NCBI RefSeq assembly: GCF_014874095.1
Contig: NZ_JADBEB010000001.1
Span: 1,178,001 to 1,242,000 of the forward strand
Direction of reading: 5' to 3'
Source: Plantactinospora soyae
GTDB taxonomy: Bacteria > Actinomycetota > Actinomycetes > Mycobacteriales > Micromonosporaceae
Length of the DNA stretch: 64,000 bases
Shown: piece after piece, positions 1 to 64,000 of the stretch
Layout of the letters: every line of letters begins with the position of its first letter
Position numbering within the stretch: the stretch's first letter is position 1
The notes under the pieces: model-generated
Seen by the model: the letters and a program-made list of their open reading frames with translations, nothing else
Told to the model about the DNA's origin: nothing
The model's database searches: none
Made by a program: the position numbers and the translations under genes

Positions 1-1206
1 GCTGCCCGGCGTACCCGGCAACAGGGGCCGGACCTGCGCGGCGGTCGCGGCGTCGTCCAGCACGACGAGCACCCGCCGGTCGGCGAGCCGGGCCCGGTAG
101 GCCGCGGCGAGGGCGGAGAGGTTCTGCGGCAGGGCCGATCCGGGTACGCCCAACACCCGCAGCAGGTCGGCCAGGACGGCGGCGGGATCCCGGGGCGCGG
201 CCGAGGCGCCGGTGAGGTTGACGAAAAGCTGCCCGTCCGGGAACCGGGCCCGGAGCCGGTGCGCCGTCACCACCGCCAGGGCGCTCTTGCCCACCCCGGG
301 CTGACCCGACACCGCCACCACCGGTACGCCGCCGGCATCCGCCCGCAGCAGTTCCTCGATCCGGTGCAGGCTGCCGGTACGGCCGACGAACCCCGACAGT
401 GCCGGAGGCAGCTGGCAGACCGGAAACGGTGACCGGGCGACCGCCCCGGACCGGTTCGGGCGGGAGATGGAGGGCTCCTCGCCGCGCAGGACCGCCTGGT
501 GCAGCCCGCGAAGCTGCGCGCCCGGCTCGATACCCAGCTCCGTCACCAGCGTCTCGCGGGCGTGCTGATAGGCCGCCAGCGCCTCGGCCCGGCGACCGGC
601 CCGGCACAGCGCGACCATCAACTGCCCGTGCGGCCTCTCCCGCAGCGGCTGTTCGGTCACCAGCCGGTGCAACTCGGCGAGCACCGGAGCGAGGTCGGCG
701 TCGGCGGCGAGGTCGGCGTCCACACAGTCCTCCTGTGCACCGACCCGCTCCAGCTCCCAGCGGGCGAGTTCGGGCTCCAGGGTCGGCACCGACAGATCGG
801 CCAACGGCCGTCCCCGCCACTGCCGGAGCCCGCGCCGGAACCGCTCCGCCGCGGTGACCGGATCGCCCGCCGCTAATGCCGCCCGCCCGATGGCGACCTC
901 GCGCCGGAACACCAGCACGTCGACGTCGTCGGTGTCGACCCGGAGCAGATAGCCGTCGCTGCGGTGTTCGATGACCACGCCCGGCAACCGGTCCCGCAAC
1001 CGGGAAACGTACGTCTGGAGGTTCGACGCGTACGAGGCCGGTGGTCGGTCCGTCCACAATGCTTCCACGAGGCGGTCGACCGTCACCACCTCTCCGGCGC
1101 CGACCAGCAGAACGCCGAGCACCGTCCGCTGGTGCCGACTGCGCAACACCAGTTCGGCGCCGGTGTCCGCGCAGACCCGCAGTGGTCCGAGAACCCCGAA
1201 CTTCAC
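1..1206 (-). CDS. SARP/AfsR-family transcriptional regulator with NB-ARC ATPase domain (3' end outside window)
   Basis: The gene runs leftward off the window, and 402 residues are visible. I start it at GTG 1206 because GGGGAG lies 7 nt upstream and translation opens with VKFGVLGPLRV, a typical SARP N-terminus. Domains in order: winged-helix DNA-binding domain (about 1-90, with NLQTYVSRLRDRL), bacterial transcriptional activator domain (about 95-250, ending ETLVTELGIEPGAQLR), then a P-loop ATPase. The Walker A motif GQPGVGKS is at residues 301-308, and a Walker B-like VLVVLDD follows near the edge. Such proteins usually activate secondary metabolism or differentiation genes, with the ATPase gating DNA binding. 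No biosynthetic cluster is visible here, so the targets are unknown. An AfsR-type TPR tail may lie outside the window. Confidence 0.9.
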   Translation of the reverse strand, partial: MKFGVLGPLRVCADTGAELVLRSRHQRTVLGVLLVGAGEVVTVDRLVEALWTDRPPASYASNLQTYVSRLRDRLPGVVIEHRSDGYLLRVDTDDVDVLVFRREVAIGRAALAAGDPVTAAERFRRGLRQWRGRPLADLSVPTLEPELARWELERVGAQEDCVDADLAADADLAPVLAELHRLVTEQPLRERPHGQLMVALCRAGRRAEALAAYQHARETLVTELGIEPGAQLRGLHQAVLRGEEPSISRPNRSGAVARSPFPVCQLPPALSGFVGRTGSLHRIEELLRADAGGVPVVAVSGQPGVGKSALAVVTAHRLRARFPDGQLFVNLTGASAAPRDPAAVLADLLRVLGVPGSALPQNLSALAAAYRARLADRRVLVVLDDAATAAQVRPLLPGTPGS

Positions 1207-1544
1207 TCGCCGTCTCCCCGCACCGCCGTCGGCAAATCACGGACATGGAACCGTACTACGGGCCCGAACAGGGATCCGACCCGTCGGAGCCGGGCGGCTG
1301 GCGTACCCGTGTGGTGACTGTGTGGCGGGCCTGCCCAAGCTGCTAGAGGCCCACACGGGGGACGGGTCGGCCGACGGGGGCGGAACCGAACAACGGGGAG
1401 GCGGGACCGCCCTCGCGGCGGCCCCGGCCGGTTGGGTTGGGCGGCCCGTCGGGGGGCGGGCCGCCAGGTCAACGGGGGGCGTGGTGACCGACCGGGCGCA
1501 GGCCCGGGCGGCACCGCGCGGCCCCACTCTCCGCAGCCGCCGCA

Positions 1545-1650
1545 GCCCGGATCCCTCAACGGTTCCGGCCCGGATCTGGCAACGGCTGCGGCCCGGATCT
1601 GACCACGATCGCGCCCCGGATTTTCCCGCCGTTTTGGCCCGGGTTCCTTA
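1545..1650. repeat. 23-bp degenerate tandem repeat, about 4.6 units
   Basis: Units beginning GCCCGGATC or a close variant start at 1545, 1568, 1591, 1614 and 1637, an exact 23-bp period. The second and third units are most alike (GCCCGGATCTG then ACCACG or GCAACG). The array ends just before the dyad upstream of the ferric-reductase gene. The rest of the 522-bp gap between the SARP gene and the reductase (1207-1728) is GC-rich and shows no convincing gene. Confidence 0.75.
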
Positions 1651-1685
1651 GCCGTCTACGAAGCGATTCTTAAGACTCGGCTAAG
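1647..1685. promoter_or_regulatory. Inverted repeat, candidate operator upstream of the flavin/heme redox operon
   Basis: CTTAGCCGTCT at 1647-1657 is mirrored by AGACTCGGCTAAG at 1673-1685, with a single extra base in the right arm and an AT-richer spacer. It lies 44 bp before the first start codon of the redox operon. It is not a match to the DtxR/IdeR iron box. It could be an operator or part of the promoter; the binding protein is unknown. Confidence 0.4.
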
Positions 1686-1728
1686 CGGGCCGCTCAGACT
1701 GGTATCCCGCGCGGTAAACCTGTACACC

Positions 1729-3342
1729 TTGTCCGTGACTCGTCGTCGGGATGTCGATACGGCGGAGCCGCTCACCGAGTGGGTGACGGGTCTGCTGCCA
1801 AAGGTGTCGTCCGAAGATCCCTACGACCGGCCGGCGGGGGGACGGAGCCGCGACCCCGAATTCGAGCCGTACCCATCGCCCGAACCACCCCGCCCGGGTG
1901 GCGGGTGGTCGACGACGGAGCGGAGCCGCGAGCCGCGTTCGTACGCCCAGGACGCCCCGGACCACCGTCCCGGGCCCGGCGGTGGCCTGGATGCCCGCCA
2001 CCGGGAGACCGCGGAGGTGGAGCCGTACGACCGCAGTGGTCGGCTCTTCTTCCACATCGTCTTCTGGTCGGCGCTGGCCACCAGTGTCGAGCTGTGGTGG
2101 CTGAACACGCCGTCCGAGTCGATCAGAACCACCGCCGACATCCTGATCGCCGGTGGCCGGCTCACCGGCATGGTCGGCGGCTTCCTGCTGCTCGCCCAGG
2201 TGCTGCTGATGAGCCGGGTACGCTGGCTGGAACGCTGGATCGGGGCGCACTCGCTGCTCATCTGGCACCGGGAACTCGGCGCCTTCCTGCTCCTGGCCAT
2301 CCTCGCCCACGCCGGACTGATCGCCGTCGGCTACAGCAAGCTCACCAACGAGCCGGTGGTGGCCGGCACCTGGCGGCTGCTGAACACGTACGAGGACATG
2401 CTCAGCGCGACGTTGGCCACCGGCATCCTGATCGGGATCGCGCTGCTCGCCATCCGGGCGATCCGCCGGATGATGAACTACGAGCTCTGGTACTACCTGC
2501 ACCTGAGCACCTACCTCGTGCTGCTGTTCGGCTACGGCCACCAGTTCGCCGCCGGGCAGGAGCTGTCCAAGCCCGGCTTCGGCCGGTACTTCTGGGCCGG
2601 CCTGTACTTCTTCGTCATCGGGTGCGTCCTCTGGGGACGGATCATCTCGCCGATCGCCTTCAACATGCGGCACCGGCTGCGGGTCGAGGACGTCGTCCCG
2701 GAGGCACCGGACATGGTGTCGATCTACATCTCCGGAAATCGGCTCGACGAGCTCGACGCCCGGGCGGGGCAGTACTTCCGCTGGCGGTTCCTGACCAAGG
2801 GCGGCTGGTGGCAGGCGCACCCGTTCTCGCTCTCGGCGGCCCCGAACGAGCAGTGGCTGCGGTTGACCGTCAAGGTGGTCGGCGACCACACCGAGTCCCT
2901 CCAGTACCTGGAGCCCGGCACCCGGATCTTCGCCGAGGGGCCGTCCGGGGTGTTCACCGCCGACCGTGCGATCCGGCCCAGGGCCCTGCTCATCGCCGGT
3001 GGCAGTGGCATCGCGCCGATCCGGGCCCTGCTGGAGGACCTGCCCGAGCACACCGTGGTGATCTACCGGTCCCGCAGCGAGGACGAGCTGCTGTTCCGGG
3101 ACGAGCTGGACTGGCTGGCCCGGGCCCGCAACGCCCAGGTCTGGTACGTCATCGGTTCCCGGGAGGACCCGGCACCCCGGCACCTCTTCACCGCCAAGGG
3201 CATGCGGGAACTCGTCCCGGACGTACGTCGGCGGGACATCTACCTCTGTGGACCTCCCGGCCTGGTGGACGTGTCGATGCGTACCATGCGCAAGCTCCGG
3301 GTCCCGCGTCGACAGATGCATCTCGACCCGTTCGAATTCTGA
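1729..3342 (+). CDS. Ferric-reductase-like transmembrane flavoprotein (heme membrane domain plus FAD/NAD(P)-binding reductase)
   Basis: A 537-residue membrane oxidoreductase. Residues 1-100 are hydrophilic and probably disordered. A six-helix ferric-reductase-type core follows, with candidate heme-ligand histidines at 180 (IWHRELG), 194 (ILAHAGL), 258 (YYLHLS) and 271. The C-terminal half is a ferredoxin-NADP reductase module: FAD-binding HPFSLSAAP, NAD-binding AGGSGIAP, and a terminal CGPPGLV. It should pass electrons from cytosolic NAD(P)H through FAD and heme to the outer face. The next two genes encode an FMN-binding protein and its flavinylating enzyme, so the flavoprotein next door is the likely acceptor. 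The start is TTG 1729; GTG 1735 in the same frame is an alternative. Confidence 0.88.
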   Translation: MSVTRRRDVDTAEPLTEWVTGLLPKVSSEDPYDRPAGGRSRDPEFEPYPSPEPPRPGGGWSTTERSREPRSYAQDAPDHRPGPGGGLDARHRETAEVEPYDRSGRLFFHIVFWSALATSVELWWLNTPSESIRTTADILIAGGRLTGMVGGFLLLAQVLLMSRVRWLERWIGAHSLLIWHRELGAFLLLAILAHAGLIAVGYSKLTNEPVVAGTWRLLNTYEDMLSATLATGILIGIALLAIRAIRRMMNYELWYYLHLSTYLVLLFGYGHQFAAGQELSKPGFGRYFWAGLYFFVIGCVLWGRIISPIAFNMRHRLRVEDVVPEAPDMVSIYISGNRLDELDARAGQYFRWRFLTKGGWWQAHPFSLSAAPNEQWLRLTVKVVGDHTESLQYLEPGTRIFAEGPSGVFTADRAIRPRALLIAGGSGIAPIRALLEDLPEHTVVIYRSRSEDELLFRDELDWLARARNAQVWYVIGSREDPAPRHLFTAKGMRELVPDVRRRDIYLCGPPGLVDVSMRTMRKLRVPRRQMHLDPFEF

Positions 3343-3376
3343 TCCTTCCGCCCCACCCCCTACGGAGGTAGATCCC

Positions 3377-3871
3377 GTGCGTCGCGCCGCGTTCGCCGTA
3401 CTCGGTACCGCCATCGGCACCGTCCTGCTGATCGGTGCCAAGCTCGGCACCCCGACCTCAGGTGCCGACACCCAGGTCGCGCTGGAGGAGACCGCCGACG
3501 AGACCGCCGCCACCCCCACGGCGACCGCCAAGGCCCCGGCCGGCAAGAAGACCACCCCGCCGCCCGCGAAGAAGCCGCCGGCGAGTGGACTGGTCGACGG
3601 CACCTTCGCCGGAGCCAACGCCAAGTACGACTACGGCACCATCAAGGTCACCATCACCGTCAAGGCCGGCAAGGTGTCGGACGTCGACGCCAGCTACCCG
3701 GACGAGGACCCGACCAGCGCCGGGATCAACGAGAACGCGATTCCGAAGCTGCGCCAGCAGGTGCTCGCCGCGCAGAGCGCCGCCAAGATAACCACGGTCT
3801 CCGGGGCCAGCCTGACCAGTGCCGCGTACAAGGCGTCGTTGCAGTCGGCGCTCGACAAGGCGAAGGCCTGA
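3377..3871 (+). CDS. Membrane-anchored FMN-binding domain protein
   Basis: 164 residues from GTG 3377, with GGAGG 8 nt upstream. A hydrophobic N-terminal anchor or signal (about 4-24) is followed by a low-complexity Thr/Pro/Lys/Ala linker (about 38-70) and one FMN-binding domain (71-164). The motif SGASLTS contains the expected covalent attachment residue, Ser145, matching the SGA[ST] acceptor known from NqrC/RnfG-type proteins. It sits 34 bp after the reductase gene and 4 bp before the apbE-like gene, so the three genes look like one transcript. The likely role is a flavinylated extracytoplasmic electron carrier. The terminal acceptor is not evident from the sequence. Confidence 0.88.
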   Translation: MRRAAFAVLGTAIGTVLLIGAKLGTPTSGADTQVALEETADETAATPTATAKAPAGKKTTPPPAKKPPASGLVDGTFAGANAKYDYGTIKVTITVKAGKVSDVDASYPDEDPTSAGINENAIPKLRQQVLAAQSAAKITTVSGASLTSAAYKASLQSALDKAKA

Positions 3872-3875
3872 GCCG

Positions 3876-4706
3876 ATGGGTGCCGCAGGGCTGCGCCGGG
3901 TCGAGCAGATCATGGGTACGCCGATCAGTGTGCAGCTCACCGACCCACTTCCGGCACGCCGGCTGGAGGAGTTGGCCGAGCAGACCTTCGACTGGTTCCG
4001 CGAGGTGGACCAGCGGTTCAGCACCTACAAGGAGGACAGCGAGGTCAACCGGTTCGACCGGGGTGAACTCGCCCTCGCGGACGGCTCCGCCGACCTGCGG
4101 CTGGTCGTCGAGGCCTGTGCGGACCTGTGGCGGGACACCGACGGCTACTTCGACGCGTACGCGACCGGGCGGTTCGATCCGTCCGGTTTCGTGAAGGGCT
4201 GGTCGGTGCAGGTGGCCTCGGACCGGCTGCTCGCCGCCGGCTGTCGCTCGCACTGGATCAACGCTGGTGGGGACATCCGGGCCCATGGCGGCCCCCGTCC
4301 CGGTGAGCCGTGGCGGATCGGGGTCCGGCACCCGTGGCAGCCGGACAAGGTCTGCTGGGTGCTGGGCAGCACCGACTTCGCGATCGCGACCTCCGGCACC
4401 TACGAGCGGGGATTCCACGTCATCGACCCGTACCGGGGCGAGCCGGCCACCGGGCTGACCTCGGTGACCGTGGTCGGCAAGGATCTCGGCCGGGCCGACG
4501 CGTACGCCACCGCCGGGGTGGCGATGGGGCGGTCGGGGCTGCGTTGGCTGGCCGAACTGCCCGGCTACGAGGTCGGCATCGTCACCTCCGACGAGCTGAG
4601 TTACCGCTCGGACGGCTTTCCGGTGCTGCCGGGCGAACCGGCGGGACCGGCACCGCTGCCGGGCCGGTCCGACCTGGCGGACCAGCCCGTACCGAGGATC
4701 GGGTAG
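3876..4706 (+). CDS. FAD:protein FMN transferase (ApbE family)
   Basis: 276 residues. ApbE enzymes transfer FMN from FAD to a Ser/Thr of partner proteins outside the membrane. Visible family features are the opening MGTPISVQL, RFSTYKEDSEVNRF, GFVKGWSV, the nucleotide-site HWINAGGD, and the C-terminal TSGTYERG plus DAYATAGVAMG. The obvious substrate is the FMN-binding protein encoded 4 bp upstream. There is no lipobox or clear signal peptide at this start (ATG 3876), which is short for a family whose members are often exported. The annotated start may therefore be incomplete, or export may be assisted in another way. Confidence 0.9.
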   Translation: MGAAGLRRVEQIMGTPISVQLTDPLPARRLEELAEQTFDWFREVDQRFSTYKEDSEVNRFDRGELALADGSADLRLVVEACADLWRDTDGYFDAYATGRFDPSGFVKGWSVQVASDRLLAAGCRSHWINAGGDIRAHGGPRPGEPWRIGVRHPWQPDKVCWVLGSTDFAIATSGTYERGFHVIDPYRGEPATGLTSVTVVGKDLGRADAYATAGVAMGRSGLRWLAELPGYEVGIVTSDELSYRSDGFPVLPGEPAGPAPLPGRSDLADQPVPRIG

Positions 4707-4711
4707 CGCCC

Positions 4712-5404
4712 TCAGGCGTGGCCGGTGACGCCGTCGGCCGCCAATGGGGAGCCGTCCAGCCGCGGGTCGCCGAGGAAGCGTGACCAGCGACCGCCGCCGA
4801 GCAGGCCGCCCTCCCGGGCGAACTGCGGCACCGTGGTCAGCAACCCCTCGGTGCCGTACAGCGCCGCCGCCAGCCCCGGTTCCAGCGTCCGCTCGCCGGT
4901 GGGAAACGGATGCTGGCGGTGGGCGGCGCGGAGCAGCCGGGCACCGCTCACGGTCCGGCGGGGCAGGAACCAGCTGGCGATTCCACCGAACGCCAGCACC
5001 ATGACCAGTCCGGTGCCGACGCCGACCAGGTCACCGGCGACCAGCCGGGTGACCAGCATCGGCGGCACCAGCACCAGCATCGCCGGCAGCAGGAACCGGT
5101 GCCAGGCCGGGCGGAGCAGGCCGAGCCCGATCAGGCCCTCGCGCTGCTCGGCCAGGGCCCGCCGGACCCGGTGCTGGTTGGCCACCTCGCGCGGTGCCAT
5201 CGAGCCGTAGAGCGCGCCGAACAGCGCACGTTCCAGCGGCTCGACGCCGGCCGGCAGGACGCCGGTCCGCCGGAGCCCACCGGGGCGGTCGGCCACCACC
5301 AGACCCCGGACGTGCAGCTTGACCAGCGCGGTCCGGACGGCGGCCCACGCGCCACCGCTCAGGTAGCCGAGGTCCGTCGTGCTGGCGTCCGATGGATCCG
5401 TCAT
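4712..5404 (-). CDS. TIGR04222-type membrane protein
   Basis: 230 residues from ATG 5404 (MTDPSDASTTDLGYLSGG). The opening with TDLGYLSGG followed by an RTALVKLHVRGLV helix matches the TIGR04222 family of actinobacterial membrane proteins as I know it. Two hydrophobic segments lie mid-protein (RFLLPAMLVLVPPMLVT and a GLVMVLAFGG stretch). The C-terminus is glycine-rich (GGLLGGGRWSRFLG). The function of the family is unknown. The gene converges on apbE with only 5 bp between stop codons and no recognisable terminator. Confidence 0.75.
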   Translation of the reverse strand: MTDPSDASTTDLGYLSGGAWAAVRTALVKLHVRGLVVADRPGGLRRTGVLPAGVEPLERALFGALYGSMAPREVANQHRVRRALAEQREGLIGLGLLRPAWHRFLLPAMLVLVPPMLVTRLVAGDLVGVGTGLVMVLAFGGIASWFLPRRTVSGARLLRAAHRQHPFPTGERTLEPGLAAALYGTEGLLTTVPQFAREGGLLGGGRWSRFLGDPRLDGSPLAADGVTGHA

Positions 5405-5443
5405 ACCTTCCAGTATGGAACCCCCGCGCACCTGGTTTGTCGG

Positions 5444-6109
5444 CTACCTCGCCGGACCGCCGGGCAGGTGGGCGCCGAACCACTCCGCCGCCTCCCGGGC
5501 CACCTGTTCCAGGGTGCCGGCCTCGGCGAACAGATGGGTGGCACCGGGTACGACCCGCAGCTCCGCGGGGCTGTCCAGCGCGGCGAGCGCCTGCTCGTTG
5601 AGTCGGAGCACCTCGTCGTCGAGCCCGCCGACCAGCAGCAGTGTGCTGGCCCGTACCCGGGTCAGGTCCGGACCGGCCAGGTCCGGGCGTCCGCCCCGGG
5701 AGACGACCGCGTGCACCTGATCCGGTCGGGACGCGGCGGCGGCCAGCGCGGCGGCGGCGCCGGTACTGGCACCGAAGAGTCCGATCGGCAGCGGCCCGGC
5801 CGGGGCGCCGCTGCCCAACCAGTCGACGATGCCCACGAGCCGGCCGGTGAGCAGGCCGATGTCAAACCGCAGCTCGCCGGTCCGGTCGTCGACCGCCTCC
5901 TCGTCCCGGGTCAGCAGGTCCACCAGCAGGGTGGCCAGGGACGCCCGGCCCAGCGCGTCGGCGACCAGCCGGTTGCGGGGGCTGTGCCGGGAGCTTCCGC
6001 TGCCGTGCGCGAACAGTACGATCCCGCGCGCGCCGGCCGGGACAACCAGGTCACCGGTCAGCTCGACGCCCCCGGTCGGGATCGTGGTCTCGGTCGTCCG
6101 GGTGTCCAT
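5444..6109 (-). CDS. Alpha/beta hydrolase (dienelactone-hydrolase-like)
   Basis: 221 residues with the single-domain alpha/beta hydrolase layout. The oxyanion region is VLFAHGSGSSRHSPRN, the nucleophile elbow is GASTG with Ser115, an acidic residue lies in LLVGGLDDEVL, and the histidine is in PGATHLF. These proteins are often annotated as dienelactone hydrolase or phosphoribosyltransferase-linked hydrolase. The substrate cannot be told from sequence. It lies 39 bp upstream of the TIGR04222 gene in the same direction and may be co-transcribed with it. Confidence 0.82.
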   Translation of the reverse strand: MDTRTTETTIPTGGVELTGDLVVPAGARGIVLFAHGSGSSRHSPRNRLVADALGRASLATLLVDLLTRDEEAVDDRTGELRFDIGLLTGRLVGIVDWLGSGAPAGPLPIGLFGASTGAAAALAAAASRPDQVHAVVSRGGRPDLAGPDLTRVRASTLLLVGGLDDEVLRLNEQALAALDSPAELRVVPGATHLFAEAGTLEQVAREAAEWFGAHLPGGPAR

Positions 6110-6349
6110 CCGGCTGCCTCCCCTGCCTGTCGCGGGCCGGACGCTCCCTGCGGCGGTACGCCGGGACCGGCCTCCGGTGTCGGCCTACCCTGCGGCGGCG
6201 GGGTCAACCCCGCGACGTGCCGTGCTCGGCCCGCGCCGGGGCCGCCGGCCGTCGGGTTTGCCGGGATGGACCCGGGGAAGGCCGCTACTACGCCCGACCA
6301 GCCACCGGATGGACGATGTGCCAGCCGGCAGACGAAGGTGAGGGATGTT

Positions 6350-6553
6350 ATGGGCCGCCAGAAATCCGGCAAGTCGAAGTCTTCCCAGACCAGCGCCACT
6401 GAGGTCGGGGAGCGGACGCCCGATCTGAGCGAGTGGACGGACGAGGCGGCCAAGGCGAGGACGATCGACGACCCGCGCCGGATGCCGCCGCGCGACTCGA
6501 CCGGACTGCCCTCCAGCGGCGACCGGTACACCGAGGACCCGCGCGACCGTTAG
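6350..6553 (+). CDS. Small hydrophilic hypothetical protein
   Basis: 67 residues starting MGRQKSGKSKSS, with a GGTGAGGG ribosome-binding site just upstream of ATG 6350. It is strongly charged and has no hydrophobic segment, cysteine or recognisable domain. The middle contains DLSEWTDEAAKA. I do not recognise it. The good ribosome-binding site and the position between two clearly real genes support it as a small real gene. The 240 bp before it contain no other gene that I can support. Confidence 0.5.
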   Translation: MGRQKSGKSKSSQTSATEVGERTPDLSEWTDEAAKARTIDDPRRMPPRDSTGLPSSGDRYTEDPRDR

Positions 6554-6654
6554 CTGGAATTTCCAACCCGATCGGCGCGACTTCCACCGCAATGGGGTGG
6601 TTAGTCCGGTAGGCTGACCCCGGTTTCGCCCGGTGGCGTCCCCTCCGTGCCGGC

Positions 6655-6776
6655 GCGACCGCCGCCGAATCACCCTCGGGTGAGCCGGGGACCCAGGTAG
6701 GTGGGGTGAGTCCGCGACCGCGGTAGGGACTTGTTCCGTCCCGAACCCGTCAGCTAACTCGGTAGGCGGCCGACGG
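6655..6776 (+). ncRNA. c-di-AMP riboswitch (ydaO/yuaA type)
   Basis: The leader carries the conserved blocks of the ydaO element in order: GAATCACC (6667 on), GGTGAGCCGGGGACCCA, GGTAGGTGGGGTGAGTCC, then TCCCGAACCCGTCAGCTAA and a closing GGTAGGCGGC. The outer stem can form between GCCGCC at 6661-6666 and GGCGGC at 6765-6770. It ends directly before the ribosome-binding site of a secreted wall-hydrolase gene, the usual actinobacterial target of this class. Ligand binding is normally repressive for such genes. Known facts about the class are applied here by pattern recognition only. Confidence 0.9.
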
Positions 6777-6786
6777 AGGGACATGC

Positions 6787-7812
6787 ATGACGGGATCCAG
6801 ACGTCGGCGGTTACCGCTGGTCCTGGCACTGCTCGCGGTGGTCGGTGCGCTCGCCGGACCGGGAGGCCGACCCGGCGCGGCGGCCCTGGACCCCGCCGCC
6901 CTCGGTGACGAGGGCGGCACCCCGCTGCTCCGCGACGTGCTCGGGTCCACCGGACGGGGCTACGTGCAGGCCAGTAACGCACTGGCCAACGCCAAGGCCC
7001 GGCAGGCGAAGCTGGCCGCCGAACTCGTCCGCGTCGAGACCCGGATAGCCGAACTGCGGCCGCAGATCGAGCTGGTCGCCCGCAACGCGTACCAGACCGG
7101 TCGGATCGGCCCGGTGCTGGCGCTGCTGCACGCCGGATCGGCCGACGAGTTCCTGGAGCGCGCCCGGGGGCTGGAGACCGTCGCCCGGCGGGACAACGAC
7201 ACGCTGCGCCGGCTGGGCCAGGCCCGGGACCGGGCCGCCCGGGCGAAACTGGCGCTCGACGCCGAGGTCGTCGAGGAACGCAAGCAGCTCACCATCATGC
7301 TCCGGCAGAAGCAGGCGGCCGAGCGGGCGCTGGCCCTGGTCGGCGGCGCCTCGACCGGCGGCTTCGTCGTCGCCAGCTCACCGGTCGCCCGGTCGGCGCC
7401 GCGCAACGGAGACGGCTCCTGGCCGCCGCAGTCCTGCAACCGGCCCGATCCGACCACCCCGGGCTGCGTCAGCCCACGGACGCTGCACGCGTTCAACGAG
7501 GCCCGCCGAGCCGGCTTCACCCGGTTCACCTCGTGCTACCGCTCTGGTGGGCCGTACGAGCACCCCAAGGGTCGGGCCTGCGACTTCTCCGCCCAGGCCG
7601 GCGGGTTCGGCGGGAACGCCAAGGGACCCGACCGGACGTACGGCAACAACCTCGCCGCCTTCTTCGTCCGCAACGCCGACCGGCTGGGCGTGCTCTACGT
7701 CATCTGGTACCGGCAGATCTGGCTGCCGACGACCGGTTGGAAGTCGTACGGCGGTGCGCACGGCGACGCGTCCAGCGACCACACGAACCACGTACACCTG
7801 TCGCTGCTCTAG
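6787..7812 (+). CDS. Secreted coiled-coil protein with VanY-like C-terminal domain, probable cell-wall hydrolase
   Basis: 341 residues from ATG 6787, with GGAGGG 6 nt upstream. A Sec signal peptide (RRRR then a hydrophobic run to about 25) is followed by a long coiled coil (about 60-185) of the kind seen in RipA- and PcsB-like regulators. The C-terminal domain (about 205-341) has EHPKGRACD (His259, Asp266) and NHVHLS (His335, His337). This fits the HxxGxAxD ... HxH zinc ligands of LAS or D-Ala-D-Ala carboxypeptidase folds. Two cysteine pairs could be oxidised outside the cell. Peptidoglycan cleavage is inferred from the fold and from the upstream c-di-AMP riboswitch. An inactive binding domain cannot be excluded. 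Confidence 0.8.
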   Translation: MTGSRRRRLPLVLALLAVVGALAGPGGRPGAAALDPAALGDEGGTPLLRDVLGSTGRGYVQASNALANAKARQAKLAAELVRVETRIAELRPQIELVARNAYQTGRIGPVLALLHAGSADEFLERARGLETVARRDNDTLRRLGQARDRAARAKLALDAEVVEERKQLTIMLRQKQAAERALALVGGASTGGFVVASSPVARSAPRNGDGSWPPQSCNRPDPTTPGCVSPRTLHAFNEARRAGFTRFTSCYRSGGPYEHPKGRACDFSAQAGGFGGNAKGPDRTYGNNLAAFFVRNADRLGVLYVIWYRQIWLPTTGWKSYGGAHGDASSDHTNHVHLSLL

Positions 7813-7842
7813 GGCGTTCTCGCCCTGGCCGGCGGTCCGGCC
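7811..7842. terminator. Paired hairpins between convergent genes
   Basis: AGGGCG/CGCCCT (7811-7826) and GGCCGG/CCGGCC (7827-7842) form two adjacent short hairpins, each with a 4-nt loop, between the stop codons of the wall-hydrolase and GH65 genes. There is no U-tract, as is common in high-GC actinomycetes. Confidence 0.45.
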
Positions 7843-7849
7843 GGTCGGC

Positions 7850-10222
7850 CTACGGCTCGCGCTCCGGGGTCCGCCGCACGGGTGCCCGACCGGCCGGCTG
7901 CGCCGGTTGTGGTCCGGACGATTCGATCGGCGGCACCGGCCGGGTCACCGGATTGTCGCAGGTGACCCGCAGCAGCTCACCGTGGTGCAGCAGCTCCATG
8001 ACGTCGTCGGGGTCACCGTCCCGCAGCACGTACGTCGCCGCGTCCGACCGCACGTCCACCCGCAGGTGCACGCCACGCCAGCGGAGCGAGAACTCCAACC
8101 GGTCGATCCGGCTCGGCAGTCGAGGGGTGAAGGAGAGGGTTTCGGTGTGGTCCCGCAGCCCGCCGAACCCGGCCACCAGGGCGATCCAGGCGCCGGCCAG
8201 CGAGGCGACGTGTACGCCGTCCCGGGTGTTCTGGTTCAGGTCGTGCAGGTCCATCAGGGCCGCCTCGCCCAGATAGTCGTGCGCCAGCTCCAGGTGCCCG
8301 ACCTCGGCCGCCAGCACCGCCTGGGTGCACGCCGACAGCGACGAGTCGCGGACCGTACGCCGCTCGTAGTAGGCGAAGTTCGCCGCCTTCTCCTCGTCGG
8401 TGAACGCGTCCCCGCGCCAGTGCATCGCCAACACCAGGTCGGCCTGCTTGATCACCTGTTTCCGGTACAGGTCGAAGTACGGGTAGTTGAGCAGCAACGG
8501 GTACTGCTCCGGTGGCGTACCGGCGAAGTCCCACTCCTGGAACCGGGTGAACCCCTCCACCTGCGGATGCACCCCGAGCTCCGGGTCGTACGGGACGTGC
8601 ATGTCGTTCGCGGCGTCCCGCCAGGCGGCGGTCTCCTCGTCGTCGACGCCCAACCGGTACGCCTGCTCGGCGTGCCGGGCGACGGCCTCGGCGGCGGCCA
8701 GCAGGTTCCGCTGGGCCATCAGGTTGGTGTAGACGTTGTCGTTCTTCACGGCGGTGTACTCGTCCGGACCGGTCACCCCGTCCAGGTGGAACTTGCCGTG
8801 CCGGTCGTGGTGGCCGAGCGAGCGCCAGAGCCGGGCGGTCTCCACCAGCAGTTCGAGCCCGGCCTCCCGCTCGAACTGCTCGTCCCCGGTGGCCTGCACG
8901 TACCGGCGTACCGCGTCGGCGATGTCGGCCGCGATGTGGAAACCCGCCGTGCCGGCCGGCCAGTACGCGGAGGTCTCCTGGCCCCGGATGGTCCGCCAGG
9001 GGAAGGCGGCGCCCTGTAGCCCGAGCGTCCGGGCCCGCTCCTGGGCCAGGTGCAGCGTGGAGTGCCGCCAGCGCAGCGCCGAGGCGACCGCCGACGGCAG
9101 GGTGTACGTCAGCACCGGCAGCACGAAGGTCTCGGTGTCCCAGAACGCGTGGCCGTCGTAGCCCGGTCCGGTCAGGCCCTTGGCGGCGATCGGTCGCAGC
9201 TCAGCCCGGGCGCCGGCCTGGAGCACGTGGAAGAGCCCGAACCGGACCGCCTGCTGCACCTCCGGGTCGCCCTCCACCTGCACGTCGGAGTCGTTCCAGA
9301 AGGTGTCGAGGTAGCCGCGTTGCTCGGCGCAGAGCCCGTCCCAGCCGGAGAACCGGGCGCCGGCCAGCGCCGCGGCGACCTGATCGCGCAGCCCCGGCCG
9401 GGACCGCCGGCTCGACCAGCCGTACGCGACGTACTTGACCACCCGCAGCCGCTCGCCCGGCTTGAGTACGCAGGTGACGGTGGTCCGGGCCCAGTCCTCG
9501 TACGCCTCGTTGCCCACCACCTTGCGCTCCGGCCCGTGCACCTCGTGGCTCATCGAGACGGCCAGCCGCAGCCCGCTCGCCTTGGTGCGGTGGACCAGCA
9601 GGGCACCGTCGCTGTTCACCAGGCGTTCCTCGGCCTGCAACGGCGACTCCAGTACCGCCGCCACCCGGGGATCGCGGCTCTGCGTCGGCAGTTGCTCGTT
9701 GGCGACCAGTTCCGACTGCACGATCAGCCGCATCGGACCGTCGACCGGCTCCACCCGGTACTCGATCGCCGCTATCGAGCGCTGGGTGAACGACACCAGC
9801 CGGGTGCTGCAGATCCGCACCGTACGACCGGCCGGCGAGCGCCACTCGACCGACCGTTGCAGGGTGCCGGCCCGCAGGTCGAGCACCCGCTCGTGGTGCA
9901 GCAGTTCGCCGTACCGGACGTCGAACGGTTCGTCGTCGACGAGCAGCCGGATCGGCTTGCCGTTGGTGACGTTGACCAGCGTCTGACCGGACTCGGGGAA
10001 GCCGTACCCGGCCTCGGCGTACGGCAGCGGGCGCAGCTCGTAGAAGGAGTTCAGGTAGGTCCCGGGCAGGCCGTGCGGCTCGCCCTCGTCCAGGTTGCCG
10101 CGCAGCCCGATGTGTCCGTTGGAGAGTGCGAACACCGACTCGGACTGGGCCAGCACGTCCAGGTCGAGCCGGGTCTCCCGGACGTGCCACGGCTCGACCG
10201 GATACGCCCGTTCCCGGATCAT
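7850..10222 (-). CDS. Glycoside hydrolase family 65 disaccharide phosphorylase (maltose/trehalose/kojibiose type)
   Basis: 790 residues, full length for GH65. Family features are the N-terminal [14 protein letters not shown], the (alpha/alpha)6-barrel motif [10 protein letters not shown], and the general acid Glu488 in [10 protein letters not shown]. The enzyme would cleave an alpha-glucosyl disaccharide with phosphate to beta-glucose 1-phosphate plus glucose. The ATG overlaps the upstream beta-phosphoglucomutase stop by 4 bp (10219-10222). That partner converts beta-glucose 1-phosphate to glucose 6-phosphate, which supports phosphorolysis rather than hydrolysis. Which disaccharide is used cannot be decided from sequence. 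No transporter gene is adjacent. Confidence 0.9.
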
Positions 10223-10983
10223 CTGTTTCCGCCTTCGGTCCGTGGCCCGGGCAGCAGCTCGGACAGGTCCTGGACCACCACGTCGGCCCCGTGTTCGCGC
10301 AGCGCGTCGGCCTGGCCGACCCGGTCCACCCCGACCACGAAGCCGAACTTCCCGGCCCGACCCGCCTCGACCCCGGCCAGCGCGTCCTCGAACACCGCCG
10401 CCTGCTCGGGGCGTACCCCGAGTTGTTCGGCGGCGGCCAGGAAGGTGTCCGGGTGGGGCTTGCCGCGCAACGACCGTTCCCGGGCCACCACACCGTCCAC
10501 CCGGACCTCCACCATCGGCGCGAACCCGGCCGCCGCGATCACGTCACCGGCGTTGGCGCTGGCCGAGACGACCGCCCGGCGCAGTCCGGCCGCCGCCGCC
10601 GCGTGCAGGTAGTCCACCGATCCCTGGTACGCCTGCACGCCGTCCCGCCGGATCACCTGGAGCAGCAGCACGTTCTTCCGGTTGCCCACCCCGTGGACCG
10701 TCTCGGCGGTCGGCGGGTCGTCGGGTTGCCCCTCGGGCAGGACGATCTGCCGGGAGGCGAGGAAGGTGCGTACGCCATCGGCACGGGGCCGACCATCGAC
10801 GTACCGGTTGTAGTCGTCCCCCGGGTCGTACGCCCGGAACGGCTCGCCGGTCTCCGCCGCGCGCCGCCGGAGGAAGTCGTCGAACGTCTCCGCCCAGGCC
10901 GCGTTGTGCACCCGGGCGGTCTGGGTCAGCACACCGTCCAGGTCGAACAGGCAGGCGGTCACCTGCGCGGGTAGCCCCAACAC
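10219..10983 (-). CDS. Beta-phosphoglucomutase (HAD superfamily)
   Basis: 254 residues from GTG 10983 (a GGATAGG sequence lies 9 nt upstream; TTG 10992 is an alternative). HAD motifs are clear: [10 protein letters not shown] with the nucleophile and acid aspartates, the VVSASANAG threonine/serine motif, GKPHPD with the lysine, and [11 protein letters not shown]. The cap region includes [15 protein letters not shown], typical of beta-PGM-like proteins paired with GH65. The role is to turn beta-glucose 1-phosphate into glucose 6-phosphate. The reading frame stays open back through the 52-nt repeat to 11103, but that extension is a repeat artefact. Confidence 0.87.
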
Positions 10984-11049
10984 GCCTAACAACCTATCCG
11001 CACCGCCACCAACCGGCACGGTTAAGCCCCCGGGCCACGCCGGAGCGGA

Positions 11050-11101
11050 AAGGAAGGGCCCCTTCCTATCGTTTTCTGTAGAAGAAGGGCCCCTTCCTAA
11101 C
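11050..11101 (+). repeat. 52-nt double-palindrome intergenic element, copy 1
   Basis: The element begins AAGGAAGGGCCCCTTC and ends AAGGGCCCCTTCCTAAC, with a conserved AT-richer centre (TATCGTTTTCTGTAGAAG). Each end is a palindrome around GGGCCC, and the two ends are also inverted repeats of each other. Here it lies 8 bp behind the stop codon of the multicopper oxidase gene, which is on the opposite strand, and in front of the beta-phosphoglucomutase gene. Other copies are at 47927-47978 and 54067-54118. Confidence 0.92.
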
Positions 11102-11109
11102 ACCCCTGC

Positions 11110-12636
11110 CTAGCCGTGCCCGCTGTGGGCGGGCGGGCGGCCCGGCGACTGGCCCGGTTCGACCACGACGAACTGGCCCATCATTCCCTGGTCCTCGTGG
11201 TAGAGCAGGTGACAGTGGAACATGTACGGGATGTTCGGGTCGGCGTAGTCGGCGAACCGGGCGATGATCCGGATCGGGCGGTTCGCCGTCACCAGCACGG
11301 TGTCCTTCCAGCCCCGCAGCTCGGGCGGCGGCTCCCGGCCGTCCACCGAGAGCACCTGGAACTGCACGTCGTGTACGTGCAGGTTGTGCGGCGTACCGTC
11401 CTGTTTGGCGATTTCCCAGATCTCGGTGGTGTCCCGGGTGACCGCGAAGTCGATCCGCCCCGGGTCCATCGCCCGGCCGTTGATCTTCCGGTCCGAGAGT
11501 TGGAACCGGCGGGTGGTGGCCGCCGTCGCCGGGTCCAGCCGGTCGATCGGGACGAGCCGGGCCGGCACCTCGGGCGTCGGCGCGAGCTCACCGGCGGCGC
11601 GCAGTTCCAGCACGTCGAAGGAGTCGTCTCCGCCGCTGAACCTGCTGCTGAAGAAGTCGACGCCCGCGTTCGGCGGGTAGCTGCGCAGCACGACCCGCTC
11701 GGCCGGCCGCATCGTCACCACGATTTCGGCCCGCTCGCCTGGGGAGAGCCGGATCCGGCCGGTCTGGTGCGGGCTGGCGAGCAGCCCGCCGTCGGTGCCG
11801 ATCAGGGCGAAGCCACGGCCGTCGGCGAACCCGAAGTCGTACGACCTGGCGTTGGAGCCGTTGAGCAGCCGCAGCCGGACCCGTTCCGTGCTGACGTCGA
11901 GGTACGGCCCGACGGTGCCGTTGACCAGCAGCGTGTCGCCGAGGATGCCGACCCCGCCGAGCAGGCTCCGGCCGTCGTCGAACTGCCCGTCGGAGTCGAA
12001 CCGGCGGTCCTGCACGATCACCGGGATGTCGTCGACGCCGTACCGCCGGGGTAGCGCCAGCGCCGCCGACGGCTCGTCGTCCAGGATGAACATCCCGGCC
12101 AGTCCCCGGTAGACGTGCTGCTCGGTCTCGCCGTGCGGGTGCGGGTGGTACCAGAGGGTGGCGGCGGGTTGGTCGACGGTCCAGTGCGGCGACCAGGTCG
12201 CGCCCGGCCGGACCATCTGGTGCGGCCCGCCGTCCATCACCGCCGGCAGGTGCATGCCGTGCCAGTGCACGCTGGTCGGACGGTCCAGTCCGTTGACGAC
12301 GTTCACCAGTACCTTCTCGCCGCGCTTCGCCCGCAGCGTCGGGCCCAGGTAGTCGCCGTTGTAGCCCCAGGTACGGGTCTGGCCGCCCTGGCCGAGGTCG
12401 CGCCCGCCGGTCTGCGCGCGCAGGTCGAACACCCGCCGGCCCTGGGCGTCGATCCTGGACTCGGCCAGTGGCGGTACGGCCAGTCGGTGGACGAAGTCGA
12501 CCTTCCCGGTGGTGTCGACGACGGTGCCGGTCCACGCCCAGGTGCCCAGCGCGACGCCACCGCCGCAGAGCAGCAGTACCCCGGAGAGCACTCCGACCAG
12601 CACTCTCGTCCAACGCCGCGATCCCTCGCCGGCCAT
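11110..12636 (-). CDS. Secreted or membrane-anchored multicopper oxidase
   Basis: 508 residues from ATG 12636, chosen because GGGAGG lies 8 nt upstream. An N-terminal hydrophobic segment (about 12-32) acts as signal or anchor. All four copper-binding blocks of three-domain multicopper oxidases are present: HWHGMHLP, WYHPHPHGE, HNLHVHD and the C-terminal FHCHLLYHEDQGMM with the T1 cysteine and axial methionine. It resembles CueO, CotA and bilirubin-oxidase-like enzymes. Oxidation of Cu(I), Mn(II) or phenolics are all possible. The gene stands alone, with a palindrome in its promoter region and a 52-nt repeat directly behind it. Confidence 0.92.
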   Translation of the reverse strand: MAGEGSRRWTRVLVGVLSGVLLLCGGGVALGTWAWTGTVVDTTGKVDFVHRLAVPPLAESRIDAQGRRVFDLRAQTGGRDLGQGGQTRTWGYNGDYLGPTLRAKRGEKVLVNVVNGLDRPTSVHWHGMHLPAVMDGGPHQMVRPGATWSPHWTVDQPAATLWYHPHPHGETEQHVYRGLAGMFILDDEPSAALALPRRYGVDDIPVIVQDRRFDSDGQFDDGRSLLGGVGILGDTLLVNGTVGPYLDVSTERVRLRLLNGSNARSYDFGFADGRGFALIGTDGGLLASPHQTGRIRLSPGERAEIVVTMRPAERVVLRSYPPNAGVDFFSSRFSGGDDSFDVLELRAAGELAPTPEVPARLVPIDRLDPATAATTRRFQLSDRKINGRAMDPGRIDFAVTRDTTEIWEIAKQDGTPHNLHVHDVQFQVLSVDGREPPPELRGWKDTVLVTANRPIRIIARFADYADPNIPYMFHCHLLYHEDQGMMGQFVVVEPGQSPGRPPAHSGHG

Positions 12637-12663
12637 TTCCGACACCTCCCGATAGCTCCGACA

Positions 12664-12675
12664 GCTACATGTAGC
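12664..12675. promoter_or_regulatory. Perfect palindrome GCTACATGTAGC upstream of the multicopper oxidase
   Basis: A perfect 12-bp dyad lies 28 bp before the start codon. Its core TACATGTA recalls BlaI/CopY half-sites but lacks the 2-bp spacer of the classical cop box (TACA-NN-TGTA). It may be an operator for a metal or redox regulator; this is inference. The remaining gap to 12938 (about 260 bp) holds only short GC-rich direct repeats, for example GGCGACAGCGGGACGGC twice in tandem near 12889, and no gene that I can support. Confidence 0.35.
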
Positions 12676-12938
12676 GTGCCTTCATATCGGGGCGGCGTCC
12701 ATGCCGGACGGCGGAACTCAGGGACGGCTCAGGGGGACCCGTACCCGGGGCCCAGGGTCGCCCCCCGGCAGCGACCGGCGCACAGATCGGCCGGGCCAGC
12801 CACCGCGTGGGCGGACGACCCGGCGCGGCGGTCTGCCGACGGCGGCGGGAAGGGAGCTGACCCGGCGCGGCGGCCCACCGGCGACAGCGGGACGGCGGCG
12901 ACAGCGGGACGGCGGACGACCGCGAGACGGGCGAGGAA

Positions 12939-13403
12939 CTACCGGCGCTTCAGCGTCCAGAGCACCGTCATCTCGGTGGTCACCTCGCCGTCCTCGGTGC
13001 CGATCTCGACCGACACCGGGAACTCCGGCCGGGTCCCGGCCTCGAACTCGGCGATCACCTCGGCGGCCGGGCGACCCAGCCGGGCGGTCGCCCGCACCGC
13101 GCCCATCGCCAGTCGCCGGTAACGGATCTCGGCCTGCGCCGCCAGCGGCACGGCGCGGTCGAAGAGCTGGCCGAACGTGCCGAGTACGACCGCACCGGAG
13201 GCGGTCTCGCCGAGCGTGAACAACGCGCCGGCGTGCGGACCGCCGACATGGTTGTGGGCCGGTGGCGAGTCGGGCAGCCGGACGACGGCGCGTACCCCAC
13301 CGGTCTCGTCCGGGGTCACCTCGACGAGTTCGAAGCCGAGGGTCCGGGCGAACGGTACCGAGCCGAGCAGGCCAGCGGCGATCTGCCGCGCGTCGGGAGA
13401 CAT
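12939..13403 (-). CDS. Hotdog-fold thioesterase-like protein (DUF4442/PaaI-like)
   Basis: 154 residues. The pattern HNHVGGPHAGALFTLGETASG resembles the hotdog helix segment of PaaI/DUF4442 acyl-CoA thioesterases, followed by QAEIRYRRLAMGAVRATARL and a terminal strand TTEMTVLWTLKRR. It probably hydrolyses or binds acyl-CoA-type substrates in the cytoplasm. The substrate is unknown. It stands alone between the oxidase promoter region and an ABC ATPase. Confidence 0.72.
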   Translation of the reverse strand: MSPDARQIAAGLLGSVPFARTLGFELVEVTPDETGGVRAVVRLPDSPPAHNHVGGPHAGALFTLGETASGAVVLGTFGQLFDRAVPLAAQAEIRYRRLAMGAVRATARLGRPAAEVIAEFEAGTRPEFPVSVEIGTEDGEVTTEMTVLWTLKRR

Positions 13404-13430
13404 GGCCGTACGCTACTCGCTGGTAACTTA

Positions 13431-13520
13431 CCCCGGCAAGCCTCCACCGAACTGGGAGCTCACCCCGGCAAGCCCCGACCGAACTGGGAACTCACCCCGG
13501 CAAGCCCCGACCGCACCCGA
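13431..13520. repeat. 32-bp tandem repeat, about 2.8 units
   Basis: The sequence CCCCGGCAAGCC recurs at 13431, 13463 and 13495, an exact 32-bp period. Each unit continues with CGAACTGGGAACTCA or a close variant until the last decays. It fills the gap between the start of the thioesterase gene and the end of the ABC ATPase gene. No gene is visible in it. Confidence 0.8.
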
Positions 13521-13568
13521 GCGGGCTTCCCGGGGTGCGCAGCCGAGCCGGCGCACCGACCGGGTGGG

Positions 13569-14882
13569 TCAGCGCCATCCCACGTCGATCCGGTCGCCCC
13601 GCTCGTCGAAGAAGTGCACCGCGTCCATCCGTACCGAGACCGCCATCGGGTGGCCCGTGGTGACGGCCGGGTACGGGGCGAGCCGTACCGCCAGTTCGGC
13701 CGGTCGCCGATGGTGCCGCCCCGGATCGTTCAGAACACTGGTACGCCCACCCCGGTCCTCGGGTGCCGGTTGCCCCGAACCGCCGGTCGCCCGGCCGGTC
13801 AGCCGCTGCATCACCTGCCCCAGTCGACGGAGCCCCCGGCCCGCACCGGCGGACCGCTCCTCGGTCACCGGGCCGCCGAGATCGTCGACGACGATCGCGG
13901 TCGCACCGATGTCGAGGAACGCCAGGGACTCGTGTCCGTGATGCTCCAGATAGCGGATCCGCCCCTGGAGTACGTCCCCCGGGGTGTCCGGCGCCACCGG
14001 GGTCAACGCCTCCGCGCGCATCCCGAGCACGATCCGCTCACCGTGGTAGTGCGCCACCGCCCGCGCCCGGATGTCGTCCCAGGGCAGGTAGAGCGCCTGC
14101 TCTCCGAGGTTGAGCGTGACGTACCGGTCCAGGTGCACGTAGACCGTGGCCTCCAGCAGGTTCATCCTGGGACTGCCGAGGAACGCGGCGACGTACAGGG
14201 TCGCCGGTCGGCCGTATACCTGGGTCGGCGTGCCGACGTCCTGGAGTACGCCCTTCCGCATGATCGCGACGCGGTCCGCCATGGTCAGCGCCTCGGCCTG
14301 GTCGTGGGTGACGTAGACCGTGCTCACCCCGAGTTCGCGGACCAGTCCGGAGATCTCGGCGCGCAGCTCCGCCCGCAGTCCGCTGTCCAGGTTGGACAAT
14401 GGCTCGTCCATCAGGAAGAGCCCGGGGCGCCGGACGATCGCCCGGCCCATCGCGACCCGCTGCCGCTGACCGCCGGAGAGCTGGCTGGGCTTGCGCCCGA
14501 GTACGTCGCCGATGCCCAACGCGCTCGCCACGTCGGCCACCCGTTCGCCACGCGGTCCTTCCTCCACTCCCGACAATCGGAGCGGAAAGGCTATGTTCGC
14601 CCCGACGGACATGTGCGGATACAACGCGAAATCCTGGAACACCATCGCGATCCCGCGTTCGCGCGGCGGCAGGTCGTTGGCGAGTTCGCCATCGAGCAGC
14701 ACGGCGCCACTGGTCGGATCCTCCAGCCCGGCGACCATCCGGAGCACGGTGGACTTTCCGCAGCCCGAGGGGCCGAGCAGCACCATGAACTCGCCGTCGT
14801 TGACGTCGAGACTCACCTTGTCGACCGCCACTGTCCCGTCCGGGAACACCTTCGTGACGTCTTTGAGCGCGACGGTGGTCAC
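13569..14882 (-). CDS. ABC transporter ATP-binding protein, sugar-uptake (MalK/UgpC/MsiK) type
   Basis: 437 residues from GTG 14882 (GGGGAGG 5 nt upstream; a second GTG at 14888 overlaps that site). Walker A is GPSGCGKST, the Q-loop VFQDFALYPHM, the signature LSGGQRQRVAMGRA, Walker B LFLMDEPLSNLD and the H-loop YVTHDQAEA. The C-terminal regulatory OB/TOBE region typical of CUT1 ATPases is present but interrupted by about 60 basic, Gly/Arg/Pro-rich residues (roughly 340-400). No permease or binding-protein gene is adjacent, so it may serve several distant sugar transporters as MsiK does. Confidence 0.87.
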   Translation of the reverse strand: MTTVALKDVTKVFPDGTVAVDKVSLDVNDGEFMVLLGPSGCGKSTVLRMVAGLEDPTSGAVLLDGELANDLPPRERGIAMVFQDFALYPHMSVGANIAFPLRLSGVEEGPRGERVADVASALGIGDVLGRKPSQLSGGQRQRVAMGRAIVRRPGLFLMDEPLSNLDSGLRAELRAEISGLVRELGVSTVYVTHDQAEALTMADRVAIMRKGVLQDVGTPTQVYGRPATLYVAAFLGSPRMNLLEATVYVHLDRYVTLNLGEQALYLPWDDIRARAVAHYHGERIVLGMRAEALTPVAPDTPGDVLQGRIRYLEHHGHESLAFLDIGATAIVVDDLGGPVTEERSAGAGRGLRRLGQVMQRLTGRATGGSGQPAPEDRGGRTSVLNDPGRHHRRPAELAVRLAPYPAVTTGHPMAVSVRMDAVHFFDERGDRIDVGWR

Positions 14883-14956
14883 CGTCACCTCCCCGCAGCT
14901 TAATGGCCGGCCCCGGAATGACTGTGACTAGGATCATGGCCTAAGCCCATCGGGTA

Positions 14957-14975
14957 AACGTGCCATGTTCACGTT
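14957..14975. promoter_or_regulatory. Dyad AACGTG-N7-CACGTT upstream of the sugar-ABC ATPase gene
   Basis: Perfect 6-bp arms are separated by 7 bp in the 150-bp gap before the ATPase gene, which is transcribed leftward. It could be an operator for a LacI- or GntR-type regulator of sugar uptake, but no such regulator is nearby. Short dyads of this size can occur by chance. Confidence 0.25.
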
Positions 14976-15039
14976 GTGACATGACGGTTACCAGACTCGG
15001 TGCGACAGGCGACGCGCCCTGTGCCAGGGCCGGCGGACC

Positions 15040-17274
15040 TCAGAGTAGTCGACAGTGACCGACCGTGCTGCCACCCCGACGCCGCGGGACGTCGTCGTCG
15101 GCACCGGGCGACGCCGGGAAGCCACCCCGGGGCGGCCGGGACGAATCCGCGCGGGTCAGCACGGGTCCGGCCGGGCCACGACCGGACGGCAGCGGACCGG
15201 CCGGACCGGCGGTGGCGAGATCCGGTGTGCTCTCCCGGACCGACGCGGTGCCGAACTCAGCGTGCCGGGGCAGGCCGGACCACTGCGCGCCGGCGTCCCG
15301 CAGGAAGTACTCCAGCCCCGGATCCCAGGTGTGTCCGGCCGACCGTCGCTGGTAGACGTAGCCGAGCGGATGGGTCCGGTAGATCAGTCCACCGGCCCGC
15401 CGGACCCGGTCGATCAGTCCCCGGTCGACCGATCGGGGCACCGGCCGCCAGCCGCCGACCTCCTCCAGGTCACCCCGGCCGATCAGCATCGTGCCGCCGG
15501 CGACGACCGGGGCGAAGCTCTCCGGCGCCCCCGCGTCCCGCCGGACCGTGGTGCCCAGGGTCTCCACGTAGACGAACTCGGCCGGCTTGCCGACCAGCGT
15601 CGCCCCGGAGTGGTGCCGGGCGAGCACCAGGTCCCAGACGTGCTCCGGTCCGTACGTGTCGTCATCGTCGAACTTGGTCACCAGGCTGCCCCGGGCCCGG
15701 GCGGTGGCCGCGCCGACCGCCTCGCCGAAACTCTGCCCGGCCGGCACCTCGACGATCTCCAGTTGTCGGGTGCAGCGCGCCAGCCGGGTACGCAGGTCGG
15801 CCGGCAGGCCCACGCCGTGCAGGCAGAGCACGATCTCCAGCTCGGGATAGCTCTGCGCCTCGATCGCGGCGACCGCGTCGAGGACGTACGCCAACCGACG
15901 GGTGACCAGCAGGGCGGAGACCGAGGGCAGCCGCCCGAAGCCCGGAAAGGCGTCCACCGTCAGCCGGGGCAGCGCGAACTCGCGGCCGTGCCGGCGCATC
16001 GCGGCACGACGCTGGCGTACCGCCCGTGCCTCCCAGTCCAGGTCCGCGTACCGGGCGGGCGCCGGACCGGGCCGGTCGGGCAGCGGCCCGGCGAGCAGTT
16101 CGACCAGCTCGTCGGCCAGGTGCGCGGCACAGGCCGGCGGCAGTTCCGGCGCGTGGACCAGTACGCCGGCCAGCACGAGGTGCAGCAGCAGCGCCGCCTC
16201 CGCCTCCGGGTACCGCCCCGGAATCGCCCGGCAGTCGAGCACGCCGATCCCGTCGAGTGCCGCCCGGACCTCCTCGGCCGGCCACCGCCGGTCCAGCCGG
16301 CCGCCACGGTCGAGCCCGTCCGGGCCGACGATCCGCCAACCCCGACCGTCCGGATCGGAGGGAAAGGTCAACTCCGCTCGGGGCGCGGCGGGACCGAAGG
16401 GTCCGTAACGACCGACGGGTACGGCGTGTTCGAGGTCCAGCAGCACCGACGTCCGGCCCACGCCGAACCCGTCGCCGACCGGGGACGCGGCACCGTACCG
16501 GTCGACGGTGCACACCTCCCGGTACGACGGACCGGTCGCGCCGCCCGCCGTACCCGGTGCGGCGTCGCCCGGCCGGAGCACGATGTCGTACGGGCGGATG
16601 TCGTCGCTGCCGGGCAGTTCACCGGCGATCGCGTCGAGGCGGGGGCCCGCGCCCAGCCACTCGGGGAAGACGTCCTGGGCGGTCACCTCGGGACCACCCG
16701 GCGTCGGCATCGGGCGTACCGGAAGAAGCAGCGGCAGGACGGCGACCAGCACCGAGCGGAGTGGGACGGACCACCTGACCTCGATCTCGACCACCACCCG
16801 GCCCCGGTCGTCCCGGGGTGTACGGACCCGCTGGGTGAGCAGGTGCGGCAGTGGACCCAACCGCCCGGACCAGCCGCGCTGGGGGATCTGCCACTCCTGC
16901 ACCACGACGGTGACCCGGCGTACCCGGGCCAGCGAGACCGGATGGTCGAGCAGCCGTCGCAGCCGGTCCACCGAGCCGGCGGTGACGACCATCCGGCCGA
17001 CGAAGACCTGGTGCCACGGCCCGACCGGTCCCCGGCGACGCCCGGCCCGCCCGGGACGGCTTCCCGGCGGTCCGGTCCGGGTTCCCCGCTCCGGCAGTCC
17101 CGGCGCGGTGCCGTCGTCCGGCAGCTCGGTCAGACCGGAGCCACCGTCGTCCGGCAACTCGGTCAGGCCGGAACCGAGCAGGGCGAGCGGCCACCGTCGG
17201 TGCCGCCGGTCAGCCGGATCACCGATCCGGACCCGCCAACGGAGGTACTTCTCCGGGCGTTCGCTGCCTGGCAC
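15040..17274 (-). CDS. Large protein with C-terminal family 2 glycosyltransferase domain
   Basis: 744 residues from GTG 17274, with GGAGGGA 5 nt upstream. Residues from about 430 to 660 form a GT-A family 2 domain: SVSALLVTRRLAYVLDAVAA, QSYPELEIVLCLHG, and the metal-binding VTKFDDDDTYG. The first 420 residues match nothing I recognise. They include a strand-rich region and an 11-residue tandem repeat (GSGLTELPDDG twice). The C-terminal 70 residues are Gly/Pro-rich and look disordered. It is divergent from another glycosyltransferase gene at 17353. The likely role is in cell-surface glycan synthesis with the cluster to the right; the sugar is unknown. Confidence 0.75.
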   Translation of the reverse strand: MPGSERPEKYLRWRVRIGDPADRRHRRWPLALLGSGLTELPDDGGSGLTELPDDGTAPGLPERGTRTGPPGSRPGRAGRRRGPVGPWHQVFVGRMVVTAGSVDRLRRLLDHPVSLARVRRVTVVVQEWQIPQRGWSGRLGPLPHLLTQRVRTPRDDRGRVVVEIEVRWSVPLRSVLVAVLPLLLPVRPMPTPGGPEVTAQDVFPEWLGAGPRLDAIAGELPGSDDIRPYDIVLRPGDAAPGTAGGATGPSYREVCTVDRYGAASPVGDGFGVGRTSVLLDLEHAVPVGRYGPFGPAAPRAELTFPSDPDGRGWRIVGPDGLDRGGRLDRRWPAEEVRAALDGIGVLDCRAIPGRYPEAEAALLLHLVLAGVLVHAPELPPACAAHLADELVELLAGPLPDRPGPAPARYADLDWEARAVRQRRAAMRRHGREFALPRLTVDAFPGFGRLPSVSALLVTRRLAYVLDAVAAIEAQSYPELEIVLCLHGVGLPADLRTRLARCTRQLEIVEVPAGQSFGEAVGAATARARGSLVTKFDDDDTYGPEHVWDLVLARHHSGATLVGKPAEFVYVETLGTTVRRDAGAPESFAPVVAGGTMLIGRGDLEEVGGWRPVPRSVDRGLIDRVRRAGGLIYRTHPLGYVYQRRSAGHTWDPGLEYFLRDAGAQWSGLPRHAEFGTASVRESTPDLATAGPAGPLPSGRGPAGPVLTRADSSRPPRGGFPASPGADDDVPRRRGGSTVGHCRLL
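17111..17176. repeat. 33-bp in-frame tandem repeat, two units
   Basis: Two units starting CCGTCGTCCGGCA at 17111 and 17144 encode the duplicated GSGLTELPDDG near residue 40 of the glycosyltransferase. The copies differ by a few silent bases, so the duplication is not brand new. Confidence 0.85.
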
Positions 17275-17352
17275 GTCGATCCCTCCATCGACTGAGGACG
17301 AACCTCAGGCTACGTGTCGCAATCGCGAAGACACTTACCGTAGCCGCATCCC

Positions 17353-19083
17353 GTGGCGATTTCATCGGACATCGCACGCATGTCGCGTCGAATATCAGCA
17401 CTGGGCGATCGGATGACTACACTGTGCCGCGTGTCCAGTCGCGCCCGGGCCACGGCGGCCCGTTCCCAGGTCCGGTTGTTCCGGAACGACTGGAGTCCAC
17501 TGCGCCCGCCCGACCTGGACGACTGGCGACCGACCCGGTCGGTCTCGCTGGTCATTCCGGCCCACAACTGCCAACGCTCCCTCGACCTCACCCTGGCCGC
17601 GCTGCGCCACCAGACCTATCCGGCGGAGCTGTTCGAGGTGGTGGTGGTCGACGACGGCAGCGATCCACCCCTGACCCTGCCGGCCATCCGGCCGGAGAAC
17701 TGCCGCGTCGTACGGATGGCCGACCACTCCGCCGGCTGGGGACGGTCCGCCGCACTGGACCTCGGGGCGCGCAACAGCGGCGGCGAGATCCTGCACTGGC
17801 TCGACGCGGACATGGTCGTCTTTCCCGAACACGTCGCGGCGCAGGCCCGCTGGCAGCACGTCAGCGACGAGGCGGTGACGCTGGGATACAAGCGCTTCAC
17901 CGACGCCGACTGGCCCGATCCGGAGCAGGTCGCCCAGTGTTGCGCCGCCGGCACCGTCGACCGGCTCTTCCGGTTCGAGGAGACCGAGCCACACGAGTAC
18001 GTCGAGCGGCTGATCGACGACACCGACCAGCTCCGGGCCGGGGACCATCTCAACTTCCGGGCGCACGTGGGTGCCACCGCCGCACTTCCCCGGTCGCTGT
18101 ACGAGGAGACCGGCGGACTGAACCCCGAGTTGCGGCTCGGCGAGGACACCGAGTTCGGCTACCGGCTCGCCCAGGCGGGTGCCGTGTTCGTGCCCGAGCC
18201 CCGGGCCCGGAGCTGGCACCTGGGGCCGTCGCACATGATGACCAGGGGCGAGTCGCTGCGCCGGTACAACCGCCCGTTCCTGGCCGACCTGATGCCGCAG
18301 CCCCGTTATCTCCGGCCGGCCGCACACCGAGGCTGGGCCGTACCGCTGGTCGTCGCGGTGGTGCCGGCCGGCGGCCCGTACGAGTTGGTCCGGACGTGTG
18401 TCGACCGGTTGCTGGCCGGCGACCAGACCGACCTGCGGGTGTTGCTGGTGGCCGACTGGGCGGAGCTGTCCGACGACCGCCGTTCGGTGCTCGCCGATCC
18501 CCTGTTGGACCGCCGGCTCCTCGCCGCCACCTACCGGTCCGAGCCCCGGGTGCAACTGGCCGGACAGGCTCCGGAGACCGCGTTTCCGGCGCCGTACCTG
18601 CTGCAACTCGCCCCGCATCTCGGCGTCGACGCGGACAGCGTGCGGCGGCTGGTGGCGGTCGCCGACCAGTGGCAGGTCGGCCTGGTCCGGCTGCTGCCGC
18701 CCGGGGCGGTCTCGCCCGAGGACGGGATGTCGCTCTGGCGCACCTCGGCACTGTCCCGGGCCCGACGGGTCCGCCGACCCGGCGAGCAGCTCGACGAGGT
18801 GGTGGCCGAGGTGGCCGGCCGGCGCTGGGTCAGCGGGAACGACTTCGGCGTACTCGACCTGCGGCTGTTGCCGGAGAACCAGTGGGTGGCGCCGCGCCCC
18901 CGCCTGGTGGTCCGGCCCGCGAAGCGGTCCCGGCGGGCGGCGACGCTCGGGGTTGAGACGATCCCGGTCGGCGGGATCCGGTCCCTCGCCAACGCCACCC
19001 GGTTCGTCGCCGGCCGGTACGCCGGACTGGCCGCCGACCGGGTCCGCCAGCGGGTACGCCGACCGCCCCCGACCGCCGACTGA
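17353..19083 (+). CDS. Family 2 glycosyltransferase
   Basis: Up to 576 residues. The GT2 domain begins near residue 63 with SVSLVIPAHNCQRSLDLTL, followed by VVVVDDGSDPP, GWGRSAALDLGARNSGGE, the DxD-type LDADMVVF, and the acceptor-side GGLNPELRLGEDTEFGYRL. The C-terminal 250 residues look like a second, degenerate transferase-like or accessory region. The start is uncertain: GTG 17353, ATG 17380 and ATG 17413 are all in frame without a strong ribosome-binding site. It is transcribed away from the other glycosyltransferase, so the two may share a promoter region. It probably acts in surface polysaccharide or glycopolymer synthesis on the inner face of the membrane. Confidence 0.82.
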   Translation: MAISSDIARMSRRISALGDRMTTLCRVSSRARATAARSQVRLFRNDWSPLRPPDLDDWRPTRSVSLVIPAHNCQRSLDLTLAALRHQTYPAELFEVVVVDDGSDPPLTLPAIRPENCRVVRMADHSAGWGRSAALDLGARNSGGEILHWLDADMVVFPEHVAAQARWQHVSDEAVTLGYKRFTDADWPDPEQVAQCCAAGTVDRLFRFEETEPHEYVERLIDDTDQLRAGDHLNFRAHVGATAALPRSLYEETGGLNPELRLGEDTEFGYRLAQAGAVFVPEPRARSWHLGPSHMMTRGESLRRYNRPFLADLMPQPRYLRPAAHRGWAVPLVVAVVPAGGPYELVRTCVDRLLAGDQTDLRVLLVADWAELSDDRRSVLADPLLDRRLLAATYRSEPRVQLAGQAPETAFPAPYLLQLAPHLGVDADSVRRLVAVADQWQVGLVRLLPPGAVSPEDGMSLWRTSALSRARRVRRPGEQLDEVVAEVAGRRWVSGNDFGVLDLRLLPENQWVAPRPRLVVRPAKRSRRAATLGVETIPVGGIRSLANATRFVAGRYAGLAADRVRQRVRRPPPTAD

Positions 19084-19096
19084 AGCACGGTCCACC

Positions 19097-19145
19097 GTCG
19101 TACACACGTTCTATCCACAGCCTGTGGATAGAACGTGTGTACGAC
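19097..19145. terminator. 49-nt palindrome with perfect 24-bp arms between convergent genes
   Basis: GTCGTACACACGTTCTATCC continuing ACAG (19097-19120) is repeated exactly in reverse complement at 19122-19145, with a single base between. It lies 13 bp after the glycosyltransferase stop and 19 bp before the NADH dehydrogenase stop, so a bidirectional terminator is the simplest reading. Unlike the other GC-rich hairpins here, it is only moderately GC-rich and fully symmetric. Its centre contains CTATCCACA in both orientations, one base from a DnaA box. Confidence 0.75.
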
Positions 19146-19164
19146 CGATCGGGCTGGACAACCG

Positions 19165-20280
19165 TCAGCGGCCCTCGGCGGGGTCGGCGTCGAACAGCAC
19201 GCTGAACCTCTCGGAGAGCAGGTTCCGGCCCTTGTACTCGGCGGCGAGTTCCGGACCGGCGATGCCGTCCATTCCCGGAAGCTGTCCGGCGCCGCCCTCC
19301 GGCCCGAGCGGCACCAGGATGACCGGCGGCATCGGCTGGTACTCGCCGACCTCGCCCTCGCCGGTGATCGTGGCCTTGATGTTGGCCGCCACGACCTCCG
19401 CCTGGGCCCCGGCCCGGCCGGCCATGTTGTAGTCCGCGTCGGAGACGTCGCCGATCGCGTAGACCCGGTCCTGGCCGACGATCCGCAACTGCCCGTCGAC
19501 CCGCAGGTAGCCCTTCTCGTCCCGCACCTGTGCCATCGGGCCGTTCAGGTAGTCGCTGGCCGGGGCGACCCCGAAGCACCGGTACCAGACGTCGGCGGTC
19601 AACTCCTCGCCCGCCTCGGTCTGCACCGAGATCGGTGCCCGGGTGGCCGGCGCGGCGTCGGGCAGCGCCCGCAGCGGGCTGCCGAGCGCGAGTTCGACGC
19701 CAAGCTTGTCGAGCTGGCGACGCAGCTCGTCCCGGAGTTCCTGGTCGAACGGGCCGGGCAGGATGTCCGGGGAGACGTCCGCGATCGTCACGTGCTTGTC
19801 CGGATAGAACGACTTGATCTCACCGGCCAGCTCCAGGCCGGACGGGCCGGCGCCGATCAGCAGTACCCGCTCGGCGTCGAGCAGGACCGAGTGCGCCTCC
19901 CGGAACCGGGCCCGCGCGGTGTCGACGGTGATCTCGTCGACCTTCGCCGGGAACGGGTAGGACGAACCGGTGGCCAGGATCAGGTAGTCCGGCTCCAGCC
20001 GTACGCCGGAGGCCAGGGTGACCCGCCGACCGTCGACCGCCACCGCCCGGTCCCGTACGAAGCGCCCGTGCTTGAGCAGCCGGTCGTACGGCATGAAGAT
20101 CCGGTCCAGCCACTCCGGCTCTACCAGCGCCCGCCAGGCCGCCACGTTGTGCGTGAACGCCTCGGTCGGGTCGACCAGGGTCACCTCGGCGACCTCGTCC
20201 AGGGCCTTGGCGGCGTTGATCCCGCCGTATCCGCCACCCACGACCACCACGCTGGGCCGGGGGTCAGTGTGCTCAGCCAT
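19165..20280 (-). CDS. NADH dehydrogenase-like FAD oxidoreductase (Ndh/FSP1 type)
   Basis: 371 residues from ATG 20280 (GAGGAGA 6 nt upstream). The FAD-binding GGGYGGINAAKAL opens the protein, the NAD site is LLIGAGPSGLELAGEI, and the second flavin motif is VYAIGDVSD. There are no long transmembrane helices, as expected for a peripheral type II NADH:quinone oxidoreductase or AIFM2-like enzyme. It is divergent from an HxlR-type regulator gene, with a palindrome in the shared 126-bp promoter region. Expression is therefore probably controlled by that regulator, perhaps in response to quinones or oxidative stress. Confidence 0.85.
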   Translation of the reverse strand: MAEHTDPRPSVVVVGGGYGGINAAKALDEVAEVTLVDPTEAFTHNVAAWRALVEPEWLDRIFMPYDRLLKHGRFVRDRAVAVDGRRVTLASGVRLEPDYLILATGSSYPFPAKVDEITVDTARARFREAHSVLLDAERVLLIGAGPSGLELAGEIKSFYPDKHVTIADVSPDILPGPFDQELRDELRRQLDKLGVELALGSPLRALPDAAPATRAPISVQTEAGEELTADVWYRCFGVAPASDYLNGPMAQVRDEKGYLRVDGQLRIVGQDRVYAIGDVSDADYNMAGRAGAQAEVVAANIKATITGEGEVGEYQPMPPVILVPLGPEGGAGQLPGMDGIAGPELAAEYKGRNLLSERFSVLFDADPAEGR

Positions 20281-20324
20281 GAAATCTCCTCGTACGGAAA
20301 GTAGAAGCGGTATCCGAATCAGTA

Positions 20325-20347
20325 GCGACACCTAACTTAGGAGTCGC
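20325..20347. promoter_or_regulatory. Palindromic operator candidate between ndh-like and hxlR-like genes
   Basis: GCGACACCTAA and TTAGGAGTCGC flank one central base and match in 10 of 11 positions. A related, weaker dyad (ACTAGCGAC ... GTTGGTAGT) lies at about 20374-20399, next to the regulator start. Two similar sites in a divergent promoter region suit autoregulation by the HxlR protein and repression of the oxidoreductase gene. Confidence 0.55.
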
Positions 20348-20394
20348 ACTGTCCAGGCTAGCAACTTCTAAAAGACTAGCGACATTCCCGTTGG

Positions 20395-20400
20395 TAGTAT
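20395..20400 (+). promoter_or_regulatory. -10-like element TAGTAT, possible leaderless promoter of the hxlR-like gene
   Basis: TAGTAT ends 6 bp before GTG 20407. Transcription would then begin at or within a base of the start codon, giving a leaderless mRNA, which is common in actinomycetes. I see no clear -35 hexamer. Confidence 0.35.
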
Positions 20401-20406
20401 GGAGGG

Positions 20407-20760
20407 GTGGCGGCCAGGACGAGTGCGGAGACCCCCGAGGCCTGCGTACGCAGCGACGCCGCCCTGACCCGGGCCTTCACCGTGCTCGGCAAGCGCTGGA
20501 CGGCGGTCGTACTCGGCAGCCTGAGCGCCGGGCCGGCCGGATTCCGCGAGCTGTCCCGTGCCGTCGGCCGGGTGAGTGACTCGGTGCTTTCCGACCGACT
20601 GTCGGAATTGACCTGTAACGGGCTGGTCGCCCGGACCGTCGACGAAGGGCCCCCCGTCACGGTCTCGTACCAACTGACCGACCGTGGGCTGGCGCTGATG
20701 CCGGCGCTTCACCAGATCTCGGTGTGGGCCGCCGAACACCTGCCCGCCGAGGAGGCCTGA
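20407..20760 (+). CDS. HxlR/MarR-type winged-helix regulator
   Basis: 117 residues. The conserved HxlR features are a near-N-terminal cysteine (EACVRSD, Cys13), FTVLGKRWTAVVLGSL, RELSRAVGRVSDSVLSDRLSEL as recognition region, and the wing TVSYQLTDRGLALMPAL. Many HxlR proteins sense thiol-reactive or quinone stress through the N-terminal cysteine. The divergent NADH:quinone-type oxidoreductase and the palindromes between the genes agree with that role here. The GTG start has a GGAG too close to act well, so a leaderless message is likely. Confidence 0.88.
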   Translation: MAARTSAETPEACVRSDAALTRAFTVLGKRWTAVVLGSLSAGPAGFRELSRAVGRVSDSVLSDRLSELTCNGLVARTVDEGPPVTVSYQLTDRGLALMPALHQISVWAAEHLPAEEA

Positions 20761-20773
20761 CCCCCGTCCAGCG

Positions 20774-23083
20774 TCAGCCGGGCTCGTCGAGCAGGGTCCG
20801 CCGGACCACCCGCTCCGCCGCCCGGCCGTCGTCCAGCGCACAGAACCGGTGCCGGAAACGCGCGCGGGCCCCGGACGCCTCGGCGCCGTCGACGGCGCCG
20901 CCGTCGAACAGGTCGAGCAACTCCGGCAGGCTCGTCGCCGCCACCCCGGGCCCCTCGGCGAGGACGTCCAGGTAGACCCCGCGCTCCCGGCGGTAGTCGT
21001 CCCAGTCCGGGGCGTAGATCACGATCGGCCGGTCCAGCGTGCCGTAGTCGAACATCGCCGACGAGTAGTCCGTGACCAGTACGTCGGCGGCCAGGTACAG
21101 ATCCTCCACCGACGGATGACCGGTCACGTCCGTCACCCGGTCCCCGACGTCCGGCGAGCCCACTGAGGCCGGCGTCCCGGAAGCGCCACCGCCGGCGGCC
21201 ACCGCACCGGGATCGAGGTAGTGGCCCCGGATCAGCAGTCGGCCGGCCGGCCCGAGGACGTCGAGCAGCGCACCGGGATCGAACGGCGGCCAGTAGCCGG
21301 GATGGTGCTCCCGATGGGTCGGCGCGTACAGCACCACCCGGTCGCCGGCTGCGATGCCGAGCCGGTCCCGGACGGCCCCGATCTCCTCGGGCCCGGCGTT
21401 CACCAGCCGGTCGTTGCGCGGATAACCGGCCTCCAGGGTCAGGTAGTCCGCCGGATAGGCACGCTCCCACCTCTGGGTGGAGAAGGTGTTCGCGGTGACG
21501 CTGTAGTCCCAGCGGTCGATCCGGCGCAGCAGTCCGGGAAAACTCAACCCGGCCGCACCGCGCGGATAGCGCTGCTGGTCCAGCCCCATCACCTTTACCG
21601 GGGTGCCGTGGTGGGTCTGCACGTGCACCGAGCCGCGCCGCTTCACCACGTAGTCGGGGAAGTTGACATTGTTGATCAACCAGTGCGCCCGGGCCAGCGC
21701 CCGGAAGTACGGCCGGCTCCCGGCCACCACGTACGGCACTCCGGGCGGCAGGCTCGACACCCGGTCCCGCCGTACCACCCACACGCCCCGGATCCCGGGG
21801 GCGAGTTCGCGCGCCTTGGCGTAGATCGCCGCCGGATTACAGGCGTAGCCCCGGTACCAGTACGACGCGTACAGGGCCAACGTCGGATCGAGCGGAGCCC
21901 GCAACTGGGCGTGGTAGTAGCCCCGCAGCAGCGCCGCCCGGGTCAGCCGGCGGGCCCGGGAGAGCACGGCCGGCAACTGGACGGGCCGGGACAGCGGCGC
22001 CGGCAGCGGCGGCCGGACGCCCCGGGAAGGTGGCACGGCCAGCCGGGCGGCCCGGACCAGCGGGCCCGGCAGCGGCCGACGGGCGAGTCGGCGGGCGCTG
22101 CCCCGGGACCGGTGCACAGCGCGGAGCAGGACGTACGCCCGCCAGTGGCCGCCGGCCACCAACCGGTGCTTCAGCCCCTCCACCCCGCCCGGCACCCGGT
22201 ACCCGTCCGGCGGCAGCCAGCGGCGGTAATCCGCGGCCACCTGTTCGAAGAACGCCCTGCGCAGCTGCGGCGAGACCCGCCGTCCGTTGCCCAGCACGAT
22301 CAGGTAGTGCCAGACCATCCGCTCGAAGATCATCGGCCGGAGGTCGTCGTACTCCGGCCCCCACCGCCGCATCAGATCGAACACCCGTCGCCAGTGCGGG
22401 AAGACCTCGAAGTGCCGGTCGTCCAGGGTCCGGGTGATCGCGCCCGAACGCCGCTGCCGGTAGTTGACGCAGACCACGTCCAGCACGCTGATCCGGCGCG
22501 CGGCGAGCAGCGCCGGATAGCTGAACGAGACGTCCTCGTACCAGCCGGGGCCGAAGCGCAGGCCGAGGTCGACCAGGAACCGGCGGTGCACCACCTTGTT
22601 CCACGCGGTGTGCAGCACCCCGATCACCTCGGGCCGGTCCCGCACCCCGAAGACGGCGTCGCCGGAGTCCCCGATCGTGTCGTCCAGGCCACTGCCGAGC
22701 GTCCGGTTGTTCCAGTACGCCCGCACATGGTCGACGACCAGCACCTCCGGCTCGACCCGGCGCAGCCGCTCGGCCACCGCCACCAGGCAGCCGTCGACCA
22801 GCCAGTCGTCGCTGTCCAGGAACCAGACGTAGTCCCCGGTGGCCAGGTCGAGGCCGATGTTGCGGGCCTCGCCCAGCCCCACGTTCTCGTCCAGGGTCAC
22901 CACCCGGACCCGGTGGTCCCGGGCGGCGTACTCGGCGACGATCTCGCCGCAGCTGTCCGGCGAGCAGTCGTCGACCGCGACCACCTCGACGTCCCGGACC
23001 GGCTGGTCGAGGATCGAGTCGAGGCAGTCGCGCAGGTAACCCTGGACCCGATAGACCGGCACGACGAAGCTGATCAGCGGCAT
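20774..23083 (-). CDS. Bifunctional GT2 glycosyltransferase and CDP-glycerol:polyol glycerophosphotransferase (TagF-like)
   Basis: 769 residues. The N-terminal GT2 domain has ISFVVPVYRVQGYLRDCL, VVAVDDCSPDSC and the DxD motif WFLDSDDWL. After a basic linker (about 330-400), the C-terminal half is a CDP-glycerol glycerophosphotransferase domain: QTHHGTPVK with the catalytic histidine, YPRNDRL, VVLYAPTHRE and VLVTDYSSAMFDY. This is the architecture used in teichoic-acid assembly: glycosyl addition plus polymerisation of polyol phosphate on the cytoplasmic side. Immediately upstream are genes for a CDP-alcohol transferase and an ABC exporter in the same direction. Confidence 0.88.
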   Translation of the reverse strand: MPLISFVVPVYRVQGYLRDCLDSILDQPVRDVEVVAVDDCSPDSCGEIVAEYAARDHRVRVVTLDENVGLGEARNIGLDLATGDYVWFLDSDDWLVDGCLVAVAERLRRVEPEVLVVDHVRAYWNNRTLGSGLDDTIGDSGDAVFGVRDRPEVIGVLHTAWNKVVHRRFLVDLGLRFGPGWYEDVSFSYPALLAARRISVLDVVCVNYRQRRSGAITRTLDDRHFEVFPHWRRVFDLMRRWGPEYDDLRPMIFERMVWHYLIVLGNGRRVSPQLRRAFFEQVAADYRRWLPPDGYRVPGGVEGLKHRLVAGGHWRAYVLLRAVHRSRGSARRLARRPLPGPLVRAARLAVPPSRGVRPPLPAPLSRPVQLPAVLSRARRLTRAALLRGYYHAQLRAPLDPTLALYASYWYRGYACNPAAIYAKARELAPGIRGVWVVRRDRVSSLPPGVPYVVAGSRPYFRALARAHWLINNVNFPDYVVKRRGSVHVQTHHGTPVKVMGLDQQRYPRGAAGLSFPGLLRRIDRWDYSVTANTFSTQRWERAYPADYLTLEAGYPRNDRLVNAGPEEIGAVRDRLGIAAGDRVVLYAPTHREHHPGYWPPFDPGALLDVLGPAGRLLIRGHYLDPGAVAAGGGASGTPASVGSPDVGDRVTDVTGHPSVEDLYLAADVLVTDYSSAMFDYGTLDRPIVIYAPDWDDYRRERGVYLDVLAEGPGVAATSLPELLDLFDGGAVDGAEASGARARFRHRFCALDDGRAAERVVRRTLLDEPG

Positions 23084-23166
23084 CGGCGCCGGTCCCCCGC
23101 TGGCAGCGTCATCCGTTCCTCTCCCGCGCCGCCAGTCGGGGGTGGCCGATCACCCCGGCAGCGGCG

Positions 23167-25326
23167 TCATCCGTCCCGGTCCCGTTCCGCCGGGGAGGCA
23201 CCCCGGTCCCATTCCCCGGAAGCCGGGACGTAGCCCTCGCGGGCCCCGGCGACCGCGAGCGCGTCGTCGGATCCGGGCTGTCCGTCCGTCCTGGTCTCGA
23301 CAGCGGTCGGCTGTCGTGGGCCGGGGACGTCCCTGGGTACCCAGCCACGGAGCGCGTTCACCACGAAAATCGCCAATAGGTACCCGGCGAGCAGCAGCAG
23401 CACGATCCGGCCGGCGGGCGGGCCGACCAGTACGGCGACGGAGAGCACGATCAGCCGTCCGTCCCAGCCCAACCCGAGGGAGCCGAGCAGGGGCGCGCGC
23501 TCCCGCTTCTCCAGCCGGGCGGTGAGGTCGTAGTGCCGCAGCGCCAGCGCGAAGAGCAGCGCGAAGATCACCGCACCGTCGGCGTCGATCAGCACGCCGG
23601 CCGCGATCACCAGCAGGTACTCGGCGGCCCGCAGCGCGGCCGGCACCAGCCAGTCCAGCGCCCCGGCGTGTGGCACCGCCGCCGGCAGCCCGGCGAGCAG
23701 CACCACCAGGGTCGCCAGCGGCACCGCCCAGCGCGCGTGCCCGCTGCCCAGCCCGGCCAGGCCCGCGCCGAGCAGGGCCGCGCTGGCCACCGCCGCGAGC
23801 ACGGCCAGCGGCAACGGCCCGGACAGGCCCGCGTTCCGACCGAGCACCGCCAGCCAGCGCGCCGCCGGCCCGTCGTCGCGGTGCAGCATGGTGTCCACCC
23901 GGGTCAGCACCGGAACCCGCATCGACCGGGCCCGCAGGGTACGCAGCGCCAGCGTGTACGCCGCCGCGAGCCCACCCCAGACCAGTACGGCGACCAGGCT
24001 GACCAGCGGACTGAAGATCGCCACGGTCAGCGCGATCAGGGCCCACCGTTCACCGATCGGAAAGACCACTGTCCGTTTCAGCCAGTACGTCAGCGAGCCG
24101 GTGTCGGCCTGCACCCGGTTCGACGCCTGACTGAGCCGGTCACCCAGCCCACCCGTGGCGCCCGGACCGGCGGCGGTACGGGGGCGCTTGGCCGCCTCGT
24201 CGTGCAGTGCGCCGTACCAGGTGTCGGTCATGTGCCGGACGGTTTGCAGGGTGATCGCGGCGATGCCGAGCGCCCAGCCGGGTCCACCGGCCCGCTCGAC
24301 CCCGACCGCGAGGCCGGCGTAGACCAGGTACTCCTTGGCCCGGTCGGCGATGGTGTCCAGCCAGCCGCCCCAGGGACTGAAGTGCCGGGTGTAGCGGGCC
24401 AGCTGCCCGTCGACGCAGTCCAGCATGAAGCCCAGGTAGAGCAGGATCGCACCGGCCACCAGCGCCGGCCGGCCGCCGAGCGCGAAGAGCACCGCCGCCG
24501 CCACCGCGAAGGCCACCGAGATCGCGGTCACCCCGGTCGGGGTGAGCCGGAGTCGGGCGCTCAGCTTGGTCACCCATGGCGACCAGGTGCTGACGAAGTA
24601 CGTGGTGAAGAAGTCGTCCTTCTCCTTCACCGAGAGCCGCAACTCGGCCCGGTCGGAGTCGACCGCGGCCACCGCCGCCTCGGCGTCGGCCAGCTCGGCG
24701 GGATCGGCGACCCGACGGGCGACGAGCAGGCGTACCCGGGAAGCGAAGATCGTGATCCCCGACCCGGCGGCGGAGTCCGGCCGGGCCAGCTCCGCGAGGA
24801 GCCGGTCCAGCACGGTCGACGTACCGCCGGGGCTGCCGACGGCGACGGCGCCGGCGGCAGGGGTGTGGATGCCGGTGCGGGCTTCCGCCTCGGCGACGGC
24901 GTGGGCCGCCGCGACCAGGGCGGGAAGGTCGGCCACGCCGACCCGTACCGCCCCGCCGGAGGCGCCCGTGGGGGCGGCGCCGAGGGTGTCGGCGGGCCCG
25001 GCGGCGACCACCTGGCCCCGGTCCTCGAGCACCGCGACCGGCCCGGCGTCCGGGTCGGGCAGCACCAGGGCCACCGTCCCGGGCATCGGGCTGGTGCCGA
25101 GGTGACGCAGTACGGCGGTGTGCGCGACCAGGTCGCCGGAGCAGAGCAGCACCGGCTCCCGGACGGTACCGGCCAGCACGGCCAGCTCCGCCAGATCATC
25201 GGTGAGTACGACGTCCCGGGCACCGGCCGCGCGCAACTGCTCGCGCAGTCCGGCGGCGAGTGGCTTGCCGCCGGCGAGGGTGAGGGGTGGGCCGGGCCGG
25301 GTCGGGGTGAGCAGGATCGCCAGCAT
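23167..25326 (-). CDS. CDP-alcohol phosphatidyltransferase fusion with nucleotidyltransferase-like N-terminus
   Basis: 719 residues from ATG 25326 (GTG 25329 also possible). The stop of the upstream ABC ATPase overlaps this start as TGATG. Residues 1-230 resemble a nucleotidyltransferase (AGGKPLAAGLREQLRAAGA, LLCSGDLVAH) but lack the usual G-rich NTP-binding loop. The middle is a CDP-OH-P transferase with the complete DG-x2-AR-x8-G-x3-D-x3-D motif, written here as DGQLAR followed by GGWLDTIAD. Five or more further membrane helices follow, probably the DUF5941 region, then a hydrophilic tail. It resembles IPCT-DIPPS-like fusions and probably makes or transfers a polyol-phosphate unit for the glycopolymer. 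Confidence 0.78.
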   Translation of the reverse strand: MLAILLTPTRPGPPLTLAGGKPLAAGLREQLRAAGARDVVLTDDLAELAVLAGTVREPVLLCSGDLVAHTAVLRHLGTSPMPGTVALVLPDPDAGPVAVLEDRGQVVAAGPADTLGAAPTGASGGAVRVGVADLPALVAAAHAVAEAEARTGIHTPAAGAVAVGSPGGTSTVLDRLLAELARPDSAAGSGITIFASRVRLLVARRVADPAELADAEAAVAAVDSDRAELRLSVKEKDDFFTTYFVSTWSPWVTKLSARLRLTPTGVTAISVAFAVAAAVLFALGGRPALVAGAILLYLGFMLDCVDGQLARYTRHFSPWGGWLDTIADRAKEYLVYAGLAVGVERAGGPGWALGIAAITLQTVRHMTDTWYGALHDEAAKRPRTAAGPGATGGLGDRLSQASNRVQADTGSLTYWLKRTVVFPIGERWALIALTVAIFSPLVSLVAVLVWGGLAAAYTLALRTLRARSMRVPVLTRVDTMLHRDDGPAARWLAVLGRNAGLSGPLPLAVLAAVASAALLGAGLAGLGSGHARWAVPLATLVVLLAGLPAAVPHAGALDWLVPAALRAAEYLLVIAAGVLIDADGAVIFALLFALALRHYDLTARLEKRERAPLLGSLGLGWDGRLIVLSVAVLVGPPAGRIVLLLLAGYLLAIFVVNALRGWVPRDVPGPRQPTAVETRTDGQPGSDDALAVAGAREGYVPASGEWDRGASPAERDRDG

Positions 25327-26060
25327 CACGGCCTGACCACGTCGTGGTATGCGTCAAGTGCCTCGCGTATGGTGCCGTCCACCCGTAATCGTCCTCCGTC
25401 GAAATAGAGTCCCCGGGTACAGAACCGGGTGAGATCGTTTTCATTGTGTGAGACCAGCATCACGGTACGACCCTCGGCGATCAGTCCGTCGATGGTGTCG
25501 TAGCACTTCTTCCGGAAGTCGGCGTCGCCGACCGCCGTCACCTCGTCCATCAGCAGGATCGGATGCTGGAGCTGGGCGATCACCGAGAAGCCCAGCCGGA
25601 CCTTCATCCCGGACGAGTAGTGCCGGACCGGGGTGTCGATGGCGTTGGCGATCTGCTCACCGGCGAAGTCGATGATCTGGTCGAAGTGCCGCCGGAGGAA
25701 GCTCGGGCTGAGTCCGTGCAGCGAGCCCACCAGGTGGACGTTCTCCCGCCCGGTGAGGTCGTTGGAGAAGCCGGCCGAGAGTTCCAGCAGCGGGGCCACC
25801 GCGCCGCGTACCCGGATCTCGCCCTCGTCGGGGATCAGCACCCCGGCGATCAGGCGCAGCAGCGTGCTCTTGCCGGTGCCGTTGCGGCCGATGATCCCGA
25901 CGGTGTCGCCGGCATTCACCTCGAACGAGACCTCGCGCAGCGGCCAGAACACCCCGGCGGCCGGCTGCCGACCGCCCCGGTGGATGAACATCTCCCGCAG
26001 CCGCAGGTTGCGCCGCCGGTTGCGGACGAACCGGATGCCCAGGTTGTCCGCCTCGATCAT
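25326..26060 (-). CDS. ABC exporter ATPase for polysaccharide/teichoic acid (TagH/RfbE-like)
   Basis: 244 residues from ATG 26060. Walker A is GRNGTGKST, the signature region YSSGMKVRLGFSV, Walker B LLMDEVTAVGD and the H-loop LVSHNENDL. The degenerate signature SSGM and the FRKKC segment are typical of the TagH/Wzt/KpsT group of polysaccharide exporters. There is no C-terminal carbohydrate-binding extension of the Wzt kind. It lies 11 bp after the permease gene and overlaps the CDP-alcohol transferase gene, so export and synthesis genes look like one operon. Confidence 0.9.
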   Translation of the reverse strand: MIEADNLGIRFVRNRRRNLRLREMFIHRGGRQPAAGVFWPLREVSFEVNAGDTVGIIGRNGTGKSTLLRLIAGVLIPDEGEIRVRGAVAPLLELSAGFSNDLTGRENVHLVGSLHGLSPSFLRRHFDQIIDFAGEQIANAIDTPVRHYSSGMKVRLGFSVIAQLQHPILLMDEVTAVGDADFRKKCYDTIDGLIAEGRTVMLVSHNENDLTRFCTRGLYFDGGRLRVDGTIREALDAYHDVVRP

Positions 26061-26071
26061 CGCCCCGCCCA

Positions 26072-26899
26072 CTAGAGCTCCTTGAGTACGGCGGGTTCGA
26101 GCCGGCGGAACACCCACCAGCCGGCGAGCAGGACGAGCAGGCTGCCACCGGCGGCCACCCCGAGCAGCCGCGCGTCGGGGAACTCGTCCGGGTACCAGAC
26201 CGCGTGGTGGAGCTGGAAGATCCCGACCAGCGGGTTGATCTCGTACGCGATCTTCACCCAGTCGGGCATCGAGGATTCCCGGACCAGGGTCAGCGGGTAG
26301 ATGATCGGGGTGGCGTAGAACAGGACCCGGGTGACCAGCCGCATCAGCCGCTCGATGTCCCGCATCAGCACGTTGAGCGAGGAGAGCAGCAGTGCGACGC
26401 CGATCAGCAGGGTCGCCTGGATCAGCACCGCGAGCGGCAGCGCGAGCAGCGTGACGCCCAGATCGATCTTTCCGAGCGAGGCGTACACGATCGCGACGGC
26501 GGCCAGGATCGGCAGCCCGGCGACGTACTCGGCGAACCGGCCGGCGACCCGGCCGATCGGGAACACCTCGCGCGGCAGGTTCATCGTGGTGATCAGCCGG
26601 GCCTGCCCGGTGAGCGCGTTGGTCGCCTCGCCGATCGCCGAACTGGTCCACATCCAGGCGAAGATGCCGGTGATCAGGAACAGCGGGTACGAGTCGGCGG
26701 CGTCGCCGAGGTGCCGGTTGGTGGCCGACTTGTAGAGCAGTCCGAAGACGAAGAAGTAGATCGCGCCCATCCCGAGCGGCTCGATCAGCGACCAGAAATA
26801 GCCCAGCACCGACTGCTGGTACTTCACGGCCAGGTCCCGCCGGACGAGCAGCCGGAGCGTGTTGCGGTGCGACCACACCGCCACCACGCCAGACGTCAC
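26072..26899 (-). CDS. ABC-2 type permease for polysaccharide/teichoic acid export (TagG-like)
   Basis: 275 residues from GTG 26899. It has the six-helix ABC-2 layout with the N-terminal amphipathic LRLLVRRDLAVKYQQSVLGYFWS, the family signature LSSLNVLMRDIERLM, and YEINPLVGIFQLHHAVW near the last helices. It pairs with the TagH-like ATPase 11 bp downstream to flip a lipid-linked glycopolymer across the membrane. This is the first gene of the operon. The 287-bp gap before it (26900-27186) should contain the promoter; I see no gene or clear element there. Confidence 0.9.
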   Translation of the reverse strand: MTSGVVAVWSHRNTLRLLVRRDLAVKYQQSVLGYFWSLIEPLGMGAIYFFVFGLLYKSATNRHLGDAADSYPLFLITGIFAWMWTSSAIGEATNALTGQARLITTMNLPREVFPIGRVAGRFAEYVAGLPILAAVAIVYASLGKIDLGVTLLALPLAVLIQATLLIGVALLLSSLNVLMRDIERLMRLVTRVLFYATPIIYPLTLVRESSMPDWVKIAYEINPLVGIFQLHHAVWYPDEFPDARLLGVAAGGSLLVLLAGWWVFRRLEPAVLKEL

Positions 26900-27186
26900 A
26901 GCCGCCTCCCGCTCGTTCTGGTCGAGCCGCTCCGGCGCAGCCGCCGACGCGCCATAGGGTACCAGTCGGGAAAATCCCTAGAAAAACGACTAACCGGACT
27001 CGGTGCCCGCTCCGGCTTCCGGCCACGGACCCGCAACCCGACGAGGGCCCAACGCTACCGGACGCCCACCGCCGCGCCAGCTACCAGACACCCACCCGCC
27101 ATCCGCCGCTCTCCATCGACCACGGGCAGTCCGGCCGCCCGGGGTCGCCGGGGTCGGCCGGACGTCAGGTGGTCAGGTGCGGGCGG

Positions 27187-28557
<1,371 letters not shown>

Positions 28558-28831
28558 CGATACCCCTCCCGAGCCGGCGTCGTTGCCGGCCTTCGGCCCC
28601 GGCGACTCCGCCGATTACCCCCAGCATCGCCCCTGAGCTGCCGATCGGCGAGCCTACCCGGAGCCGGACGGCAGGTATCGGGGGCGGCCCGCCCGGGTAC
28701 ATACCTACGGGTACGGCATGTCCGGATCCCCCTCCGGACCGAGGGCGCCCGAGCGTGGCGTTCCTACCGTTGAAGACAGCCGCCGTGGAACCCGATGTGG
28801 TGGAGTTCCGGCGCCGAGTGAGGAGACGACG

Positions 28832-29038
28832 ATGAGTCGCAAGCTGACCCGCCCCCGGGACAACCGAATGATCGCCGGTGTCTGCGCCGGCCTCGCCCGT
28901 CGCTTCGGCATGTCCGCCGGGATGATGCGGCTGCTCTTCGTGCTGTCCGTGCTGCTGCCGGGCCCGCAGGTGATCGTCTACCTGGCGCTCTGGATCATCA
29001 TGCCGAACGAGGACCGCTACCTGGCCAACTCCCACTGA
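28832..29038 (+). CDS. PspC-domain small membrane protein
   Basis: 68 residues from ATG 28832, selected because GAGGAGA lies 6 nt upstream. The whole protein is one PspC domain: KLTRPRDNRMIAGVCAGLARRFGMS, then a hydrophobic helix (LLFVLSVLLPGPQVIVYLALWIIMP) and a short tail. PspC proteins act in envelope stress responses, usually by binding the PspA/PspB partners. No psp neighbours are present, so the function here is unknown. The 273 bp before it contain no other gene that I can support. Confidence 0.88.
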   Translation: MSRKLTRPRDNRMIAGVCAGLARRFGMSAGMMRLLFVLSVLLPGPQVIVYLALWIIMPNEDRYLANSH

Positions 29039-29060
29039 CGCACTCCTTCCCCGAACATGA

Positions 29061-29100
29061 ACAGTGCCGCCGGGTCCGCGACGGGACCCGGCGGCGCTGT
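29061..29100. terminator. Strong bidirectional hairpin terminator
   Basis: ACAGTGCCGCCGGGTCC (29061-29077) pairs with GGACCCGGCGGCGCTGT (29084-29100) over 17 bp with one G-U pair and a 6-nt loop. It lies between the stop codons of the PspC gene and the convergent DUF4230 gene. Confidence 0.85.
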
Positions 29101-29111
29101 CAGTTGGGCGG

Positions 29112-29927
29112 CTACGGCTGGGTGTAGGTGACGGTCACCTTCTCGTAGCCGAGCGAGCGGAGCAGCCCCTCCAGCATCTTGCGGGTGTTCTCCTGGGCCC
29201 GCTCGGTCAGCCCGCTGCTCTTGGCCGAATCCGCGATCTTCTGCTCGGCCTTCAGGTAGACCTCGCGCTGCCGGTTGGGGTCACCGCCGAAGACCTCCCC
29301 GAGCTGGTTGAGCACGCCGCGCTTCTCGGCGAAGACGTAGCTCCGCTCCAGGTCCAGGTTGATCTCCCCGAGCTGCGGTGCCGGAAGCTTGATCTCCACC
29401 GACTTCCGGTCCGCCGACTCGACCACCGCCCCTTCGGCGATCTTCCCGAAGTCGACGTACGAGTCGACGGTGCCCGCGCCGACGAACAGGGTGCGCTCCC
29501 CGAGCAGGAACTCCGGAACGTACTTCCGGTTCTTCTCCAGGTCGACGACGACCTCGAAGTTGCCTTCCGCCGCCACGTACCGGCTGAGGTCCTGGATGGA
29601 CTTCAGCAGCGGCGGCTGGCTGCGGTCGGTCTCCTCCTTGGCGAACGGGTTCCGCAGGTCGGGCAGGAGCCCGCTGACCTGTACGCCGAGCACCAGTACG
29701 ACCGCCAGGCCGATGATCCCGGCCAACAGCACCAGGCCCCGGCCCCGGTTGCCGCCACCGGCGGGCTCGGGACGGGACGTCTCCGGGTGCGAGGCGTCGG
29801 TCTCGAACGGCTCCGCGTGCTCCCGGTCGTTGCCCGCCCACGGATCGGCCGGGCCGGGTGTGGCCTGCCCCTTCGCGTAACCGGGGAACTCACGCGTGGG
29901 GTGGTTGACATCGCCTTCTCGGGACAT
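29112..29927 (-). CDS. DUF4230 membrane-anchored protein
   Basis: 271 residues. An acidic, proline-rich cytoplasmic N-terminus (1-60) precedes one transmembrane helix (about 65-85: GLVLLAGIIGLAVVLVLGV). The extracytoplasmic DUF4230 region follows, with SYVDFGKIAEGAV, the family-like pattern SVEIKLPAPQLGEINLDLERSY, and a C-terminal helix ending in TVTYTQP. The function of the family is unknown. It has its own promoter region of about 125 bp and the hairpin behind it. Confidence 0.82.
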   Translation of the reverse strand: MSREGDVNHPTREFPGYAKGQATPGPADPWAGNDREHAEPFETDASHPETSRPEPAGGGNRGRGLVLLAGIIGLAVVLVLGVQVSGLLPDLRNPFAKEETDRSQPPLLKSIQDLSRYVAAEGNFEVVVDLEKNRKYVPEFLLGERTLFVGAGTVDSYVDFGKIAEGAVVESADRKSVEIKLPAPQLGEINLDLERSYVFAEKRGVLNQLGEVFGGDPNRQREVYLKAEQKIADSAKSSGLTERAQENTRKMLEGLLRSLGYEKVTVTYTQP

Positions 29928-30061
29928 CCGCCCTCACCGTCCTTGTCTCAGAAGCACCTGAATAGAACGGTACGGCCCGGGTACGACAGGCGCGAGTCGA
30001 GCCGTACCGACCCGAGGCGTACTCACGTCGGTGCAGGTCAGAGCGGTATTGCCGAGTACGG

Positions 30062-30256
30062 CTACGGCCGGCTGGCGAGCCCGGCGACGAACGAGCGCCA
30101 AGCGTCCGGGGCGAACGTCAACGCCGGTCCTGGCCGGTCCTTGCTGTCCCGGACCAGCACCCGGCCGGGCAGGTTGTCGGCGACCTCCACGCAGGTGTTT
30201 CCGCCGTTGCCGGACCGGGTGGAGGTGCGCCAGCGGGGGGTGGGATGAGTGTTCAC
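30062..30256 (-). CDS. DUF397 protein
   Basis: 64 residues. The DUF397 core is visible: RTSTRSGNGGNTCVEVADN, then VLVRDSKDRPGPALTFAPDAW. The GTG start overlaps the stop of the upstream Scr1-type HTH gene by 4 bp, the normal arrangement of this widespread actinomycete pair. DUF397 proteins are small partners of the HTH proteins, and the pair behaves like a regulator/modulator module related to the BldB/WhiJ systems. Confidence 0.92.
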   Translation of the reverse strand: MNTHPTPRWRTSTRSGNGGNTCVEVADNLPGRVLVRDSKDRPGPALTFAPDAWRSFVAGLASRP

Positions 30257-31035
30257 AGTTCACTTCCCAGCTTCTCGATCAGCTCCAGGGAGGCGCGCTC
30301 GGGCAGGGCTTCGCCGAGCAGCACGTCCCACATGCGCCCCACGATACCGACGGCGTCCGGTCGGTCCATGACCTGACCGAAGACCCCGTCGATGTGTGCC
30401 ACCTCGTCGCCATCCGGCAGGGTGGCCAGGACGAAACCGCCGGCCATTCCGGCGTGCCCGCCCGCGTCGGCCGGGATCACGTGCAGCCGGATGTGCGGCT
30501 GGGCGGCCAACTCCACCAGCCGGCCGAGCTGGGCTCGCTGGATGTCCCGGCTGCTGACCACCCGGCGCAGCGCGCCCTCGTCCACGATCGCGGTGAAGAG
30601 CTTGGGCTCCTCTTCGGTCAGCAGTGCCTGCCGTTCGAGTCTGGTCGCCAGCAGCCGCTCGACCTCGTCCGGCGTGTGCAGCCCGCTACCGGTCAGCACC
30701 GCGCGGGCGTACTCCTCGGTCTGCAACAGTCCCGGCACAAGCAACGGCTCGAACGTTCGCAGCCGGGTCGCCTGTTCCTCGATCGACCGCCACGGCGCGA
30801 ACCAGCTCGGCGACTCCTGCCGATTCGCCGCCGCCAGCAACTCGGCCAGCAGGCCGGCGGTGCCCAACGCCTGATCGGCGGCCATCGCGAATGGCATGGT
30901 CGGCCGGCGCCTACCGGTCTCGATCGCCGCGATGGTGGACGGGCTGTAGTTGATCATCGCGGCCAGGCGTTCCTGTGAGACCTCGGCGCTCGCGCGGGCC
31001 GCCTTCAGGGCCCGGATCCACATCTCCATGTGCAC
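30253..31035 (-). CDS. Scr1-family helix-turn-helix regulator (XRE type with DUF5753)
   Basis: 260 residues from GTG 31035, with AGGAGAGG 7 nt upstream; ATG 31029 is an alternative. An N-terminal XRE helix-turn-helix (about 5-65; SQERLAAMINYSPSTIAAIETGRRRP) is followed by a long DUF5753 domain with the typical FEPLLVPGLLQTEEYARAVL, RQALLTEEEP and AHIDGVFGQV segments. It is translationally coupled to the DUF397 gene. Such pairs are present in dozens of copies in these genomes and affect development or antibiotic production. Two small genes divergent from it (31244 and 31504) may belong to the same module. Confidence 0.92.
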   Translation of the reverse strand: MHMEMWIRALKAARASAEVSQERLAAMINYSPSTIAAIETGRRRPTMPFAMAADQALGTAGLLAELLAAANRQESPSWFAPWRSIEEQATRLRTFEPLLVPGLLQTEEYARAVLTGSGLHTPDEVERLLATRLERQALLTEEEPKLFTAIVDEGALRRVVSSRDIQRAQLGRLVELAAQPHIRLHVIPADAGGHAGMAGGFVLATLPDGDEVAHIDGVFGQVMDRPDAVGIVGRMWDVLLGEALPERASLELIEKLGSEL

Positions 31036-31243
31036 ACACTTACCTCTCCTGTAAGTACTCGACTGCGCTGTGTAGTACGCCCTGGCAGTCTGCCGTGCGG
31101 CGGCCCGGCGGTCCAGATTGGAATCAGCCGGACCGCGCGGACCCGATATCGACCAGGACGGGCGGACCGCGCGGGGACCGTCCCGGTACGCCTTCCAGCC
31201 GCGACGGCCCCCGCCTCCACGACCCGAAGGGAGGTCGCGGCAG

Positions 31244-31507
31244 ATGACCTGGCCACGACGTACGCAGGAAGCACACCGACCGGACTGGCTGCGACTGTGG
31301 CGGTACTGCCGGTGCGGCCGGCGCCGGGACTGCCCCGGCGCGACTCCCACGCCGCCATCGCCGCCATCGCCGGCTCGCGGCCAGGACCGGCCGACCAACC
31401 CGGGACACTTCCGGGTCGGGAATCCCCCGCCTGGCCAGCCCGGTGCCGGCCGCGCCGATCGGCTCACCCCCGCGCAGACCCACGACGGACGGGGTGCCAG
31501 CCGATGA
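31244..31507 (+). CDS. Small basic proline-rich hypothetical protein
   Basis: 87 residues from ATG 31244, with GGGAGG 9 nt upstream. It begins MTWPRRTQEAHRPDWLRLWR and contains two cysteines in YCRCGRRRDC, which could bind metal. The rest is low-complexity Pro/Gly/Arg sequence. Its stop overlaps the next start (ATGA), which supports translation of both. It is divergent from the HTH/DUF397 pair, an arrangement I associate with such loci. I do not recognise a function. Confidence 0.55.
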   Translation: MTWPRRTQEAHRPDWLRLWRYCRCGRRRDCPGATPTPPSPPSPARGQDRPTNPGHFRVGNPPPGQPGAGRADRLTPAQTHDGRGASR

Positions 31508-31863
31508 CCGCCACCGCACCGGACCCGGAATCGCCGGGCCAACCGCCGACCAACGACACAGGCCCGCAGGAGCTGGAGCCGAACCAGCTTCCGCACACGC
31601 CACGGCGCCCGATCTGGCTCTGCGGGACGTGCGCGACCGAATGGCCCTGCCTGACCGTCCGGACCCTGCTGCCGCTCGACTATTACGACAGCCCTACCGC
31701 ACTGCACGTGTACCTCGCCACCCTGCTTCAGGAGGCGGTCGAGGACCTGACCCGACTCAACCCTGACCCGGGGCCCGACCCGCAGCGGATGCACGCCCGC
31801 TTTCTGGGCTGGGTGAAGCCCTGGCTGGACATCACCCGACGACGGGCCGGCGGGCCGGACTAG
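31504..31863 (+). CDS. Hypothetical protein with zinc-finger-like CxxC segment
   Basis: 119 residues. It has a proline-rich start, then RRPIWLCGTCATEWPCLTVRTLL with three cysteines that suggest a small metal site, and a helical C-terminus (LATLLQEAVEDLTRL, HARFLGWVKPWL). I associate proteins of this shape with HTH/DUF397 loci in actinomycetes, but no function is known to me. The stop codon lies only 10 bp before the ZTP riboswitch, so this gene is unlikely to be the riboswitch target. Confidence 0.6.
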   Translation: MTATAPDPESPGQPPTNDTGPQELEPNQLPHTPRRPIWLCGTCATEWPCLTVRTLLPLDYYDSPTALHVYLATLLQEAVEDLTRLNPDPGPDPQRMHARFLGWVKPWLDITRRRAGGPD

Positions 31864-31872
31864 GCTGGTCGG

Positions 31873-31962
31873 CGGCGGTCCGCGACTGGCGTCGGGTGGA
31901 GCACCACCGGGAAACGGTCCGCCGGGCTCGACTCCGTCGCCGTACGCCTGGGTGCCGGGGCT
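31873..31962 (+). ncRNA. ZTP (pfl) riboswitch
   Basis: Upstream of folD are the conserved blocks of the pfl motif in order: CCGCGACTGGCG, a hairpin GGTGGAGCACCACC leading into GGGAAACGGTCC, a variable linker, and the distal CGCCTGGGTGCC. ZTP riboswitches sense ZTP/ZMP, signals of 10-formyl-tetrahydrofolate shortage, and typically turn on folD or other one-carbon and purine genes. The gene directly behind it is folD, the expected target. The following GGGGCTTTTCCC could form part of the expression platform. Identified by pattern, not by a covariance search. Confidence 0.88.
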
Positions 31963-31988
31963 TTTCCCGCGACAGAGGTGGAAGCCCC

Positions 31989-32882
31989 GTGACCAGTACT
32001 GGTACGCCGCGCACCGCCCGGCTGCTGCCCGGTGGACCCGTCGCCGAAGCGGTCCTCGCCGACGTGGCCGCCCGGACCGCCGCACTGCGCCGGGCCGGTG
32101 TGGTACCGAGCCTGGCGACGATCCTGGTCGGCGACGACTCGGCCAGCGTCGGATACATCCGGATGAAGCAGCAGCGTGCCACCGAACTCGGCTTCGCCTC
32201 GCCGCACACCCAGTTGAGCGGTACGGCCAGCCAGGCGGACCTGGTCCGGGCGATCAGCGCCTACAACGACGACCCCGGGGTACACGCCATCCTGGTCCAG
32301 CACCCGACCCCGGCGCAGATCGACTACCCGGCCGCCATCTCGGCGATCGACCCGGACAAGGACGTCGACGGGCTGCACCCGGAGAACCTGGGTCGGCTCG
32401 CCACCGGGCAGCCCGGCCCGGTGCCGTGCACCCCGGCCGGCATCGAGGCGCTGCTCGCCTTCTACGAGGTCCCGGTAGCCGGCCGCGACGTGGTGGTGCT
32501 CGGTCGGGGTACGACGCTCGGCCGTCCACTCTCGCTGCTGCTGAGCCAGAAGCGATCCACCGCCGACGCGGCGGTGACCCTCGTGCACAGCGGCGTACCC
32601 GGCTGGGACCGGCACACCCGGCGCGCCGACATCGTGGTCGCCGCCGTGGGCGTACCCGGAATCGTCCGGCCGGAGCACCTGCGGCCCGGCGCGGTCGCGA
32701 TCGGCGGCGGCGTCCGGTACGCGGGTCGCCGGCTGCTGCCCGACCTCGACGAGACATGTGCCGAGGTGGCCGGCGCGATCACCCCGCGGGTCGGCGGGGT
32801 CGGTCCGACCACTGTGGCGATGTTGTTCCGGAACGCCGTCGAACTCGCCGAACGGCTGACCGCCCGGTCAGCACAGGTCTGA
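31989..32882 (+). CDS. folD: Bifunctional methylene-THF dehydrogenase / methenyl-THF cyclohydrolase
   Basis: 297 residues from GTG 31989 (GAGGTGGAAG upstream). FolD interconverts 5,10-methylene-, methenyl- and 10-formyl-tetrahydrofolate. Motifs are SVGYIRMKQQRATELGF with the active-site Tyr and Lys, VQHPTPAQID, PDKDVDGLHPENLGRL, the Rossmann element VVLGRGTTLGRPL and the C-terminal TPRVGGVGPTTVAML. Near the start, VGDDSASVGY matches the substrate-binding strand. Expression is probably controlled by the ZTP riboswitch about 27 bp upstream. An intergenic stretch of 107 bp separates it from the sigma factor gene. Confidence 0.95.
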   Translation: MTSTGTPRTARLLPGGPVAEAVLADVAARTAALRRAGVVPSLATILVGDDSASVGYIRMKQQRATELGFASPHTQLSGTASQADLVRAISAYNDDPGVHAILVQHPTPAQIDYPAAISAIDPDKDVDGLHPENLGRLATGQPGPVPCTPAGIEALLAFYEVPVAGRDVVVLGRGTTLGRPLSLLLSQKRSTADAAVTLVHSGVPGWDRHTRRADIVVAAVGVPGIVRPEHLRPGAVAIGGGVRYAGRRLLPDLDETCAEVAGAITPRVGGVGPTTVAMLFRNAVELAERLTARSAQV

Positions 32883-32989
32883 CCGGAAGGCCGACGGCGC
32901 ACAGCGGTGATGTACCGGTCCGCAGCCGATAGGTTCGACCCAACGGATTGACGACATTCGGCGTCCGGCGTACCGGAGGGGGGACCTTG

Positions 32990-33493
32990 ATGGCCCGTGG
33001 TGCGTTCGGCGACGCCGAGGAGTTCGCTCGGGCGCGCCTGGACGCGCTGCGGCGGTTCGCGTACCTGATCAGCGGCAGCGCCGCCGAGGCGGACGACCTG
33101 GCCCAGATCGCGGTGGTCGAGGTCTGGCAGCGGTGGCGCAAGGCCGGGGACAACCCCGAGGCGTACGCCCGGCAGGTCATCGTGACCCGGAACGTGAGCC
33201 GGTGGCGACGGTCGCGCCGGGAGGTGCCGAGCGACGAGGTCGACCACCGGCCCGACGATCCGGCCGGAGCCGTGGTGACCAACGGCGCGCTGTGGCAGGC
33301 GTTGCAGGAACTCGGCAAGCCCGAACGCACCGTCGTCGTGCTGCACGTGCTCTACCGGTACACCTTCAGCGAGATCGCGGCGATCTGTGGCGATCCACCG
33401 GGCACGGTTTCCAGCCGGTACGCGAGGGCCAGACGGGCCCTGCGAACACATCTGGCAACCACCCAGCCGGCGATTCGGAGCGCACGTGGCTGA
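32990..33493 (+). CDS. SigE-family (ECF-like) RNA polymerase sigma factor
   Basis: 167 residues from ATG 32990, behind GGAGGGGGG. Region 2 spans about 5-75 (ALRRFAYLISGSAAEADDLAQIAVVEVWQRW) and region 4 about 100-160 (LGKPERTVVVLHVLYRYTFSEIAAICGDPPGTVSSRYARARRAL). This is the two-domain layout of the SigE group common in streptomycetes and Micromonosporaceae. Its last 8 bp overlap the start of the membrane-anchored solute-binding protein gene, implying coupled translation and probably a functional partnership. The overlapping product has the topology of an anti-sigma factor. Confidence 0.9.
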   Translation: MARGAFGDAEEFARARLDALRRFAYLISGSAAEADDLAQIAVVEVWQRWRKAGDNPEAYARQVIVTRNVSRWRRSRREVPSDEVDHRPDDPAGAVVTNGALWQALQELGKPERTVVVLHVLYRYTFSEIAAICGDPPGTVSSRYARARRALRTHLATTQPAIRSARG

Positions 33494-34928
33494 CAAGATC
33501 GGGCCTGTGGAGGATGGGAGGCTCGCCGAGGAGGTCGTCGCCACCCTCACCCAGGCGCAGGCCGCGCTGCCACCGGCCGCTCCCGGCGCCATCGCGACGA
33601 TCCGCGAGCGCTACCGGCGCAGACGGCGGCAGCGCGCCGGGCTCGCCAGTGCGGCGGTCGCGATCCTGGTCCTGGCGGTCACCCTGACCGGGGCGGAACT
33701 GACCCGGGGGCGGGGGCTGTCTCCGGTGCCCCCGGCGAACGGCGGTACGGCGACGATCCGGGTGTGGGCCATCACCCCGCCGGGGCAGGACTCGGCCCTG
33801 CGGCAACTGGTGGACCGGTACAACAGGTCGGCCGAGGCCGACGTCGAACTGTTCACCTTCGGCAACGACGACTACAAGGAGAAGCTGCGTACCTCGGTCG
33901 ACTCGTCGGACGGCCCGGACGTCTTCGTCAGCTGGGGCGGCGCCACCCTCGCCCGGCTCGCCCGTGCGGGTCGACTGGCCGACCTGGCCGGGCCACCGGC
34001 CGCCGTCGACCGGTTCCTGCCCAGCGCCCTGGCCGGCGGCATGGTCGACGGCCGGCAGTACGGACTGCCGATGAGCGGTACGCATCCGACGGTGCTCTTC
34101 TACAACAAGGACGTCTTCACCCGGTCCGGGCTGACTCCGCCGCGCAGTTACGCCGACCTGCTGTCCCTGGTGGACGAGTTCAAGTCCGACGGGATCACCC
34201 CGTTGGCGCTGGGCGGCGCCCAGGGCTGGACGGAGCTGATGTACGTGATGTACCTGGCCGAACGGATCGGCGGCCCCGGGACCACCGCCGACATCGTGGA
34301 AGGCCGGCCGGGCGCCTGGTCGAAACCGGCGGTGGCGCAGGCGTTGCTGGCCGCGCAGGATCTCGCCGAGCGGGGCGCGTTCGGTGACGACTTCTCCTCC
34401 CTCGGCTACGACGACGGCGGCGCGCCGCGCCTGCTGGCGACCGGGCGGGCCGCGATGCAGCTGATGGGAACCTGGGAGTACCCCACCCAGCTGGCCCAGA
34501 ATCCGGACTTCGTCCTCGGCGGCCGACTGGGCTGGGTGCCGTTCCCGAGCATGGCCGGCGGGGCGGGAAACCCGGCGGACCTGGTCGGGATTCCGGCCCA
34601 GTACTTCTCGGTCACCGCCGCCAGCCGACACCGGGAGACCGCGATCGAGTTCGTCCGGGACGTCACCGCCGACGCCTACCTCGACGACCTGGTCACCGAC
34701 GGCGAGGTGCCCCCGGTCACCGACGCCGCCGACCGGCTGCGGAGTACGGACCACGCCGGGTTCGCCGTCTCCGTGCACGAACTGGTGGCGCGGGCGCCGT
34801 CGTACAGCCTCGCCTGGGACCAGGCGCTGGAGCCGGGCACCGCGACGAGGTTGAACGCCAACCTGCAACGGCTGTTCCGATCGGAACTCACCCCGGAGCA
34901 GTTCGCGGCGGCGATGGCCGGCGGCTGA
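33486..34928 (+). CDS. Single-pass membrane protein with extracytoplasmic ABC-type solute-binding domain, candidate anti-sigma factor
   Basis: 480 residues from GTG 33486. Residues 1-50 are cytoplasmic, with a short helix (RLAEEVVATLTQAQAAL) and a basic stretch ERYRRRRRQR. A transmembrane helix spans about 53-73. Residues 86-480 form a family 1 sugar solute-binding domain (IRVWAITPPGQDSALRQLVDRYN, DVFVSWGGATLARLA, PTVLFYNKDVFTRSGL, MQLMGTWEYP, NPADLVGIPAQYFSV). There is no lipobox and no ABC permease or ATPase gene next to it. The start lies inside the sigma factor gene, the position where anti-sigma genes normally sit. I infer that the cytoplasmic N-terminus holds the sigma factor and the outer domain senses sugar, possibly xylan fragments given the xylanase gene downstream. 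The N-terminus shows no zinc-binding Cys/His motif. Confidence 0.85.
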   Translation: MADKIGPVEDGRLAEEVVATLTQAQAALPPAAPGAIATIRERYRRRRRQRAGLASAAVAILVLAVTLTGAELTRGRGLSPVPPANGGTATIRVWAITPPGQDSALRQLVDRYNRSAEADVELFTFGNDDYKEKLRTSVDSSDGPDVFVSWGGATLARLARAGRLADLAGPPAAVDRFLPSALAGGMVDGRQYGLPMSGTHPTVLFYNKDVFTRSGLTPPRSYADLLSLVDEFKSDGITPLALGGAQGWTELMYVMYLAERIGGPGTTADIVEGRPGAWSKPAVAQALLAAQDLAERGAFGDDFSSLGYDDGGAPRLLATGRAAMQLMGTWEYPTQLAQNPDFVLGGRLGWVPFPSMAGGAGNPADLVGIPAQYFSVTAASRHRETAIEFVRDVTADAYLDDLVTDGEVPPVTDAADRLRSTDHAGFAVSVHELVARAPSYSLAWDQALEPGTATRLNANLQRLFRSELTPEQFAAAMAGG

Positions 34929-35134
34929 CGTACGGCCACATAGCACCATCGACGACGTTCGAGAAGGCCACGACCGCGATCGATTGGTGTCGGATCTCCG
35001 ACAGCACGACGTGCAGCAAATCGATGCCCGGCTCGCGTTCCGGGAGGGATGCACGCGCACCCGTCCCCCGTGCGTGACAACGCCGGCCCTGCCGGCAACT
35101 GGCTACGAACCACACCCGTGGAGGTTTCGAACGG

Positions 35135-36301
35135 ATGAGAAAGTTTCGGATCGTTCTCGTCGGCGTACTGGCCGCCGGTTCGCTTTACTCGATCGGACCA
35201 TCGACCGCCACCGCCGCGCCGACGAAGGTGACCGGCGGGATCGCCGCGCAGGTGGCGACCGGAGGCAGCGTCGCGCACGTACCCCCGGCCCCGTCCACGG
35301 ACCTGCCGCTGCGGACGCTGGCCCGCGAGCACGGCCTGGGCATCGGCACCGCGGTCGACATGACCGCCCTGGACGCCGACCCCGAGTACCGCTCCCGGGT
35401 GGCCCGGGAGTTCTCCGCGGTGACCGCGGAGAACGTGATGAAGTGGGAGTCGCTGGAGCCGGCCCGGGGTGAGTACAACTGGGCGCCGGCCGACGAGCTG
35501 GTCGACTTCGCCCGGCGCAACGGGCAGAAGGTGCACGGTCACACCCTGCTCTGGCACAACCAGCTTCCCGCCTGGCTGACCCAGGGCGTCGCCGACGGCT
35601 CGATCAGCCCCGCCGAGCTGCGTACCATCGTCCGGAACCACATCACCACCGTGGTGAAGCACTTCCGGGGCAAGATCCGCGCCTGGGACGTGGTCAACGA
35701 GGCGTTCACCGACGGCGACAGCCCGGTACTGCGTGACACGATCTTCCGGCAGCACCTCGGCCCGAACTACATCGCCGACGCCCTGCGCTGGGCGCACGCC
35801 GCCGACCCGAGCGCCAAGCTCTTCCTGAACGACTACGCGACCGACAACATCAACCCGAAGAGCACCGCGTACTACGAGCTGGCCAAGCAACTGCTCAAGC
35901 AGCGGGTCCCGCTGCACGGCATGGGCTTCCAGGGCCACCTGGACCTCCAGTACCCGCTGCCGATCGACGCGCCGGAGAACCTGCGCCGGTTCGACCGGCT
36001 CGGCCTGCAGACCGCGTTCACCGAGGTCGACGTGCGGTTCTTCCTGCCGGTCGACACGTACAAGACGGCCGGACAGGTGGGCAGCTTCAACACGCTCCTC
36101 CAGGCCTGCCTGCTCACCCCGCGCTGCGTGATGTTCACCGTGTGGGGCTTCAGCGACAAGTACTCCTGGGTTCCCGGCTGGTTCGACGGCCAGGGCTCGG
36201 CCACCCCGATGGACGAGAACTTCCAGCCCAAGCCGGCCTACCGGGGCCTGCAGCAGGTACTCGCCGTCGCCTCGGACCCGAACAGTAGGCGCGGCTTCTA
36301 A
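35135..36301 (+). CDS. Secreted GH10 endo-1,4-beta-xylanase
   Basis: 388 residues. The signal peptide (MRKFRIVLVGVLAAGSLYS, cleavage near ATAA at 25-28) precedes a GH10 (beta/alpha)8 catalytic domain. The acid/base is Glu189 in WDVVNEAF and the nucleophile Glu297 in FTEVDVR. Other family marks are AENVMKWESL, GHTLLWHNQ, FLNDYATDN and TVWGFSDKYSW. There is no carbohydrate-binding module. It hydrolyses xylan outside the cell. The start has GGAGG upstream. The 206-bp gap after the solute-binding protein gene should hold a separate promoter, and the neighbouring sigma factor is a candidate to read it. Confidence 0.95.
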   Translation: MRKFRIVLVGVLAAGSLYSIGPSTATAAPTKVTGGIAAQVATGGSVAHVPPAPSTDLPLRTLAREHGLGIGTAVDMTALDADPEYRSRVAREFSAVTAENVMKWESLEPARGEYNWAPADELVDFARRNGQKVHGHTLLWHNQLPAWLTQGVADGSISPAELRTIVRNHITTVVKHFRGKIRAWDVVNEAFTDGDSPVLRDTIFRQHLGPNYIADALRWAHAADPSAKLFLNDYATDNINPKSTAYYELAKQLLKQRVPLHGMGFQGHLDLQYPLPIDAPENLRRFDRLGLQTAFTEVDVRFFLPVDTYKTAGQVGSFNTLLQACLLTPRCVMFTVWGFSDKYSWVPGWFDGQGSATPMDENFQPKPAYRGLQQVLAVASDPNSRRGF

Positions 36302-36349
36302 GGAACGGTCGGGAACGGGCACGCGGCGATGCCCGGCCCCCGACCACCA

Positions 36350-36390
36350 GCGGCCCGCCGTCGAGCCCCACCTGCTCGATGGCGGGCCGC
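36350..36390. terminator. Bidirectional hairpin terminator
   Basis: GCGGCCCGCCGTCGAG (36350-36365) pairs with CTCGATGGCGGGCCGC (36375-36390), 16 bp with one G-U pair and a 9-nt loop. It lies between the convergent xylanase and small membrane protein genes. Confidence 0.85.
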
Positions 36391-36398
36391 GCCCCCAC

Positions 36399-36647
36399 TC
36401 ACTGTCCGGCGTCCGGTGGCTGGCGCGGCCTCAGCAGGACAGCCGAGACCACCTGGCGGAGCAGGACGATCACCGCGGCACTGGCGAGATCGATCCAGCC
36501 CTGCGCGGCGGCGAGCCGGATCAGGCCGGCGGCGGTCAACAGGTCGAGCAGCACCCGGATCGCTACCCGCCAGGAGCCGGTCGTCAGCAGGACCACCGCC
36601 GCCGAACCCAACGCCAGGGCGGTGACCAGGGTGCCGAGCGGCTTCAT
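36399..36647 (-). CDS. Small membrane protein paired with DUF1622
   Basis: 82 residues with two or three hydrophobic segments (LGTLVTALALGSAAVVLLT; IRVLLDLLTAAGLIRLA; AAVIVLLRQVVSAVLL). The ATG overlaps the stop of the upstream DUF1622 gene by 4 bp, so both are likely made together. The sequence resembles a shortened DUF1622 unit, suggesting that the two could form one membrane complex. The function is unknown. Confidence 0.7.
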   Translation of the reverse strand: MKPLGTLVTALALGSAAVVLLTTGSWRVAIRVLLDLLTAAGLIRLAAAQGWIDLASAAVIVLLRQVVSAVLLRPRQPPDAGQ

Positions 36648-37084
36648 CGATGGTCCGTCGCGCTCTCGGATCGCCGATCGGCCGCCGGATCGCCGGGGCG
36701 CCGGTCAGCGGCCGGATCGCCAGCTCGCCGGTCAGCGGCCGGGCCGCCGAGTTGTCGCTGTTCCGAGCGGATCTCCCGGCCGAGGAAGTAGTTCAGCGCG
36801 GTCCGGATCGTGGCGATCGCGGCCAGCCGGCCGAGTTGCCCGAAGCTCGGCGAGACGGCGGTACGCAGGATGTCCGCGGCGAGCTGGAACTCCAGCCCCA
36901 GCGTGAGGAACCGGCCCAGCGACAGCCGGATCGGGGTGAAGACGGCGGCGGAGCGGTGCCGGATCCCGGTCACCACGAACCGGGCGGCCGTCCAGACCGC
37001 TCCAATGAAGATCACCGCCGCTCCCACCGCCTCGACGATGGTGACCAGCACCTGGACGACGCGCCCCAGCCACTCCTCGGGCAA
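36644..37084 (-). CDS. DUF1622 membrane protein with repetitive C-terminus
   Basis: 146 residues from TTG 37084, a weak start that may be wrong. Two transmembrane helices (about 10-38 and 55-75) contain the DUF1622 pattern VEAVGAAVIFIGAVWTAARF and RLSLGRFLTLGLEFQLAADIL. The C-terminal 35 residues are a 9-residue tandem repeat built on PAADRRPGD, encoded by a 27-bp DNA repeat. DUF1622 proteins have no assigned function. Confidence 0.8.
   Translation of the reverse strand: MPEEWLGRVVQVLVTIVEAVGAAVIFIGAVWTAARFVVTGIRHRSAAVFTPIRLSLGRFLTLGLEFQLAADILRTAVSPSFGQLGRLAAIATIRTALNYFLGREIRSEQRQLGGPAADRRAGDPAADRRPGDPAADRRSESATDHR
36662..36755. repeat. 27-bp in-frame tandem repeat, about three units
   Basis: The run GCCGGTCAGCGGCCGG recurs 27 bp apart, at 36700 and 36727, with a more diverged unit to the left. 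It encodes the PAADRR(A/P)GD repeats at the C-terminus of the DUF1622 protein. The copy number could vary between strains. Confidence 0.8.
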
Positions 37085-37095
37085 CGCGGACCCGC

Positions 37096-37863
37096 CTACC
37101 TCGACCAGCGGGTCTGTGGCCGGGTAAGCCGCTCACCGTCGACGATCAGGTCGGTCCGCTCGTTGAAGAAGCACACCATTCCGGCGATCGGCTGCAACAC
37201 GTGACTGGGGAAGTCGTACGCCCAGGCGACGTCCTGGTGGGTGGTGCCGTCGGTCCGGACCGACCAGTAGTTGCTGGTCCTCCCCTTGTACGGGCACGCC
37301 GTGATGGTGTCCGTGGCGGTCAGCCGGCCGAGATCCACCTCGGTCCGGTTGAGGTAGTAGCGGACCGGTACGCCGGTCTCGAACACCAGCACGGGTGACC
37401 GGGTCTCGGCCAACAGCGTGCCGTCGAGTTCGACCCGTACGTGCCGGGTCGAACGCAACGCCTCCACCCTCGTGTACGGGTCGCGGGGATGGACGAAGAC
37501 CTCCTCGTCCTCCTCGAACCAGGCGTCGAGGGCGTCCCACTCGAAGCGCACCATGTCCGGCAGCCCTTCGATGGACTTCTCGGTGTGCACCCGGACCACG
37601 CCCGGGTGGTAGGTGTCACCGACCCGGAGACCGTACTGGCGGGCCGTTCCCCGGCTGTACTGCTCGACGTCCTGCTCGTCGACCAGCATCTCCTGGTTCA
37701 CGTCCACGAACGGGATGTAGTAGTGCGGGTAGTGCGGCCACTCCCAGACGTACCGGGCGTTCCTGGTGTCCAGCACCATCTCGCCGTTGAGGACGGCGCG
37801 GATCCGTCGGGCCGCCGGCTCGACGTGGTCGATCGGAACGATCGTGCGTGGATAGTCGTTCAC
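37096..37863 (-). CDS. DUF427 family protein with two DUF427 units
   Basis: 255 residues from GTG 37863, with AGGAGAG upstream. Two related units are visible: the first around VLNGEMVLDTRNARYVWEWPHYPHYYIP, and the second around VELDGTLLAETRSPVLVFETGVPVRYYL followed by the hallmark CPYKGRTSNYWSV and VAWAYDFPSHV. DUF427 proteins are small cytoplasmic beta-tent proteins of unknown function. The gene lies 76 bp downstream of the GH15 gene in the same direction and may be read through from it. Confidence 0.85.
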   Translation of the reverse strand: MNDYPRTIVPIDHVEPAARRIRAVLNGEMVLDTRNARYVWEWPHYPHYYIPFVDVNQEMLVDEQDVEQYSRGTARQYGLRVGDTYHPGVVRVHTEKSIEGLPDMVRFEWDALDAWFEEDEEVFVHPRDPYTRVEALRSTRHVRVELDGTLLAETRSPVLVFETGVPVRYYLNRTEVDLGRLTATDTITACPYKGRTSNYWSVRTDGTTHQDVAWAYDFPSHVLQPIAGMVCFFNERTDLIVDGERLTRPQTRWSR

Positions 37864-37939
37864 GGAACTCTCCTGTCGCCACCGGATCGGCACGTACTGG
37901 TCGGGGTTCGGTCGGTCGGGCCCGGTCGCTCCACGGCGG

Positions 37940-39724
37940 TCACACCGCGGCGGGCTCGGTCGTGGTGAGCTCCCAGGCCGCGATGATCAGTCCGATGTGC
38001 GAGAACGCCTGTGGGAAGTTGCCGAGCTGCTCGCCGGTGCCCGGATCGACCTGCTCGGCGAAGAGCCCCAGGTCGTTCGCGGTGCCGGCGATCCGGTCGA
38101 ACATCGCGGCGGCCCGGTCCCGCTCGCCGGCCAGGGCGAGGCAGTGCACCAGCATGAACGAGCAGAGGGTGAAGGCCGCCGGATCGGTGTCCCAGCGCCG
38201 GAGCAGGCCGTCGTCGGACAACTCCTCCTCGACCCGCCGGATGGTGGCCCGCATCCGGTCGTCGGTCGCCGGCAGGAAGTCGACGATCGGCATGATCAGG
38301 ACGCTGGCGTCGAGCTTGTCCGAGCCGAACGCGCCGGTGTACGCACCCCGGTCGGCGTTCCAGCCCTCCCGCAGGATCGTCTCCCGGGCCTCGTCCCGGG
38401 CCGCCGCCCAGCGGGCCAGGTCGGCGGCGTCCCCGATCCGGTCGCCGAACCGTACCGCCCGGTCCAGGGCCGCCCAGCAGAACACCTTGGACGACAGGTA
38501 GTGCCGCTGCGCGTCACGCGCCTCCCACATCCCGGCGTCCGGCTCCCGCCAGCTCGTCGCCGCCTGGTCGGCGAGGGAACTGAGCAGGTCGCGTACCTCC
38601 GGCGGCAGCGGGTCGAGGTAATCGCGCAGCCGCCAGGCCGCGTCCATCACCTCACCGAGTACGTCGAGCTGCCGTTGCCGCCACGCCTCGTTGCCGACCA
38701 CGACCGGCGAGCTGCCGGCGTACCCGCGCAGCGTCTCGATCCGCCGCTCGGTCAGGTCCCGCTCCCCTTCGACCCCGAACATGATGGGTACCGGCTGCCC
38801 GTCGACCTGGCCGACCGCCGAGGCCACCCAGCGGAACAGCCGGGTCGCCTCGTCCGGGCAGGCCGCGACCCAGAGCGCCCGCAGGGTCATGCTGAAGTCC
38901 CGCAGCCAGGCGAACCGGTAGTCGTAGTTGCGGTCCCCGCCGATCCGCTCCGGTAACGAGGTGGTCGCCGCCGCGATGACGGCGCCGCTCGGCTGGTAGG
39001 TGAGCCCCTGCAACACCAGGGCGTTGTGCCGGACCAGGTCCGGATAACGCCCCTGGTAGTCGTGCAGGCCCGTCCAGGACCGCCAGCCCTCGACCGTGTC
39101 GCCGAGTGGGTCCCGGGCGTCGAGCCCAGCCGGTGGTACGTCGTGGTACGTCGGCCGGTACGCGAGGACGAACGTCCGCCGCTGCCCCGCGTCGATCGCG
39201 AACCGGGCCGACGCGTCCGGGCCGGAGCAGGTCAGCGGCACCGGGCTGGTCATCGTCAGGGTGGTCGGTCCGGCCGTCGCGACGAGCGTGCCGTTGCGTG
39301 GGAGGAGGTAGGCGGTGCGGCGGCCGTACTCGAACCGGGGGCGGTACGTCAACGTCAGCGGAACCGTTCCCGATCTGCCCTCCACCACCCGGACCAGCAC
39401 TCCCGGGGACCGCCGGGCGATCTGGTGTCCCCGGGAACCGGGTTCCAGCACGAGTCCGTCGGTCACCGACACCTCGCCGTGCGCGGTGCTGAAGACCGTA
39501 CGCAGCACGAGCGTGTCGGGCAGGTACTCGCGTCGTACCTCGAACCGGTCGTCGCTCGGGCGGATGGACCAGTGGCCGCCGTCGGAGTCCAGCAGCCGGC
39601 AGAACACCGAGGGCGCGTCGAAGCGCTCCGGGCACCACCAGTTGACCGAGCCCTCCCGGTCGACCAACGCCGCGCTGCGCCCGTCGGCCAGCAGCCCGTG
39701 ATCGGCGATGGCGGCCTTACCCAC
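37940..39724 (-). CDS. Glycoside hydrolase family 15 protein (trehalase/glucoamylase-like)
   Basis: 594 residues, the usual size of bacterial GH15 trehalase-like enzymes. It starts IADHGLLADGRSAALVDREGSVNWWCPERFD, a typical N-terminal beta-sandwich opening. The (alpha/alpha)6 domain has SLPERIGGDRNYDYRFAWLRD, MFGVEGERDLTERRIETLRGY and MWEARDAQRHYLSSKVFCWAALDRAV. No signal peptide is seen, so it acts in the cytoplasm. Mycobacterial relatives hydrolyse trehalose. The start is GTG 39724. Confidence 0.9.
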   Translation of the reverse strand: MGKAAIADHGLLADGRSAALVDREGSVNWWCPERFDAPSVFCRLLDSDGGHWSIRPSDDRFEVRREYLPDTLVLRTVFSTAHGEVSVTDGLVLEPGSRGHQIARRSPGVLVRVVEGRSGTVPLTLTYRPRFEYGRRTAYLLPRNGTLVATAGPTTLTMTSPVPLTCSGPDASARFAIDAGQRRTFVLAYRPTYHDVPPAGLDARDPLGDTVEGWRSWTGLHDYQGRYPDLVRHNALVLQGLTYQPSGAVIAAATTSLPERIGGDRNYDYRFAWLRDFSMTLRALWVAACPDEATRLFRWVASAVGQVDGQPVPIMFGVEGERDLTERRIETLRGYAGSSPVVVGNEAWRQRQLDVLGEVMDAAWRLRDYLDPLPPEVRDLLSSLADQAATSWREPDAGMWEARDAQRHYLSSKVFCWAALDRAVRFGDRIGDAADLARWAAARDEARETILREGWNADRGAYTGAFGSDKLDASVLIMPIVDFLPATDDRMRATIRRVEEELSDDGLLRRWDTDPAAFTLCSFMLVHCLALAGERDRAAAMFDRIAGTANDLGLFAEQVDPGTGEQLGNFPQAFSHIGLIIAAWELTTTEPAAV

Positions 39725-39860
39725 GGGACGGGCTACCCCCGGTCGGCAACTTCAACCCCGTCCGGGGCGGAACGGTGATCGAGGTGGCGGGAGCGGGGTC
39801 CGGGCGCGGGCGGACCGCTGCGGGGCCGGGGCCGCACGGTTCGGACGAGGACGGCGCAAC

Positions 39861-39893
39861 TTGACAGGCTGAACTTAGGCCAGGCTAACCTAA
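39861..39893 (+). promoter_or_regulatory. Iron box (DmdR/IdeR-type) overlapping a promoter
   Basis: TTAGGCCAGGCTAACCTAA at 39875-39893 matches the DtxR/IdeR consensus TTAGGTTAGGCTAACCTAA in 17 of 19 positions. TTGACA at 39861-39866 is a good -35, and the box covers the expected -10 region. Repression by an iron-loaded DmdR/IdeR protein is therefore expected for the siderophore-binding protein gene starting 78 bp downstream. Confidence 0.9.
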
Positions 39894-39971
39894 TGCCGCC
39901 GGGTAGGTTCGTCACCCGGCGTCGATCGGTCAGCCAACGCTCCCCCGAGCGCCAGTCGAGGAGTCCCCGCC

Positions 39972-40988
39972 ATGCCCCAGCACCGTCACCTCACCCGCCG
40001 GAACCTGCTCGGCGCGGCCGGCGTACTCGGCCTCGGCGCCCTGCTGAGCGCCTGCGGGCAGGACGACCCCGGAGCCGGCCCGGCCGACGACGGCGCCTGG
40101 AGCTTCACCGACGACCGGGGGCAGACGGCGTCCACGGCCAGCCGGCCGTCCCGGGTCGTCGCGTTCGTCGGCACCGCCGCCGCGCTGCACGACTTCGGCG
40201 TCACCGACCGGCTCGTCGGCGTCTTCGGCCCGACCAGGCTGGCCGACGGCCGCCCCGACGTCCAGGCCGGCAACCTGGACGTCGCCAGGGTCGAGGTGAT
40301 CGGCAACACCTGGGGCGAGTTCAACATCGAGAAGTACGTCTCGCTGCGGCCCGAACTGCTGGTAACCCACGAGTACGAGAAGAACTCCCTCTGGTACGTG
40401 CCGGACGAGAGCAAGGACAAGATCACCCCACTGGCACCCACCGTCGCCCTGGTCGCCTCCCGGGCTCCGCTGGACAAGGTGATCGACCGGCACGCCCAGC
40501 TCGCCGCCGCGCTCGGCGCCGACCTGAACGCCGCGTCGGTGACCGAGGCGAAGACCCGGTTCGAGAAGGCCGCCGAGGGAATCCGGCAGGCCGCCGCAGC
40601 CAACCCGGGCCTGAAGGTGCTCGCCTGCTCGGCCGCCCCCGACCTCTTCTACGCCTCGAACCCCGGCGTCAACGCGGACATCCTCTACTACAAGCAGCTC
40701 GGCCTCGACGTCATCGTGCCGGACAAGGTGGACGGCCTCGGCTACTTCGAGAGCCTGAGCTGGGAGAACGCCGGCAAGTACCCGGCCGACGTCCTGCTGC
40801 TGGACAACCGCAGCTCCACGCTGCAACCGAAGGACCTGACCGGCAAGCCGACCTGGGGTCAGTTGCCCGCGGTCAAGGCGAACCAGATCGTCGGCTGGAA
40901 CAGCGAGCCGCTCTTCTCCTACGCGGCCAGCGCCGCCGCCCTGGAGACGCTGGCCACCGCCATCCGGTCCGCGAAAAAGGTCGCCTGA
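39972..40988 (+). CDS. Iron-siderophore ABC transporter substrate-binding lipoprotein
   Basis: 338 residues. A twin-arginine-like TRRNLLG and a lipobox LLSAC with Cys28 give a lipoprotein anchored outside the membrane. The family 8 (FepB/FhuD-like) binding domain shows VVAFVGTAAALHDFGVTDRLVGVFG, an ELLVTHEYEK strand, and the long central helix typical of class III binding proteins. It should capture ferric siderophores. No permease or ATPase gene follows, so it works with a transporter encoded elsewhere. The iron box upstream indicates iron-dependent repression. Confidence 0.93.
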   Translation: MPQHRHLTRRNLLGAAGVLGLGALLSACGQDDPGAGPADDGAWSFTDDRGQTASTASRPSRVVAFVGTAAALHDFGVTDRLVGVFGPTRLADGRPDVQAGNLDVARVEVIGNTWGEFNIEKYVSLRPELLVTHEYEKNSLWYVPDESKDKITPLAPTVALVASRAPLDKVIDRHAQLAAALGADLNAASVTEAKTRFEKAAEGIRQAAAANPGLKVLACSAAPDLFYASNPGVNADILYYKQLGLDVIVPDKVDGLGYFESLSWENAGKYPADVLLLDNRSSTLQPKDLTGKPTWGQLPAVKANQIVGWNSEPLFSYAASAAALETLATAIRSAKKVA

Positions 40989-41021
40989 CCGCCCCCTCGC
41001 CCTTGCCGGGCGGCGTCGCCA

Positions 41022-42212
41022 CTATCCGCCGAACGCGGCCAGGCCGGTCAACCGTTGCCCGATCACCAACTGGTGGATCTCGGAGGTGCCCTCGTAGGTC
41101 AGCACACTCTCCAGGTTGTTGGCGTGCCGCAGCACCGGGTACTCGCCGCTGATGCCGTTGGCGCCCAGGATCGTCCGGCACTGCCGGGCGATGTCGATCG
41201 CCTCCCGGACGTTGTTCAGCTTGCCCACGCTGACCTGCTCCGGGCGCAGCGTGCCGGCGTCGGCCAGCCGGCCCAGGTGCAGGGCCAGCAGGTAGCCCTT
41301 CTGCAGCTCGACCGCCATGTCGGCCAGCTTCGCCTGGGTGAGCTGGAAACCGGCGATCGGCCGGCCGAACTGCTCCCGGCTGGTGGCGTAGTCGATAGCG
41401 GTGTGCAGGCAGTCCCGGGCCGCACCCAGCGCACCCCAGACGATGCCGTACCGCGCCTCGGTCAGGCAGGAGAGCGGAGCCTTCAGCCCGGTCGCCGTCG
41501 GCAGCAGCGCGTCCGCCGGCAACCGGACGTCGTCGAGCACGATCTCCCCGGTGGAGGAGGCGCGCAACGACATCTTGTGCCGGATCTCCCGCGCCGTCAC
41601 CCCGGGCGTCGCCATGGGTACGACGAAGCCGCGTACGCCCTCGTCGGTGCGGGCCCAGATCACCGCGACATCGGCGACGGGAGCATTGGTGATCCACATC
41701 TTGCCGCCGCTGAGCACCCAGTCGGTGCCGTCCCGCCGGGCCCGGGTGGCCATCGAGGCGGGGTCGGAGCCGTGGTCGGGCTCGGTCAGTCCGAAGCAGC
41801 CGATCAGTTCACCGGCCGCCATCCGGGGCAGCCACTGCTGCTTCTGCTCCTCGGAGCCGTACCGCCAGATGGCGTACATCGCCAGCGAGCCCTGCACCGA
41901 GACCAGTGACCGTACGCCCGAGTCGCCCGCCTCCAGCTCCAGGCAGGCCAGCCCGTACGCGACCGCCGAGGCGCCGGCGCAGCCGTACCCGGTCAGGTGC
42001 ATGCCGAGCAGGCCGACCCGGCCGAACTCCACGGCCAGTTCCCGGACCGGGGCCTGACCGATCTCGTACCAGCGGGCGACGTGCGGCCGTACCCGGGTCG
42101 TCACCAGCTCGGCCACGACGGCGCGGATCTGCCGGTCCTCCTCGGGAAGCAAGCCGTCGAGGTCGAGCAGCTCCAACGGCGAGATCCGGGCCCGATCCGT
42201 TTGTCCACTCAT
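41022..42212 (-). CDS. Acyl-CoA dehydrogenase, glutaryl-CoA-dehydrogenase-like
   Basis: 396 residues from ATG 42212; in-frame starts at 42233 and 42242 are possible. ACAD motifs are GCFGLTEPDHGSDPASM, WVLSGGKMWITNAPVADV, REQFGRPIAGFQLTQAKLADM and the catalytic glutamate in TYEGTSEIHQLVIG. The C-terminal RHANNLESVLTYEGTSEIH is close to glutaryl-CoA dehydrogenases, which decarboxylate glutaryl-CoA to crotonyl-CoA, but substrate assignment is tentative. The FAD-dependent enzyme would feed electrons to ETF. It stands alone, converging on the siderophore-binding protein gene with 33 bp between. Confidence 0.88.
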   Translation of the reverse strand: MSGQTDRARISPLELLDLDGLLPEEDRQIRAVVAELVTTRVRPHVARWYEIGQAPVRELAVEFGRVGLLGMHLTGYGCAGASAVAYGLACLELEAGDSGVRSLVSVQGSLAMYAIWRYGSEEQKQQWLPRMAAGELIGCFGLTEPDHGSDPASMATRARRDGTDWVLSGGKMWITNAPVADVAVIWARTDEGVRGFVVPMATPGVTAREIRHKMSLRASSTGEIVLDDVRLPADALLPTATGLKAPLSCLTEARYGIVWGALGAARDCLHTAIDYATSREQFGRPIAGFQLTQAKLADMAVELQKGYLLALHLGRLADAGTLRPEQVSVGKLNNVREAIDIARQCRTILGANGISGEYPVLRHANNLESVLTYEGTSEIHQLVIGQRLTGLAAFGG

Positions 42213-42273
42213 GCCGGCACTCCGCTCGCTCATGACCGCCACCCTAGCGGCTGATCATCGCGCACCCGCCGGC

Positions 42274-42573
42274 TCAGGACGGCGGCAGCACCAGCACCCG
42301 GGCGTGGATCTGGTTCCGCTGTTGCAGGGCGGCCCGGAGCGCGCGGTGCAGCCCGTCCTCCAGGTAGAGGCCACCGCTCCACTGCACCACGTGCGGAAAG
42401 AGGTCGCCGTAGAAGGTGGAGTCCTCGGCGAGCAGCTTGTCCAACGCCAGTTCCCGCTTGGTGGTGATGAGCTGGTCGAGCCGCAGCGGACGTGGCGGGA
42501 TCTCAGCCCACTGCTTCAACGTGAGCCCGTGGTCCGGGTAGGGACGCCCGTCCCGAACCGCTTTGAAGATCAC
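42274..42573 (-). CDS. Conserved actinobacterial small protein, ParB/sulfiredoxin-like motif
   Basis: 99 residues from GTG 42573, chosen because GGGGAGGGA lies 10 nt upstream and homologues as I remember them begin with VIFK. The sequence VIFKAVRDGRPYPDHGLTLKQWAEIPPR leads to DQLITTKRELALDKLLAEDSTFYGDLFPHVVQW, then YLEDGLHRALRAALQQRN. The last part, with an acidic residue, Gly-Leu-His-Arg and an alpha helix, resembles the ParB/Srx fold motif (DGxHR). It is a standalone gene of a family that I believe to be widespread in actinobacteria with no assigned role. Confidence 0.7.
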   Translation of the reverse strand: MIFKAVRDGRPYPDHGLTLKQWAEIPPRPLRLDQLITTKRELALDKLLAEDSTFYGDLFPHVVQWSGGLYLEDGLHRALRAALQQRNQIHARVLVLPPS

Positions 42574-42742
42574 GACGGCACGCTCCCTCCCCATGGCCGT
42601 GCTGGCCTGACCCCTTGCTTCACTACCCCCTGCGGCATGCCACCCCGCAACCGCACCGTACCAATGACGCCCGTCAGCCTAGCGACCTCCGACGACCTCT
42701 TGGTTTGTCCGCGGATGTCAGTTTCGTTACTACCTTCGGAGG

Positions 42743-42768
42743 CAACCTGACCGGACCCGGTCAGGTTG
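42743..42768. terminator. Perfect 12-bp hairpin behind the nitroreductase gene
   Basis: CAACCTGACCGG pairs exactly with CCGGTCAGGTTG around a 2-nt loop (AC). It abuts the nitroreductase stop codon at 42769. A terminator is likely. The tight, perfectly symmetric form would also suit a protein-binding site upstream of the small ParB-like gene. Confidence 0.65.
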
Positions 42769-43392
42769 TCAGCCCCACCGACCCCGGTGTACGACCTCGT
42801 CGACCGGGCGACGACCGCGACGCAGTGACGGTGACCGATGGTCGGGTGCCGGATAACCGATGGTGAGCGCCCCGATCGGCATGAACTCGCCGGGCACTCC
42901 GAACTCGTCGCGGAACGACTCCGTCCGCTCCGGCGGAATTCCGAAGAAGCAGGCGCCAAGCCCCTCGTCCACCGCGGTCAGCAACATCAGCAGGGCGGCG
43001 AACCCGCTGTCGACGTACCAGTACGGCACCGGCCAACGGTTCTCGTCGCGATCCGTCCAGCCCTTGTCCGGCTCGGCGTACCGGTCCAGGTACGCCGAGC
43101 GGTTCGCGTGCGGAATCACGATCAGCGGCGCCCGCCGCATCCCGGTGAGCCAACGGCTCGCGGTGACCGCCGCCGGGTCGCCTCGGCCGGCGCTCGGGCT
43201 GGTCGCCGCCCAGAACCGCTCCCGGTCCGCCGCCTCCTCCAGCACCAGGAAGGCCCAGCCCTGCGAGAAACCGGCGGACGGCGCCCGGACCGCGTGGTCC
43301 AGCAGCCGGTCCACCAGTTCCGCCGGTACCGGCCGGTCCGGGTCGTAGTTGCGCACCATCCGCCGCCGCCGGACGACCGTCGAGAACTCCAT
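42769..43392 (-). CDS. Nitroreductase family FMN oxidoreductase
   Basis: 207 residues. The family opening FSTVVRRRRMVRNYDPDRPVP, then DHAVRAPSAGFSQGWAFLVL and the C-terminal GLGACFFGIPPE with an IGALTIGYPAPD strand fit the nitroreductase fold, which binds FMN as a dimer. Possible reactions include reduction of nitro compounds, quinones or F420-like substrates. The gene is 17 bp downstream of the aldose-epimerase gene, so the two are probably co-transcribed. Confidence 0.88.
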   Translation of the reverse strand: MEFSTVVRRRRMVRNYDPDRPVPAELVDRLLDHAVRAPSAGFSQGWAFLVLEEAADRERFWAATSPSAGRGDPAAVTASRWLTGMRRAPLIVIPHANRSAYLDRYAEPDKGWTDRDENRWPVPYWYVDSGFAALLMLLTAVDEGLGACFFGIPPERTESFRDEFGVPGEFMPIGALTIGYPAPDHRSPSLRRGRRPVDEVVHRGRWG

Positions 43393-43409
43393 CGTCTGCC
43401 TTCCGGACC

Positions 43410-44351
43410 TCAGGCGCCGGGACGGATGCCCCAGGTGCCCTGCCAGGTCTGTCCCGGTTCGAGCACGATCACGTCCCGACCCGAACGGAACGCGTCCGGC
43501 GGGCAGGTCATCGGCTCCACCGCCACCGAGCGCCGGTGCCGGTCACCGGTCAGGGTGTCCCCGGTGAACACCTGCCACCAGCCGAACGACGGATCGGCCC
43601 AGATGCTCACCGCGGCGGCGGAGTCCGGGCTGGACAGCGTGACCGAGGAACCCTCCTCGTCGACGAACGCCGGGTCCAGGTCCCCGAAGGCGACATCGAG
43701 GACGGCCGCCCCGATCCGGCGCGGCTCGGTGAAGTCGTACTCGCCACCGGTCACCTTCGCCGCCCCGATCGGCAGCAGCCGGCCGTCCAGCAGCAACCGG
43801 CTCCGACCCGGTACCCGCAGCAGCAGGTCGTCCACGGCCACCCCGGGCAGCCGCAGGTACGGATGCACCGAGAAGCCGAACGGGCACTCCGCGCGGCCGA
43901 CGTTGGTCACCCGGTGGTGCGCCCGCAGCCCGTCCGCGCCGATCCGCCACTCGGTCTCCAGCGCCAGCGGCCACGGGTAGCCGATCTGCGCGGGCATCTC
44001 GCACCCCAGCACCACCGCGTCGGGCTGCTGGGAGACCAGCCGCCACGGCAGCCAGTTGACCAGACCGTGGATCGCGGTGTGCCGGTCGGGCTCGGTCAAC
44101 GACAGCTGCAACGCCTGTCCGGCGAAGGTGTACTGGCCGTCACGGATCCGGTTCGGCCAGGGCGCCAGCACCTGGCCCGCGCTGCCGGCCGGAAGTTCGT
44201 CCTCCCCGTACCCGTCGATGTAGTCGACGCCATCCGCCCGGTACGCCCGGAGCCCGCCACCGACCTCGACCACCACGGCCTCCTGGCCGGCGGCAGAGAT
44301 CGTCCACTGTGCACCAGAGAGCGGCCGGGTCGCCGTCTTGACGTTGTCCAT
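43410..44351 (-). CDS. Aldose 1-epimerase family protein
   Basis: 313 residues with the galactose-mutarotase beta-sandwich pattern: LAPWPNRIRDGQYTFAGQALQL, the catalytic-histidine segment DRHTAIHGLVNWLPW, FGFSVHPYLRLPG with the second histidine, and a late glutamate region SVAVEPMTCPPDAF. It equilibrates the alpha and beta anomers of a sugar, or a closely related hexose 6-phosphate. The gene is 16 bp after the MFS gene stop, in the same direction. Confidence 0.9.
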   Translation of the reverse strand: MDNVKTATRPLSGAQWTISAAGQEAVVVEVGGGLRAYRADGVDYIDGYGEDELPAGSAGQVLAPWPNRIRDGQYTFAGQALQLSLTEPDRHTAIHGLVNWLPWRLVSQQPDAVVLGCEMPAQIGYPWPLALETEWRIGADGLRAHHRVTNVGRAECPFGFSVHPYLRLPGVAVDDLLLRVPGRSRLLLDGRLLPIGAAKVTGGEYDFTEPRRIGAAVLDVAFGDLDPAFVDEEGSSVTLSSPDSAAAVSIWADPSFGWWQVFTGDTLTGDRHRRSVAVEPMTCPPDAFRSGRDVIVLEPGQTWQGTWGIRPGA

Positions 44352-44367
44352 GCCGGGACCATAGCCG

Positions 44368-45912
44368 TTACCCGGACGCGCCGCCCGGCTGACCGGACGC
44401 CGCGCCGGAACCGGCCCTGGCCACCGGCCCTGTTCCGGTCGCTCCGGCCGGCTCGGCCGACCCCGTCGCGGTGCCCGGCGCCGGGCCGGCAGCCGAGCCG
44501 GAACCGGAACCGGAACCGGAACCGGAACCGGAGTTGAGATCGGAATCGGAATCGGCGTCGGAATCGGCCTCCACGGCCGGCGCCCGGTAGCGGAGCAGGG
44601 CCGGGAAGACGAGCACGAGCACCACGGCGAGGATCGCCGCGGCCACGCCGCCGCCCACCCAGGCGAACCCGACTCCGAACCCGGCGGCGGTCATTCCGGC
44701 CCGCAGGTCACCCAGGCGTGGGCCACCCGCGACCACCATGATGTTCACGCCCTGCAACCGCCCACGCATCCGGTCCGGCGCGTAGACCTGCAACATCGAC
44801 TGTCGGAAGACCGCGCTCACCAGGTCGGCCGCCCCGGCCACCGCGAGCAGCCCGACCACCAGCCAGAGTTGTCGTGCCAGGCCGGCGGCGGCGATCGCCA
44901 GCCCCCAGCCGACCACCGCGACCACCAGGGCCACGCCCTGCCGGCGGACCCGGCTCATCCAGCCCGAGGTGAGCCCGCCCAGCACCGATCCGATCGCGAT
45001 CGCACTGAACAGCCAGCCGACCGCCGCACCGCCGCCGAACCGCTCCTCGGCCACCTCCGGGAAGAGCGTCCGGGGCATGGCCAGCACCATCGCGATGATG
45101 TCGACGGCGAAGGAGAGCAGCAGCACCGGTGTGGTGGCCAGATAACGGAACCCGTCCACCACGCTGGCCAGGCCGGCCCTGCGGGGAACACCGGTCCCGT
45201 CGTCGATCGGCGGTACCGGAGGCAGCCGGTAGGTGGCCCACAACGAGACGGTGAAGAGCACCGCGTCCACCCCGTACAGCACCGGCAGCATCGCCTCGAC
45301 CGATCCGACCGAGAAGACCAGACCCGCGGCGAGCGGCCCGAGCACACCACCGGCGGTGGAGGTGGTGTAGCCCAGGGTGTTGGCGGCCGGTACCAGCGAG
45401 GTGGGTACCAACCGGGCGATGATCGCCTGCCGGGCCGGTGAGCTGATCGCGAACGCGGTCGTCTGCACCGCCACCAGTCCCAGCAGCAGCACCGGGCTGC
45501 CGACCTGGAACACCGCCTGGAGCAGCAGCCCGAGGGTGGACAGCCACATCAGGACGGAACTGGCCAGCAGCAGCCGGCGACGGTCGATCGCGTCCGCGAC
45601 GGCGCCGCCCCAGAGGCCGAACACCACCAGCGGAACGAACCCGGCGATCCCGAGCAGGCCGACCCAGAGCGACGCGTCGGTCAGCGCGAACATCTCCACC
45701 GGTACGGCGACGGCGGTGAGCTGGAACCCGAACATCGAGACGCCGTTGCCGATCCACAGCCGCCGGTACGCCGGCACCCGCAGCGGGCGTACGTCCATCG
45801 CCAACCGCGCGAACCTCCCGCCCGGTGCGGCGGCGCCCCCGGTCGACGTGGCGGCAGTCCTGCCCGGCGGACCGGCCGTCGGCCGGTCCGCGTCCTTGTC
45901 ACTACCGGTCAA
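44368..45912 (-). CDS. MFS transporter with repetitive C-terminal tail
   Basis: 514 residues from TTG 45912, whose first bases overlap the pdxH stop (TTGA). Twelve hydrophobic segments and motifs such as GGAVADAIDRRRLLLAS and SSPARQAIIARLVPTSLVPAANTL place it in the enterobactin-exporter-like (EntS) drug/solute exporter group. The final 75 residues are an acidic then Gly/Ser-rich tail, with a run of GS pairs encoded by a 6-bp microsatellite. The substrate is unknown. Confidence 0.85.
   Translation of the reverse strand: MTGSDKDADRPTAGPPGRTAATSTGGAAAPGGRFARLAMDVRPLRVPAYRRLWIGNGVSMFGFQLTAVAVPVEMFALTDASLWVGLLGIAGFVPLVVFGLWGGAVADAIDRRRLLLASSVLMWLSTLGLLLQAVFQVGSPVLLLGLVAVQTTAFAISSPARQAIIARLVPTSLVPAANTLGYTTSTAGGVLGPLAAGLVFSVGSVEAMLPVLYGVDAVLFTVSLWATYRLPPVPPIDDGTGVPRRAGLASVVDGFRYLATTPVLLLSFAVDIIAMVLAMPRTLFPEVAEERFGGGAAVGWLFSAIAIGSVLGGLTSGWMSRVRRQGVALVVAVVGWGLAIAAAGLARQLWLVVGLLAVAGAADLVSAVFRQSMLQVYAPDRMRGRLQGVNIMVVAGGPRLGDLRAGMTAAGFGVGFAWVGGGVAAAILAVVLVLVFPALLRYRAPAVEADSDADSDSDLNSGSGSGSGSGSGSAAGPAPGTATGSAEPAGATGTGPVARAGSGAASGQPGGASG
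44498..44533. repeat. 6-bp microsatellite (CCGGAA)n, about six units
   Basis: Five exact CCGGAA units and one CCGGAG unit lie inside the 3' part of the MFS gene and encode the Gly-Ser run. A looser CGGAAT series continues to about 44575. Because the unit is 6 bp, copy-number changes keep the frame. Confidence 0.9.
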
Positions 45913-46565
45913 GGCGCAAGCCGCTCAATGATCCAATCTCCCGCACCGGACCGACGGTAGCGCAGCCGATCGTGCAGCCTGCTGGCCCGTCCCTGCCAGA
46001 ACTCCACCGTTCCCGGCACCACCCGCAGGCCACCCCAGTACGGCGGCGCGGGCACCGGCACACCGTCGGGAAAGCGCTCGTTGACGGCCTGGAACCGGGC
46101 ATCGAGTGCCGCCCGGTCGGAAAGCACCGCCGACTGTGGGCTCGCCCACGCGCCGAGCTGTGAGCCGCGGGGCCGGCCGGCGAAGTACGCCTCGGTCTCG
46201 GCCCGGTCCACCGGCCCGATCGTGCCGCAGATCACCACCTGCCGCTGCATCGGAAACCAGGGCAGCAACAGGCTGGCGTACGGGTTCACCCGCGCCTCGG
46301 CACCCTTGCGCGACTCCTGGTTGGTGTAGAAGACCAGCCCGCGCTCGTCGTACCCCTTCAGCAGGACGGTCCGGGTGCTGGGCCGGCCGTCGGCGTCGGC
46401 GGTCGCCACCACCATGGCGTTCGGTTCGGGCAACCCGGCGCCGACGGCGTCGAGGAACCACTGGTGGAACTGGGCCCACCAGTCGGCCGCCAGGTCGGCT
46501 CGGGAGAGCCCTTCCACCGACTCGTACTCCCGGCGCAGCCCGGCCGGCGGAACTGTGTCCCGCAT
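45909..46565 (-). CDS. pdxH: Pyridoxamine 5'-phosphate oxidase
   Basis: 218 residues from ATG 46565 (GAGGATG upstream). PdxH oxidises pyridoxamine or pyridoxine 5'-phosphate to pyridoxal phosphate with FMN. Motifs are EPNAMVVATADADGRPSTRTVLLKGYDERGLVFYTNQESRKG, LPWFPMQRQVVICG, ASPQSAVLSDRAAL and the C-terminal EFWQGRASRLHDRLRYRR with the substrate-binding arginines. It is divergent from the citrate synthase gene, an arrangement I recall as common in actinobacteria. The MFS gene start overlaps its stop. Confidence 0.95.
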   Translation of the reverse strand: MRDTVPPAGLRREYESVEGLSRADLAADWWAQFHQWFLDAVGAGLPEPNAMVVATADADGRPSTRTVLLKGYDERGLVFYTNQESRKGAEARVNPYASLLLPWFPMQRQVVICGTIGPVDRAETEAYFAGRPRGSQLGAWASPQSAVLSDRAALDARFQAVNERFPDGVPVPAPPYWGGLRVVPGTVEFWQGRASRLHDRLRYRRSGAGDWIIERLAP

Positions 46566-46812
46566 CACGTCACATCCTCGTCGGTCGACAGAAAGTAGGC
46601 GAACCAGCACCGGAGCGCGGTGGTCCACCGGTACGGGCGCCACCCACGGTCGCCCGGCCGGTACGTGTCGCGTGTAGCACAACCGTGACCTCTCGCAAAG
46701 TTAGTTACCCACCAGGCAAGATGGCACGAATACATCCCTGAGTTAGCCAAGGGCTCTTGCCGGACACGCCGGATGAGCACCGAGTGCACGGACAACCGAT
46801 CCAGGAGCGCAG

Positions 46813-47919
46813 ATGTCCGACTTCAAACCGGGGCTGGAAGGCGTGATCGCCTTCGAGACCGAAATCGCCGAGCCTGACAAGGAAGGGGGGTCGCTGCGCT
46901 ATCGGGGGGTCGACATCGAGGATCTGATCGGTCAGGTCTCGTTCGGCAACGTCTGGGCGCTGCTCGTGGACGGCCGGTTCGGTCCCGGCCTGCCGCCGGC
47001 CGAGCCGTTCCCGGTGCCGGTGCACTCCGGCGACATCCGGGTCGACGTGCAGTCCGCGGTCGCGATGCTCGCCCCGTACTGGGGACTCTCCCAGTTGCTC
47101 GACATCTCCGACGAGCAGACCCGCGAAGACCTCGCCCGGGTCTCGGTCACCGCGCTGTCCTTCGTCGCCCAGTCGGCCCGTGGACTCGGCCTGCCGGCCG
47201 TACCGCAGAAGGAGATTGACAAGGCGGAGACCATCGTCGAGCGGTTCATGAAGCGCTGGCGGGGTGAACCCGACCCCCGGCACGTCAAGGCCGTCGACGC
47301 GTACTTCATCTCGGCCGCCGAGCACGGCCTGAACGCCTCCACCTTCACCGCCCGGATCGTCGCATCGACCGGTGCCGACGCCGCCGCCTGCATCTCCTCC
47401 GGCATCGGCGCCCTCTCCGGCCCGCTGCACGGCGGCGCGCCGTCCCGGGTACTGCACATGATCGAGGCGGTCGAGCGCAGCGGCGACGCCGAGGGGTACG
47501 TCAAGGGCGTACTGGACCGGGGCGAGCGGCTGATGGGCTTCGGCCACCGGATCTACCGGGCCGAGGACCCGCGCGCCCGAGTGCTCCGGCGTACGGCCAA
47601 GGAGCTCGGCGCCCCCCGCTTCGAGATCGCCGAGGCGCTGGAGAAGGCCGCCCTGGAAGAGCTGCACGCCCGCAAGCCCGACCGGGTACTCGCGACCAAC
47701 GTCGAGTTCTGGTCCGCCGTGGTGCTCGACTTCGCCGAGGTGCCGGCGCACATGTTCACCTCCATGTTCACCTGCGCCCGGATGGGTGGCTGGAGCGCCC
47801 ACATCCTGGAGCAGAAGAAGCTGAAGCGGCTGGTCCGGCCGGCCGCCCGGTACACCGGCCCGGCCCCCCGCAAGCCCGCCCAGGTCGAAGGCTGGGACGC
47901 CGTCCCACACGACGTCTGA
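46813..47919 (+). CDS. citA: Citrate synthase 2
   Basis: 368 residues, the size of the shorter actinobacterial citrate synthase. Features are EGGSLRYRGVDIEDL, the catalytic-histidine regions SGPLHGGAPSRVLHM and MGFGHRIYRAEDPRA, and the C-terminal FAEVPAHMFTSMFTCARMGGWSAHILEQ. It condenses oxaloacetate and acetyl-CoA, or alternatively acts as a methylcitrate synthase. It starts at ATG 46813 behind AGGAG. The 247-bp divergent gap to pdxH should hold both promoters. A 52-nt repeat begins 7 bp after its stop. Confidence 0.92.
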   Translation: MSDFKPGLEGVIAFETEIAEPDKEGGSLRYRGVDIEDLIGQVSFGNVWALLVDGRFGPGLPPAEPFPVPVHSGDIRVDVQSAVAMLAPYWGLSQLLDISDEQTREDLARVSVTALSFVAQSARGLGLPAVPQKEIDKAETIVERFMKRWRGEPDPRHVKAVDAYFISAAEHGLNASTFTARIVASTGADAAACISSGIGALSGPLHGGAPSRVLHMIEAVERSGDAEGYVKGVLDRGERLMGFGHRIYRAEDPRARVLRRTAKELGAPRFEIAEALEKAALEELHARKPDRVLATNVEFWSAVVLDFAEVPAHMFTSMFTCARMGGWSAHILEQKKLKRLVRPAARYTGPAPRKPAQVEGWDAVPHDV

Positions 47920-47926
47920 CAGCTGC

Positions 47927-47978
47927 AAGGAAGGGCCCCTTCTTATCGTTTTTTGTAGAAGAAGGGGCCCTTCCTAAC
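47927..47978 (+). repeat. 52-nt double-palindrome intergenic element, copy 2
   Basis: It begins AAGGAAGGGCCCCTTC, has the centre TATCGTTTTTTGTAGAAG and ends AAGGGGCCCTTCCTAAC. It differs from copy 1 at only three positions. It lies directly behind the citrate synthase stop codon and reads in the same direction as that gene. The 150 bp between it and serC hold nothing further that I recognise. Confidence 0.92.
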
Positions 47979-48080
47979 GCCTCAGACATGTGGGCGACGA
48001 CTCACCCGCCGCGATGGGATCGCGGGGTGGCCCCCGTGGTCGAGGTGCGAGGATGGGTGGGCGGCAGCGTCGCCGGATAA

Positions 48081-49256
<1,176 letters not shown>

Positions 49257-49268
49257 GCCGCCTGGTCG

Positions 49269-49306
49269 ATCGGGTCGGGCCGCTCGGACGGGCGACCCGA
49301 CCCGAT
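49269..49306. terminator. Hairpin terminator behind serC
   Basis: ATCGGGTCGGG (49269-49279) pairs with CCCGACCCGAT (49296-49306), an 11-bp perfect stem closing a 16-nt loop that can pair further (CCG/CGG). It starts 12 bp after the serC stop and is followed by an AT-richer stretch. Confidence 0.75.
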
Positions 49307-49445
49307 TGATCAATTAACCCAGCTCACCCGCGACATGCGGGCGTGGCTCCCCCCAAGGGATGACGGACGGGCGTACCGTGTATCGAGGACGCCGGGGTGT
49401 CTGACCTGTGGCGTGGGGCCAGCGAGGCGGGACGGAGGCTACGCG

Positions 49446-50513
49446 ATGCGGCCAGTACGCTTCGTCGCCCTCTCCGAGGACGGCCAAGCTATGGTGCTCA
49501 CCGACGAGGTGGGCCGTCTTCTCGCGCTGCCGATCGATGAGCGGGTCGCGACAGTCCTGCACACCGAACCGGGCAGCGCTCCACTGGTCACGGCCAGTCC
49601 CGGCACCGAGCCGGTGCCCTCGCTGTCACCCCGGGACATCCAGGCACGGATCCGGTCGGGCGAGTCCGCCGAGGACGTGGCCCGAATCGCCGGAGTGCCG
49701 GTCGACCGGGTCCTCCGGTACGCGGGTCCGGTCCTTCAGGAGCGGGCGATGCTGGCCCAGCACGCCCGGCGTACCCGGCTGAGGAACGCCGAGAACCCGA
49801 CCCCGCTCGCCGAGATCGTCGACGGCCGGCTCTCCCAGCACGGCATCGACACCGAGAAGATCTCCTGGGATGCCTACCGACGTGACGACGGGACGTGGCG
49901 GATCGTCGCGACCTGGCCCTCCGGCAAGGCCACCGCCCAGGCGATCTGGGACCTCGACAAGGCGCGCCAGTCGGTGACGCCGCACGACGACATGGCGCAG
50001 TACCTCTGCGCCGAGCGGCCCGCCCCGCTGATCGGCCAGGAGCCGGCTCCGGAGCGGAGTGGTCGCTCCCTGCCCGGCCCGTCCCGGATGGAGCCGGGCC
50101 GTGGCGGGCACGGCCTGCCGGCGGCGTCCGGCGAGCACGCCCGACCCGGCCGCGACCCGATCCGGGCCGGCCGCGACGCGCTGCTCGCCTCGCTCGACCG
50201 GCCACTCGGTTCGACCGCCGGTCGTGGGCTCGACCCGGCCGCCTCGATGGCGTCTCCGGACACCCCCCGGCAGCGTCCCGTGGCCGGTGGCGCCGCGGCA
50301 CTGCTCGGCGGCGGTCCGGGTTCGGCCTTCGACGACGACGCCGACGCGCCCAAGGAGGTCCCGGCCGTGCCCTCGCTCGCGGTTCTCCGGCCGCGCCGCG
50401 CCACCGCTCCGGCGGCCGAGCCGGCAGACGCGTCGGGCAAGCCGCGCAAGCGCCTGCCGAGCTGGGACGATGTTCTCTTCGGCGGCGGCCCGGCCGCCCG
50501 TGACGGGTCCTGA
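49446..50513 (+). CDS. sepH: Septation protein SepH (DUF3071)
   Basis: 355 residues from ATG 49446. The N-terminal DUF3071/SepH domain is clear: MRPVRFVALSEDGQAMVLTDEVGR, SLSPRDIQARIRSGESAEDVARIAGVPVDRVLRYAGPVLQERAMLAQHARR, and DGTWRIVATWPSGKATAQAIWDLDKARQSVTPHDDMAQYL. After residue 190 the protein is a long disordered Pro/Gly/Arg linker, ending in the conserved C-terminal patch RKRLPSWDDVLFGG. SepH binds FtsZ and promotes filament assembly at division septa in actinomycetes. Confidence 0.93.
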   Translation: MRPVRFVALSEDGQAMVLTDEVGRLLALPIDERVATVLHTEPGSAPLVTASPGTEPVPSLSPRDIQARIRSGESAEDVARIAGVPVDRVLRYAGPVLQERAMLAQHARRTRLRNAENPTPLAEIVDGRLSQHGIDTEKISWDAYRRDDGTWRIVATWPSGKATAQAIWDLDKARQSVTPHDDMAQYLCAERPAPLIGQEPAPERSGRSLPGPSRMEPGRGGHGLPAASGEHARPGRDPIRAGRDALLASLDRPLGSTAGRGLDPAASMASPDTPRQRPVAGGAAALLGGGPGSAFDDDADAPKEVPAVPSLAVLRPRRATAPAAEPADASGKPRKRLPSWDDVLFGGGPAARDGS

Positions 50514-50644
50514 GTCCCCCGTACCCCGATCGGCCCGGCTCCTCGATCCGTCGTACCCCGGTCGGCCCGACACCCTCCGCCGTGCCATCGGTCCCGCGCT
50601 CACCATGATCGACATCTGGCGGATCCGCGTGGCAGGGTGGGGGG

Positions 50645-51631
50645 ATGGAATATACGAATCTGGGCCGGACCGGCCTGTCGGTGAGCCGGCTCTGTCTGGG
50701 CACGATGAACTTCGGGCCGGAGACCACTGAGCCGGACAGCTTCGCCATCATGGACCGCGCGCTGGAACACGGCATCAACTTCTTCGACACCGCGAACGTC
50801 TACGGGCGGAAGACCGGAGAGGGCGTCACCGAGAACATCATCGGCCGCTGGTTCGCCCAGGGGAACGACCGGCGGGAACGGGTGGTCCTGGCCACCAAGG
50901 TGTACGGCCGGATGGGTGACTGGCCGAACGAGCAGGGGCTCTCCGCCCGGCACATCGTCCGGGCCTGCGACGAGTCGCTGCGCCGGTTGCAGACCGACTG
51001 GATCGACCTCTACCAGATGCACCACATCTCCCGGACCACTCCGTGGGAGGAGATCTGGCAGGCGATGGAAACCCTGGTCAGCCAGGGGAAGGTGCTCTAC
51101 GTCGGATCGTCGAACTTCGCCGGTTGGCACCTGGCCCGGGCGCAGGAGTCCGCGACCCGGCGCAACTTCCTCGGACTCGTCTCCGAGCAGTGCATCTACA
51201 ACCTGATGACCCGGCACGTGGAGTTGGAGGTGCTGCCGGCGGCCGAACAGTACGGCCTCGGCATCATCCCGTGGTCGCCGTTGCAGGGCGGACTGCTCGG
51301 CGGCGCCATCCGCAAGCTCGCCGAGGGCGGCGCGGGACGGACCCGCAGCGAGCACGCCAGCAAGCTGCTGGCGGAACGCCGGCCCGCCATCGAGGGGTAC
51401 GAGAAACTCTGTGCCGACCTCGGTCACGACCCGGCGGACGTCGCGCTCGGTTGGCTGCTGACCCGGCCCGCGGTGACCGCGCCGATCATCGGACCCCGGA
51501 CGGTGCAGCAGCTCGACGCCGCGCTCGGCGCGCTCACGGTCGAACTGGGCGACGACACCCTGACTCGGCTGGACGAGCTCTTTCCGCCGGTCGGCAAGGG
51601 CGGTCCGGGGCCGGAAGCCTGGGCCTGGTAG
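50645..51631 (+). CDS. Aldo/keto reductase
   Basis: 328 residues. The family patterns are YTNLGRTGLSVSRLCLGTMNFG, the catalytic Asp/Tyr in GINFFDTANVYG, the lysine in VVLATKVYG, the histidine in IDLYQMHHI, and the cofactor-binding PIIGPRTVQQLDAAL. It reduces or oxidises carbonyls with NADP(H). The substrate is unknown. The ATG follows a G-rich stretch (GGGTGGGGGG) that may serve as ribosome-binding site, although it is very close. It is a standalone gene after sepH. Confidence 0.92.
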   Translation: MEYTNLGRTGLSVSRLCLGTMNFGPETTEPDSFAIMDRALEHGINFFDTANVYGRKTGEGVTENIIGRWFAQGNDRRERVVLATKVYGRMGDWPNEQGLSARHIVRACDESLRRLQTDWIDLYQMHHISRTTPWEEIWQAMETLVSQGKVLYVGSSNFAGWHLARAQESATRRNFLGLVSEQCIYNLMTRHVELEVLPAAEQYGLGIIPWSPLQGGLLGGAIRKLAEGGAGRTRSEHASKLLAERRPAIEGYEKLCADLGHDPADVALGWLLTRPAVTAPIIGPRTVQQLDAALGALTVELGDDTLTRLDELFPPVGKGGPGPEAWAW

Positions 51632-51668
51632 GTCGGGGAGCCGAATCCGGTCGGATCGGCGGCAGCCC

Positions 51669-52436
51669 CTACAGGGGCCAGGTCGCCAGCCGGTCGTACG
51701 TCGGCCGGGGGCCGAGGTGGCTGCGGACCAGCACCAACTCGGTCGCCGGCCAGGACGGGCCACGGTAGCCGTCGAGGATACGCAGGTCCTCGTCGAGACT
51801 CGCCCGGTCCAGTCGCTCGCCGGGCCGGGCCAGGGTGAGGTGTGGCCGCAGCGGCCGGGAGTCGTGTGGCACCCGGGCCCGCCGCAGTTCCCGCCGGGTC
51901 GCCGCAGCCAGTCGGCGTACGGCGTCCACCTCGCCGAGCAGACCGACCCAGAGCACCGTGAACGGGCCCCGGCCGAACCGCCCACCGCCGCCGAGTCGCA
52001 GCCGGGGCGCGGCCGGCCCGGACTCCGCCGCCCGCTCACCACCGGGTACCGCCAGCCCGACCGGAACGGCCGGCTCGGCACCTACCGCCGGCTCAACGGG
52101 CACGGCCGGCTCGGCACCTACCGCCAGCCCGACCGGAACGGCCGGCTCGGCGGGGAGGGTGATCCCGCGTCGGCGTCCGGCCCTGGTCCCGCGTTGCTGT
52201 GTGGCGGGCGGGTGGCGCCAGTCCTGGACGGCGCGGGTGAGGGCGTCCTCCACTCTGCCCAGACGATCGTCGGCGACCTCACCGAGGAACGCGACGGTGA
52301 CGTGCAGGTTCGACCGGGGCGCCAGCCGGACGTTGATCCCGGCGCCGGCCGCCGCCCCGATGCGAAGCCGCTTCGTCTGCTCGGCGATGTCCTCCAACGC
52401 CTCCGGCGACGGGTAGATGGCTACGAAGAGCCGCAC
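51669..52436 (-). CDS. RNA 2',3'-cyclic phosphodiesterase (ThpR, 2H family) with repeat insertion
   Basis: 255 residues from GTG 52436. The two HxTx motifs of the 2H phosphoesterase fold are present: HVTVAF near residue 45 and HLTLARP near residue 200. The N-terminus MRLFVAIYPS is typical. Usual ThpR proteins are about 180-190 residues. The excess here is an insertion of roughly 60 residues between the halves, including three 12-residue repeats (AEPAVPVGLAVG). The insertion lies between the two catalytic motifs and is likely a surface loop, so activity is probably kept. Confidence 0.82.
   Translation of the reverse strand: MRLFVAIYPSPEALEDIAEQTKRLRIGAAAGAGINVRLAPRSNLHVTVAFLGEVADDRLGRVEDALTRAVQDWRHPPATQQRGTRAGRRRGITLPAEPAVPVGLAVGAEPAVPVEPAVGAEPAVPVGLAVPGGERAAESGPAAPRLRLGGGGRFGRGPFTVLWVGLLGEVDAVRRLAAATRRELRRARVPHDSRPLRPHLTLARPGERLDRASLDEDLRILDGYRGPSWPATELVLVRSHLGPRPTYDRLATWPL
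52050..52153. repeat. 36-bp in-frame tandem repeat, three units
   Basis: The run CCGGCTCGGC(A/G) recurs at 52070, 52106 and 52142, an exact 36-bp period. Translated, it gives AEPAVPV(GL/EP)AV(G/P) three times inside the ThpR gene. The near identity of the outer units suggests recent expansion. Confidence 0.9.
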
Positions 52437-52505
52437 GGCGGCACCCCGTCCAGAACCACCCCGAGCCGTACGGCGGAACCGGCGTTCACGTCGGTCGGCA
52501 TCCGC

Positions 52506-53015
52506 TCACGCGCTGCCGTGGCGGGGGCCGGCGTGTGGAGCCGGCAGGATCAGCCCGGCGGCCTGCAACTCCCCCTCGACCCGGACCCGTTCGATCTCCA
52601 GGTCGACTCCGTCGAGGTCACCGAGGTGCTCCGCCACCCCGAGGCACCGACTCGCCAACCGCAGCCGGTCGTCGTACGCCTCCAGGACCGCGTTCTGCCA
52701 GAGCCGTGACCGGCCGGCGACGCCGAGCCGCTGGCCGCCCAGTCGGCGCAGGTCCGCGGCGATCCGTTCGAAGGCCGGATGATCCACCCGATCGAATTCG
52801 GTGAGATCGACCTCTCGATTCAGCGAATCCACTTCGAACGTCCGGTCGAGTCGGTTGATCGCGCGACGCAGCCGAGCGGTTTCCCTCCGGTCCGCGATCC
52901 AGCAGACGAAACGGTCGATCAGCTCGTCCGCGCAGATCAGTGCCGCAACGACCGCCGGCAGACAGACCACGGCGAGAATTGCCAGCGGCAGCGCGAAAGC
53001 ATGCACGATGGCCAC
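52506..53015 (-). CDS. Hypothetical membrane-anchored protein
   Basis: 169 residues from GTG 53015. One long hydrophobic segment near the N-terminus (IVHAFALPLAILAVVCLPAVVAALICADEL) is followed by a charged helical cytoplasmic domain (RRAINRLDRTFEVDSL, HPFAERIA-type helices, and WQNAVLEAYDDRLRLASRCLGVAEHLGDLDGVDLEIERVRVEGEL). I do not recognise a family. The second half has a regular Leu/Asp pattern that may form a helical bundle. A GGAGG lies very close to the start. Confidence 0.65.
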   Translation of the reverse strand: MAIVHAFALPLAILAVVCLPAVVAALICADELIDRFVCWIADRRETARLRRAINRLDRTFEVDSLNREVDLTEFDRVDHPAFERIAADLRRLGGQRLGVAGRSRLWQNAVLEAYDDRLRLASRCLGVAEHLGDLDGVDLEIERVRVEGELQAAGLILPAPHAGPRHGSA

Positions 53016-53150
53016 ATCCTCCGACGCTAAACGGCGGTAACCCGCCTCGCCACCCGTTTTGCAATCAACGAATATTCATGTCCCTGAGCCGCCGATCCCA
53101 ACATCACGGCGCCTCCGGGCCGGACTGTCGCCGAGCTGCCGGGCAGGCTG

Positions 53151-54002
53151 TCACTGGGTCGCCGGGCCGAGCGCCAGGCGGAGCCGGTCCACGGCCGCCC
53201 GGTCGCCGGTCCAACTGACCGCGTCCTCGGCCGAGCGCCGCCAGAGCCAGCGCAACAGCTGGTCCGGAGCGGCACTGATCGACGCGGCCGGGCCGGCACC
53301 GTCATCCTCCACCCCGGACGCCCGGGCGCCGGTCGACTCCGTGGCCGGCGCGGCCCGCTGCCCGGGGGTGACCCGCGACTCGGGGAACGCCGGCACGGCG
53401 TCGGTCGGAACGGACTCGACCTCCACAGCGTCCGGCCGGAGTCGGATCAGCCAGTTCGCCGGCCCGGCCGCCGCCCGGACCAGTACGGCCGACGTGGGCA
53501 GGACCTCCGAGAAGTCCTCCGGCCAGCGTCGGGTCCCGTAGGCCAGGAAGATCCGGAGCACCTCGTCGATGCCGTCGATGGCGAGGTCCGGGGGAACGTC
53601 GGTGACCGGTTGGCCGGTCGCCAACTCCGCGTCCAGCCGGTGGATGACCGTCTCCTGCGTCATCCGACGGATCCAGAAGCCGACGGTCTGGTTCGGGTCG
53701 TACCAGGTGGGTGCCGCCGCGGCCGCGTCCCGGCTGTCGAACTCGCCGCGCAGCGCGCGGTAGGCACGGTCGAGCACGGCCACCGGCTCCTCGCCGGACA
53801 GGTCCGGCGGCCAGTCCTCCGGCGCCCGCCCGGACCGCATGCACTCCACCTTGTGCAGGTAGACCACGGCGACGTGCCGAACCAGGTCTTCGACATTCCA
53901 GTCCGGACAGCTCGGCACGGCGGCGGTCAGGTCGGTCGACGCTACCTGCCGTAGCCGGGCCTGGTCGGCGGCCAGGCACTCCAGTAGTCGGACTCGCAGC
54001 AT
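53151..54002 (-). CDS. Mycothiol-dependent maleylpyruvate-isomerase-like protein
   Basis: 283 residues from ATG 54002. The N-terminal MDMPI/DinB-like four-helix domain shows VPSCPDWNVEDLVRHVAVVYLHKVECM with a metal-binding histidine, and MTQETVIHRLDAELATG with a second conserved histidine and aspartate. The C-terminal domain (from about 190) is of the SCP2-like type with LRWLWRRSAEDAVSWTGDRAAVDRL. Such proteins use mycothiol, the actinobacterial thiol, in conjugation or isomerisation reactions. The substrate is unknown. Confidence 0.85.
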   Translation of the reverse strand: MLRVRLLECLAADQARLRQVASTDLTAAVPSCPDWNVEDLVRHVAVVYLHKVECMRSGRAPEDWPPDLSGEEPVAVLDRAYRALRGEFDSRDAAAAAPTWYDPNQTVGFWIRRMTQETVIHRLDAELATGQPVTDVPPDLAIDGIDEVLRIFLAYGTRRWPEDFSEVLPTSAVLVRAAAGPANWLIRLRPDAVEVESVPTDAVPAFPESRVTPGQRAAPATESTGARASGVEDDGAGPAASISAAPDQLLRWLWRRSAEDAVSWTGDRAAVDRLRLALGPATQ

Positions 54003-54066
54003 TCCACCACCTAACCAGACCCGTACGACTTCCACCGGCCGCCGATCCGTCGCCCGGCCGAACCGG

Positions 54067-54118
54067 GTTAAGAAGGGGCCCTTCCTATACAGAAAGCGAT
54101 AAGAAGGGGCCCTTCCTT
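54067..54118 (-). repeat. 52-nt double-palindrome intergenic element, copy 3
   Basis: On the minus strand it begins AAGGAAGGGCCCCTTC, has the centre TATCGCTTTCTGTATAGG and ends AAGGGCCCCTTCTTAAC. The TAA stop codon of the MFS gene (54117-54119) overlaps the first two bases of the element, so the element touches the coding end. It reads in the same direction as that gene. Confidence 0.92.
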
Positions 54119-55436
54119 ACACCTCGGCGGGGGGCACCACGTAGAAGCGCGGCAGGGGGAGGATGCGCAGTCGCAACCGGGTGCCGGTCCGGTGCAGTTG
54201 CCAGACCAGTGCCACCACGGCGGTGGTCATCGAGATCAGTCCACCGATCCAGATGCTCGCCCCGGCGCCGAACCGCTCGGCGATCCAGCCGATGATCGGT
54301 GCGCCCACCGGGTTGGTGCCGAGGAACACCAGCACCCACAGCGACATGACCCGGCCCCGGAACGCCGCGTCGACGCCGAGCTGCACCCGCTGGTTCGAGG
54401 CCTGGGCGAAGAAGACCATGAAGAACCCGGTGAACGGCAGCAGCGTCAGGACCAGCCAGTACGTCGGAGCGAGCCCGACCAGGGTGCCGAACACACCGGT
54501 CGCCACCGCGGCACCCAGCACCGTCCACACCGATGGTCGGCTGCGCCGCCCGCTACCGGCCAACGCCCCGGCCAGCGCGCCCACCGCCAGCGCGGTGCTG
54601 AACAGGCCGAACGAGGCGGCGCCGGTGTTGAACACGGTCTTGGCCAGCGCGGCGAGGGTGAGCTGGAAGTTGAACAGGGTCATCCCCATCACCGACATCA
54701 GGGCCATCGGCAGCACCAGGTCGGAGCGGCGGGCGACGTACCGCAGACCGTCGATCACCCGGGCCGAATCACGGTCCTTGACCGGTGGCAGGTCGTCGCG
54801 GTGCAGCTCGGCGGGGCGAATCCGGATCATGCTGACCAGCGGGGCGATCGAGCCGACCGCCGCGATCATGAAGACCGGTCCGACGTCGAAGAGGGCGATC
54901 GCCACCCCGGCCACCGCCGGGCCGATGATCCGGGCGGAGTTGAACGTCGCGGCGGAGAGCGCCAGCGCGTTCGGCAGCAGTGGCGTACCGACGAGTTCGG
55001 AGACGAACGACTGCCGTACCGGGGTCTCGACCGCGTTCGCCGTACCGAGCAGGGCGGCGAAGACGAAAACGTGCCACAGCTGCACCACGCCGGTGATCAC
55101 CAGCGTGCTCATGGCCAGCGCCAGGATGCTCCAGGTGGTGTTCGCGACGAAGAGCAGGATCCGCTTGTCGTACCGGTCGGCCAACCGGCCGGAGAGCAGG
55201 GTGAGCAGGAGCACCGGGGTGAACTGCAACGCGACGACCACGCCCAGCGCGGTGGCCGAGTCGTCCGACAGATCGAGGACCAGCCAGTCCTGTGCGACGA
55301 ACATCATCCACACGCCGATCAACTTGATCAGCTGGCCGGTGGCGAAGAGTCGGTAGTTGCGAATCGTCATGGACTGGAAGGTGGTGCTCAGCTTTGCCCG
55401 CACTCGGGGTGCGCCTCCTCGGGTCGTACGCGTCAT
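54117..55436 (-). CDS. MFS transporter (EntS-like exporter)
   Basis: 439 residues with about twelve hydrophobic helices. Characteristic stretches are FQSMTIRNYRLFATGQLIKLIGVWM, LLSGRLADRYDKRILLF, and NAVETPVRQSFVSELVG. This group exports drugs or siderophore-like solutes. It lies 72 bp downstream of a MarR-type regulator gene in the same direction, suggesting a regulated efflux operon. The stop codon is inside the 52-nt repeat. Confidence 0.9.
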   Translation of the reverse strand: MTRTTRGGAPRVRAKLSTTFQSMTIRNYRLFATGQLIKLIGVWMMFVAQDWLVLDLSDDSATALGVVVALQFTPVLLLTLLSGRLADRYDKRILLFVANTTWSILALAMSTLVITGVVQLWHVFVFAALLGTANAVETPVRQSFVSELVGTPLLPNALALSAATFNSARIIGPAVAGVAIALFDVGPVFMIAAVGSIAPLVSMIRIRPAELHRDDLPPVKDRDSARVIDGLRYVARRSDLVLPMALMSVMGMTLFNFQLTLAALAKTVFNTGAASFGLFSTALAVGALAGALAGSGRRSRPSVWTVLGAAVATGVFGTLVGLAPTYWLVLTLLPFTGFFMVFFAQASNQRVQLGVDAAFRGRVMSLWVLVFLGTNPVGAPIIGWIAERFGAGASIWIGGLISMTTAVVALVWQLHRTGTRLRLRILPLPRFYVVPPAEV

Positions 55437-55508
55437 CCGTCGATCCCCGGCCTCCGCGTTGCGGCCGGGAGTCCTGGTGGACGAAGCGGACCCGAAGCTG
55501 TGCGGCGG

Positions 55509-55940
55509 TCAGTCGCGCGCCACCTTCTGCAGGATCTCCGCGGCACGCTGGAGCGCGTCGCGTTCTTCCAGGGTCAACTCGGCGAGCCGGCTCGCCAGCC
55601 ACTCGTTGCGGGCCCGGTCGAACTGGGCCAGCACCGCGCGGCCGGAGTCGGTCGCCGCGAGGATGACCTGGCGGCCGTCGGTCGGATGGGGGGTGCGCTG
55701 TACGAGACCGCGCTCCTCCAACTTCGCGACGATCTTGGTCATCGTCGGCGGCTGGACCCGTTCGGTGTCGGCCAGCTCACGCGGCGTCAACGCGCCGGCC
55801 AGCTCCAGGCTGGTCAACGCGGAGAGTTGGGTCGCCGTGAGGTCGCCCACCGGTCGGGTCTGCCGTACCCGTCGGTTCAGTCGGGTGATCGCGTCGCGCA
55901 GCAACGTCGCAAGCTGCGCCGGTGGCATGCGCTTCGCCAT
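55509..55940 (-). CDS. MarR-family transcriptional regulator
   Basis: 143 residues from ATG 55940 (GTG 55958 is possible). The winged-helix domain is clear: LTATQLSALTSLELAGALTPRELADTERVQPPTMTKIVAKLEERGLVQRTPHPTDGRQVILAATDSGRAVL. The helices at both ends would form the dimer interface. It is followed by an MFS exporter gene, and an inverted repeat sits directly upstream, which fits autoregulation with ligand-induced efflux. Confidence 0.92.
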   Translation of the reverse strand: MAKRMPPAQLATLLRDAITRLNRRVRQTRPVGDLTATQLSALTSLELAGALTPRELADTERVQPPTMTKIVAKLEERGLVQRTPHPTDGRQVILAATDSGRAVLAQFDRARNEWLASRLAELTLEERDALQRAAEILQKVARD

Positions 55941-55961
55941 CACCGTCCACTCCGTCACGAT

Positions 55962-55991
55962 CGTTAGCCTAACTAATAAGCCAGGCTAACG
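55962..55991. promoter_or_regulatory. Inverted repeat CGTTAGCCT-N12-AGGCTAACG, candidate MarR operator
   Basis: Perfect 9-bp arms lie 22 bp upstream of the MarR-type gene start. The spacer (AACTAATAAGCC) is AT-rich and may hold the -10 sequence. The arms resemble half of a DtxR/IdeR iron box, so control by an iron regulator is an alternative. Confidence 0.55.
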
Positions 55992-56039
55992 ACCACTCGT
56001 TATGACCACCGTCACCGCCCGGGATGGGCGGTTCGCAGA

Positions 56040-57518
56040 CTAGAACAGCAGGGTCTCGATCGGGCCGCGCAGGAAGTACAGCACGAAGAGCGCCGCCACC
56101 CCGTACAACAGGGGGTGCACCTCGCGGGCCTTGCCCCGGGCCGCCTTGACCAGCACGTAGCTGATCACGCCGGCCCCGATGCCGTTGGAGATGGAGTAGG
56201 TGAACGGCATCAGCACGATGGTGAGGAACGCCGGGATCGCGATCTCGTAGTCGTTCCAGTCGATGGTCCGCACCGCGGTCATCATCAGGAAGCCGACGAT
56301 CACCAGCGCCACGGACGCCGCCTCGAACGGCACCACCACGACCAGCGGCGCCAGGAACATCGCCAGCAGGAAGAGCCCGCCGGTCACCAGGTTGGCCGCG
56401 CCGGTCCGGGCACCCTCGGCGACCCCGGCCGCGCTCTCGATGTACGACGTGTTGCTCGACGTGCTCGCCGCACCGCCGGCCGCCGCGGCGACCGAGTCCA
56501 CGAAGAGGATCTCCCGGGTACGCGGCAGCATCTTCCGCTCGTCGAGCAGATCGGCCTCCTGCCCGACGGCGACCATCGTGCCCATCGTGTCGAAGAAGTC
56601 CGTGATCAACAGCGTGAAGACGAACATGATCGCGACGAGGACGCCGGCCCGCTGCCAGGAGCCGAGCAGGTCGAATTCGCCCAGCAGGGACAGGTCGGGG
56701 GTGTCCACCACCTTCTCCGGCAGCGCCGGAACGTTCAGCGACCAGCCGGCGGGGTTGGGCCGCCCGTCCACCATCGACGGGCCGACCTTGGCGATCGCCT
56801 CGACCACGATCGCCAGCACCGTCGAGGCGAGGATGCCGATCAGGATCGCGCCCCGGACCCGACGTACCACCAGCACGAGCGTCACCAGCAGGCCGAGCAC
56901 GAAGACCAGGGCCGGCCAGGTCACCAGCTTGCCGCCGATGCCCAACCCGACCGGCACGGTGGTGTTGGCGGCGTCGGGCAGCCGCCGGACGAACCCGGCG
57001 TCCACCAGCCCGATGATGGTCAGGAAGAGCCCGATGCCCACCCCGATCGCGGTCTTGAGCTGCGTGGGGACCGCCCGGAACACGGCGGTACGCAGCCCGG
57101 TGAGCACCAGGATGGCGATGATCACACCCTCGATCACCACCAGGCCCATCGCGTCGGCCCAGGTCATCTGCGGCGCGATCTCGTACGCCACCAGCGCGTT
57201 CACTCCGAGCCCGGCGGCCAGCGCCAGCGGGAACCGGCCGACGACGCCCATCAGGATCGTCATGATCCCGGCCACCAGCGCGGTCCCGGCGGCCAGCGCC
57301 GGAATGGCCAGCTTCGCACCGTCGCCGTCGACGGCGTTGCCCAGGATCAGCGGGTTGAGCACCACGATGTAGGCCATCGTGAAGAAGGTGGCGAGGCCGC
57401 CCCGCATCTCCCGGCTCAGCGTCGAGCCGCGTGCCGTGATCTCGAAGTACCGGTCGAAGGCGTTACGGGGGGCGGGCCTGTCGGCCCGGGAGGCGGGCTC
57501 GGCCGGGCTGTTGTCCAT
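56040..57518 (-). CDS. NCS2-family purine permease (AzgA-like)
   Basis: 492 residues from ATG 57518 (GAGGATC upstream). About 13 membrane helices are seen. The AzgA-like signatures are FFTMAYIVVLNPLIL near the start, AAGLGVNALVAYEIAP, FTLLITDFFDTMGTMVAVGQEADLL, and SSNTSYIESAAGVAEGARTGAANL. It should import hypoxanthine, adenine or guanine with protons. It is divergent from the DUF2530 gene. No purine riboswitch is visible in its leader. Confidence 0.92.
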   Translation of the reverse strand: MDNSPAEPASRADRPAPRNAFDRYFEITARGSTLSREMRGGLATFFTMAYIVVLNPLILGNAVDGDGAKLAIPALAAGTALVAGIMTILMGVVGRFPLALAAGLGVNALVAYEIAPQMTWADAMGLVVIEGVIIAILVLTGLRTAVFRAVPTQLKTAIGVGIGLFLTIIGLVDAGFVRRLPDAANTTVPVGLGIGGKLVTWPALVFVLGLLVTLVLVVRRVRGAILIGILASTVLAIVVEAIAKVGPSMVDGRPNPAGWSLNVPALPEKVVDTPDLSLLGEFDLLGSWQRAGVLVAIMFVFTLLITDFFDTMGTMVAVGQEADLLDERKMLPRTREILFVDSVAAAAGGAASTSSNTSYIESAAGVAEGARTGAANLVTGGLFLLAMFLAPLVVVVPFEAASVALVIVGFLMMTAVRTIDWNDYEIAIPAFLTIVLMPFTYSISNGIGAGVISYVLVKAARGKAREVHPLLYGVAALFVLYFLRGPIETLLF

Positions 57519-57632
57519 CGGATCCTCGCGAGGGTTATTCGAGTTTGATCCGCGCATCGTCCCAGATCACCGGTTACCGACCAAGACCTGCCCGGTTACC
57601 AACAACGACCCGCGCGGCCGTACGCTGGAACG

Positions 57633-57875
57633 GTGCCCGAGGAGCCGCAGATCGAGCCGCTCGACCCGCCGATGGTGCCGTTCGCCGTCGCCGGGATCGT
57701 CGCCTGGGCCGTGGTCGGACTGGTGCTCCTGGTCTTCTTCCGGGACTGGCTCACCGACCGGGGACACGAGAACTGGCTCTGGACCTGCCTCGCCGGCTTC
57801 CTGGTCGGCTTCCCCGGGCTGGCCGTGATGCTCCGGCACGACGCCAACCGCCGACGCCGGCGCGGCGCGGCCTGA
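57633..57875 (+). CDS. DUF2530 small membrane protein
   Basis: 80 residues from GTG 57633. It has two transmembrane helices (MVPFAVAGIVAWAVVGLVLLVF and WLWTCLAGFLVGFPGLAVML) with a basic C-terminus RRRRRGAA. The pattern FRDWLTDRGHENWLWTCLAGF is typical of DUF2530, a family of unknown function in actinobacteria that I recall next to DUF3027 genes, as here. Confidence 0.88.
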   Translation: MPEEPQIEPLDPPMVPFAVAGIVAWAVVGLVLLVFFRDWLTDRGHENWLWTCLAGFLVGFPGLAVMLRHDANRRRRRGAA

Positions 57876-57881
57876 ACCCCG

Positions 57882-57901
57882 CCGGTACCGCGACGTACCG
57901 G
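57882..57901. terminator. Short hairpin between convergent DUF2530 and DUF3027 genes
   Basis: CCGGTAC (57882-57888) pairs with GTACCGG (57895-57901) around a 6-nt loop, between the two stop codons. The stem is 7 bp; weak but correctly placed. Confidence 0.4.
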
Positions 57902-57911
57902 AAGCCACCGC

Positions 57912-58733
57912 TCAGCCGTGCCCGTACGGCTCCGCCGGCTCGGCGGCGTCGACCGAGCCGGGTGCCCGGCTGACCGCGATCGCCTCCACCTCGCTGTCGT
58001 CGTAGATCGTCGGCAGCTCGTCGACCGGCGTCTCGGTGGCCTCCAGCATCGTCTCGGAGTGCGCGCCACAGCCGTGGTCGGCGCTGACCGCCCGGCCGTC
58101 GTCGGGAGCGAAGAAGTTTCCGCAGACCCCGAACGCCTGGCGCATGGCGCCGGCCAGCGGCAGGTAGAAACCGCACGTTCCGCAGCGCGCGGTCCGGGGC
58201 GCGGCGGCGGCGATCGGCGCCGTCGGGCCGTGATCTCCGTCGTACCACCGCTGGGCGGTCTCCATCCGCCCCTCCCGGGACATCACCCGGGGCCGGCCGA
58301 GACCGAGTTCCCAGGAGGTCTCCTCGACGGCGGGATCGTCGGAGAGCAGGTAGCCGGGAACGAGCCGATCGTCGTCCGGCATGGTGGGCAGCAGGTCGCC
58401 GACGCCGAGATCGCCCGGCTGGAGCCGCTCCTGCCACGGCAGCCAGCTCGGCGCCATCATCGCGTCCGGGCCGGGCAGCAGGAAGGTCTCGCAGACCGTG
58501 ACTTGCCGACTGCGCGGCACCCGGGTCACCGTCACCGCCCACCGCCAGCCCCGGTAGCCGGCCAGCTGGCACTCGAAGAGATGCGTCACCAGGCGGTCGC
58601 CCTCGGCGATCGCACCCAGATGATCGCCAATGTCCGTCGAGTCGACCTCGGTGATGCCATCCCGCGCCACGTCGACGGCGCTGGCGCAAACCTGGTCGAG
58701 ACGGGCCGCGCGAGCGGCGGTGCTCCTGGTCAC
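57912..58733 (-). CDS. DUF3027 protein
   Basis: 273 residues from GTG 58733; a longer start at GTG 58784 is possible. DUF3027 features are ARLDQVCASAVDVARDGITEVD, the tryptophan-rich LAGYRGWRWAVTVTRVPRSRQVTVCETFLLPGPDAMMAPSWLPWQERLQPGDLGVGDLL, and a cysteine pair in ARCGTCGFYLPL plus GVCGNFFAPDDG followed by DHGCGAHSE, probably a zinc ribbon. The family is restricted to actinobacteria, as far as I know, and has no assigned function. Confidence 0.9.
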   Translation of the reverse strand: MTRSTAARAARLDQVCASAVDVARDGITEVDSTDIGDHLGAIAEGDRLVTHLFECQLAGYRGWRWAVTVTRVPRSRQVTVCETFLLPGPDAMMAPSWLPWQERLQPGDLGVGDLLPTMPDDDRLVPGYLLSDDPAVEETSWELGLGRPRVMSREGRMETAQRWYDGDHGPTAPIAAAAPRTARCGTCGFYLPLAGAMRQAFGVCGNFFAPDDGRAVSADHGCGAHSETMLEATETPVDELPTIYDDSEVEAIAVSRAPGSVDAAEPAEPYGHG

Positions 58734-58850
58734 CCACCCATTGTTGCCTATCCTTGACGACGGGTCGGCGGCACTCCCCGGCACCGATCGGCCAGAGATA
58801 CTTCGGCACAGATCCGACCGTCGTCGACCGGATGGGCGAGGATGGTGCTC

Positions 58851-60566
58851 ATGCCGCTGTTCACCCGCTCTGGGCGGTCGGTCCCCGGGCGCCTCGTCGG
58901 CACCGTCATCCGGGCCGTCAGGCTGCTGTTTCGCGGCTCACTGGGCAGCGCACGCTGGACGACCCGCCGGGTCGCCCGGGTACGCGAGAAGGGCGCCGGC
59001 GGGGAGACCGGCATGGTCCGGCTGTTCGACCTGCACGCCGCCTCCTGTGCCGGCGACACGTTGATCACGATCGGCCTGGCCGGAACGATCTTCTTCAACG
59101 CCCCGCTGGGCGAGGCGCGCAGCAAGGTCGCGCTCTACCTGTTGATCACCATGGTCCCCTTCGCACTCCTCGCCCCGGTGGTGGGGCCGCTGCTCGACCA
59201 CTTCCGGCACGGGCGCCGCTACGCACTGGCCGCCACCATGCTCGGGCGGGCCTTCCTCGCCTGGCTGATCTCGGACTACATCCACGGCTTCGGGCTCTAC
59301 CCGGCCGCCTTCGGCGTACTGGCGCTGTCCCGGGCGTACGGCGTGGCCCGCTCGGCGGCCGTACCCCGACTGCTGCCGGAGCGGATGGGGCTGTCCCAGG
59401 CCGGCGCCCGGGCCAGCGTGTACGGCTCGATCGCCGGTGGCCTGGTCGCCCCGATCGGACTGGCCGCCTTCTGGTTCGGTCCACAGTGGCCGCTACGGGT
59501 CGCCTCGGTGATCTTCCTGATCGGCATGGTGATCGCGCTGCGCCTGCCGCCCCGGGCCGACTCCGACCCGCCGGAGGTCGTACCCCGGGCCTTCCAGGCG
59601 TTCCGGAAGGGGCGGAACGGGCGTGAACGGGCGCTCGGCCGGGGTGGGCCGGCCGGCCGGCTGGTGATCGGTGCCCTCGTCGGCAGCGCCACCCTGCGCG
59701 GCCTCTACGGCTTCCTGCTGCTCTTCCTCGCCTTCGCCATCAAGGCCGGCGACGTGGACACCGACCTGTTCGGCCGGCGGCTCAGTGACGAGGCGGCGCT
59801 CGGGGTGGTCGGCGGCGGGCTCGCGATCGGCACGTTCCTGGCCACCGCGGTCGGCACCCGGCTGCGCATCCACCGGCCCGTGGCGTTGCAGGCCGCCGGC
59901 CTGGTCGTGGTCACCGCCGTCGGGGTGCTGGCCACGCTCCGGTTCTCCCTGCTGCTGGTCGCACTGCTCTGCCTGGTCACCGCCGTGATCAGCGGCATCG
60001 CCAAGCTGGCCGTCGACGCCTCCATTCAGGAACGGGTCCGGGAACGGCTTCGAGCGACCGCGTTCGCCCACTCCGAAACCGCCCTGATGCTCGCCTTCGT
60101 CGCCGGGGGTGCCCTGGGCCTGATCCCGGTCGACGGCCGGGTCGGGATCGGCGTACTGACCGGGATCGCGGCGTTGGCCACGGTCCGGGCCCTGATCGTC
60201 GCCGGGCGGCTACGGAACGAGCGGCTGTCCGGACGGGCCATGGCCGACAGCGACCAGCCGGACGGCGACGTACCCGACACCGACGGACCCGACGACGGAC
60301 GGCCCGGACCGGACCGACCGGCCCCGGACCGGGCCGGACCGGAGCAGCCCGGTGCGCGGCGGCCGACCGACGAGGACCCCACGCCGGTCTCGCCGGCTCC
60401 GCCGGTCGACCCGCCGACCGCCGGCCCGGCCAACGGCGGACCCGACGACGGCGACGAGGATCCGGATCTCGCGCCGCCCGGCTACCACATCTACCGGCCG
60501 TCCTCGGCGGTCACCGGCCCCGGGCCGGGCGACGAGGGCTCCCGCCGGGAATCCCGGGGGCCGTAG
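58851..60566 (+). CDS. MFS transporter with long disordered C-terminal tail
   Basis: 571 residues from ATG 58851 (GAGG 9 nt upstream; ATG 58842 is an alternative). About twelve helices occupy residues 65-460, with GETGMVRLFDLHAASCAGDTLITIGL and ARSAAVPRLLPERMGL. The last 110 residues are an acidic Pro/Asp/Gly-rich tail, ending in the conserved-looking APPGYHIYRP. The stop overlaps the start of mqnB by one base (TAGTG), so the two are co-translated. I associate this order (DUF3027, MFS, futalosine hydrolase) with actinomycete chromosomes. The substrate is unknown. Confidence 0.87.
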   Translation: MPLFTRSGRSVPGRLVGTVIRAVRLLFRGSLGSARWTTRRVARVREKGAGGETGMVRLFDLHAASCAGDTLITIGLAGTIFFNAPLGEARSKVALYLLITMVPFALLAPVVGPLLDHFRHGRRYALAATMLGRAFLAWLISDYIHGFGLYPAAFGVLALSRAYGVARSAAVPRLLPERMGLSQAGARASVYGSIAGGLVAPIGLAAFWFGPQWPLRVASVIFLIGMVIALRLPPRADSDPPEVVPRAFQAFRKGRNGRERALGRGGPAGRLVIGALVGSATLRGLYGFLLLFLAFAIKAGDVDTDLFGRRLSDEAALGVVGGGLAIGTFLATAVGTRLRIHRPVALQAAGLVVVTAVGVLATLRFSLLLVALLCLVTAVISGIAKLAVDASIQERVRERLRATAFAHSETALMLAFVAGGALGLIPVDGRVGIGVLTGIAALATVRALIVAGRLRNERLSGRAMADSDQPDGDVPDTDGPDDGRPGPDRPAPDRAGPEQPGARRPTDEDPTPVSPAPPVDPPTAGPANGGPDDGDEDPDLAPPGYHIYRPSSAVTGPGPGDEGSRRESRGP

Positions 60567-61216
60567 TGGACGACGGGGTACTTATCGTCACGGCCGTTCC
60601 CGCCGAGGCCGACGCGGTCCGGGCCGGGCTGGTCGGCGACGCGGTGACCGTCGAGCCGGTCGGGGTGGGTCCGGCGGCGGCCGCCGCCGGCACGGCCCGG
60701 CTGATCGCGCTGGCCGAGGCGGCCGGACGGCCGTACCGGGCGGTGCTCAGTGCCGGGATCGGCGGCGGATTCCCCGGCCTCGCCCCGGTCGGATCGATCG
60801 TCGTCGCGACCCGCAGCGTCGCCGCCGACCTCGGCGCCGAATCACCGGACGGCTTCCTCACCCTGGACGAGCTGGGCTTCGGCGCCACCTCCGCCCCGGC
60901 CGACCCGGCCCTGCTGGAGATCCTGCGCAGCGGACTGCCGCACGCGGTCACCGGCGCGGTCCTCACCCTCGGCACCGTGACCGGAACCACGGCGACCACC
61001 CTGGCCCTGCTCGCCCGGCACCCGGACGCGGTGGCCGAGGCCATGGAGGGGTACGGGGTGGCCGTCGCCGCCGCCGGTGCCGGGTTGCCCTTCGCCGAGC
61101 TGCGGGCCGTCTCCAACCCGATCGGCCCGCGTGACCGGTCGGCGTGGCGGATCGGCGACGCCTTCGCCGCCCTGACCGCCGCCGCGACCGTACTCGGCAA
61201 GGAACTCGCCGGATAG
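60566..61216 (+). CDS. mqnB: Futalosine hydrolase
   Basis: 216 residues from GTG 60566. It is of the nucleoside-phosphorylase-like fold, with ILIVTAVPAEADAV at the start, VLSAGIGGGFPGLAPVGSIVVATRS as phosphate/ribose-site region, and EAMEGYGVAVAAAGAGLPFAELRAVSNPIGPRDRSAW with the catalytic glutamate segment. It splits futalosine to dehypoxanthinyl futalosine and hypoxanthine in the futalosine route to menaquinone. The mqnD gene lies 2.2 kb to the right, supporting the assignment. Confidence 0.92.
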   Translation: MDDGVLIVTAVPAEADAVRAGLVGDAVTVEPVGVGPAAAAAGTARLIALAEAAGRPYRAVLSAGIGGGFPGLAPVGSIVVATRSVAADLGAESPDGFLTLDELGFGATSAPADPALLEILRSGLPHAVTGAVLTLGTVTGTTATTLALLARHPDAVAEAMEGYGVAVAAAGAGLPFAELRAVSNPIGPRDRSAWRIGDAFAALTAAATVLGKELAG

Positions 61217-61334
61217 CCGTCGGCGGAGAACCGGAGCGGGGAGCCGATGGCACGGCCGGGAGGATCCCGGTTCGGGCAGCGACGGTCCGGACGCCCAGGC
61301 CGGTCAGCCGGCGTGCCCGGACGTCTTGGGCCGG

Positions 61335-63233
61335 TCAGCCGACCAGGTTGTATGCCGCCGCCACCCCGAGCAGGGCGACGGCCGATGCCGTGACCCCGGT
61401 GTAGCCGATCCGGCCGGCCCGGCGCCACCAGCCACGGACCCAGGCGGACACCGTCGCCGCGAGCATCGCGGCGGTGGTCACCGCCGCGACGACCGGGAGG
61501 ACCAGCGCGATCGTCAGCAGCGACGAGTCACCGAGGAAGATCCGCTCGTCGAGGCCGGCGCTGTCGCCGAGAATCATGCCCAGCACGGCGACGAAGGCCA
61601 CGAGCAGTCCGGCGGTCGTCCAGCCGGCCAGGACGGCCAGCCTCGGCACCACGCCCGACCGGCCCCGCCGACGCCGGACCAGTGCGGCGATCGGCCACCA
61701 GAGCAGCCCGACCAGCAGCACCAGCACCGCGCCCACGGCCACGGCCATGTGCAGGGTGGGCTGGGCGTACCAGGACAGCTTCTGGTAGGCGACGGTCGGG
61801 TTGGCGGTGCTGAACAGCACGCCGTCCCGGAAGGCGATGCGCTCCCGGCCGTCGGTGAACAGACCCGGCTCGACCTGCCGCCAGTGCTGCTCGGTGAGCG
61901 CCGGATCAGCGGACAGCCCGGTCGTGGTCAGTTCGTCCCCGTCGACACCCACCGTCACCGCCGTGGTCAGGGTGGCGAGCTTGGTGAAGTCGGTGTGGCT
62001 GTAGCGGGTCGTCCGGTACGTGCCGGCGAAGGCGTCGAGTCCGGTACCGGCCGTCGTCGGTGCCTGCCCGCTGGACGGGTACAGCCGATCGACGATCCGG
62101 TCGACCAGGTCGTGGGCCGCGAAGTTGGCCGCGCTGCCCAGGCCGTCACCGTTGTAGGCCACGTAGATCCCGAGACCGGTCTCGGGCAGCAGCGCCATGA
62201 TGTCGTGGAACCCGGGAACGTCACCGTCCTTGTTCACCACGGCCTGGCCCGCGCGAGGGTGCTGCTCGTAGCCGTACCCCATGCCGGGGAGCCGGGGGTC
62301 CTGGGTGCTGTGCTGGGCGGTGAGCGGATTTCCGGGCCGGAGTGCGGCCAGCATGAACCGGCCCATGTCGGCGGGTGTGGTGACCACACCGGCGCCGGTC
62401 GGGCTCATCGCCCCGTACTGGCCTCGGGCCTCGACACCGTCCGCCCGGTAGCCACGGGCCAGGGTCGCCCGCACCCCCTCGGGAGTCGGCTGGGCGAAGG
62501 TGGTGCCGGTCATGCCCAGCGGGCGCAGGATCTGCCGGTCGACGTAGCTGGCGAAGTCCGTCCCCGCGACGGTCTCGACGATGTGGCCGGCGAGGGCGAA
62601 GCCGTAGTTGTCGTACGCGGCGAGGGTGCCCGGCGGGCGTACCCGGGGCGGCTGGTTGTCCCGCAGCCACGCGCCGAGCGGCGCCACCCCGGCCGGGTCG
62701 GCCACCGCGACCCCCAGCGGGGTGTCGGCGAATCCAGAGGTGTGGGTCAGCAGGCGGCGGAGGGTCACCGGCCGGCCGGGATAGGTGTCTTGGATCCGCA
62801 GGTCGGCGAGGTAGCGGTTGACGTCGACGTCCAGGTCCAGGCGCCCCGCCTCGACGAGCTGCTGCACCGCCTCGGCGGTGAACACCTTCGCCACCGAGGC
62901 CATGAAGAAGCCGGTCCGGTCCACGGTCACCGGAGTGCCGGCCGACACGTCGGCGACCCCGTAGCCCTTGCCGAAGACCTGCCGGCCGCCGGACACCACG
63001 ACGACGGCGGCCCCGGGGATCTGGTACTCGGTCAACTGCCGTGCGACCACCTCGTCGACGACGGCGCCGACCTGGTCCGCGACCTTCGCCCGGGGCGGCA
63101 CGGGCACCTCGGCAAGGGCCGGCGCGGCCACCTCAGCGCGGGGCGGCACGGGCACCTCGGCGCGGGCCGGCGCGGCGACCACCACCAGCCCGACCAGCAC
63201 TGACAGGACGATCGCGAGCAGGCGTTTGATCAT
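61335..63233 (-). CDS. Serine hydrolase (beta-lactamase/PBP4-like) with C-terminal membrane helices
   Basis: 632 residues. A signal peptide (MIKRLLAIVLSVLVGLVVVAAPARA) is followed by a 16-residue tandem repeat (AEVPVPPRAEVAAPAL, twice) and a class C beta-lactamase-like domain. The catalytic SxxK is Ser113-Val-Ala-Lys116, and YxN is Tyr207-Asp-Asn209. LLTHTSGF is a further family mark. After about residue 480 come roughly four transmembrane helices. The active site is therefore outside the cell. Substrates could be peptidoglycan peptides or esters. It is opposed to the menaquinone genes on both sides. Confidence 0.88.
   Translation of the reverse strand: MIKRLLAIVLSVLVGLVVVAAPARAEVPVPPRAEVAAPALAEVPVPPRAKVADQVGAVVDEVVARQLTEYQIPGAAVVVVSGGRQVFGKGYGVADVSAGTPVTVDRTGFFMASVAKVFTAEAVQQLVEAGRLDLDVDVNRYLADLRIQDTYPGRPVTLRRLLTHTSGFADTPLGVAVADPAGVAPLGAWLRDNQPPRVRPPGTLAAYDNYGFALAGHIVETVAGTDFASYVDRQILRPLGMTGTTFAQPTPEGVRATLARGYRADGVEARGQYGAMSPTGAGVVTTPADMGRFMLAALRPGNPLTAQHSTQDPRLPGMGYGYEQHPRAGQAVVNKDGDVPGFHDIMALLPETGLGIYVAYNGDGLGSAANFAAHDLVDRIVDRLYPSSGQAPTTAGTGLDAFAGTYRTTRYSHTDFTKLATLTTAVTVGVDGDELTTTGLSADPALTEQHWRQVEPGLFTDGRERIAFRDGVLFSTANPTVAYQKLSWYAQPTLHMAVAVGAVLVLLVGLLWWPIAALVRRRRGRSGVVPRLAVLAGWTTAGLLVAFVAVLGMILGDSAGLDERIFLGDSSLLTIALVLPVVAAVTTAAMLAATVSAWVRGWWRRAGRIGYTGVTASAVALLGVAAAYNLVG
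63091..63186. repeat. 48-bp in-frame tandem repeat, two units
   Basis: Two units starting CGGGGCGGCACGGGCACCTC at 63091 and 63139 encode the doubled AEVPVPPRAEVAAPAL segment directly after the signal peptide of the serine hydrolase. The units differ at a few positions only. Confidence 0.88.
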
Positions 63234-63398
63234 AAGAAAACGCTATCGACCTGGCGATCGGCGGTCGATCCGGTGAGCTGGCCGGCACCGGGTAGGGCAC
63301 GCCCTACCGGCCACCGGCCGGCTGGTCCCACTGTGACGCAGCCGGCCCCGCCGGGTCCGCCGTCATCCCCGGCCGGACGGCGTGGCTACGGTGGGGAC

Positions 63399-64000
63399 GT
63401 GGCGCTCTCCCTGGCGATCTCGCCCTGCCCCAACGACACCTTCGTCTTCCATGCCCTGGTGCACGGGCTGGTGCCCGGCGCTCCGCCGATGGACGTGACC
63501 TACGCGGACGTGGACGTCACCAACACCGCCGCCGAGCGCGGGGCGTACGACCTGGTGAAGGTGAGCTACGCGGCGCTGCCGTGGCTGCTCGACGACTACC
63601 ACCTGCTGCCCTGCGGCGGCGCGCTCGGCCGGGGCTGCGGCCCGCTGGTGCTGACCCGGGGCGGCGGGACCGGCAGTACCGACCTGACCGGGGCGACCGT
63701 GGCGGTGCCCGGTGACCGGACCACGGCGTACCTGCTGTTCCGGCTCTGGTCCGCGGACCGGCCCCCGGCGAAGATCGAGGTGGTGCCGTTCCACGAGATC
63801 ATGCCGGGAGTGGCCGCCGGCCGGTACGACGCCGGCCTCGTCATCCACGAGGCCCGGTTCACGTATCCCCGGCACGGCCTGACCGCCCTGGTCGACCTCG
63901 GGCAGTGGTGGGAATCCGACACCGGGCTGCCGATCCCGCTGGGCGCCATCCTGGCCCGCCGGGGCACGGTGGACCCGGAGGCGGCGACCCGCTGGATCCG
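63399..64000 (+). CDS. mqnD: 1,4-dihydroxy-6-naphthoate synthase (3' end outside window)
   Basis: The first 200 residues are visible, from GTG 63399. The opening LAISPCPNDTFVFHALVHG is the hallmark of MqnD, followed by DVTNTAAERGAYDLVKVSYAALPWLLDDYHLLPCGGALGRGCGPL, VAVPGDRTTAYLLFRLW and the catalytic-histidine region AGLVIHEARFTYPRHGL. It converts cyclic dehypoxanthinyl futalosine to 1,4-dihydroxy-6-naphthoate, the step after MqnC. The 165-bp gap to the divergent serine hydrolase gene should carry its promoter. Confidence 0.95.
   Translation, partial: MALSLAISPCPNDTFVFHALVHGLVPGAPPMDVTYADVDVTNTAAERGAYDLVKVSYAALPWLLDDYHLLPCGGALGRGCGPLVLTRGGGTGSTDLTGATVAVPGDRTTAYLLFRLWSADRPPAKIEVVPFHEIMPGVAAGRYDAGLVIHEARFTYPRHGLTALVDLGQWWESDTGLPIPLGAILARRGTVDPEAATRWI

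Follow-up and report, generated by a model that had tools for sequence, protein, structure and literature searches.

In Plantactinospora soyae, the gene for an ECF sigma factor overlaps the gene for a membrane protein with a solute-binding outer domain. The pair itself, its conservation among related genomes, the affinity of the outer domain and a promoter element shared between genera were all observed by computation. From these we consider it reasonably probable that the partner protein is a membrane anti-sigma factor of modular build, with a xylo-oligosaccharide-binding protein recruited as its sensor, and that the sigma factor drives the neighbouring xylanase gene. The initial annotation had proposed a candidate sugar-sensing anti-sigma system, a proposal that gained support from the conservation of the pair and from a similar N-terminal and transmembrane (TM) module in the partners of other sigma factors. 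The features below are numbered within the window, the whole 64,000-nucleotide stretch that was analysed.

32940..32965, + strand: degenerate candidate autoregulatory promoter, CCAACGG-15-CGTC (promoter matrix)
32990..33493, + strand: ECF sigma factor gene with sigma2 and sigma4 domains (Pfam, NCBIfam)
33486..34928, + strand: putative membrane anti-sigma factor with a xylo-oligosaccharide-binding-protein-like outer domain, 480 aa (GTG start, Pfam)
33486..33641, + strand: partner residues 1-52, presumed cytoplasmic module with two predicted helices and an Arg-rich end (low-confidence structure prediction, composition)
33642..33704, + strand: partner residues 53-73, presumed transmembrane helix (hydropathy)
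33753..34922, + strand: partner residues 90-479, BxlE-like solute-binding domain (Pfam, sequence and fold comparison)
34988..35003, + strand: dyad TGTCGGATCTCCGACA, presumed operator (motif comparison across genomes)
35013..35040, + strand: ECF-like promoter, GCAGCAA (35013-35019), 16 nt, CGTTC (35036-35040), presumed sigma target (promoter matrix)
35135..36301, + strand: GH10 xylanase, signal-peptide-like at its N-terminus, presumed to belong to the regulon (GH10 E 2.3e-97)

The sigma factor and its overlapping partner

The sigma reading frame is open from TTG 32948 and ends at 33493. Because TTG 32948 lies inside the presumed promoter, ATG 32990, which follows a GGAGG-like site as judged by eye, is favoured as the likely start. 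The protein exceeds the Pfam cut-offs for Sigma70_r2 (36.7 bits) and Sigma70_r4_2 (44.9 bits), and with a score of 69.9 against a cut-off of 42.9 for NCBIfam sigma70-ECF, and sigma2 and sigma4 domains only, it belongs to the ECF sigma factors. Its annotation as SigE-type stands insofar as TIGR02983 (SigE family) is its top NCBIfam family. However, its 115 bits fall below the curated cut-off of 141.55, so the label is approximate.

The partner gene starts at GTG 33486, which agrees with the 8-bp overlap first reported for the pair. Residues 1-52 of its product contain 10 Arg/Lys and neither Cys nor His, the most hydrophobic 19-mer is residues 52-70, and helices are predicted at residues 8-27 and 35-73 with pLDDT under 50 at the N-terminus. 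SBP_bac_1 covers residues 102-391 (E 7.5e-37). No Cys occurs in the entire protein, so a lipobox is absent. Composition, hydropathy and Pfam thus bear out the annotated architecture of a short N-terminus, one TM helix and a full solute-binding domain without a lipobox. The annotation was also right that the usual zinc anti-sigma motif is missing: residues 1-52 are free of Cys in all 14 partner proteins of this type, which places them outside the zinc (class I, ZAS) anti-sigma factors. It had further noted an absence of ABC partners, and we found no sugar ABC permease in the 11 neighbour genes scanned, a subset of the open reading frames (ORFs) at 26-42 kb. The absent lipobox and the lack of a sugar permease in these neighbours led us to reject an ordinary ABC-importer lipoprotein. 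Values of dN/dS were unremarkable (0.24-0.68) and did not separate the parts of the protein.

Conservation of the pair

Conservation was one of the points on which the idea had been expected to stand or fall. The sigma clade was present in 14 of 354 family genomes, and an N-terminally extended binding protein lay directly downstream in every one, adjoining or overlapping the sigma gene. The genomes with the sigma clade and those with the extended binding protein are the same 14, spread over three GTDB genera; such an arrangement reflects more than chance, and a chance neighbourhood was rejected. Sigma factors of this kind were not found in the examined flanks of the other 16 of the 30 family loci, of 20 further listed matches or of 20 phylum loci. 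The 14 extended partners form one clade (support 99/98) inside the lipoprotein-type solute-binding proteins (SBPs).

A second sigma-SBP neighbourhood in this genome (L005) was also considered. There, roughly 150 bp separate a sigma-like ORF of 306 aa from an SBP that bears a lipobox, and a permease-like ORF (by eye) comes after the SBP. Because the sigma-like ORF does not overlap the SBP gene, we read this locus as ordinary and set it aside.

A module shared with the partners of other sigma factors

Dozens of SigE-like sigma factors in this genome have membrane partners unlike one another. We examined 30 other such loci, and 28 had a same-strand partner with an N-terminal segment and a TM helix, usually with an Arg block between the two. 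In most of these 28 pairs the partner gene touches or overlaps the sigma gene, with the caveat that starts were chosen nearest a 4-bp overlap and the overlap figures lean that way. The SBP partner fits this class in its same-strand position next to sigma, its N-terminal segment, its Arg block and its TM helix. The outer domains differ: most of the 28 had no Pfam match, the remainder matched BNR or PD40 repeats, LytR_cpsA_psr, Germane/Gmad2 or TruB_C, and none was a binding protein. When an HMM of the other partners' N-termini was applied to the 14 SBP partners, each scored above the mean of its shuffles, and between 0 and 7 of 300 shuffles reached the score of a given partner in a control that keeps the Arg block and the TM helix.

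The outer domain and its probable ligand class

The outer domain falls among the xylo-oligosaccharide-binding proteins. Closest of these is BxlE (E 3.4e-98), which binds xylobiose in Streptomyces thermoviolaceus (3vxb, 3vxc), and the first seven matches in the fold comparison were all xylo-oligosaccharide-binding proteins; BxlE, XBP1, BlAXBP and XylC are nearest by sequence and fold together. Partner residues W248, Y308 and W330 correspond to the BxlE platform Trp204/Tyr264/Trp286. Both Trp residues are invariant in the 14 partners, and position 308 is Tyr in 12 and Leu in two. From this we infer xylo-oligosaccharides as the ligand class, which sharpens the earlier guess of a sugar. BxlE shares fold, sequence and platform with the partner but serves an ABC importer with BxlFG, whereas the partner carries the N-terminal module, lacks a lipobox and has no sugar permease among its scanned neighbours.

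The xylanase and a shared promoter element

The gene that follows the pair had been described as a secreted GH10 xylanase, which its GH10 match and its signal-peptide-like N-terminus (by eye) corroborate. The protein contains WDVVNE and TEVDVR, which we take to be its catalytic motifs. A GH10 xylanase adjoins the pair only in the Plantactinospora-type genus, and none was found in the examined flanks of the pair loci of the other two genera. At the Actinoplanes-type loci, a hydrolase-like gene stands behind the pair.

A composite element joins the three genera. It consists of a dyad, TGTCG-N6-YGACA, then 9 nt, then GCAGCR and CGTY at ECF-promoter spacing, and it lies upstream of sigma in 7/7 loci of the two other genera and upstream of the xylanase in 7/7 genomes of the Plantactinospora-type genus. 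The dyad is a perfect TGTCG-N6-CGACA in 10 of the 14 sites and ends in YGACA or AGACA in the other four. A matrix built from the sigma promoters of the two other genera only, applied to 127,880 window positions, ranked the xylanase site first for the dyad, for the -35/-10 part and for both combined. The combined score was 36.7 against 7.2 for the next site; for the -35/-10 part alone the margin was slight (15.73 against 14.84). Thus the proposed xylanase link is strengthened by the promoter match, but the adjacency behind it holds in a single genus.

The strict element, whose bounds were set after viewing both promoter groups, occurred in 13 of the 14 pair genomes and in 17 of 286 others. A reversed-pattern control matched in 15 of 300 genomes, so the 17 are background. 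With three mismatches allowed, matches in the window did not exceed chance level. The -35/-10 part without the dyad gave 4 to 10 matches per genome and was rejected as a regulon finder (seven genomes gave 49 matches, where the reversed pattern gave 15; in one genome the two patterns gave 4 each). A dyad at genome position 2110140 has different spacing. Upstream of sigma, the dyad is absent in 7/7 members of the Plantactinospora-type genus; the candidate autoregulatory promoter there is weak in this genome and in genus member L011 (ranks 13 and 14) and strong in five other members.

Proposed mechanism and alternatives

We propose the following for the inhibition of the sigma factor and the direction of the response. 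The partner would be an anti-sigma factor that crosses the membrane once and tethers the co-encoded ECF sigma factor there through its short, basic N-terminal module. A single recruitment from the binding protein of a xylo-oligosaccharide ABC transporter would have supplied the outer domain, which would sense xylan fragments. A bound xylo-oligosaccharide may close this domain and thereby lift inhibition, whether or not proteolysis takes part, and the freed sigma factor would then transcribe the xylanase from the GCAGCR/CGTY promoter. The xylanase would make more ligand, giving a feed-forward loop. The dyad upstream of this promoter is probably bound by a second regulator.

A rather unlikely alternative is that the pair controls sigma while the xylanase answers to a separate dyad-binding factor, whether LacI-type or of another kind, or is transcribed together with upstream genes, the ECF-like promoter being incidental. 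An inverted repeat suits a dimeric regulator better than a sigma factor, and in Streptomyces the control of xylanases is attributed to BxlR, a regulator of LacI type (excerpt of PMC12772271). Read-through could also occur, since no terminator was seen between the partner and xylanase genes. However, the first rank of the -35/-10 part by itself, and the recurrence of the same 9-nt distance from dyad to promoter at the sigma promoters of other genera, argue for a sigma target. The window contains no exact copy of the BxlR motif, though AGAAAGTTTCG, at 35138 and so barely within the xylanase gene, differs from it by one mismatch.

We see a small chance of a response of opposite sign, in which ligand strengthens inhibition and accumulating product shuts the xylanase down, or in which the partner is a co-activator. 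The sign is not readable from sequence, but in the analogous SigI6/RsgI6 system of Clostridium thermocellum, sigI6 is more strongly expressed with cellulose and xylan (excerpt of PMC4711584). Still less probable is that the N-terminal part is no more than a signal or anchor, long or of Tat type, so that a lipobox-less binding protein feeds a distant ABC transporter and the overlap reflects co-transcription. A row of Arg ahead of the hydrophobic segment gives a superficial likeness to a Tat signal, and the related proteins look like lipoproteins, several of them carrying twin-Arg signals (by eye). Against this, all 14 proteins conserve the extension, which was found among the examined loci only beside this sigma factor and resembles the N-termini of other sigma factors' partners in this genome, none of which has a binding protein as its outer domain; the scanned neighbours, moreover, held no sugar permease.

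If the partner is indeed an anti-sigma factor released by xylo-oligosaccharides, a transporter-type binding protein would have been recruited once as a direct anti-sigma sensor, reading these sugars at the surface without transport and switching on a xylanase via a dedicated sigma factor and a nearly locus-specific element. By extension, the dozens of SigE-like pairs of actinomycetes would be a common sensor platform into which different outer domains can be plugged. We regard this whole reading, recruitment and platform together, as evenly balanced. Occurrence of the pair in some soil actinomycetes, together with what looks like the same switch sequence before the neighbouring xylanase, suggests a dedicated sensor that switches on plant-fibre digestion, and the locus is small enough to test, with ligand class, promoter and target gene all predicted. 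An outer domain that defines the signal may help explain why so many SigE-like sigma factors have unlike partners, and sugar biosensors could make use of a sigma factor linked to a sensor of the binding-protein type.

Comparison with known systems

CnrY takes part in metal sensing. Short anti-sigma factors of the CnrY type (class II) are likened to the partner by description, for their very short cytoplasmic part (excerpt of PMC7406223); set against the class II peptide, a short cytoplasmic pair of helices that wraps around its sigma factor, the partner has two predicted helices with pLDDT under 50. By title and abstract, no description of a binding-protein-type anti-sigma factor was found among the matches listed in the open-access literature. 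Control of hemicellulase genes by ECF sigma and anti-sigma factors has been termed 'less understood' (excerpt of PMC10766802). Actinobacterial ECF52 and ECF53 likewise combine ECF signalling with outer carbohydrate-related domains, but there the carbohydrate domain and TM helix are fused to sigma itself, whereas here two proteins are involved (excerpts of PMC8999054, PMC10766802); those domains are predicted, with experimental validation still lacking (excerpt of PMC10766802).

The resemblance to SigI/RsgI with another sensor fold, drawn by the initial annotation, holds for the logic and not for the family: 52 residues precede the TM helix, there is no RsgI Pfam match and the sigma factor is of the ECF type. 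SigI6/RsgI6 also joins a sigma factor to a membrane protein with a carbohydrate-recognising outer domain, and its targets include its own sigma gene as well as genes for xylanases (excerpt of PMC4711584). However, SigI belongs to another sigma group, the RsgI N-terminus has about 165 residues, and the outer domain of RsgI6 is GH10-derived and polymer-binding, whereas that of the partner is a transporter-type binding protein (excerpt of PMC4711584). By this analogy, the pair may best be read as working like SigI/RsgI while standing outside that family.

Conservation of the sigma/partner gene pair

The sigma factor gene lies in a 9.7 Mb genome, within the following set of genes:

32990..33493, plus strand: ECF sigma factor gene (closest NCBIfam model, SigE family TIGR02983)
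33486..34928, plus strand: partner gene, encoding a 480-aa putative membrane anti-sigma factor with a solute-binding outer domain
35135..36301, plus strand: GH10 xylanase gene, 3' of the partner gene with 206 bp between them
36644-39724, minus strand, beyond the xylanase: GH15-family gene with a trehalase-like N-terminal domain, plus DUF427 and DUF1622 genes

With the sigma ORF ending at 33493 and the partner's GTG start at 33486, the two ORFs overlap. The partner has 52 residues ahead of a hydrophobic stretch (best 19-mer 52-70), a complete SBP_bac_1 domain (Pfam) and no cysteine.

The initial annotation treated the two genes as a pair, and this view held up in other actinomycetes, with the sigma next to an extended partner in each of 14 genomes, the window's own included. 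The partner used as a query against 300 Micromonosporaceae genomes gave matches at E 1e-40 or better in 137. Fourteen of the 30 loci examined, own locus counted, had the N-terminal module with a sigma gene immediately upstream, overlapping by 8 bp (six loci), 13 bp (two) or 4 bp (five); in L010 a few-base gap depends on the start chosen. The remaining 16 loci encode binding proteins that lack the extension and carry a lipobox-like Cys, with no comparable sigma within 1.5 kb. Nor was one present in the flanks of 20 more listed matches, picked because their alignments covered most of the extension (starting at query position 41 or lower), or of 20 loci from 396 genomes searched across the phylum.

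Searched against 354 family genomes, a profile of the 14 sigmas retrieved exactly the same 14 (E 1e-38 or better). From a species-collection search, 80 of 100 sigma relatives were kept; ten had at least 65% identity, all Micromonosporaceae by title, and the others had at most 37%. The named contigs with the closest sigmas belong to Plantactinospora alkalitolerans (96%), P. endophytica (87%), Micromonospora sp. HM5-17 (86%) and P. mayteni (85%); on this basis the window is assigned to a Plantactinospora-type actinomycete in the family Micromonosporaceae. By genus, the 14 genomes comprise seven from the window's genus (every genome of that genus among the 300), two Micromonospora and five from Actinoplanes-type genera. 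It is very likely that sigma and partner form a functional unit.

A tree of 42 binding domains, several rows of which were flagged for unusual composition, placed the 14 in one group (support 99/98) inside the lipoprotein-type proteins. Because this group is single and nested, the outer domain would most simply have been recruited once from lipoprotein-type binding proteins. In the sigma of G169 (L026:806-1492), RLRGTEDG-like units form a repetitive insert ahead of the C-terminus, which the close relative L023 lacks. At L005 (G000:C1:7112433-7116248, in the window's own genome), a sigma-like ORF of 306 aa stands some 150 bp 5' of two ORFs on the same strand, one for a lipoprotein-like SBP and one permease-like.

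The inner part of the partner

Residues 1-52 of the partner contain neither Cys nor His, and this segment lacks Cys in all 14 partners. This excludes the zinc class of anti-sigma factor and bears out the earlier observation that the zinc motif is absent. Contig G000:C1 of the window's genome has 77 matches to the SigE-family model at E 1e-10. At 28 of the 30 other SigE-like loci examined, a same-strand partner has an N-terminal segment and TM helix, usually with an Arg block (L057 fits this pattern poorly); 20 of the 28 overlap the sigma by 4 or 8 bp, as called by a script that favoured starts near 4 bp. An HMM of the N-termini of these other partners scored all 14 binding-protein partners above the shuffle mean, and the real scores were reached by 0 to 7 of 300 shuffles that preserved the Arg block and TM helix.

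Most of the 28 partners had no Pfam match, and the rest matched BNR or PD40 repeats, LytR_cpsA_psr, Germane/Gmad2 or TruB_C; no binding protein was found among them by Pfam. Read most simply, the partner would be a membrane protein of modular build that regulates the sigma factor and has had its sensor swapped. It likely acts as a sigma regulator, and would do so by binding the sigma. The SigE-like pairs of this genome, with their unlike outer domains, represent a large candidate sensor repertoire.

The outer domain and its probable ligand

The top PDB match of the partner by sequence was BxlE (3vxb, E 3.4e-98), followed by 4g68, 3zkk and 8xba. BxlE, XBP1 (4g68) and BlAXBP (3zkl) are beta-1,4-xylo-oligosaccharide-binding proteins, according to PMC12125979. 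Entries 8xba to 8xbc, whose titles name a xylobiose or xylotriose complex, are presumably the XylC of that study. The predicted partner model had a mean pLDDT of 63.8, with most binding-domain blocks at about 70-88 and values below 50 at 356-369 and 406-447; its first seven Foldseek matches were the same xylo-oligosaccharide-binding proteins.

The sugar site of BxlE includes Trp204, Tyr264 and Trp286 (PMC8233162), which align to W248, Y308 and W330 of the partner. Both tryptophans are invariant in the 14 partners, and position 308 is Tyr in 12 and Leu in L023 and L026. Given BxlE-type nearest relatives and the kept aromatic residues, our best guess is that the outer domain would bind a xylo-oligosaccharide, which is probably the signal.

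A composite element before the xylanase and sigma genes

In the seven aligned intergenic regions 5' of GH10, the dyad TGTCGGATCT..GACA is invariant, and GCAGCAA lies downstream of it. All seven loci from Micromonospora and the Actinoplanes-type genera have the same composite 5' of sigma. The dyad is followed after exactly 9 nt by GCAGCR, with CGTY 15 or 16 nt past the heptamer, an arrangement like that of ECF promoters. Ten of the 14 dyads have CGACA as their right half; it reads TGACA in L011, L012 and L014, and AGACA in L015. None of the seven loci of the window's genus has the dyad upstream of sigma; the -35/-10 part there is strong in five (ranks 1-2) and weak in two, including the window's genome (ranks 13 and 14).

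We built a weight matrix from the seven sigma promoters of the other genera alone, with motif bounds fixed after both promoter groups had been viewed. Of 127,880 window positions, it placed the xylanase site first for the dyad, for the -35/-10 part and for both combined. The dyad scored 20.99, ahead of a 20.73 that is presumably this dyad read from the opposite strand and of a 14.19; the -35/-10 part scored 15.73 against 14.84 for the next site, and the combination 36.72 against 7.21. The best -35/-10 score 5' of the 30 other SigE-like sigmas was 10.9. With three mismatches allowed, matches to the element in the window were no more than chance.

A loose composite pattern matched 27 times in the 14 genomes that have the pair. 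Each genome had a single match at the locus, and all 14 of these kept the 30-nt geometry; of the 13 matches elsewhere, only one did. The strict pattern occurred in 13 of the 14 genomes with the pair (G130 is one base off) against 17 of 286 other family genomes (Fisher p 8e-14, not a true probability since the genomes are related). A reversed-pattern control matched in 15 of 300 genomes, so the 17 are about background; none of these 17 loci encodes a relative of sigma, partner or xylanase. The interval from the partner gene to the xylanase gene showed no terminator. The xylanase is probably a target of the sigma factor.

Two further features lie 5' of sigma. In L023 and L026 (G179:C1:2530010-2530053 and G169:C20:34447-34490), the dyad has a GCAGC on either side at a distance of 9 nt; the element there is thus an extended inverted repeat and could serve a divergent promoter. 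At 32927-32937, CGATAGGTTCG differs at one position from the minus-strand form of the motif of BxlR, the presumed LacI-type regulator of Streptomyces xylanases (PMC12772271), and recurs unchanged in L009, L010 and L012. A single near-match of this kind means little, because the window has 129 of them where 97 would be expected, a number that none of 100 shuffles reached.

Differences between genera

GH10 is present at the locus in all seven members of the window's genus and absent from the flanks of the seven other-genus loci over the 1.5 to 10 kb that their contigs cover. All five Actinoplanes-type loci carry, within about 20-45 bp behind the pair, a gene of about 535 aa that is alpha/beta-hydrolase-like by eye:

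L072:12012-13622
L073:3601-5205
L074:12105-13721
L075:5503-7098
L023:2920-4374

Its product has a signal-peptide-like start by eye, no Pfam family at E 0.001 and only weak lactonase, lysophospholipase or esterase similarity; it could be an esterase acting on a plant polymer. With GH10 in the window's genus and the hydrolase-like gene in the Actinoplanes-type loci, the target enzyme may have been swapped while sensor, sigma and element were retained.

Comparison with known systems

Taken together, the whole chain of pair, sigma regulation, xylo-oligosaccharide signal and xylanase target seems to us moderately probable. In SigI6/RsgI6, a GH10-type outer domain binds xylan, and the sigma factor acts on the promoters of xylanase genes as well as on its own promoter (PMC4711584). 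The resemblance to SigI/RsgI proposed in the initial annotation stands for the mode of working; the pair is not a member of that group, from which it differs in sigma group, N-terminal domain and sensor fold. Among the matches listed in the open-access literature, we found no precedent for a binding-protein anti-sigma factor. In ECF52/53 (PMC8999054, PMC10766802), the carbohydrate domains sit on the sigma itself, whereas here the sensor is a separate partner protein.
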